23,592 bases of DNA, from positions 1 to 23,592 of the IMG/VR virus record IMGVR_UViG_3300044998_000171; one strand, written 5' to 3'. The notes beneath the pieces are model-generated. The model made no database searches. It was given only the letters and a program-made list of their open reading frames with translations, and had not been told where the DNA came from. This stretch comes from a virus. Made by a program: the position numbers and the translations under genes. Numbering within the stretch: the first letter of the stretch is position 1; every line of letters begins with the position of its first letter. This document shows, in pieces, positions 1 to 23,592 of this stretch.

Positions 1-2230
1 TGAGGCGCTGCTGGTCGGCGATCGCCTGCTCCAGATCGGCCCGCTCGGCCGAGGTCAGCTCGCGGCCCATCCGCTCCCTGAGCTGGGCCTCCGCCCGCAG
101 AAGGGGGATGAGCGCCTTCCGGCCGGTAAGCTCGAATTGCAGCTCCTGATTTTGTAGTTTGAGGTCGGCGACAAAATCGGCGAAGACTTCCGGCGCCTTC
201 TCCAGCTTGTTGAGCTGCTCGACGGTCTCGCCGATCGATTCCGTCAGTTCTCGCTGCGTCGCCAGCCAGGCGGCGATCTCGGCCATGGTGGCGCCGGCCG
301 CCTTTTCCAGCGCGGCAACGTTTGTTGTGCCGAGATCGGCCGCCTCGCCGAACTCCAAAAGCATCTGGCGCGCCTTCTGGGCGTCCTGGATATCGAGCAG
401 GGCCGCGAGTCCACCCTGTCCCGCAGCCTGACTTTGTGTGTTCAAGTCGGCGACGCTATCCTTCAGCGACTCAATGCTGGCGCGCGCCTTGTTGATCTTC
501 TCTGAGATCTCGGAAGCATCCGACACCTCGCCGAGCGCATCGGACACATTGCCCAGGGTGGCGCCATACTTTTCCGCCTCAAGGCGCGCGTTGGCGATGC
601 TTTCTGCTTTCTCCGTGAATGTGGCAAAAAGATCGCCGACGCCATTCTGCGCGATCGCCACCCAATCGGCCTCGAAGATCCCGGCCAGGTCCGCCTTCAT
701 CTGACCGGCGGCACCGGCCAGCGTGCCCACTAGGTCCGAACTGACCGCTGCTTGGAAGGCCGCGAAGCTGAAATCGCCCTCGAACACCGCCTGCAGGCCC
801 AGCCAGAACCCGACGGCCATCCCCTTAACCGCCTCGAACGCGGTGCGGAAATTGTCATAGATCGCCCGGCCGATGATGGCGACGGCGCGGGGCAGCGCCG
901 TGATGACGTTGATCTGAAAATTGACCGCTTCTTCCAACACGGCGCTGGCGCCTGTCCAGATGCCGGACCAATCGGTGCCAAAGTTCTGCCCCAGGGTATC
1001 GATGAGGCCGGTAAACCAGCTGGCGAAACCGGTCCACTTGGCGCCGATCCAATCAACCACCTCGCCGATGATTTCGCTCGCCGCCCGGAAATAGTCGCCG
1101 AGGGTGGCAACGGACCCCGCCACCGGGTGGATCTCATCGCGGAAGGTCACCAGCCAGGCAGCGGCGGCCGTAAGGCCCATGATCAGCAGCCCAAGCGGGT
1201 TGGCGGCAATGGCCAGGCCGACGGCCCGAATCCCGCCCACGGTGGCCGCCAGGCCGGTTTGCAACAGGGTGAACAAAGTGCCTAGATTGGCGGCGATGGC
1301 ACCGGCACCGAGCGCCGCCAGGCCGATACCGAGATATTCGATGTTCTCGGTGAGGAAGCCAATCGCTTCCGCAGCGAGCCTGGCACCGCCGATGATGAGG
1401 TCATTGAGACCGCCCTCGCCGATCCTCACGAAAAGCGCGTCGACCGCGTCGCCCAGGTTGGAGAAGGCGCCGCCGATCGTGTTCATCTGCTCCGCCATCG
1501 CCCCGCCGAAATTCGCTTTGGCGATCTGCTGCAGATAGGCCTCGATTTCGGCCGTATTCTTGCCGACTTCGGTGGTGATACCCTTGAAGGTGAAACGGAC
1601 CCGGTCGCCTTCCGTGCTGGCACGGATCCCAAACTCCTTCAGCCGCTCGAACTCGCCCGTAGTGGCGTCGGCCACTGCCTCGACCATCTGCATGAGCGGC
1701 TTGCCCATGCCGCTCGCCATATCGCCATAGGCGCGCAAGGTGTCCTGGCTGGCGCTGATGCCCATGGCACGGAGCCGCGTCCAGGCCTCGGTTACCTCCC
1801 GGAGCGATGACGGCGTCTCGGCCGCGAAGCGACGCAGTTCTGCCATCTGCGCCTTAGCCGCCTCGGCCGAGCCGGTGATGGTCTTCAGGCTGGCACCCAG
1901 CCGCTGGAACTCGGCATTGACCGAAACGATCTGGCGCAGGGTAAACGCGGCGGCAAGTGCGCCACCCGCCTGAACCGCAAGTCTCGACAGGGATGGCAGG
2001 ATAGCCGACAGCGACCGGCTTTCACGCGAGACAGCGCCAATGCCCTGGGCTGCATCGGTGCCGGCTCGGCCAAGGCCTCTTACTCCTCCGGCCGCGCTAC
2101 CGGTGCTGGCGGCTGTTCGCTGAGCGTCTTGCCCAAGCTCCTGGATCGCGCCTTTGGCATCGCGGACGCCAGCGCGGACCCCACTGGCATCCGACGTAAT
2201 GACAATGGAGGCGCGCATGGCGGCGTTCAT
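1..2230 (-). CDS. Phage tail tape measure protein (partial, C-terminus beyond window)
   Basis: This frame is open from the ATG at 2230 to the left edge (743 codons, no stop), so the C-terminus is missing. The start overlaps the TGA of the upstream DUF1799 frame as ATGA; a second ATG at 2218 is possible. The N-terminal third resembles the tape-measure N-terminal domain, with the segment around residues 90-180 containing FAAETPSSLREV and KEFGIRASTEGDRV. Residues about 297-365 are a long hydrophobic, Gly/Ala-rich stretch typical of the membrane-inserting part. Beyond residue 500 it becomes charged and helical, with coiled-coil character. Tape measure proteins set tail length, act as scaffold inside the tail tube and help DNA pass the host envelope. 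Its position straight after the frameshifted chaperone pair is the standard siphophage order. Confidence is high for the family; total length is unknown. Confidence 0.9.
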   Translation of the reverse strand, partial: MNAAMRASIVITSDASGVRAGVRDAKGAIQELGQDAQRTAASTGSAAGGVRGLGRAGTDAAQGIGAVSRESRSLSAILPSLSRLAVQAGGALAAAFTLRQIVSVNAEFQRLGASLKTITGSAEAAKAQMAELRRFAAETPSSLREVTEAWTRLRAMGISASQDTLRAYGDMASGMGKPLMQMVEAVADATTGEFERLKEFGIRASTEGDRVRFTFKGITTEVGKNTAEIEAYLQQIAKANFGGAMAEQMNTIGGAFSNLGDAVDALFVRIGEGGLNDLIIGGARLAAEAIGFLTENIEYLGIGLAALGAGAIAANLGTLFTLLQTGLAATVGGIRAVGLAIAANPLGLLIMGLTAAAAWLVTFRDEIHPVAGSVATLGDYFRAASEIIGEVVDWIGAKWTGFASWFTGLIDTLGQNFGTDWSGIWTGASAVLEEAVNFQINVITALPRAVAIIGRAIYDNFRTAFEAVKGMAVGFWLGLQAVFEGDFSFAAFQAAVSSDLVGTLAGAAGQMKADLAGIFEADWVAIAQNGVGDLFATFTEKAESIANARLEAEKYGATLGNVSDALGEVSDASEISEKINKARASIESLKDSVADLNTQSQAAGQGGLAALLDIQDAQKARQMLLEFGEAADLGTTNVAALEKAAGATMAEIAAWLATQRELTESIGETVEQLNKLEKAPEVFADFVADLKLQNQELQFELTGRKALIPLLRAEAQLRERMGRELTSAERADLEQAIADQQRL

Positions 2231-2580
2231 GCGGTCACCGCCACGCCATCATCATTTTGGCGAGTCCGTTCCGCTGCGACCTTAAGGCATTCGTCGAGAT
2301 AGGCCGCTTCCATCACCTGGAGATCCTCGAACAGGCGGCGGTGGATCGATTGACCCAGGCATCGGGCGACGAACTCGACCCCCTGATAATCGAGGCCGGT
2401 CGGCTGCCCGAGCTGGCCGGCATGACGCCATTGCGTCTGGACCCGCAGGAAGAACTGCAGCGACTTGACGCAATCCGGCCAGATCTCGAAATCTTCGTCA
2501 GGCTCATTCCGACCATCCACGGTTTCCAGATGATCGAGCTGGGCAGCGATCATCTCCGCGTCGGCGCCGAAGCGGCGCAT
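2227..2580 (-). CDS. DUF1799-like tail assembly chaperone, T part (downstream frame)
   Basis: This 117-codon frame from the ATG at 2580 carries the DUF1799-type core FEIWPDCVKSLQFFL, then TQWR and GQPTGLDY. The frame is open for a further 26 codons upstream of the ATG, back to the slippery site at 2658. It is therefore more likely the distal half of a frameshift fusion than an independent gene. The bases upstream of the ATG read CTCACTGAGGAA, giving only a poorly spaced GAGG, so independent initiation cannot be excluded. Its TGA overlaps the tape measure start. In siphophages the T domain recruits tail tube subunits to the tape-measure/chaperone complex and is absent from the virion. Confidence 0.75.
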   Translation of the reverse strand: MRRFGADAEMIAAQLDHLETVDGRNEPDEDFEIWPDCVKSLQFFLRVQTQWRHAGQLGQPTGLDYQGVEFVARCLGQSIHRRLFEDLQVMEAAYLDECLKVAAERTRQNDDGVAVTA

Positions 2581-2987
2581 TTCCTCAGTGAGGTCGTCCT
2601 CGGCCGCGTCGTCAGTCGGCCGGGAGCCCCGCGCCAGGCGCCGCGCGGCGCCTTCTAGTTTTTTCTCCGGCCGCCACCCTGCATCTCGCGCAGATAGGTG
2701 GTGACGAGAGCGTTGAGAATGATGGCATCCTCCAGGAGTGCGTCACGCGCCTGGGTGTTGAATTCGCAAGGCCTGCCGTCGGTGCCCTCGATTCCCTCGA
2801 AATCAATGAAGACCTCACGCATCAGCTCGACATTGTCGTCGCGCAGAATCCACTCCTTCAATTCCGTAACGGGGAGGCGCTTGAATTTTGCTTTGAACGA
2901 GTGCTGAGCATGGCCGCCGTTATCGGTCGGCAGCTGGAACTGGATCTTCGTGACGAAGGTCTGGTCGCCTGTCGGCAGCTTGAACAT
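2227..2987 (-). CDS. Tail assembly chaperone G-T fusion made by -1 frameshift
   Basis: Proposed product of ribosomes that slip one base back at the heptamer at 2664-2658. The first 110 residues come from the upstream frame. They are followed by 26 linker residues beginning LEGAARRLARG, and then the 117-residue DUF1799 part, 253 aa in all. Every codon between the slip site and the ATG at 2580 was read and none is a stop. The arrangement matches the lambda gpG/gpGT pair, in which a minor fraction of ribosomes make the long form. The fusion is inferred from sequence; efficiency and protein product are not shown here. Confidence 0.78.
2636..2664 (-). promoter_or_regulatory. Programmed -1 ribosomal frameshift signal
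   Basis: On the minus strand the zero-frame codons AGA AAA AAC end directly at a TAG (2657-2655). They contain the canonical slippery heptamer A AAA AAC at 2664-2658 in the correct phase. Four bases later a perfect 7-bp hairpin begins: AGGCGCC (2653-2647), loop GCGC, GGCGCCT (2642-2636). Slipping by -1 moves ribosomes into the open frame leading to the DUF1799 ORF. Heptamer phase, stop placement and downstream structure all agree with known tail-chaperone frameshift sites. Confidence 0.85.
2655..2987 (-). CDS. Tail assembly chaperone, G part
   Basis: A 110-aa protein starting MFKLPTGDQ at the ATG at 2987, with GAGGAG about 7-8 bases upstream; an in-frame start 5 codons earlier lacks such a site. 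The protein is soluble, mixed alpha/beta and charged, and contains FVTKIQFQLP and RLPVTELKEWIL. It ends in GGGRRKN just before TAG, and the last three codons form the slippery site. Placement between the tail tube and tape measure genes and the frameshift into DUF1799 identify it as the short tail assembly chaperone, which coats the tape measure during tail polymerisation. Similarity to a named family is not obvious from the sequence alone, so the call rests mainly on context and the frameshift signal. Confidence 0.8.
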   Translation of the reverse strand: MFKLPTGDQTFVTKIQFQLPTDNGGHAQHSFKAKFKRLPVTELKEWILRDDNVELMREVFIDFEGIEGTDGRPCEFNTQARDALLEDAIILNALVTTYLREMQGGGRRKN

Positions 2988-3134
2988 GGTGAGGCTCCTC
3001 AATCATTCATGAAGGGTGGCGGGCGGCGCACTGTGTGCCTACGGGGGTTGCCCTGGCGGGTACCTACCGTCCCCAACGGGTGCTGACAGGCTCGCGACCT
3101 GGACCAGGCCGCCCTCTCTGGGTATTCGGTGGTG

Positions 3135-4064
3135 TTACTTGACCGTCAGCACGAACTCGTCATTGCCGGCCACCGGCACGAACTCCGTCGGCAGGGTCAT
3201 CATCAAGATGCCCTGGTCGTTGGAGTATTGCGGCGCTCCGATCTCGACCGCCGGTGCGTCGAACTGCACGATATGGCCGGCGGTGACGCCGTGAACGATC
3301 GAGACCGCCGCCCGGGTGCGGTTCTGGGCGACGGTGAAGAAATCCTTCGTCGCCAGGGGCGGGCTCTCGATCAGGATCTGGCCGGCCGGCAGGCGGTCGA
3401 CGATCTGGATCGATTCCTCGCCGATCAGGAACCGGCCCTGGACGTCGTTGGCGAGATCGAAGCTGAAGGTTTGCGCCACCGCCGAATAGCCATGAACCGA
3501 GAAGGTCGGCGTGTTGACCTTGCTGGCGGGGATCGGCGTCTGCCAGGCGGTGAGGGTAAGGGCCGGCACCGAGGCCGTCGAGGCCGCGAGCAGCAGGCCG
3601 AGGAAACGGAAGCGCAGCACCGGAAGGCCACGGGCGGAAAGCTCCAGGCTGACCGAGCCCCGGGCGCCGACCAGCTTGTGCAGGCTGCCGCCGATGTAGA
3701 GATAGACGGTCACCGACTCATGGGAATCGGTGATCGGTTCGTATTCGACCATGGTCGAGGCGGTGACGGTTTCGGCGAGGCCGCAGCCGCGCAGCAGCAC
3801 GCCATAGCCCGGCACGTCGCCGGCAGCGCCCGCGCCGGCCAGCTCGACGTCGAAACCCAGGCTGACATGCTGTCCGACCAGGATGATGCCCTGGCTGCCA
3901 AGCCACGGAGTTTCCGTGGCGCGGCGGACTTCCTCGGCCACCAGCGGGTTAAGCTCGACATTCATGCCGAGGATGGCGTTGGCACCCCCAGTCGGCTCCG
4001 GGTCGGTTCCATAGACGGTTTCGATCTTGGCGAGGATCGCCTTCTTCCGCCACTTGTAGGCCAT
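3135..4064 (-). CDS. Phage tail tube (major tail) protein
   Basis: A 309-aa protein starting MAYKWRKKAILAKIE. The N-terminus has the usual tail-tube opening, in which a short basic segment leads into KIETVYGTDPEPTGGANAI. The rest is beta-rich, with repeated short strands ending in a YSNDQGILMMTLPTEFV segment. It forms the inner tube through which DNA leaves the virion. No sheath-type gene precedes it; in Mu this place is taken by sheath gene L and then tube gene M. This gene is instead followed by the chaperone pair and tape measure. That order and its size fit the major tail proteins of siphovirus-type Mu-like phages. About 147 noncoding bases separate it from the chaperone gene. Confidence 0.8.
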   Translation of the reverse strand: MAYKWRKKAILAKIETVYGTDPEPTGGANAILGMNVELNPLVAEEVRRATETPWLGSQGIILVGQHVSLGFDVELAGAGAAGDVPGYGVLLRGCGLAETVTASTMVEYEPITDSHESVTVYLYIGGSLHKLVGARGSVSLELSARGLPVLRFRFLGLLLAASTASVPALTLTAWQTPIPASKVNTPTFSVHGYSAVAQTFSFDLANDVQGRFLIGEESIQIVDRLPAGQILIESPPLATKDFFTVAQNRTRAAVSIVHGVTAGHIVQFDAPAVEIGAPQYSNDQGILMMTLPTEFVPVAGNDEFVLTVK

Positions 4065-4070
4065 GGCTGC

Positions 4071-4295
4071 TTACTCCTTGCTCTCTGTGGTCGCCTGGTT
4101 GATCACCTGGGCGGCGGCCTTCTCCTCGGCCTTCTGGGCGGCCTTGGCGGCCTCGCGTCGGATCGCGGCGGCATTGGCCTCGGCCGCCTGGCGCGCCTTC
4201 TCATCCATGCCCGGCGCCTCGACCTGGAGCAGGGTGCCGTCCGGCTTCTTCATGTAGGAGCCGCCACCCTGCGGCCTGGTGATCGGTGTGGTCAT
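4071..4295 (-). CDS. Small Ala/Lys/Glu-rich phage protein, unknown function
   Basis: A 74-aa protein starting MTTPITRPQGGGSYMKKPDG. After a short Gly/Pro-rich head containing the phrase KPDGTLLQVEAPG, residues 30-65 form a highly charged Ala-rich helix (KARQAAEANAAAIRREAAKA) likely to be a coiled coil. GGAG stands upstream of the ATG. It lies between the gp37-like tail terminator gene and the tail tube gene, with 6 bases to the tube start, so it is part of the tail operon. I do not recognise the family; it sits in the place of Mu gp38 but is not obviously related to it. Confidence 0.7.
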   Translation of the reverse strand: MTTPITRPQGGGSYMKKPDGTLLQVEAPGMDEKARQAAEANAAAIRREAAKAAQKAEEKAAAQVINQATTESKE

Positions 4296-4313
4296 GGTCT
4301 TCTCCTCACATCA

Positions 4314-4751
4314 TCAGCTCGGCTGGCGGATCTGCCGGCCGCACAGGAAATCCATCTGGTAGAAAAGCGTCGCCCCTTCGATCCCGATCATTCGGCCGCG
4401 CCGATAGAGGATCATGTCGTCGGCGCCGTCCGGCTCCTGGCCGACCAGGGCGGCGATCACGGCATCGCGGATCGGCACGATGAGCGCCCGGGCCTTGGCT
4501 CCGGTCCGATCGCCCGCCACGCGCTGGCAGATGACGACGCTGATCGTCTCCGCCACCGGCTGTGCCACCAGGCCGGTCATGAATTGGGCACTTGGCGCGT
4601 CGTCGCCCTGGTGCATCACCCAGGCTGCCGGCGTCGTCTGCGGGATTTTGCCAGCGGCGATCATCTCTGCGAGATCGGCCACGTCCTGGACGCGGCCGGC
4701 AAAGGCGTCGACCTCGTTGGCCAGGCGTTCAATGACCCAATCAACGATCAT
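4314..4751 (-). CDS. Mu gp37-like tail protein (tail terminator candidate)
   Basis: A 145-aa protein starting MIVDWVIERLANEVDAFAGRVQDV; its ATG overlaps the TGA of the preceding virion morphogenesis gene as ATGA. Length, position and composition fit the Mu gp37/DUF1834 group. The protein has an N-terminal helix, a central QPVAETISVVICQRVA strand, and then RALIVPIRDAVIAALVGQEPDGADDMILYRRGRMIG. Members of this group are thought to act at the head-tail junction or tail end. Four adjacent genes here (gp36, G, gp37 and this order) form the connector/tail-completion block. The family call is from pattern and position; the terminator role is inferred. Confidence 0.72.
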   Translation of the reverse strand: MIVDWVIERLANEVDAFAGRVQDVADLAEMIAAGKIPQTTPAAWVMHQGDDAPSAQFMTGLVAQPVAETISVVICQRVAGDRTGAKARALIVPIRDAVIAALVGQEPDGADDMILYRRGRMIGIEGATLFYQMDFLCGRQIRQPS

Positions 4752-5239
4752 TGGAACAGTCCTTCCAGCCAGTCGCCGGCGATCGCCTCAATCTCGGCGC
4801 GGTCGTCATCGTCGATGCCCAGAAACGGGCGTGGCGGGATGGTCACGGATTCCTTCGAGATCCAGGCGCCGCCCACCTTGAATTTGAGTGCCTTCTTGTT
4901 CTTGGCGCGGATGGTCCCGCCGGTCTGGTGAATGGCGGCATAGATGGCGTTGGTACCCACTTCGACCTGGTCGGCCTGTGCGTTGAAGGTCAGGCTTTGA
5001 TAGAGCCGGTTGCTGTCGCGCAGCGTCTTGCCGCCCCCCAGCCTGGCGCGCAGCGATGGCGGCCAGGGATTGCCGTTCGGCCCCGCCTCGCGCTCGAAGC
5101 GCATTTGCGTCGACGTCAGCACGGCGGCACCGACCTGTTGCATCAGCGGCCGCGTGTCGGTCGCCGTTTCCGCGGCTGCCGCCAGGGCGCGGGTGAGCGC
5201 GCTGTCGTCGAGGCGGATCTGCAGGGCGAGGCCGGTCAT
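4748..5239 (-). CDS. G: Phage virion morphogenesis protein (Mu gpG / P2 gpS type)
   Basis: A 163-aa protein starting MTGLALQIRLDDSALTRALAA. The ATG at 5239 shares one base with the stop of gp36 (TGATG); a TTG one codon earlier is possible. It carries the family's core: RFEREAGPNGNPWPPSLRARLGGGKTLRDSNRLYQSLTF, then the HQTGGTIRAKNKKALKF region, ending in PRPFLGIDDDDRAEIEAIAGDWLEGLF. The family is required for tail completion and head-tail joining. In Mu, gene G sits directly after F in the head cluster; here it follows gp36 in the tail cluster, so it has been moved relative to Mu. Confidence 0.88.
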   Translation of the reverse strand: MTGLALQIRLDDSALTRALAAAAETATDTRPLMQQVGAAVLTSTQMRFEREAGPNGNPWPPSLRARLGGGKTLRDSNRLYQSLTFNAQADQVEVGTNAIYAAIHQTGGTIRAKNKKALKFKVGGAWISKESVTIPPRPFLGIDDDDRAEIEAIAGDWLEGLFQ

Positions 5240-5664
5240 CAAAAGCCGCCCATCTTGTCGGTGGCGAAGATGCGGTCAGGTGCCTCGATCTCGGCGCCGT
5301 CGCTGCTGCCGGCCGGGGCCGGTGCCAGGTCGACGTCCAACACCACGATCCCGGTGCTGACGTCGCGCAGCCATCGCAGCGCGTCCTCGTAATCCTTGCG
5401 CACCTTCTCCGGCACGCTGTCGCGATGCAGCCGGTAATAGGCGATCACCACGCATTTGATCCTGACGTCGTTGGGAACGCTGGCGAGCGGCACCGCGTAG
5501 CGGCGGCCGAGATAGCTGTTCATTTCGCCGGTGGCATCATCCAGCGCCGCGTTGAGGACCGCCGTGTCGATGGCCCCGGCCGGCGGCGTGCCGCGATCCG
5601 TCAACCCGATCAGGTCGTCGGTCGAGAAACGCGCTTCCATGTCGGCTTGATCGGCGTAGGCCAT
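5239..5664 (-). CDS. DUF1320 protein (Mu gp36-like head-tail connector)
   Basis: A 141-aa protein starting MAYADQADMEARFSTDDLIGLTDRG, the characteristic N-terminus of DUF1320 (Mu gp36). It continues with the expected helical core AVLNAALDDATGEMNSYLGRRYAVPL and VRIKCVVIAYYRLHRDSVPEKVRKDYEDALRWLRDVSTG. These proteins belong to the head-completion/connector group. It is the first gene after the terminator-like hairpin at 5684-5719, so it opens the connector/tail part of the operon. AGGTGAG precedes the ATG. The C-terminal 40 residues are Ala/Pro-rich and variable in the family. Confidence 0.88.
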   Translation of the reverse strand: MAYADQADMEARFSTDDLIGLTDRGTPPAGAIDTAVLNAALDDATGEMNSYLGRRYAVPLASVPNDVRIKCVVIAYYRLHRDSVPEKVRKDYEDALRWLRDVSTGIVVLDVDLAPAPAGSSDGAEIEAPDRIFATDKMGGF

Positions 5665-5683
5665 CGCATCTCACCTGGAGTGG

Positions 5684-5719
5684 AAAAGGGCCGGCCCGCC
5701 ACTGGCCGGCCGGCCCCTT
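5684..5719 (-). terminator. Strong intrinsic-terminator-like hairpin between head and tail genes
   Basis: Minus-strand RNA would form an 11-bp stem: AAGGGGCCGGC (5719-5709) pairs with GCCGGCCCTTT (5695-5685), with one G-U pair. The loop itself contains a GCC/GGC pair. The 3' arm ends in four U residues (5687-5684). It lies between gp35 and gp36, where the head module ends and the connector/tail module begins. No second promoter is obvious, so read-through or partial termination would set the ratio of head to tail transcripts. Confidence 0.6.
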
Positions 5720-5743
5720 CGCAACGTCGCCCCGGAACCGGGG

Positions 5744-5935
5744 TTACTTCTTGTCGTCGCCCTTCTTGGGCTCAGGCCCGTCGAACTCCTGCACCACCAG
5801 CATTGGCTCGGCCTTCATGGCCTTGATCTGCTCAGCGGTGAACTCGGTGGCCGGATATTCCTGTGGCGAGGTGGAATGCGCCCGGCCGGCGCGGCGGAAG
5901 CCGTCCTTCATGGCGACGATACGCAACATCTTCAT
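5744..5935 (-). CDS. Mu gp35-like small protein (HI1506-related)
   Basis: A 63-aa protein starting MKMLRIVAMKDGFRRAGRAHS at the ATG at 5935. It has the N-terminal pattern of the gp35/HI1506 group: a basic segment with DGFRRAGRAHS, then TEFTAEQIKAMKAEPMLVVQE, and an acidic/Lys tail ending in KKGDDKK. The EFTAEQIKAMKAEPML part looks like the short helical motif these proteins share, in which the region before the last residues follows a 'target value then residue change' layout. It lies between major head gene T and the hairpin at 5684-5719. Its role in Mu is not well defined; it is conserved next to the major head gene. Confidence 0.8.
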   Translation of the reverse strand: MKMLRIVAMKDGFRRAGRAHSTSPQEYPATEFTAEQIKAMKAEPMLVVQEFDGPEPKKGDDKK

Positions 5936-5970
5936 GGGGCTCTGTCCTTCGGTCCTGGGTGCGGGTTGGC

Positions 5971-6867
5971 TTAGGCGGCGAGCTCGGGCACGACGAGCAG
6001 CTCGGCCGTGCCGCGCCACACGTTGTCGGCGCCGTTGGCGTCCTTCTCGGCCGTCAGCAGCCGGCGGCCGGCGCCTTCGAGCGAGGGCGGGACGACCAGC
6101 AGGTCGCCCTGGATGCCGAGCGGTTGGCCGCCGGAGCCGCGCAGGCTGCCCATGGCGGCCCTGGCGGCGTCGTAGTTGGTGGCGTCGAGGGTGGCCTTCG
6201 AGCCGAAGGCGAGCTGCCAGAGGCCATAACCGGCGTTCACGCGGCAATCCACGCCATAGAGGAATTCCTTGGCATGGAAGACGTTGTCGTCGGTGAGGCT
6301 GGTCTTCGCCGTGAACTGGTAGTCGCGGCGCTTCTGGAAGATGAAGGGCTTGACGGCGTTCTTGGTGCAGAGCAGGAACCAGGCGGCGCCGGCGCCGGCC
6401 TGCATGTTCGAGACCGAGATCACCTCGCCGGCGGCGTTGTAGCCGGGGTGGTCGGTGTCGAAGAAATACTGCCCGTCATAGCAGGCGGTGTTGAAGCCGG
6501 CCGCGAACAGCGAATAAACCAGGTGATCGGGATGGCGCCGCGACGCCTGGCCGAGCTGGGCGAAGATCGGCGTGTAGACGCCATAGCTGTCATCCTCGAT
6601 CTTCTCGCGCTCGACCCCGACCGTGTTTTCGAAGGTCTTGTTCTTCAGCGTGAAGTCGCTGGTCGACAGGTTCTGCACGACGCGGTCGCCCAGCCACTCC
6701 CGGAACTTGGGGAAGGAGCCGAGCCAGCCATACTGCTCGGAGCCCTGGGTCGACGGCACCTCGGTCGCGACACGCGGCCAGGTCGGCGAGACGCCGTTGA
6801 ACGCATTGTTGAAGGTGGTTCGGAAGCCGACATTGAGGGCGGCGAGCGATGCGGAATTGAGCAACAT
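5971..6867 (-). CDS. T: Major head (capsid) protein, Mu gpT type
   Basis: A 298-aa protein starting MLLNSASLAALNVGFRTTFNNAFNG, a clear Mu-like major head subunit (gpT family, about 300 aa). Recognisable stretches are EQYGWLGSFPKFREWLGDR near residue 45, the VEREKIEDDSYGVYTPIFAQLG region near residue 85, DGQYFFDTDHP near residue 130, and the C-terminal GDLLVVPPSLEGAGRRLL followed by ELLVVPELA. It builds the icosahedral shell on the scaffold made from Z/I. The gene follows the decoration-like gene and is followed by gp35, as in Mu. Confidence 0.93.
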   Translation of the reverse strand: MLLNSASLAALNVGFRTTFNNAFNGVSPTWPRVATEVPSTQGSEQYGWLGSFPKFREWLGDRVVQNLSTSDFTLKNKTFENTVGVEREKIEDDSYGVYTPIFAQLGQASRRHPDHLVYSLFAAGFNTACYDGQYFFDTDHPGYNAAGEVISVSNMQAGAGAAWFLLCTKNAVKPFIFQKRRDYQFTAKTSLTDDNVFHAKEFLYGVDCRVNAGYGLWQLAFGSKATLDATNYDAARAAMGSLRGSGGQPLGIQGDLLVVPPSLEGAGRRLLTAEKDANGADNVWRGTAELLVVPELAA

Positions 6868-6922
6868 GGATCAGATCTCCGTTACGGCCAGGCTTCGGGC
6901 GCGGCCAGGGTTGAGGCTGGGG

Positions 6923-7327
6923 TCAGATCTCGACCCAGACGCCGTCGCTGTCGACGCCGCGCACCTTGCCCGCGACCGAGCGCGTGTTGGTGCCGTTGGT
7001 CTTGGCGACGGTTTCGTCGTCGACGATGTAGACGTCCTTGCCGAGCTCGGTGAGCCCGATGGCATCGCCGGCCGACGAGTTCTTGAACTTGAAGACTCCG
7101 CGACGCACGGTGACCGACTTGGCGCCATTGGCGCCGCCTGTGTTATCGACGCTCTCTTCAGCGCGGCCGAGCGCCACCAGGGTGGTGGCGACCGACCCGG
7201 GCGCGGCATAGCCGGCATTGTTCACCACCAGGGCGCCGGCATAGATCACGGCGCTGGCGGCGACGGGAACGTGGTAGAACTCGGAATCGGCCTTGCGAAG
7301 CGTGTCGCGGTCTTTGCTAAGCGCCAT
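6923..7327 (-). CDS. Head decoration / capsid cement-like protein (position of Mu gp33)
   Basis: A 134-aa protein starting MALSKDRDTLRKADSEFYHVPVAA, with AGGAG about 9 bases upstream of its ATG. It is a small beta-rich protein with the layout of DUF2190-type cement proteins. The segment AGALVVNNAGYAAPG is followed by LVALGRAEESVDN, the strand SVTVRRGVFKFKNSSAGDAI and then GKDVYIVDDETVAKT. Such proteins bind the outer capsid surface and stabilise it. Its place between protease/scaffold and major head protein supports a structural role. The family assignment is by pattern only. Confidence 0.72.
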   Translation of the reverse strand: MALSKDRDTLRKADSEFYHVPVAASAVIYAGALVVNNAGYAAPGSVATTLVALGRAEESVDNTGGANGAKSVTVRRGVFKFKNSSAGDAIGLTELGKDVYIVDDETVAKTNGTNTRSVAGKVRGVDSDGVWVEI

Positions 7328-7363
7328 GTCGGCGGTCTCCTGCTGTGATGGTTGGGGCGAGGA

Positions 7364-7963
7364 TCAGGCGGCGGCAGCCGCCTTCTCCTTCTTGAACTGC
7401 TCCTCGGTGAGGCCGAGCTGGCGGCAGACCGCGATCTCCTCGGCATTGAGGCCGTCGCCATGGGCGCCGGCCGGCGGCGCGGCCTTGGCGCCGCCACCCT
7501 GGCCGCCACTGGGGGCGACGATCACCGGCTGGGCCTTGCACCAGGCAACGAAGCCGTCGAGATCCTTGGCGGCGTAGGCCTTCGCCCAATCCTCCATTGC
7601 CGGCGCCAGCTTGCCGGCGGCCTTTGCCTCGGCGACGGCAGCGGCCACCTTGTCGCCGGCGAGCTGCTGCGACATGGCGGCGACCTTCTCCTGCAGATCC
7701 TCGAACGCCTTGATCGGCACGAACTTGGCCGGATCGGGATCGGTCGCCTTGGCCTTCGTGGCCAGTTCTTGCGCGGCTGCGGCGATCGCCTCGCCGGTCG
7801 CGTTCTCCGCCTGGCCAAGGGCCTTGGCGATGGTGGCGATCGAGGCCTTGGTGGCCTTCACGTCGTCGGCCAGCTTCTGGCAGGCGGCGGCGATCTGGTC
7901 CTCGGTCGAGCCGGCCTGGAGACCGGTCAGCGCGAGCAGGGCGGCAAGCAGTTTCGGATCCAT
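7364..7963 (-). CDS. Z: Nested head scaffold protein (Z-like), in-frame inside protease gene
   Basis: An internal ATG at 7963 begins MDPKLLAALLALTGLQAG in the same frame as the protease gene. It is preceded by AGAGG with a 6-base spacing (AGAGGACACCATG), a better Shine-Dalgarno arrangement than many true starts here. The 199-aa product would be an Ala/Lys/Glu-rich helical scaffold ending in a FKKEKAAAAA tail. In Mu, Z is encoded in exactly this way within I. The scaffold is thought to guide capsid assembly and then be cleaved by the protease. Translation from this start is inferred. Confidence 0.7.
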   Translation of the reverse strand: MDPKLLAALLALTGLQAGSTEDQIAAACQKLADDVKATKASIATIAKALGQAENATGEAIAAAAQELATKAKATDPDPAKFVPIKAFEDLQEKVAAMSQQLAGDKVAAAVAEAKAAGKLAPAMEDWAKAYAAKDLDGFVAWCKAQPVIVAPSGGQGGGAKAAPPAGAHGDGLNAEEIAVCRQLGLTEEQFKKEKAAAAA

Positions 7964-8455
7964 GGTGTCCTCTTCTGGTTCGGAGAAATGCTGACTGGCG
8001 ATCGCCGTCAGTTCGAGCGCGGGGGCGTTGGTCAGGCCGAAGGCGCGGAGGCGGGTGACGGAGCCGTCGTCCTGGTAGCCGAAGACCGGCGACAGGTAGC
8101 GGTATTCGCGGGCGACGATGCTGGCCGCAGCTTTCGCGGTCCATTCGACCCGCCCCCAGATGCCGTCGACGCGCACCTGCAGGTCCTTGATCCAGCCCGA
8201 GGCCGGGGCCGGCTTGCCGTTCTCGGCGGCATGCAGAAGCTGGTGTTCGTAATCGCCCGGGATGTCGCCGCTGCCGTGGAGCTGGCGGGTGGCGGCGACG
8301 ATCCGCTCGGCATGCGCCCGGTCCCGGATCTGCCAGGGGCCACGGCCATCGCGTGCGGTGAACCTGCCCATGGGCAGCAGATGCACCCAATCGGGTGCCT
8401 GGTTGCCTTCCGGTAGCTCAAAGGAACATGCGGCGATGTTGGCGCGCTTCTTCAA
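7364..8455 (-). CDS. I: Head maturation protease / scaffold, Mu gpI type
   Basis: A 363-aa protein. The start is a TTG at 8455 with AGGA about 9 bases upstream; family similarity begins within the first 12 residues (FELPEGNQAPDWVHLLPMGRF), so a later ATG would cut into the conserved part. Residues 1-160 are the protease domain, with RFTARDGRGPWQI, the GDYEHQLLHA segment and the VEWTAKAAASIVAREYRYLSPVFGY region. The rest is a long Ala-rich scaffold segment. It cleaves scaffold and possibly capsid proteins during head maturation. It is the first gene after the activator-type dyad at 8509-8535. Confidence 0.88.
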   Translation of the reverse strand: MKKRANIAACSFELPEGNQAPDWVHLLPMGRFTARDGRGPWQIRDRAHAERIVAATRQLHGSGDIPGDYEHQLLHAAENGKPAPASGWIKDLQVRVDGIWGRVEWTAKAAASIVAREYRYLSPVFGYQDDGSVTRLRAFGLTNAPALELTAIASQHFSEPEEDTMDPKLLAALLALTGLQAGSTEDQIAAACQKLADDVKATKASIATIAKALGQAENATGEAIAAAAQELATKAKATDPDPAKFVPIKAFEDLQEKVAAMSQQLAGDKVAAAVAEAKAAGKLAPAMEDWAKAYAAKDLDGFVAWCKAQPVIVAPSGGQGGGAKAAPPAGAHGDGLNAEEIAVCRQLGLTEEQFKKEKAAAAA

Positions 8456-8484
8456 CGGGCGGTTCCTGCGGTTTGAACGGTCGC

Positions 8485-8535
8485 AGGATGGCCGGACGGG
8501 GGCGATTTGGGGTGCTAAAGGGCTTTACTACCGCC
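8485..8535 (-). promoter_or_regulatory. Candidate activator-dependent late promoter, copy 2 (upstream of protease I)
   Basis: On the plus strand GGGGTGCTAA (8509-8518), a 6-base spacer and TTACTAC (8525-8531) form an interrupted dyad. The same element occurs at 16725-16747 with 21 of 23 bases identical. About 32 bases from its centre, in the direction of transcription, lies a weak -10-like CATCCT (8490-8485). The protease I start codon is 54 bases beyond the dyad. Mu has its C-activated promoter PI in this place, and Mor/C proteins bind interrupted dyads upstream of weak -10 boxes. Binding by the Mor-like protein is inferred. Confidence 0.6.
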
Positions 8536-8920
8536 CGGCATCAGGCTGGGCGCGGCCGGGATGCCAGAGGCGCACGGGAGGGGCGGCTCGGCCGACGGGC
8601 GGGAACCCGGTTTCGGGGCCAGCATGGCCGAGAGCCGGGGGCCTTGGCAAGGTCAGCCACCGGATAGGCCCTAGACGGCCCCAAAGCCCTTTGAATTTTC
8701 GTTTGAATGGGATCGCCGCTGGCAGCGTAGCCAAAAAACGGCTCCGGGCGCCCGTGGGCGGTCCCAGGGCGAAGTCGGATTCCGGGGTTTTCCTGGGTTC
8801 AATCTTGCCCTGGCGGCCGGGCAGGGCTATATCTCGGTGCAGCGACGGAAGGGGTCGGAAGCGGCTCCGCTAACCCCTTCCCGGTTCCGCCAGGGCCGCT
8901 CCTGGCAGGAGTCCCCCCGT
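8536..8920. other. 385-bp noncoding, hairpin-rich gap between F and protease I
   Basis: No convincing gene is present on either strand. Several perfect inverted repeats follow the F stop: CTCCT/AGGAG (8899-8911), GGAAGGGGT/ACCCCTTCC with an inner CGGA/TCCG hairpin (8847-8881), and CCAGGGC/GCCCTGG (8764-8813). Further on are a terminator-like element (8733-8755), CCCGG/CCGGG with an inner GGCC/GGCC hairpin (8606-8639), and GGCATC/GATGCC (8537-8565). It could be a transcription-termination zone, a structured RNA leader or trailer, or the remains of a lost gene. Mu has gene G here; in this phage G lies elsewhere. Confidence 0.6.
8733..8755 (-). terminator. Possible intrinsic terminator after F
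   Basis: In minus-strand RNA, ACGG (8755-8752) pairs with CCGU (8741-8738) around a GC-rich loop. The palindrome CGGGCGCCCG (8754-8745) offers an alternative fold. A run of six U residues (8738-8733) follows. It is the only long T-tract in the gap and lies before the second activator dyad, a sensible place to end the upstream transcript. The stem is short, so confidence is low. Confidence 0.35.
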
Positions 8921-10186
8921 TCAATCCCCGCTTTCGTCGATACCGGCAGGTTTTTCAGGCCGGCCGAACAGCAATTTGCCATGCCGCTGCCGCTGGAGGC
9001 GGCCGAGACGATTCGCCGGAATGAACGTCCAGGCTTCCAGCCGGCCCTTGACCGCCTGGATGACCGAGAGCAGCGCCTGCTTGTCGTCACCGATCTGAAC
9101 GGCCTTGATGATGCGCTTCCTGAGTTCGACCCGGCCGGTGCCCTTGTGGCGCTCGAAGGACAGCCAGATTTCGAAGGGGTCGGTCAGCAGCTCGGGCAGG
9201 AACGGGATCAGGGCCGCACGGTCGCCATGTCCCGCGATATGCCCGGCGAGGCTCTCGGCGTTGACGGCCACCACGCTCCCATCCGGAAGGTCGAAGATCT
9301 TCTCTTTGCCGCCGATCGCGCGCTCGATCGCCCCGGTCATCTGTTCCGGCGAAGCCGCCCTTTCACCGATTTTGGCGACAGGGGCGTCGAGCGGAACGTT
9401 GCCTGGCCGCTGATAGCTTCGCCAATCGCCTGGTGTCAGCGGTTCCCAGCTATCGGCCACGCTGGCCGCGCGCCATTGGTCCATGACGTCATCAGCGAGC
9501 TTCTTGCCATAGGCGGTGCTGCCGGGATTGTAGCCAAAGCCTGGGTCGATGCCGGCAGGCACCTGGATGGTGCGGCGGCCGTCTGGAAAATTTACCTCGC
9601 GGTCGACCAGCTCAACCGGCGGCGCCTCCTCGCTGACCTTGATGCCGTAGCGTTTGAGATCCCGGCCTGAGAGCGTCTGCACGGTGCAACGGCAGTTCCA
9701 GCCATTCGGCGGGTAATGCGTGTCCCACCATTCATGATCCACCGGCAGCACCGTGTTGTGCCAATGCCGGTGCAGCTCCCGGGTGCGGCCGTCATCGACC
9801 GCGATGTAGCGCATCCAGGGGCGCTCTTTCTTCAGGCGCTGCGCCTGGTCGTATTTGCCTGCGGCATAGGCCATGCGCAGATTGGTGTTGTAGATCACCC
9901 GCGTGCGCCAATTGCGGCCGCCGCGATAGGACCAGCCATGGGCGGCGACGATCGTGTCGAAGTCCTTGCGGAACTCGGAGAGCGTGGTGCCGCCTTCCAG
10001 CGCCTTCAGGACAGCGCTCTGCAGATCCTTGATCAACTCGTCCTTCATCGCGCCTGCGACAACGAAGGCGCGGGCATGCTCGGCCTGCCAGAGATCGGTC
10101 CAGGTCGCGGTCGGCAGCCGCACCTTGTCGCGGAAATACTTGATCGCCTCCTCGAAGGGAACGGCGCCCACTTGCGGATCAGGCAT
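8921..10186 (-). CDS. F: MuF-type minor head protein with C-terminal nuclease-like domain
   Basis: A 421-aa protein starting MPDPQVGAVPFEEAIKYFRDK at the ATG at 10186 (GAGG six bases upstream), overlapping the portal gene by 8 bases. Residues about 65-185 are the phage Mu F head morphogenesis domain, containing WRTRVIYNTNLRMAYAAG, the HWHNTVLPVDHEWW stretch and PPNGWNCRCTV. Residues about 278-408 form a separate domain with LAGHIAGHGDRAALIPFLPELL, then PFEIWLSFERH and GRLEAWTFIP. This resembles the barnase/EndoU/ColicinE5-D/RelE-like nuclease domains (PBECR class) found at MuF C-termini. The head role is established for the family; delivery of a nuclease into the host cell is a hypothesis. 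Confidence 0.87.
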   Translation of the reverse strand: MPDPQVGAVPFEEAIKYFRDKVRLPTATWTDLWQAEHARAFVVAGAMKDELIKDLQSAVLKALEGGTTLSEFRKDFDTIVAAHGWSYRGGRNWRTRVIYNTNLRMAYAAGKYDQAQRLKKERPWMRYIAVDDGRTRELHRHWHNTVLPVDHEWWDTHYPPNGWNCRCTVQTLSGRDLKRYGIKVSEEAPPVELVDREVNFPDGRRTIQVPAGIDPGFGYNPGSTAYGKKLADDVMDQWRAASVADSWEPLTPGDWRSYQRPGNVPLDAPVAKIGERAASPEQMTGAIERAIGGKEKIFDLPDGSVVAVNAESLAGHIAGHGDRAALIPFLPELLTDPFEIWLSFERHKGTGRVELRKRIIKAVQIGDDKQALLSVIQAVKGRLEAWTFIPANRLGRLQRQRHGKLLFGRPEKPAGIDESGD

Positions 10187-11768
10187 CGTCGACCTCGTCG
10201 CGGCCGGCAAGGTTGGCTGTCAGCATCGCATTGGCGATCTGCTGCGCGATCTCGCTCGGGTCCATGCCCGGATAGGCTTCGAGGATCCGCGCCGAGAGTT
10301 CCTCCAGCGTCGAGATCGACGGGTCGTTCACCAGCTCCTTCAACCGGTCGATCATGCGGTCGACGGCCGGTCCGGCGACGCGGTCGAGCTGCCGGCCGAG
10401 GCGCTGCACGCTGTCGAGCTCGCGGGCGCCGAGGTCCTCCTGCGCGGCGGCAGCGGCCTTCTCTGCTGCAAGCTCCTTTTCCTCCTCCCCGGCCGGATCG
10501 TCATCGCCGCGGCCCGTGGGCGGCGCCTTGGCCGGCGCGTGCAGGACTTCTTCGTCCTCGGCCGCGTCGGGGATACCCAGCTTGTCGGCCATGATCGAGC
10601 GCGAAACGCGCAGGCCCAGCGGCACCAGCCGGGTAACATTCTCGACCAACTTGCTGACGTCTTCCTGGTCCGGCCGATGCAGGCGAATGCGGGGATAGCG
10701 GGGTCGCGGCCCCATGTTGAGATCGACGATCGGTCGGGCGACGTCGCGGGTGAGGGTTGCCGCGAGCTGCGCTGCATCCGCCTGCTCGATATCGTCGCGC
10801 ACCTTCTCATGCGCATCTGCCGTGCCGACCCGGCTCCCGGTATCCGTGGTGCCGGTCTGGCCGAGGACGGATTTGGAGGTCTGCCGGTCGATCCAGTCGG
10901 CCAAGCGCTCGAAGAGGTCGATGCTGCCGCTGATCTTGGCCTCGATCAGATCGACCGTCATTGAGGCCGGGATGATCGCGGCGGCATCCGACCAGATGTT
11001 GCGGACCGCGCGCAGCAGCGTCGCCTTCTCCGCCTCGCTGGCGCCCGGCCCGTATTTGCCGATGCGCAGCGGCTTGCCATAGGCCTCGGCGAACTGCACC
11101 CAGGATTTGATGTCGAAGTTCTTGAAAAGGTAGAACCAGGCGACCGGCCGCGCCAGGCCGCCCCGGATCGGCAGGCCGGATTTGGATTTGGCGACATGGC
11201 GGATATAGCCATAGGGCTTCAGGGGCTGCAGCTGGCCATCATCACCGCGCAGCATGATCGTCTCGCCATCGGTACGGTCGAAGCCGAACCAGCGCGGGTC
11301 GCGCCAGGCGAACCGCTTCGGTATCCAGACCTTGCCGGTCTCCCAGACGATCTCGGTGACCGAGAAGCCTTTGCCGATGGCATCCAGGATATCGAACAGT
11401 TCCTGCTGGATCGTGTCGCGCCACAGCGCCTCGCGCACCAGGTCGGCCGCTTTCTGATCGTCTTTCTCGTCGCTGGCGGCCTCGACCGTGATCTCCAGCC
11501 CGGCGACCTGGTTGCGCCTAGTGGCCAGCACCGACCGGTAGTGGGGGTCCTTCTCCTCCATCTGCTCGGCCAGCTCCAGATAGCCCTTCTCGTCGCCTTC
11601 CTCAGCGGCGCGCAATAGATGGGCTAGGCGGATCGGCGTCAGCCCGTCGGCCGGGTGGTCGGTCAGCACCTGGCGAACGCCGGTGACGGTCGGTTTCGCC
11701 TCCTCCTCGGTCAGCCTTGCGAGCTCAACCGGATTGTCCCACTGGTCGTACAGTTGAAACCTTGCCAT
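10179..11768 (-). CDS. Portal protein, Mu gp29 type (DUF935)
   Basis: A 529-aa protein starting MARFQLYDQWDNPVELARLTEEEAKP, preceded by GAGG about 7 bases from the ATG. DUF935 portal features are AHLLRAAEEGDEKGYLELAEQMEEKDPHYRSVLATRRNQVAGLEITV, then GFSVTEIVWE, KRFAWRDPRWFGFDR and RPVAWFYLFKNFDIKSWVQFAEAYGKPLRIGKY. These are followed by QTSKSVLGQTGTTD and a charged helical C-terminus. The portal is the dodecameric ring at one capsid vertex through which DNA is packaged and ejected. It lies between terminase and F, the Mu order. Confidence 0.93.
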   Translation of the reverse strand: MARFQLYDQWDNPVELARLTEEEAKPTVTGVRQVLTDHPADGLTPIRLAHLLRAAEEGDEKGYLELAEQMEEKDPHYRSVLATRRNQVAGLEITVEAASDEKDDQKAADLVREALWRDTIQQELFDILDAIGKGFSVTEIVWETGKVWIPKRFAWRDPRWFGFDRTDGETIMLRGDDGQLQPLKPYGYIRHVAKSKSGLPIRGGLARPVAWFYLFKNFDIKSWVQFAEAYGKPLRIGKYGPGASEAEKATLLRAVRNIWSDAAAIIPASMTVDLIEAKISGSIDLFERLADWIDRQTSKSVLGQTGTTDTGSRVGTADAHEKVRDDIEQADAAQLAATLTRDVARPIVDLNMGPRPRYPRIRLHRPDQEDVSKLVENVTRLVPLGLRVSRSIMADKLGIPDAAEDEEVLHAPAKAPPTGRGDDDPAGEEEKELAAEKAAAAAQEDLGARELDSVQRLGRQLDRVAGPAVDRMIDRLKELVNDPSISTLEELSARILEAYPGMDPSEIAQQIANAMLTANLAGRDEVDDA

Positions 11769-11777
11769 ATCGCTACC

Positions 11778-13145
11778 TCAAAATGCCCCGGGGCCGAATG
11801 CGCCCGCCCGGTCGTCGTCGTCGCCATTGCGCTGGCTGCCGGCCACCATCGCCGGCTGATAGCCGTATTCCTCGGTCGGACCCTTCGATGCCGCGATACC
11901 CAGCATGCCGGCCCAGAACCGGTCGGCATGGCCTTCCGCATCGTCATCCGCCACCAGGCGAATGCCGCCCGTTTCGCCGGTGACCTTCTTCACCTTGTGC
12001 AGATCGGCGCGCAGCCGGGTGTCGCCCATCGGGATCCGCACCTTGCGATCCTCAAAGGCCTGTTTGCCGATCGTGGCGATGTTGAGGCGCGTCGCCCCCT
12101 GCAGCAGGACGCCGTCGACGCGCAGTTCGCCATAGCGCAGCTTGGCATCCTCGACCGGTTTCTCGCCCATGCCGCCCTGGTCCATGGCCAGGCGCATCAT
12201 GCGGTATCTGTGCGCCAGTTCGTCCATGATCAGATCCTGCTGCGCGAAGGGGATGTTCTTCTCGGCGCGGATCTCGCGGGTCCAGAGCACATCGCCGACC
12301 AGTTCGAACACCCAGGCGACCCACAGATTGTTCCGGCGGGCGATATCATTGCCGATGAAGACCTGGCCACCCTGATAGAGTTCGGGCCGCCCGGCCTTCT
12401 CATCCTCGCAGGAGGTGATCAAGTCGTAGGTGAGCCAGGCCGAGGACTCGTCGGCCCAGTTCAGCAGGAACTCCTGGTCCCAGGCCTCATCGTCATTGAT
12501 GCCGGCCTTCAACTCTTCGATGTTGCGTGGCAAGCCGTCGGCAACGGCCTTATGGATGTCCACGGTATGGCGCGACCACACGGAATCGCGCGACGTCATC
12601 AGCTCGTAGAACTTGTTGCCCTTGCCGTTCGGCGTCGAGGTGACGCGGATCTTCCAGCCGGCGGAGATCACCGGAAAGAGCGCCTTCCAGATTTCGCGGC
12701 TGTCGCGGTGAAAGGCGAACTCATCCAGAAAGACATTGGCCGAGAAGCCGCGTGCCGTGTCGGGGTTGGCGGGGAGCGCCGTGATGCGGCTGCCGCCAGG
12801 CAGGGTCACCTCCAGGGCTTTGTAACTGACCTCGGGCTTGTCATCCGGGTGCCAGTCGTACTCAATCTCGTTCTCGATGGCGAAGTTGAACGCGGCCTCA
12901 TAGGCCTTGGCATGGAGCTTGATGCCGGTATCCATAGCCTCCTTGGCTTGCCGCTCGCCACGGGACAGGATCACCCAGCGCGCGCGGCGCCCCTGCGACC
13001 AGGCCTCGAAACAATCGTCAACGATTTCCTGCGTCGTGGTAAACGTCTTGCCGGTCTGGCGCGCGAACATGCCTATTTTGAAGCGGCTCTTGTCCTGAAC
13101 CCACTTGCGCTGATAGTCGTAGAGCTGGAGCGCCGGACCGGTCAT
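11778..13145 (-). CDS. Terminase large subunit, Mu gp28 type
   Basis: A 455-aa protein starting MTGPALQLYDYQRKWVQDKSRF. The ATPase domain shows a Walker A-like ARQTGKT at residues 28-34, Walker B VFLDE at 138-142 and a following SAGWKIRVTSTPNGKGNKF coupling segment. The C-terminal half carries an RNase H-like nuclease fold beginning VFIGNDIARRNNLWVAW, with further acidic positions in MRLAMDQGGMGE and VADDDAEGHADRFWA. It pumps DNA into the prohead and cuts host-flanked phage DNA during headful packaging. The neighbouring DUF3486 gene probably supplies the small-subunit role. Confidence 0.93.
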   Translation of the reverse strand: MTGPALQLYDYQRKWVQDKSRFKIGMFARQTGKTFTTTQEIVDDCFEAWSQGRRARWVILSRGERQAKEAMDTGIKLHAKAYEAAFNFAIENEIEYDWHPDDKPEVSYKALEVTLPGGSRITALPANPDTARGFSANVFLDEFAFHRDSREIWKALFPVISAGWKIRVTSTPNGKGNKFYELMTSRDSVWSRHTVDIHKAVADGLPRNIEELKAGINDDEAWDQEFLLNWADESSAWLTYDLITSCEDEKAGRPELYQGGQVFIGNDIARRNNLWVAWVFELVGDVLWTREIRAEKNIPFAQQDLIMDELAHRYRMMRLAMDQGGMGEKPVEDAKLRYGELRVDGVLLQGATRLNIATIGKQAFEDRKVRIPMGDTRLRADLHKVKKVTGETGGIRLVADDDAEGHADRFWAGMLGIAASKGPTEEYGYQPAMVAGSQRNGDDDDRAGAFGPGAF

Positions 13146-13154
13146 CGCTCCACC

Positions 13155-13685
13155 TCAACCGACAATGCCGTAGATTTCTTCGCGGATCTTCTTCAGTAGT
13201 GCCGCCTTGTCGACCGGACCGGCGTCGTCGATCGCCTTTTCCGCCGCCTTCACCGTCTTCTCGGCAAACTCCCGGCGCAGCCGCGCCGCCGCCTCGATAT
13301 CCGCCTTGTTTGCGGCCGACAACGACTGCAGCGATTTAGCGAGGAACATCACCTCGGCCGGCTCCAGCGCGGCATCACCGGCCAGCAGCTTCATCACGAC
13401 GGCATGCATCAGCTCGATATTGATGCGCGAGGTCCTGTTGTCCTGCTCCTCGCCGAACTGCTTGACCAGCGCCTCGGCCACGGCCCGGCTCTCCCGCATG
13501 CGCTCGGCGATCTTGTCGATCTTCTGCACATGCTCGCCAAGGCCCGTGCGCGAAATATCGAGGTCAGGCTTCAGCTCGCGCAGCTTCGCCATGATCTGGT
13601 CGATCGTGGCGCCATCCTGGCGGAGCTGGCCAATGAGCTCGCGCAAGGATGCCGGCAGCTTGTCGATCTTGGAGGGCCGGGCCAT
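13155..13685 (-). CDS. DUF3486 protein, Mu gp27 type (terminase small-subunit candidate)
   Basis: A 176-aa protein starting MARPSKIDKLPASLRELIGQLRQDGATIDQIMAKLREL. The ATG at 13685 has AGG seven bases upstream; a GTG one codon earlier is possible. The N-terminal 50 residues look like the helix-turn-helix of DUF3486, in the segment ISRTGLGEHVQKIDKI. The remainder is helical and charged. The family sits immediately before the large terminase in Mu-like phages and is believed to bind DNA for packaging. The gene is 9 bases from the large subunit gene. Confidence 0.87.
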   Translation of the reverse strand: MARPSKIDKLPASLRELIGQLRQDGATIDQIMAKLRELKPDLDISRTGLGEHVQKIDKIAERMRESRAVAEALVKQFGEEQDNRTSRINIELMHAVVMKLLAGDAALEPAEVMFLAKSLQSLSAANKADIEAAARLRREFAEKTVKAAEKAIDDAGPVDKAALLKKIREEIYGIVG

Positions 13686-13693
13686 CACTGCAC

Positions 13694-13999
13694 CTACCGG
13701 GCGATCGGGCGTGGCGGTGCCAGGCCTTCGATGCGCTGGCCGCGGCCCTCGGCGAAGTCGAGACCCCGCTCCAGCAACTTCGCCACCATCACCGGGCCGA
13801 ACATCTCGGTCCGGATCAGGGCATGCGCCTCAAGGAAGGCGAGATCCGCGCGCACATCGTCGCGGCTGGTCAGCGGAAAGCCGAGCTGGTTCGCCAGCAC
13901 CGTCTGCAGCACCGAATCGTTGATCTCGCCGGCATTCTCACGCAGCAGGTGGAGAATGGCGAGGCGGCGTTTCTCCGCCAGGTGTTCCTTGAAGCTCAT
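13694..13999 (-). CDS. Mu gp26-like winged-helix protein
   Basis: A 101-aa protein starting MSFKEHLAEKRRLAILHLLRENAGEINDSVLQTVLANQLG. The layout is that of the small winged-helix gp26 / VpaChn25_0724 group: a first helix, a GEINDSVLQTVL recognition-like segment, RDDVRADLAFLEAHALI and then a basic tail. Its ATG overlaps the stop of the DUF2730 gene as ATGA. The role is not established; the position just before the terminase pair suggests packaging or regulation. Confidence 0.82.
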   Translation of the reverse strand: MSFKEHLAEKRRLAILHLLRENAGEINDSVLQTVLANQLGFPLTSRDDVRADLAFLEAHALIRTEMFGPVMVAKLLERGLDFAEGRGQRIEGLAPPRPIAR

Positions 14000-14343
14000 C
14001 GGCTTGGCCTCGTATTCAACAGGTGTTCCGAAATGTGCTGAACCGCCGCCTGGATGCCTTCCATCGTCTCTTTGAGGCCGGTCATGGTGGCAGCCATCGC
14101 TTTGTAGTCGCCATGGATGGTCGCCAGCTGCACCTTCAGATCACCGATCTCGCCGATCGTGGGCAGGCCGGCGAGTTTTTGCTCGGCGAGCTGCAGGCGA
14201 GTACCGACTTCGTTGATGCGGCGATGCAGCTTGCCGATCTCATCGGTGCTGGCGAAGGCCTTCCGCATCGACCAGACGTACCAGGCCAACAGGGCATTGA
14301 GCGCCAGGGCGATCAGCGGGGAATATGTGACGATCTCGGTCAC
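13996..14343 (-). CDS. DUF2730 membrane-anchored coiled-coil protein
   Basis: A 115-aa protein starting at a GTG (14343) that overlaps the previous TGA as GTGA. One N-terminal transmembrane segment (SPLIALALNALLAWYVWSM, residues 8-26) is followed by a long helical region with heptad-like spacing (IGKLHRRINEVGTRLQLAEQ and further to residue 105). This matches DUF2730, found in the Mu gp25 position. Anchoring in the inner membrane is expected; the function is unknown. Its place beside the lysis genes leaves a lysis role open. Confidence 0.82.
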   Translation of the reverse strand: MTEIVTYSPLIALALNALLAWYVWSMRKAFASTDEIGKLHRRINEVGTRLQLAEQKLAGLPTIGEIGDLKVQLATIHGDYKAMAATMTGLKETMEGIQAAVQHISEHLLNTRPSR

Positions 14344-14549
14344 CGTTCTCTCTCCTCCTGGCACTCGACGCAGAAGCACGCCGCCGGCACGGCCAACTTT
14401 CGTTCCGCCGGGATCTCGCAGCCGCAATCGCAGCAATGCAGAGTTCCCTTCATCCGCGCCGACGCCGCCGCTCGGTCGAGCTGGCGGCGCCTGTCATGCT
14501 CCAGGACCCGCGCGGCGAGGTCCTGCGCCTGATCGACGCTATCCGGCAT
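14340..14549 (-). CDS. TraR/DksA-type C4 zinc finger protein
   Basis: A 69-aa protein starting MPDSVDQAQDLAARVLEHDRR at the ATG at 14549, overlapping the upstream gene by 11 bases. It has a helical N-terminus and then a zinc finger C39-x2-C42-x17-C60-x2-C63, the exact spacing of the TraR/DksA family. TraR-like proteins bind RNA polymerase in the secondary channel and change promoter choice without ppGpp. A phage copy could alter host or late phage transcription; this is inference. The family call is firm on the cysteine spacing and length. Confidence 0.88.
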   Translation of the reverse strand: MPDSVDQAQDLAARVLEHDRRRQLDRAAASARMKGTLHCCDCGCEIPAERKLAVPAACFCVECQEERER

Positions 14550-14799
14550 CGGGTTGCGCGCCCGGCTGCGCGCCGGGCTGCGCGGCCGCCCGTTCCCGCC
14601 GGCGCTTGTCGATGAGCAGGATGATGCCGTCCACCCCGGCATTGCGCTTCTCGACACAGCTCCTGCAGATATCGAGATCGGTCGATTCCCAGCCATGACG
14701 GGCGAGGTTGGCGCGCGCCGCCGCTTCGCTTGTCGACGGCACGAACAGGAACCGGTCGCAGATGTCGCAATTGCAGTTGAAGCCGGCTGGCCGCAGCAT
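14539..14799 (-). CDS. Small Cys-rich zinc-ribbon-like protein
   Basis: An 86-aa protein starting MLRPAGFNCNCDICDRFLFVP. It has a CxCxxC cluster (C9, C11, C14) and a second pair, C45-x2-C48, which together could bind one zinc ion. The middle TSEAAARANLARHGWEST is helical. The C-terminus after KRRRERAA is a low-complexity AQPGAQPGAQPDAG tail. It stands 4 bases after the endolysin gene and overlaps the TraR-like gene. I do not recognise a named family. Confidence 0.75.
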   Translation of the reverse strand: MLRPAGFNCNCDICDRFLFVPSTSEAAARANLARHGWESTDLDICRSCVEKRNAGVDGIILLIDKRRRERAAAQPGAQPGAQPDAG

Positions 14800-14803
14800 G
14801 GGA

Positions 14804-15217
14804 TCACTTCACATTGTTGTAGAACACATGGGCGCCGATCCGGACGCAGGGCTTGAGGCCCTTGGCCCAGACCGGAAGGATATTGTGGACGTGGTAATGC
14901 GTGGCGCCCTTGGTGGGGTCCGGCGCCTTGTCGCGCAGGACCTGGTCGACCACCTCCATGCATTGCCGGAATGCGGCGATCGCCAGCGTGACGCTATGGA
15001 CCTGCTTGAAGTTCGCATCGTTCCGGTTCCAGCAGGAGAACTGGTATTTCTTCAGGCAGACGCCCTTGATGTCTCGCCCCCACCAACCCGGCCTTGCCGC
15101 CCGATTGCGGATCACCCACGCGACCGCGATCTGCCCGGCGCGCTGCTCGCCGCGTGCCTCGCCATAGACGGTGCGCGCCATGATGTCGGCGTCCTCTGGG
15201 GTATAGGTGATGCTCAT
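14804..15217 (-). CDS. Cell wall hydrolase, SleB-type (endolysin)
   Basis: A 137-aa protein starting MSITYTPEDADIMARTVYGEARGE; the ATG overlaps the TGA of the DUF1353 gene as ATGA, with GGAAGG upstream. The Hydrolase_2/SleB pattern is clear: the catalytic-type glutamate in ARTVYGEARGE (E20), then AVAWVIRNRA, CLKKYQFSCWN and the ending THYHVHNILPVWAKGLKP. These enzymes cut peptidoglycan glycan strands. No signal peptide is visible, so release should depend on the holin-like protein upstream. Confidence 0.9.
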   Translation of the reverse strand: MSITYTPEDADIMARTVYGEARGEQRAGQIAVAWVIRNRAARPGWWGRDIKGVCLKKYQFSCWNRNDANFKQVHSVTLAIAAFRQCMEVVDQVLRDKAPDPTKGATHYHVHNILPVWAKGLKPCVRIGAHVFYNNVK

Positions 15218-15684
15218 GTTCCCACCTTCCGCAGACCGTTCTCGGCCTTGTACGAATTGACCCTGTAGCGGGAGCGGCCAAATGCGCGCACCGCCGTATA
15301 GGCCTTCAGGGCGTCGCGGATGCTGGTGCCGCCAGCGCGCATCAGCGCATAAAACAGGTGATCCGCCAGCTCGCGGCCGTCGCCCTTGGCATGGGGATCG
15401 AAGAGCCGCGTCCAATAGCACCAGTCATGCACGATGCTGGCCTCGAAGAGCGCACCCCAGAAGGGGACCAGACCATGGAGGCGCGGCGGTACCGAGGGTG
15501 ACGCCTGAAAGCCTTTCGGCACGGTGATGGTCCAGCGGCCGCCGTCCCAGAGAAACCCGACCGAGTAGTCTTCAGCCAGGATAGCCTCCACGCGGGCGCC
15601 GTCGCGCTTGACCGCCACGGCCTCCCGGATGATGACCAGGCGGCGGCTGAAGGTGGCGCCGTCGATTTCCGGGCTGGTGATCAA
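15214..15684 (-). CDS. DUF1353 phage protein
   Basis: A 156-aa protein with a TTG start at 15684, overlapping the previous TGA as TTGA. GGAGG lies seven bases upstream and no ATG or GTG gives the full domain. The DUF1353 pattern is visible: FSRRLVIIREAVAV, WTITVPKGFQASPSVPP, the histidine-containing EASIVHDWCYW, then RELADHLFYALMRAGGTS and KAYTAVRAFG. The family is common in phage lysis or tail neighbourhoods and its biochemical role is unknown. Here it lies between the lipoprotein and the endolysin. Confidence 0.85.
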   Translation of the reverse strand: MITSPEIDGATFSRRLVIIREAVAVKRDGARVEAILAEDYSVGFLWDGGRWTITVPKGFQASPSVPPRLHGLVPFWGALFEASIVHDWCYWTRLFDPHAKGDGRELADHLFYALMRAGGTSIRDALKAYTAVRAFGRSRYRVNSYKAENGLRKVGT

Positions 15685-16394
15685 GGCAACGCCTCCAGCG
15701 TGAGCGTCGGCACCGGCACTGGCACCGGCACCGGCACGTCGATCGCGCCGATCATGGCCCCCATGCGTGCCTGGATCGTGTCGATCCGCCGCCTGCATCC
15801 GGCCATGGTCTCGGCCGGATCTGCCGTGCCGGCATTGAGCGCCAGGATGCGGTTGCGGATATCGGCGATACCGGCCGAGAGCAGCGTGCCCTGGCGCGCC
15901 GCGATCTTGGCCCGGTCGAGCAGGCCCAGCACGTTGACGCCGCCGGCAAAGTTCGAGAGCAGCGTTGGCAGGCGGCTCTTGGCGGAATCGACCAGGATTG
16001 CCGTCACGGTCAGGGTGACCTTGGCGATATCGGTGTTGAGAAACATGTCGTCGGCCGCCTCGAACTGGTCGACGGCGGCATCGAGCGAGGCGATATAGCC
16101 GTAGCCCACGACGGCATTCTCCGGCTCCAGCGAAAACCGGTCCGCCACCACCTCGCCGATCACGGCGACGATCAGGCACATGCGCACCGAGCGATGGTCC
16201 TGACCGCTGACCTCGCCCAGGATGCGGTCGGCCATGCGCTGTGCCAGCGTGGTGTCTTCCTTGGCCGCATCCTCGATATTGCCGATCACCCGTGTCGAGG
16301 TGCAGCCGGCGATCATCACCGCCATCGCCGCGATCAGCAGGACCGCACAGAAGGGGTTGGCCGCCCAGGCCACCGCCTCAATCAGCCGACGCAT
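15681..16394 (-). CDS. Predicted phage lipoprotein in lysis cassette
   Basis: A 237-aa protein starting MRRLIEAVAWAANPFCAVLL at the ATG at 16394, overlapping the holin-like gene by 17 bases. Residues 1-30 are a lipoprotein signal peptide with lipobox IAGC, giving a lipidated Cys31. The mature part is mainly helical. Its C-terminus contains five Val-Pro pairs encoded by a hexamer repeat and ends TLTLEALP. Placement between holin and endolysin suggests an envelope role such as a spanin-like or lysis accessory function, but I do not recognise the family. Confidence 0.75.
   Translation of the reverse strand: MRRLIEAVAWAANPFCAVLLIAAMAVMIAGCTSTRVIGNIEDAAKEDTTLAQRMADRILGEVSGQDHRSVRMCLIVAVIGEVVADRFSLEPENAVVGYGYIASLDAAVDQFEAADDMFLNTDIAKVTLTVTAILVDSAKSRLPTLLSNFAGGVNVLGLLDRAKIAARQGTLLSAGIADIRNRILALNAGTADPAETMAGCRRRIDTIQARMGAMIGAIDVPVPVPVPVPTLTLEALP
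15709..15738. repeat. GGCACC hexamer tandem repeat (five units)
   Basis: Five consecutive units read GGCACC, with the second (GGCACT) and fifth (GGCACG) changed in the last base. They encode the Val-Pro repeat near the C-terminus of the lipoprotein. Because each unit is six bases, gain or loss changes the length of the linker without shifting frame. Confidence 0.85.
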
Positions 16395-16635
16395 GGAGAT
16401 CCTCCCTGGCTTTCGAGAGCCGCGCCTGCAGCCAGGAGAAGCCGCCGACCAGCAGCATGGCCGCACCCGTGAACAGGGTTGTGAGAACGCTCTCTGCGGC
16501 CTGCGCCACCTCGGGCGGCAGCGCATCGAGCCCGTAGCGGTGCATGGCCAGCGTGGTGAGATGCGGAGCCAGGCCAAGATAGGCGGTGGCGCCGGCCGCG
16601 ACGGTGCTTTGGGTGGTCGTTGAAAGCTGGTTCAT
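16378..16635 (-). CDS. Holin-like small membrane protein
   Basis: An 85-aa protein starting MNQLSTTTQSTVAAGATAYLG at the ATG at 16635, with GGAG six bases upstream; a GTG five codons earlier lacks a site. A weakly hydrophobic N-terminal half (residues 12-30) is followed by a strong membrane segment, VLTTLFTGAAMLLVGGFSWL (about residues 51-70), and a charged C-terminal tail ending KAREDLHASAD. It is the first gene behind the candidate middle/late promoter and precedes the lipoprotein and endolysin genes. Holin function is inferred from this context and topology. Confidence 0.65.
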   Translation of the reverse strand: MNQLSTTTQSTVAAGATAYLGLAPHLTTLAMHRYGLDALPPEVAQAAESVLTTLFTGAAMLLVGGFSWLQARLSKAREDLHASAD

Positions 16636-16699
16636 GACCTTCTCCAACACGGGTCGAACACAGTGGCCCGGCAGGGCCTGCCGGCGTTGTGTGCGGAGA

Positions 16700-16750
16700 A
16701 GGTTAGGGTGAGGGCACCCGCGTCGGGGTGCTAAAGCGCGTTACTACGCC
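16700..16750 (-). promoter_or_regulatory. Candidate activator-dependent promoter, copy 1 (after mor, before lysis genes)
   Basis: On the plus strand GGGGTGCTAA (16725-16734), a 6-base spacer and TTACTACGCC (16741-16750) form an interrupted dyad with 7 of 10 matching half-site positions. It overlaps the mor stop codon (16746-16744). A weak -10-like TAACCT (16705-16700) starts 32 bases from the dyad centre. A GC hairpin CCGGCA/TGCCGG (16668-16684) would lie at the start of the transcript. Only one other copy (8509-8535) is seen in the window. Mu has its Mor-activated promoter at this position. Confidence 0.65.
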
Positions 16751-17190
16751 GGGAAGAGATCGAGCTGCGGCGTCGGCATTTCGCCGTTCGAGCGCGCCTT
16801 GCGCAGCATGCCATAGACGGCCTGTTCGGTGACAGCCATGCGCCGGGCGATCTCGCGCACGCTAACGCCGGCGGCGTCATAGGACAACACCTTCGCGCGG
16901 CGCGCCTTGTTCTGGGCAGCCGTCATGCGGGGAACCGCGATCAGCATATCGCCCTGGCTGGCACCACCGCCGCGCCAGATCTTCCAGATTCGTTCGGCAT
17001 CGGCCGGCCCAAGCTCCTGGACGATGACGCTGGTAGCGGAGAGTCGCGCCGGGATCTTGACGCGCTGCCCGCCCAGCCGCGCTACCACGCGCAGCATCAG
17101 CTCCTCGCCGTCCGGCCCGCTTTCCAGCAGCCGCACGCAGGGCTCCGGCAAATAGCCGTAGGTCTCGCGATATGAAGGTCTAGCGCTCAC
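16744..17190 (-). CDS. mor: Mor-type transcriptional activator
   Basis: A 148-aa protein with a GTG start at 17190, overlapping the gemA TGA as GTGA. The middle contains RLGGQRVKIPARL, then ERIWKIWRGG, the strand/helix pattern of the Mor/C dimerisation domain. The C-terminus is a helix-turn-helix: GVSVREIARRMAVTEQAVYGMLRKAR. Mu Mor follows gp16 (GemA) in the same way and switches on the middle promoter; Mu C is a paralogue for late promoters. No second Mor/C protein is seen between here and the terminase genes. One activator may therefore serve both dyads in this window. Confidence 0.8.
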   Translation of the reverse strand: MSARPSYRETYGYLPEPCVRLLESGPDGEELMLRVVARLGGQRVKIPARLSATSVIVQELGPADAERIWKIWRGGGASQGDMLIAVPRMTAAQNKARRAKVLSYDAAGVSVREIARRMAVTEQAVYGMLRKARSNGEMPTPQLDLFPA

Positions 17191-17879
17191 TGCCCGCCCT
17201 TGGCCTTGCGCACCATGGCGCCAAGGCGCTCGATCAGCCGGTCCAGTTCCGCGTCGTCGTAGAGCGACAGGATCGGCTTGTGGCCGAGATTGCAGAGAAA
17301 CCGCTCCAAAGAGATCGACCCGACCGTTCCCGTAGCGAGCAGGATCTCGAACTGCGCCTTGACCACGTCGACGCGCGGCCAAGCAACGCGATCGCCTTCG
17401 TGCCATTTTACCGACCAGTCGACCCCGCCGGCCCGGGCCAGCCAGGCCTTGAGCGCCTCGATCGCCGTGCGGGCGTCGTCGGCCGTCATCCATTGCAGCG
17501 CGTCGACCCCGCGCTTCCTGCCGCCGGTGGCCCGCTTCACGAAGGCGGCCAGCGCCGCTTCCGACGGGTCATCGACCACGGCCAGGTGATAGCCGGAGAT
17601 CCAGAGCGCCCGGAGCTTGGCCGCGATTTCGCCGTCGGCCAAGGGCCGCCTGCCCGCGCGCGGGTGTGCCTTCTTGGCCGGCCGCCAGCCGAGATTGACC
17701 ATCTCCGCCTTCACCGCCTCCAGCTCCGTGATGGAGCAGGCGGAAGACGATTCCTTTCCGGTGACCCGGCGCAGCACGTCGCGATAGGTGTCGTCATCCA
17801 GGCCGAGCTGCGACTTCGCCACATGGATCTTGCCGATGAGGCCGGCGCGCACCGGGTTAGACTTCCGGACGGCGGTCAT
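17187..17879 (-). CDS. gemA: GemA (Mu gp16-like) regulatory protein
   Basis: A 230-aa protein starting MTAVRKSNPVRAGLIGKIHVAKSQLGLDDDTYRDVLRRVTGKES, the hallmark of the GemA/DUF1018 family. Next come VKAEMVNLGWRPAKK and AAKLRALWISGYHLAVV, and a C-terminal half with LQWMTADDARTAIEALKAWLAR. In Mu, GemA affects host gene expression and DNA gyrase activity. The ATG overlaps the previous stop as ATGA. It sits next to mor exactly as in Mu. Confidence 0.9.
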   Translation of the reverse strand: MTAVRKSNPVRAGLIGKIHVAKSQLGLDDDTYRDVLRRVTGKESSSACSITELEAVKAEMVNLGWRPAKKAHPRAGRRPLADGEIAAKLRALWISGYHLAVVDDPSEAALAAFVKRATGGRKRGVDALQWMTADDARTAIEALKAWLARAGGVDWSVKWHEGDRVAWPRVDVVKAQFEILLATGTVGSISLERFLCNLGHKPILSLYDDAELDRLIERLGAMVRKAKGGQ

Positions 17880-18109
17880 CGGTCGAACTCCCAGTATTTG
17901 CAGCCCTGGGTTTCGGGCTTGATCGGAGCGCCCTCGCCGGCGTAGCGCGCCAGCTCGGTGGCCTTGGCGCAGGTCCATTTCTGCTTGGTCCAGACGAGGC
18001 CGCCAACCCCACCGGGGCTGCATTTCTTGTTCAGCGTCCGCGCGTGCTTGCACTCGCCGCAGGTGCCGCCGGCATTGGGGTCCGGGAAATGGGCGTAGCT
18101 CGGCTGCAT
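17876..18109 (-). CDS. Small Cys-rich phage protein
   Basis: A 77-aa protein starting MQPSYAHFPDPNAGGTCGECKH. Cysteines fall at residues 17, 20, 30, 47 and 70. The C17-x2-C20 pair and two aromatic segments (LVWTKQKWTCAKA and GCKYWEF) suggest a small metal-bound or disulfide-free zinc fold. It lies 3 bases after the methyltransferase gene and overlaps gemA. Proteins of this look occur in the early regions of several phages; no function is known to me. Confidence 0.72.
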   Translation of the reverse strand: MQPSYAHFPDPNAGGTCGECKHARTLNKKCSPGGVGGLVWTKQKWTCAKATELARYAGEGAPIKPETQGCKYWEFDR

Positions 18110-18112
18110 CGT

Positions 18113-18754
18113 CTATTGCTCCACCTGGTTGCCCCAGAACACCCAGCCATCCGGCGCCTTGCCGCGCGCGAACAGCTCGATTTTGGGGAGACCCGGAAAG
18201 TACTGGTCGATGATTTCGCGGAAGCAGGACGGCTTCACCGAATGACCGGCCGTGTCCGCCTTGATGGCGCTGTCGACCGCTTCGCCGAGAGGCGGTGGCG
18301 GCACGCTGCCCTTCACGCCGATCAGCAGCAACTCGTGCCGATCGCGGCCCCAGCGGCCGAGCCCCAGCGTGTTTTTCAGCCACACCAGGTTGGAGACATA
18401 GTCGAAGCCCCAATGCGCCATCAGCTTGAGGCCGTCAGGCAGGTGTTCGCGCGATACCCAGAGGAAGATGACGGCATCGTCATTGGCGATGGCAGGCACG
18501 TCGAGCGCCATGATCGCCTCCAGTTCCATGACCGGATAATGCGCCTCCGGTGCTTTCTCCTTGCCGGCGTCGCTATAGATGCGGTGCTTCCAGGGCGGAT
18601 CGGCATAGATGACCGCATAGCGCCCATTGGGCCAGGCGAAGCCGGTTTGTCGGCAGGTCTCGGCGATTGCAGCCAGGCGGCGCTTGTGGCTCTCCCTGGC
18701 GCGGCTGCTCCGGATCGCCTTGGCCCGGCGCAGGATCTCGGCTTCGCTCTCCAT
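18113..18754 (-). CDS. MT-A70 family adenine methyltransferase
   Basis: A 213-aa protein starting MESEAEILRRAKAIRSSRARE. The catalytic DPPW is at residues 52-55 within YAVIYADPPWKH. Further MT-A70 features are YPVMELEAIMAL, DDAVIFLWVSREHLPDGLKLMAHWGF, YVSNLVWLKNTLGLGRW and RDRHELLLIGVKG. The enzyme transfers a methyl group from SAM to N6 of adenine; phage members are believed to protect phage DNA from restriction. Mu uses Mom for the same purpose. The ATG shares one base with the previous stop (TGATG). Confidence 0.92.
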   Translation of the reverse strand: MESEAEILRRAKAIRSSRARESHKRRLAAIAETCRQTGFAWPNGRYAVIYADPPWKHRIYSDAGKEKAPEAHYPVMELEAIMALDVPAIANDDAVIFLWVSREHLPDGLKLMAHWGFDYVSNLVWLKNTLGLGRWGRDRHELLLIGVKGSVPPPPLGEAVDSAIKADTAGHSVKPSCFREIIDQYFPGLPKIELFARGKAPDGWVFWGNQVEQ

Positions 18755-18993
18755 CAGCGGCCCCCGCTCCGGTCGACGGCATAGGCGACCAACTCGGCCA
18801 CCAGGAAGGTCTTGGTCCGGTACCGGTTCGAGAGATCGTTGGCCACGCGCTCGGCCTCCTGGCGGGTGCCGATCACGTCCAGCTTGCCACCCTCCAGACG
18901 CACATGATCGAAGCTGATCCGGCCCTGGGCATCGCGGCCGAGCTGGCCCTCGACCACGACGAAGCAGCCGCGTTCATTCACTGGCGCGATCAT
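18754..18993 (-). CDS. Small phage protein, unknown function
   Basis: A 79-aa protein starting MIAPVNERGCFVVVEGQLGRDAQG at the ATG at 18993 (ATGA overlap with the gene before). It is likely a beta-strand pair followed by GTRQEAERVANDLSNRYRTKTFLVAELVAYAV. The second half has the look of a helix followed by a strand. It sits directly before the methyltransferase. No family recognised. Confidence 0.68.
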   Translation of the reverse strand: MIAPVNERGCFVVVEGQLGRDAQGRISFDHVRLEGGKLDVIGTRQEAERVANDLSNRYRTKTFLVAELVAYAVDRSGGR

Positions 18994-19286
18994 GACCGGC
19001 TCCTGATGGCAAAGCGCCGCGCCCAGGCCTCCGACGGCAGGAAGGTCACCACCGCCCAAAGCCGGATGTTGAAAACGGCGAACAGCACTCGGTCGCGGAA
19101 CCGCACCTCATAGGCGACACAGCACCCGGCAAGATCCGCGACCCAGGCATAGAGGCCATTGACCAGATTGCGCTCGATCTCGCGCAGCTCGCCCTCGCCG
19201 ATCGCCAGCCCGAAGCGGTGCCAGGCCCGCTTCATGGCATGGCGGCGGGCATAGGCGCGGTGCGTGGCAATGTCGCGCGAGCTCAT
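18990..19286 (-). CDS. Small basic phage protein, unknown function
   Basis: A 98-aa protein starting MSSRDIATHRAYARRHAMKRAWHRFG at the ATG at 19286 (ATGA overlap). The N-terminus is basic and helical, then GLAIGEGELREIERNLVNG. A beta-rich C-terminal half follows: CCVAYEVRFRDRVLFAVFNIRLWAVVTFLP. The helix-then-strands order is loosely like small RelE/BrnT-type folds, but catalytic residues are not identifiable, so no function is assigned. Confidence 0.68.
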   Translation of the reverse strand: MSSRDIATHRAYARRHAMKRAWHRFGLAIGEGELREIERNLVNGLYAWVADLAGCCVAYEVRFRDRVLFAVFNIRLWAVVTFLPSEAWARRFAIRSRS

Positions 19287-19585
19287 CGTGCCACCTGCTG
19301 CTGGCGCTGCCAGCTGCTGTCGTTGAACCAGGCGGCGATATCCGTGTTCTCGACGCCGTTCAGCACCAGGGCCTTGCACACCGCCTCATAGGCGGCCCGG
19401 GCCGTGTCGGCGTCGATCGCCGGGGCTTCCGGCAGTTCATGCCCGTTGAGCGCCGCCAGGGCGCGCAAATGGCGGATGCGGATTTGCTTCCGCTCCTCGG
19501 CCGAGCAGCGCGAGGGCTTGCGCAGCAGCACCTGCATCAGGCAGGCAAGATCGAGAGCCGCGCTGTTACGTGACGCTTCACCCAT
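19283..19585 (-). CDS. Small phage protein, unknown function
   Basis: A 100-aa protein starting MGEASRNSAALDLACLMQVLL at the ATG at 19585, with GAGG six bases upstream; a GTG four codons earlier lies inside that site. It overlaps the upstream gene by 8 bases. It is mainly helical, with RCSAEERKQIRIRHLRALAALNG in the middle and a helical C-terminus with DTARAAYEAVCKALVLNG. No family recognised. Confidence 0.7.
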   Translation of the reverse strand: MGEASRNSAALDLACLMQVLLRKPSRCSAEERKQIRIRHLRALAALNGHELPEAPAIDADTARAAYEAVCKALVLNGVENTDIAAWFNDSSWQRQQQVAR

Positions 19586-19814
19586 GTCGCACCTCACAGA
19601 AGATGCCTTCGGCCTGGGTCACCCGCCGATAGGTCGAGCCGAACTCCCTGGCGATCCCGGCCACGCGCTGGTCCGCCGCCTCAATCGCCGCCGCCGCCAC
19701 TTGCCCGTCCGCGTAATGCGCCGGCACGGCCAGGGCCATCTCGATCGCGACGTCGGAGAGAACAGCGTCGGCCTCGTTGGCGACATAGCGGCAGATGACG
19801 GTGACGGCGCGCAT
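19578..19814 (-). CDS. Small phage protein, unknown function
   Basis: A 78-aa protein starting MRAVTVICRYVANEADAVLSD, with an Ala-rich helical centre (VAAAAIEAADQRVAGIAREFG) and the ending EGIFCEVRHG. It is 3 bases downstream of the DUF3164 gene and overlaps the next gene. No domain is recognised; the reading frame is supported by its fit into the overlapping operon. Confidence 0.65.
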   Translation of the reverse strand: MRAVTVICRYVANEADAVLSDVAIEMALAVPAHYADGQVAAAAIEAADQRVAGIAREFGSTYRRVTQAEGIFCEVRHG

Positions 19815-19817
19815 CGG

Positions 19818-20477
19818 TCAGCTCGACGCCAGGTCAATGGGGACCGCCTGCCAGGCGGCCTCGTGGTTTTCGCGGATGTAGAAACGGAAATAGGATTTGG
19901 AGCCGACAACGCGGATGCTGTCGCGGATCGCATCCTGGCCGGCCTTCCATTTGGGGTGATCGAAATCGAGCCGCAGCAGACGGAAGACCGATTCCCGATT
20001 GATGTTGCCTTCCTTGTCGGCCTCGAAGGCCTGGTCGACGATGGCGCGCAGCTCGGACTTCGCCCCTTCCGCCCATTCGGCGATGCAGGCGGCGAAGGCC
20101 TCCTGGGCAATGCGCAGCTCGGGACCGAAGACGAGCTGGTCGGCGATCTGCACCTGGACCTTCATGAGGCCGTCGAAACTCAGGAAAGTCATGTTGCCCT
20201 TGCCGCGCGCACCGCGCGGCGTCACGCCGTATTGCTGGCGCAGCAGATCCAGGAAATCGCTGATATCGGCCAGGGTATGGGCGCGAAAGCGGCGCACCTG
20301 GTTGGCGAGTGCGGCGGCGTGGCCCATCACCTTCCGGACCATCTCGTCTTCGAGCTGCTCCTGGGCCTTGATGGCCCGCTCCGGCACCAGTCGGCCCTTG
20401 CCATCCATGCGGTGCCCATCGGGCGCGCTTTCCGGCGGCGTCGGCAGGCGATAGGTGTTGATCTCTTCAAGCGACAT
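19818..20477 (-). CDS. DUF3164 phage protein
   Basis: A 219-aa protein starting MSLEEINTYRLPTPPESAPDGHRMDGKGRLVPERAIKAQEQLEDEMV, with GGAGG in front of the ATG. This N-terminal phrase and the later ARGKGNMTFLSFDGLMKVQVQIAD and FRFYIRENHEAAWQAVPIDLAS are the signature of DUF3164, a conserved early protein of Mu-like phages. The function is unknown; it is soluble and probably binds nucleic acid or a partner during transposition (weak inference). Confidence 0.9.
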   Translation of the reverse strand: MSLEEINTYRLPTPPESAPDGHRMDGKGRLVPERAIKAQEQLEDEMVRKVMGHAAALANQVRRFRAHTLADISDFLDLLRQQYGVTPRGARGKGNMTFLSFDGLMKVQVQIADQLVFGPELRIAQEAFAACIAEWAEGAKSELRAIVDQAFEADKEGNINRESVFRLLRLDFDHPKWKAGQDAIRDSIRVVGSKSYFRFYIRENHEAAWQAVPIDLASS

Positions 20478-20486
20478 TGAACCCTC

Positions 20487-20639
20487 CTAGAACAGCGCCC
20501 GGATCAGCCGGGCCAGAGCGGCGTGGATCCCGCGCCCCTCGGTGAATGTCGACCTGCGTCGACGACGGCGGTGCCGGCTCGGCGGCGCCGAGATCGCACC
20601 GCCGAGATAGGCCAGGTTAGAAATGATGAGACGGGTCAT
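20487..20639 (-). CDS. Small basic ORF between the DnaA-like and DUF3164 genes
   Basis: A 50-aa frame starting MTRLIISNLAYLGGAISAPPS at the ATG at 20639 and ending before the GGAGG of the DUF3164 gene. It overlaps the DnaA-like gene by 23 bases. Residues 5-17 are hydrophobic; then comes RHRRRRRRSTF and a helical HAALARLIRALF end. It fills the only sizeable gap in an otherwise gapless operon, which supports it; the absence of a strong ribosome site argues against it. Confidence 0.45.
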   Translation of the reverse strand: MTRLIISNLAYLGGAISAPPSRHRRRRRRSTFTEGRGIHAALARLIRALF

Positions 20640-21069
20640 TGCTGCCGGCCCGGAGAACCAGCTGGTCGAAGCCCTTCGGGTTTTCGATTGCCAGCCTTTC
20701 CAGAGATTGCAGGACGTAGCGGCCGACCCGGCGCGACAGGCGCTCGTGAACGGCGGGCGCCGGTGTCAGCAGATTGTCGGCCATCATCTCCTGGACACTC
20801 TTGCGCAGCGCCTCCACCTTCTCGGCAAATTCGGCGTCGCGATCGATCAGGTCCCTGGCGCGCTCGATGCCGTGCATCACGGTGGTGTGGTCGCGCTTGC
20901 CCATGAAACGGCCGATGGAAGGCAGCGACAGGCCGAGCTGCTGGCGGACGACGAGGTAGAAGGCGAAGCGCGGCAGCGCCAGCTCGCGGCAACGGCCGGC
21001 ACCCTGGATCATGACCGGTGCCGTGCCGAAGATCCGGCCGGTCGCCGCCAGGACAGGTTGCAAATTCAT
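20617..21069 (-). CDS. Stand-alone DnaA domain IV-like DNA-binding protein
   Basis: A 150-aa protein starting MNLQPVLAATGRIFGTAPVMI at the ATG at 21069 (ATGA overlap). Residues 28-71 match the C-terminal DNA-binding domain of DnaA: PRFAFYLVVRQQLGLSLPSIG, then the signature RDHTTV at 59-64 and HGIERARDLI. The AAA+ ATPase part of DnaA is wholly absent. The C-terminal 70 residues are helical and not DnaA-like. In DnaA this domain reads the 9-bp DnaA box. A phage version could occupy host boxes or act as a transcription factor; function is inferred. Confidence 0.85.
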   Translation of the reverse strand: MNLQPVLAATGRIFGTAPVMIQGAGRCRELALPRFAFYLVVRQQLGLSLPSIGRFMGKRDHTTVMHGIERARDLIDRDAEFAEKVEALRKSVQEMMADNLLTPAPAVHERLSRRVGRYVLQSLERLAIENPKGFDQLVLRAGSNDPSHHF

Positions 21070-21299
21070 GACTCCCTCCCCCCGAAAGCGAGGACGTTCT
21101 CGCCATAGGCCTGCTGCCGGATCTCCGCGCAGACCACGCGGGCATGTTCGGCGACGGAGCAGGATTCGAGATGGCCGACGCCCTCTGCCGCCGCGCGCAG
21201 ACGCTGCGCCACGAAGGCCAGGTCCGGCGCCGGCCGCGACTTGACGCTGAGGGATTCCTCGATCGATGCGGCGAGGTTGTTGAGCTGCTGGCTCCACAT
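21066..21299 (-). CDS. Small phage protein, unknown function
   Basis: A 77-aa protein starting MWSQQLNNLAASIEESLSVKS, mostly helical, with APDLAFVAQRLRAAAEGVGHLE and VAEHARVVCAEIRQQAYGENV. It starts three bases after the HTH gene and overlaps the DnaA-like gene by four bases. No family recognised. Confidence 0.68.
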   Translation of the reverse strand: MWSQQLNNLAASIEESLSVKSRPAPDLAFVAQRLRAAAEGVGHLESCSVAEHARVVCAEIRQQAYGENVLAFGGRES

Positions 21300-21302
21300 G
21301 GC

Positions 21303-21680
21303 TCAAGCTCCTTTTCCGGTGTTGAAGGGACAGGTGCGGCAGGCGTTCAGCATCCGCCGGCGCTGGCTGCTAACCGGCTCGAAGTTCTCCGCCTTCTCCT
21401 GCCAATCCAGGCATTGCGCGAGGGTGAGATCGCCCAGCTCCGGACACTGCCGGCGCTCCGACATGAGCGTCGCGCGCACCCGGAGGGCGATCTTGTCGGT
21501 CGGCGCCGAGTAGCGCCGGTTGAGGACGTAGGAAATGGTCGAGGGCGAATAGCCGACTTGGGCCGCGGCCCTCTTCAAGCCGATGGCATCGCAACGCGCG
21601 GCGAGATGCCCAATCCAGTCCGGCGCCTCCTTGCCCCAGGCCGCCTCGGCATTGGCCGTATGGCTGACATGCGCCTTCAT
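21303..21680 (-). CDS. Small HTH DNA-binding protein
   Basis: A 125-aa protein starting MKAHVSHTANAEAAWGKEAPDWI at the ATG at 21680 (ATGA overlap). Residues about 35-60 form a lambda-repressor-like helix-turn-helix: GLKRAAAQVGYSPSTISYVLNRRY. This is followed by TDKIALRVRATLM and a C-terminal CRTCPFNTGKGA with a Cys pair. Such proteins in Mu-like early regions are probably regulators. Whether this one acts as a Ner/repressor type is not clear. Confidence 0.78.
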   Translation of the reverse strand: MKAHVSHTANAEAAWGKEAPDWIGHLAARCDAIGLKRAAAQVGYSPSTISYVLNRRYSAPTDKIALRVRATLMSERRQCPELGDLTLAQCLDWQEKAENFEPVSSQRRRMLNACRTCPFNTGKGA

Positions 21681-22321
21681 TTGAGGCCTCGCGCGACCGT
21701 CACCTTGTCCATGACTTTCTCGGTGTTGGGGTCCCACACGAAATCAGTCGCCTGGATCTGGGGCGCCAGCGGACCGGTGTTCATGGCAGGCAGCAGGCGA
21801 TAGACCGCAAGCCTACCGCCCGTGCCACGCTGGCCGCGCCGCCCTGGCTTTCCGGGCAGCAGTTCCTGCAGATAGCCGGCCGACTTGAGCCGCGAGATGT
21901 AGCTCTTTGCCGCTTCGAGCGAGACCGGCACCTCCTCGGTCGTGGCGTGGACCGCCAGTTCCCGGGCGTCAAAGCGCGGTGTCATCTTCATGGTGCGCCA
22001 CATCTGGTCTTGCCCGCGCCCGGTATCCCGGCAGGGCGACCCATCACGCCGCAGGCGCGGCGCCGTCGGCTGGTCCTTCACCAGCCGATAGACCGGCGTA
22101 TTGCCGGTAATCCCCGTCCTTTCCACGAAGCCGCCCTTGCAGAGCCGCTGGAGGTAGTCATGGACGGTCTTCTTGGCCACGTTGCAGGCGCCGTCGACGT
22201 CGAGCAGCGTCCACTTCTTTTTGCGGCGATGCAGATCGCGGATCACCTGCCAGAAGCCCTGGTGGCCACGCGGCACCCGCACGGTCAGCGTTGCCATGAT
22301 GTCAGCCGGATGTCGGGCCAT
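21677..22321 (-). CDS. Winged-helix DNA-binding phage protein
   Basis: A 214-aa protein starting MARHPADIMATLTVRVPRGHQG at the ATG at 22321, which shares one base with the B stop (TGATG). An N-terminal winged helix (about residues 20-75) includes WTLLDVDGACNVAKKTVHDYLQ and GGFVERTGITGNTPVYRLVKD. A second similar unit (about residues 113-180) includes RFDARELAVHATTEEVPV and SYISRLKSAGYLQELL. The two-unit layout suggests binding to an extended site. Its place after A and B points to a role in transposition or early control. Confidence 0.78.
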   Translation of the reverse strand: MARHPADIMATLTVRVPRGHQGFWQVIRDLHRRKKKWTLLDVDGACNVAKKTVHDYLQRLCKGGFVERTGITGNTPVYRLVKDQPTAPRLRRDGSPCRDTGRGQDQMWRTMKMTPRFDARELAVHATTEEVPVSLEAAKSYISRLKSAGYLQELLPGKPGRRGQRGTGGRLAVYRLLPAMNTGPLAPQIQATDFVWDPNTEKVMDKVTVARGLK

Positions 22322-23085
22322 CAGCGCCTCCGCGTCGCCGGCGAGGCGCCGGTGAAGAAGGGCTGCTTGCCCCATTTGGCGAGATCGATCTTCTTCCAGC
22401 CTTCCAGCTCGGCCAGTTCGCGCGCGCGATCGATGTTGACGGCGATGCGGCGGGTGTTGCCGTTGGCCTGGTCGACGATCTTCTGCAGCAGGTCCGGCGC
22501 TACCTCGATACCGGGCGCATAAATCGTGCAGAGGATGTCAGCGTCGCCCAGGTCGCAGGGCTGGCTCTGCTCCCAATACATCACCCGGTTATGGAACCGC
22601 TCCCACTGCCGCAGCTTGTCGGGCAGCATCTCCTCGCCGATCAGGATGATCGGAGCGCCCGACTTGTCGTGGATCTCCCGCACCGTCTCGACGTATTTGC
22701 GGTTAACGACGTGATCGAACTCGTCGATGATCAGCGGGCGCTGGGTGATGGCCAGGTTCGAGATGATGCCGTCCACCATGGCGGCGATGGTGCCCTTGGG
22801 CGGAATGCCGAGCTCAATCGAGAGCGCCTGGCAGAACTTTGCCTGCGTCCAGGTCGAGCCGACCTCGATGTAATAGGCCTGCGTCTTGTTGGCGGCATAG
22901 GTGGCGGCCGAGGTCTTGCCATCGCCTGAAAACCCGGTGAAGGCGCCCATGCCCGGCAGCGAACTGTGCCGGCTTGCCACCCGGTCCATCATGCCGGTGA
23001 ACATGAGAACGTTGGTCAGCGGCGCGAGGCTGCCGAAGCTGGCCGACCGCGTGCCCCGATTGACGTTCTTCGTCGTTGCTGTCAT
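22321..23085 (-). CDS. B: MuB-type transposition ATPase
   Basis: A 254-aa protein starting MTATTKNVNRGTRSASFGSLAPL, with GGAG six bases ahead of the ATG. Walker A is G51FSGDGKTS and Walker B is LIIDE at 118-122, followed by FDHVVNRKYVETVREIHDKS. Then come VILIGEEMLPDKLRQWERF-type sensor regions and a C-terminal helical part with NGNTRRIAVNIDRARELA. MuB forms ATP-dependent filaments on target DNA and activates MuA. Compared with Mu B (312 aa) the N-terminal helix-turn-helix domain is missing. Confidence 0.92.
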   Translation of the reverse strand: MTATTKNVNRGTRSASFGSLAPLTNVLMFTGMMDRVASRHSSLPGMGAFTGFSGDGKTSAATYAANKTQAYYIEVGSTWTQAKFCQALSIELGIPPKGTIAAMVDGIISNLAITQRPLIIDEFDHVVNRKYVETVREIHDKSGAPIILIGEEMLPDKLRQWERFHNRVMYWEQSQPCDLGDADILCTIYAPGIEVAPDLLQKIVDQANGNTRRIAVNIDRARELAELEGWKKIDLAKWGKQPFFTGASPATRRR

Positions 23086-23114
23086 TTTCTACTCCGTTAG
23101 TCTGCTTTTGCTTC

Positions 23115-23171
23115 CGCCGGCTCCTGCCGGCGTTTGCCTCCCGGGCGGCACGCCTGCCAGCGTGTCGCCCG
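23115..23171 (-). other. Two consecutive hairpins between A and B
   Basis: Directly after the transposase stop, minus-strand RNA can form CGGGCG/CGCCCG enclosing CACGC/GCGTG with a 6-base loop (23171-23142, 11 pairs). It can then form CGCCGGC-AGGA-GCCGGCG (23132-23115, a perfect 7-bp stem). Neither is followed by a U-tract, so they do not look like intrinsic terminators. They could stabilise or separate the A and B messages. Confidence 0.6.
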
Positions 23172-23178
23172 TTCCGTT

Positions 23179-23592
23179 TCAGGCTCCCGCCTGACCGAAC
23201 TCTTCGCGATCCTTCTTGTGCTGCAGCCGCGTCCGGTACTCCGACGAGGTGCGATACTTCGTCAGCCATTCGAGCTCGCTCTCGCCCAGATCGCCGCCGG
23301 TGGTCAGCGCCAGCTCCAGGCGCATGGCCCGCTCGAAGCGCCGATCGGCGTCCGACGCCTCCGGCCGGTCGGATTGCGGCGCCGGCGGTAGCCGGAACTC
23401 GGCGATCTCCGCGTCGCGCCGTGCCTCGATCTCGGGTGCCACCTGGCGGGTCGGCCGCCGCCGCAGGTCATGGACCGGCCGGGCAAGCTGGATGACGGTG
23501 GCTTCCGGCATCGTCTCGGCGCTAGCCGCCGGCACCATGGCGGCCACGGCCGCCGGCGACATGCGCCGCTCGGCATCGAGCATCTCTTTTTG
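23179..23592 (-). CDS. A: MuA-type transposase, C-terminal part (partial, cut by window edge)
   Basis: The frame is open to the right edge, giving 137 codons before the stop at 23179. Only the C-terminal region is present: a MSPAAVAAMVPAASAET-type linker, the basic HDLRRRPTRQVAPEIEAR segment and RRFERAMRLELALTTGGDLGESELEWLTKYRTSSEYRTRLQHKKDRE, ending in EEFGQAGA. The DDE catalytic core and the end-binding domain lie outside the window. Identity is inferred from its place before B and from the resemblance of the tail to Mu-type transposase C-termini, which contact the B protein. Confidence 0.75.
   Translation of the reverse strand, partial: QKEMLDAERRMSPAAVAAMVPAASAETMPEATVIQLARPVHDLRRRPTRQVAPEIEARRDAEIAEFRLPPAPQSDRPEASDADRRFERAMRLELALTTGGDLGESELEWLTKYRTSSEYRTRLQHKKDREEFGQAGA

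Follow-up and report, generated by a model that had tools for sequence, protein, structure and literature searches.

Matched dyads at two late operon fronts in a Mu-like phage contig: candidate operators of a single Mor/C-family activator

A repeated element at two operon fronts

The stretch of viral DNA considered here, referred to throughout as the window, is a 23,592-base IMG/VR contig (record IMGVR_UViG_3300044998_000171). It carries two copies of an interrupted dyad, GGGGTGCTAA-N6-TTACTAC, which agree at 21 of 23 bases and differ at two (Table 1). A search with the pattern GGGGTGCTAANNNNNNTTACTAC returned exactly these two matches, with no further copy elsewhere in the 23,592-base window at up to three mismatches, and the mean number expected by chance was 0.00 in 100 dinucleotide-preserving shuffles. 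Outside the window, the exact motif was encountered once among viral contigs, inside a gene of a podovirus (L004), and this match was judged to be due to chance.

The late genes adjoining both elements all lie on the minus strand, so the element was handled as GTAGTAA-N6-TTAGCACCCC, an orientation that puts the genes under its control on the left. In the direction of transcription, both sites have the core AGTAA-N6-TTAGC, followed in each case by ACCCC. Both consist of two 5-bp arms separated by a GC-rich 6-bp spacer, the arms being imperfect, as they are in Mu. Site A overlaps the TAG stop codon (16746-16744) of the mor gene, whilst site B is situated just upstream of protease I. An earlier note on this DNA, made by reading the letters, had described the element as occurring twice with 21 of 23 bases the same and nowhere else, had pointed to the weak -10-like boxes TAACCT and CATCCT, and had recognised only one Mor/C-family gene. 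Each of these observations was borne out: the pattern search finds the two copies alone, the boxes are present where they had been placed, and a profile search finds one Mor-like open reading frame (ORF) in the window.

The first gene behind site A encodes a small membrane protein, which its hydrophobic stretch suggests to be holin-like; its ATG stands at +102, with GGAGAAGG ahead of it. In the operon that follows, the cell-wall hydrolase and the MuF head protein are named by Pfam matches, whilst the small terminase, large terminase and portal are putative assignments from ORF order and sequence. The MuF head protein (8921-10210, minus strand) carries a PBECR2 nuclease-like domain (E 5e-24) as a C-terminal fusion. 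The first gene behind site B, protease I, begins with TTG at +66, counted from the dyad centre; its mRNA is thus predicted to have a leader. Two further genes of the window deserve mention. A phage protein of the early region (20617-21306, minus strand) contains a DnaA C-terminal DNA-binding domain (PF08299, E 1.8e-13), and an ORF with a DPPW motif (18113-18754, minus strand) resembles, by eye, an adenine methyltransferase of the MT-A70 type.

Table 1. Features at the two operon fronts of the window (signed offsets are counted from the dyad centre)
Feature	Position	Strand	Basis or detail
Mor/C-family activator gene, 148 aa, GTG start	16744..17190	-	iterated HMM search; hhalign to known Mor/C
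Site A, dyad AGTAA-CGCGCT-TTAGC (16745-16730), centre 16738/16737	16725..16747	-	
-10 box TAACCT, predicted promoter of the lysis/packaging operon	16700..16705	-	+32 to +37 from site A centre
First gene behind site A, 85-aa small membrane protein	16378..16635	-	ORF list
Part of the operon behind site A	8921..15421	-	cell-wall hydrolase, putative small terminase, putative large terminase, putative portal, MuF head protein
Site B, dyad AGTAA-AGCCCT-TTAGC (8529-8514), centre 8522/8521	8509..8531	-	
-10 box CATCCT, predicted promoter of the protease I/head operon	8485..8490	-	+31 to +36 from site B centre
Protease I (Mu-like_Pro), first gene behind site B	7364..8455	-	Pfam PF10123, E 7.6e-88

The Mor-like protein and the Mu precedent

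An iterated HMM search found one Mor-like ORF in the window, a 23.6-kb fragment of the phage genome, and hence within it no second, paralogous activator of the kind on which the Mor-then-C cascade of Mu is built; such a gene may lie outside the fragment. By profile comparison, the protein belongs to the Mor/C family, the type to which the earlier note had assigned it. An alignment of 25 relatives matched, in hhalign, a set of six annotated Mor/C proteins (Mu Mor, Mu C and those of D3112, Rhodovulum P1, Mannheimia and Shewanella) along the whole protein with a probability of 99.4% (E 5e-21, 119 columns), and a two-member known set with 96.7% (E 4e-10). The Pfam Mor model (PF08765) was matched by 11 of the 25 relatives at E<=1e-3, the best at 2e-11. 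The window protein itself scores below the curated cut-off of that model (21.0 versus 24.9 bits, E 3.4e-4); since this cut-off is a library threshold and not a biological feature, family membership is taken from the profile comparison. The AlphaFold model of the protein is a confident one, with a pLDDT of 85.9. A Foldseek search with this model recovered helix-turn-helix (HTH) matches only, the solved Mor structure not being among them, and a profile search of PDB sequences found 1RR7 (Mor) at E 5e-4.

In the Mu promoter Pm, a Mor dimer is centred on position -43.5, over two inverted repeats of 5 bp that flank a G/C-rich 6-bp spacer, and experiment has revealed a -10 hexamer and no -35 hexamer (PMC4390567, PMC4287176). 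The Mu site, AGTAA-AGCCGG-TTAAT, begins three bases beyond the mor stop; the placing of this 16-mer at -51 to -36 is our own assignment from annotated promoter coordinates. The window resembles Pm in having a dyad directly after the mor stop, in its arms and spacer, and in a -10 box without a -35 element. Site B is identical to the Mu Mor site at 12 of 16 bases, among them AGTAAAGCC, and the dyad behind mor is positioned with respect to the mor stop as it is in Mu, in keeping with the Mu-like placement that the earlier note had proposed. Among 23 phages, the site of the window is the closest to that of Mu (8 of 10 arm bases, the next best having 5), and its HTH is the second-closest to that of Mu Mor.

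There are also differences. The nANNNT box starts at +30 in Mu, as against +31 to +33 in the window and its relatives. Mor of Mu is known for Pm alone, whereas in the window the same dyad is also found at the protease I operon. The Mu record has Plys and PI in front of the same two operons, one for lysis/packaging and one for protease I/head, but these are served by the second, paralogous activator C, in contrast to the one Mor/C gene of the window. Mu also has the promoters PP and Pmom. No third site that might be a counterpart of the further Mu promoters was seen in the window, where a search for a third copy yielded none that was convincing and had a -10 box.

Conserved geometry and changing letters in related phages

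Protease I searches of viral and bacterial contigs gave about 100 loci, and in nearly all of those with any Mor-like ORF an iterated profile search found just one. The first set comprised 30 loci with a Mor-like ORF 7-9.5 kb upstream of protease I. A new set, from a scan with diverse proteases, added 17 further phages with an upstream Mor-like gene, which were passed through the same pipeline with none dropped, so that 47 related loci were compared at both positions. Other layouts of the same regulon were observed: the Mor-like gene is close upstream of protease I in L037, L079, L086 and L101, as it is in phage KS10 (PMC2628397), and L101 and L037 have a second Mor-like ORF.

The earlier note had made its reading depend on conservation of the motif in relatives. 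The letters are not conserved, and what proved to be conserved is the arrangement. In L003, the closest relative found (62% identity for both the Mor-like protein and protease I), the window motif is absent, which at first looked like a refutation. This was overturned by the finding of a different, perfect dyad, CCTGAA-ACCC-TTCAGG, in both positions: one copy lies across the mor stop codon and the other upstream of protease I. Exact copies of this dyad number exactly two in the 45.6-kb record. Most of the 47 loci likewise have a dyad which matches between the two positions within a phage and differs between phages, for example CCCCCGAAATCTTTCGGGGG (L092), CCCGACAACTGTCGGGG (L054), GGGCGCAACTGTTGCGCCC (L038) and CCTCAAGGGCTTGAGG (L009).

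By ungapped matching, too, the stretch behind mor and the one ahead of protease I have a dyad in common within a phage. Judged against cross-phage nulls, the plain ungapped comparison of the two regions is weak for imperfect dyads, and a dyad-aware score with random windows of the same locus as the null was therefore used. Paired dyads reached p<=0.01 in 20 of the 30 first-set loci. The window pair alone gave only p=0.03, its dyad being imperfect (5/7). A convincing pair was not found in L060, L044, L098, L037, L123, L130, L131, L134 or L148, nor did the score detect a Mor/C-to-PI pair in Mu, as expected of a phage with two activators. Half-sites share on average 14.0 of 16 bases between A and B within a phage, against 7.1 between phages; the within-phage figure is inflated, because the sites were chosen partly for A/B similarity, and for this reason the -10 box is the more important test.

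The -10 box had no part in choosing the sites. After near duplicates and failed pairs had been removed from the first set, 46 sites belonging to 23 phages were left. With the dyad centre as the sole anchor of the alignment, strong information outside the dyad and its immediate flanks appeared only at +33 (A, 33/46) and +37 (T, 30/46), corresponding to nANNNT at +32 to +37, with nothing comparable upstream. At +31 to +33 this box was present in 43 of the 46 sites, compared with 1.5 of 46 per offset in the background. With failures and near duplicates restored, all 30 first-set loci gave 50 of 60 sites; out of sample, the 17 new phages gave 23 of 34 against about 3.7 expected (binomial 7e-15). 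The weak boxes at a fixed distance from the dyads to which the earlier note had drawn attention are thus strongly enriched in relatives. Over the 46 sites, matches to a -35 element equalled the null and an extended -10 (TGn) was absent from every one. A -10 box at a fixed distance, with neither a -35 element nor an extended -10, is the pattern of Pm.

Named phages present the same picture. D3112 has GAACCCCTTC at these two places and nowhere else in its genome, a pair recognised by eye, with nANNNT at +31 in both copies; DMS3 has GAACCCCTTC at both places, again with nANNNT at +31. In JBD25, which is B3-like, mor is encoded on the opposite strand, at the far left end; the lysis operon and protease I are nevertheless each preceded by TTTTCGCYCCTTCCAAAA, and a hand count on the sequences puts nANNNT at +31 and +32. 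At the protease front, 321 bp of Fc02 are identical to JBD25, and RNA-seq of this B3-like phage has its late clusters beginning with lysis genes and with structural genes, after an operon that ends in mor (PMC9936078). D3112 and DMS3 (Casadabanvirus), JBD25 and Fc02 thus resemble the window in having a Mor-like activator gene, and D3112, DMS3 and JBD25 in having an element at both late operon fronts, but GAACCCCTTC and TTTTCGCYCCTTCCAAAA differ from the window dyad. Applied blind, the dyad-aware score was unsuccessful for D3112, Rhodovulum P1 and Shewanella, and in Mannheimia it selected a different pair; by eye, Rhodovulum P1 and Mannheimia share weaker elements, and Shewanella none.

Distance between sites correlates with distance between recognition helices (Mantel r 0.40, p 2e-4). 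Once the N-terminal domain is taken into account, the correlation is weak (partial 0.21, p 0.004), and the reverse partial, for the N-terminal domain, is similar at 0.26. As the N-terminal domain correlates with the sites as well, covariation of site and helix can be separated from common descent only in part.

Given a -10 hexamer at -12 to -7, transcription would begin at about +44 from the dyad centre. Between +43 and +46, an in-frame protease I ATG is present in 24 of 40 phages, made up of 14 of 23 in the first set and 10 of 17 in the new one (binomial 3e-13 for the new set), and in the first set it follows the -10 hexamer by 6-8 nt wherever a box was scored. Such B sites include those of L054, L075, L097, L102 and L051. 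The ATG is also at the predicted start in JBD25 (+44) and in DMS3 (+44, L116:10474), where the annotated protease I start is 126 bp too far downstream (L116:10425-10600). In D3112 (L105:10400-10600), an ATG at +43 is out of frame with the annotated protease I, whereas that of DMS3 is in frame; the D3112 record contains an apparent frameshift near the protease I start, whether natural or a sequencing error. The window phage is among those with a leader, and the sites behind mor mostly have leaders. Since the ATG coincides with the predicted start of transcription, a leaderless late mRNA is the simplest reading, and one that we infer from spacing. It is likely that in most single-activator transposable phages the late head promoter produces a leaderless mRNA starting at the A of the protease I ATG; dyad, -10 box and start codon would then form one rigid cassette, in which the sequence of the dyad drifts with the activator. 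No prior description of paired sites or of a leaderless protease I was found in the open-access literature, most subscription papers being outside that scope.

A probable single activator for the late programme

Together, the paired dyads, the -10 spacing, the protein family and the likeness to Mu support the reading as a Mor/C-type activator regulon put forward in the earlier note. Sites A and B are very probably the operators of two activator-dependent, sigma70-type late promoters governed by one Mor/C-family activator. A dimer of the phage protein would bind each dyad, whose centre is about 44 bp ahead of the transcription start, and would take the place of a -35 element in recruiting host RNA polymerase to a promoter with a -10 box only. 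Site A would start the lysis/packaging operon directly behind mor, and site B the protease I/head operon. One activator would in this way fire both late operons, a task shared in Mu by Mor (at Pm) and the paralogous C (at Plys, PI and others). The steps that we infer are the binding of the Mor-like protein to these dyads and the start of transcription there.

It is very unlikely that the dyads are instead intrinsic terminators or RNA hairpins, which would stop early transcription behind mor and packaging transcription ahead of protease I. Predicted terminators do stand at Pm and Plys in the annotated Mu genome, and T-runs follow several sites (L097A, L100A/B), yet a T-run of four or more within 14 nt accompanies only 7 of 46 sites. 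Terminators need neither a shared sequence within a phage nor a -10 box at a fixed distance, and in JBD25 the element fronts both late operons even though mor is elsewhere on the other strand. Some sites may serve as both terminator and activator site. The dyads behind mor at L097:556-620 and L100:501-560 resemble intrinsic terminators with T-runs and, by analogy with the predicted Mu terminators, may end early transcription besides binding the activator.

It is highly improbable that a different phage regulator, such as an immunity repressor which silences the late promoters in the lysogen, has the dyads as its operators. Their position at about -44, instead of a -35 element, is the place of an activator and that of Mu Mor; promoters with no -35 would need an activator; and copies near early regions were not found in the sequences scanned. 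This is so even though phage-specific dyads are typical of repressor operators and the specificity follows overall phage relatedness as well as the Mor helix. There is next to no chance that the two copies are a fortuitous repeat or a recombination relic without a regulatory role: there are only two, on one contig, but shuffling predicts none, and the comparative data contradict it, the layout recurring with other sequences and a positioned -10 box in dozens of phages.

The two-step Mor/C cascade of Mu is the textbook case. The comparison of phage sequences suggests that many Mu-like phages, the laboratory phages DMS3, D3112 and JBD25 among them, rely on a single activator with two matched promoters. 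As the same two-site layout is found in dozens of relatives, the whole late programme is probably switched on by a single protein of the virus. The paired design is a variant of the Mor/C system and not a new kind, combining a rigid geometry with a freely changing operator sequence. A leaderless head-protease mRNA would, if true, mean that a late phage gene is translated without a ribosome-binding site, and with this reading the start of a DMS3 gene is corrected. The dyads of dozens of phages, differing in sequence within a fixed geometry, also constitute a data set from which the reading of DNA by Mor/C proteins may be learned.
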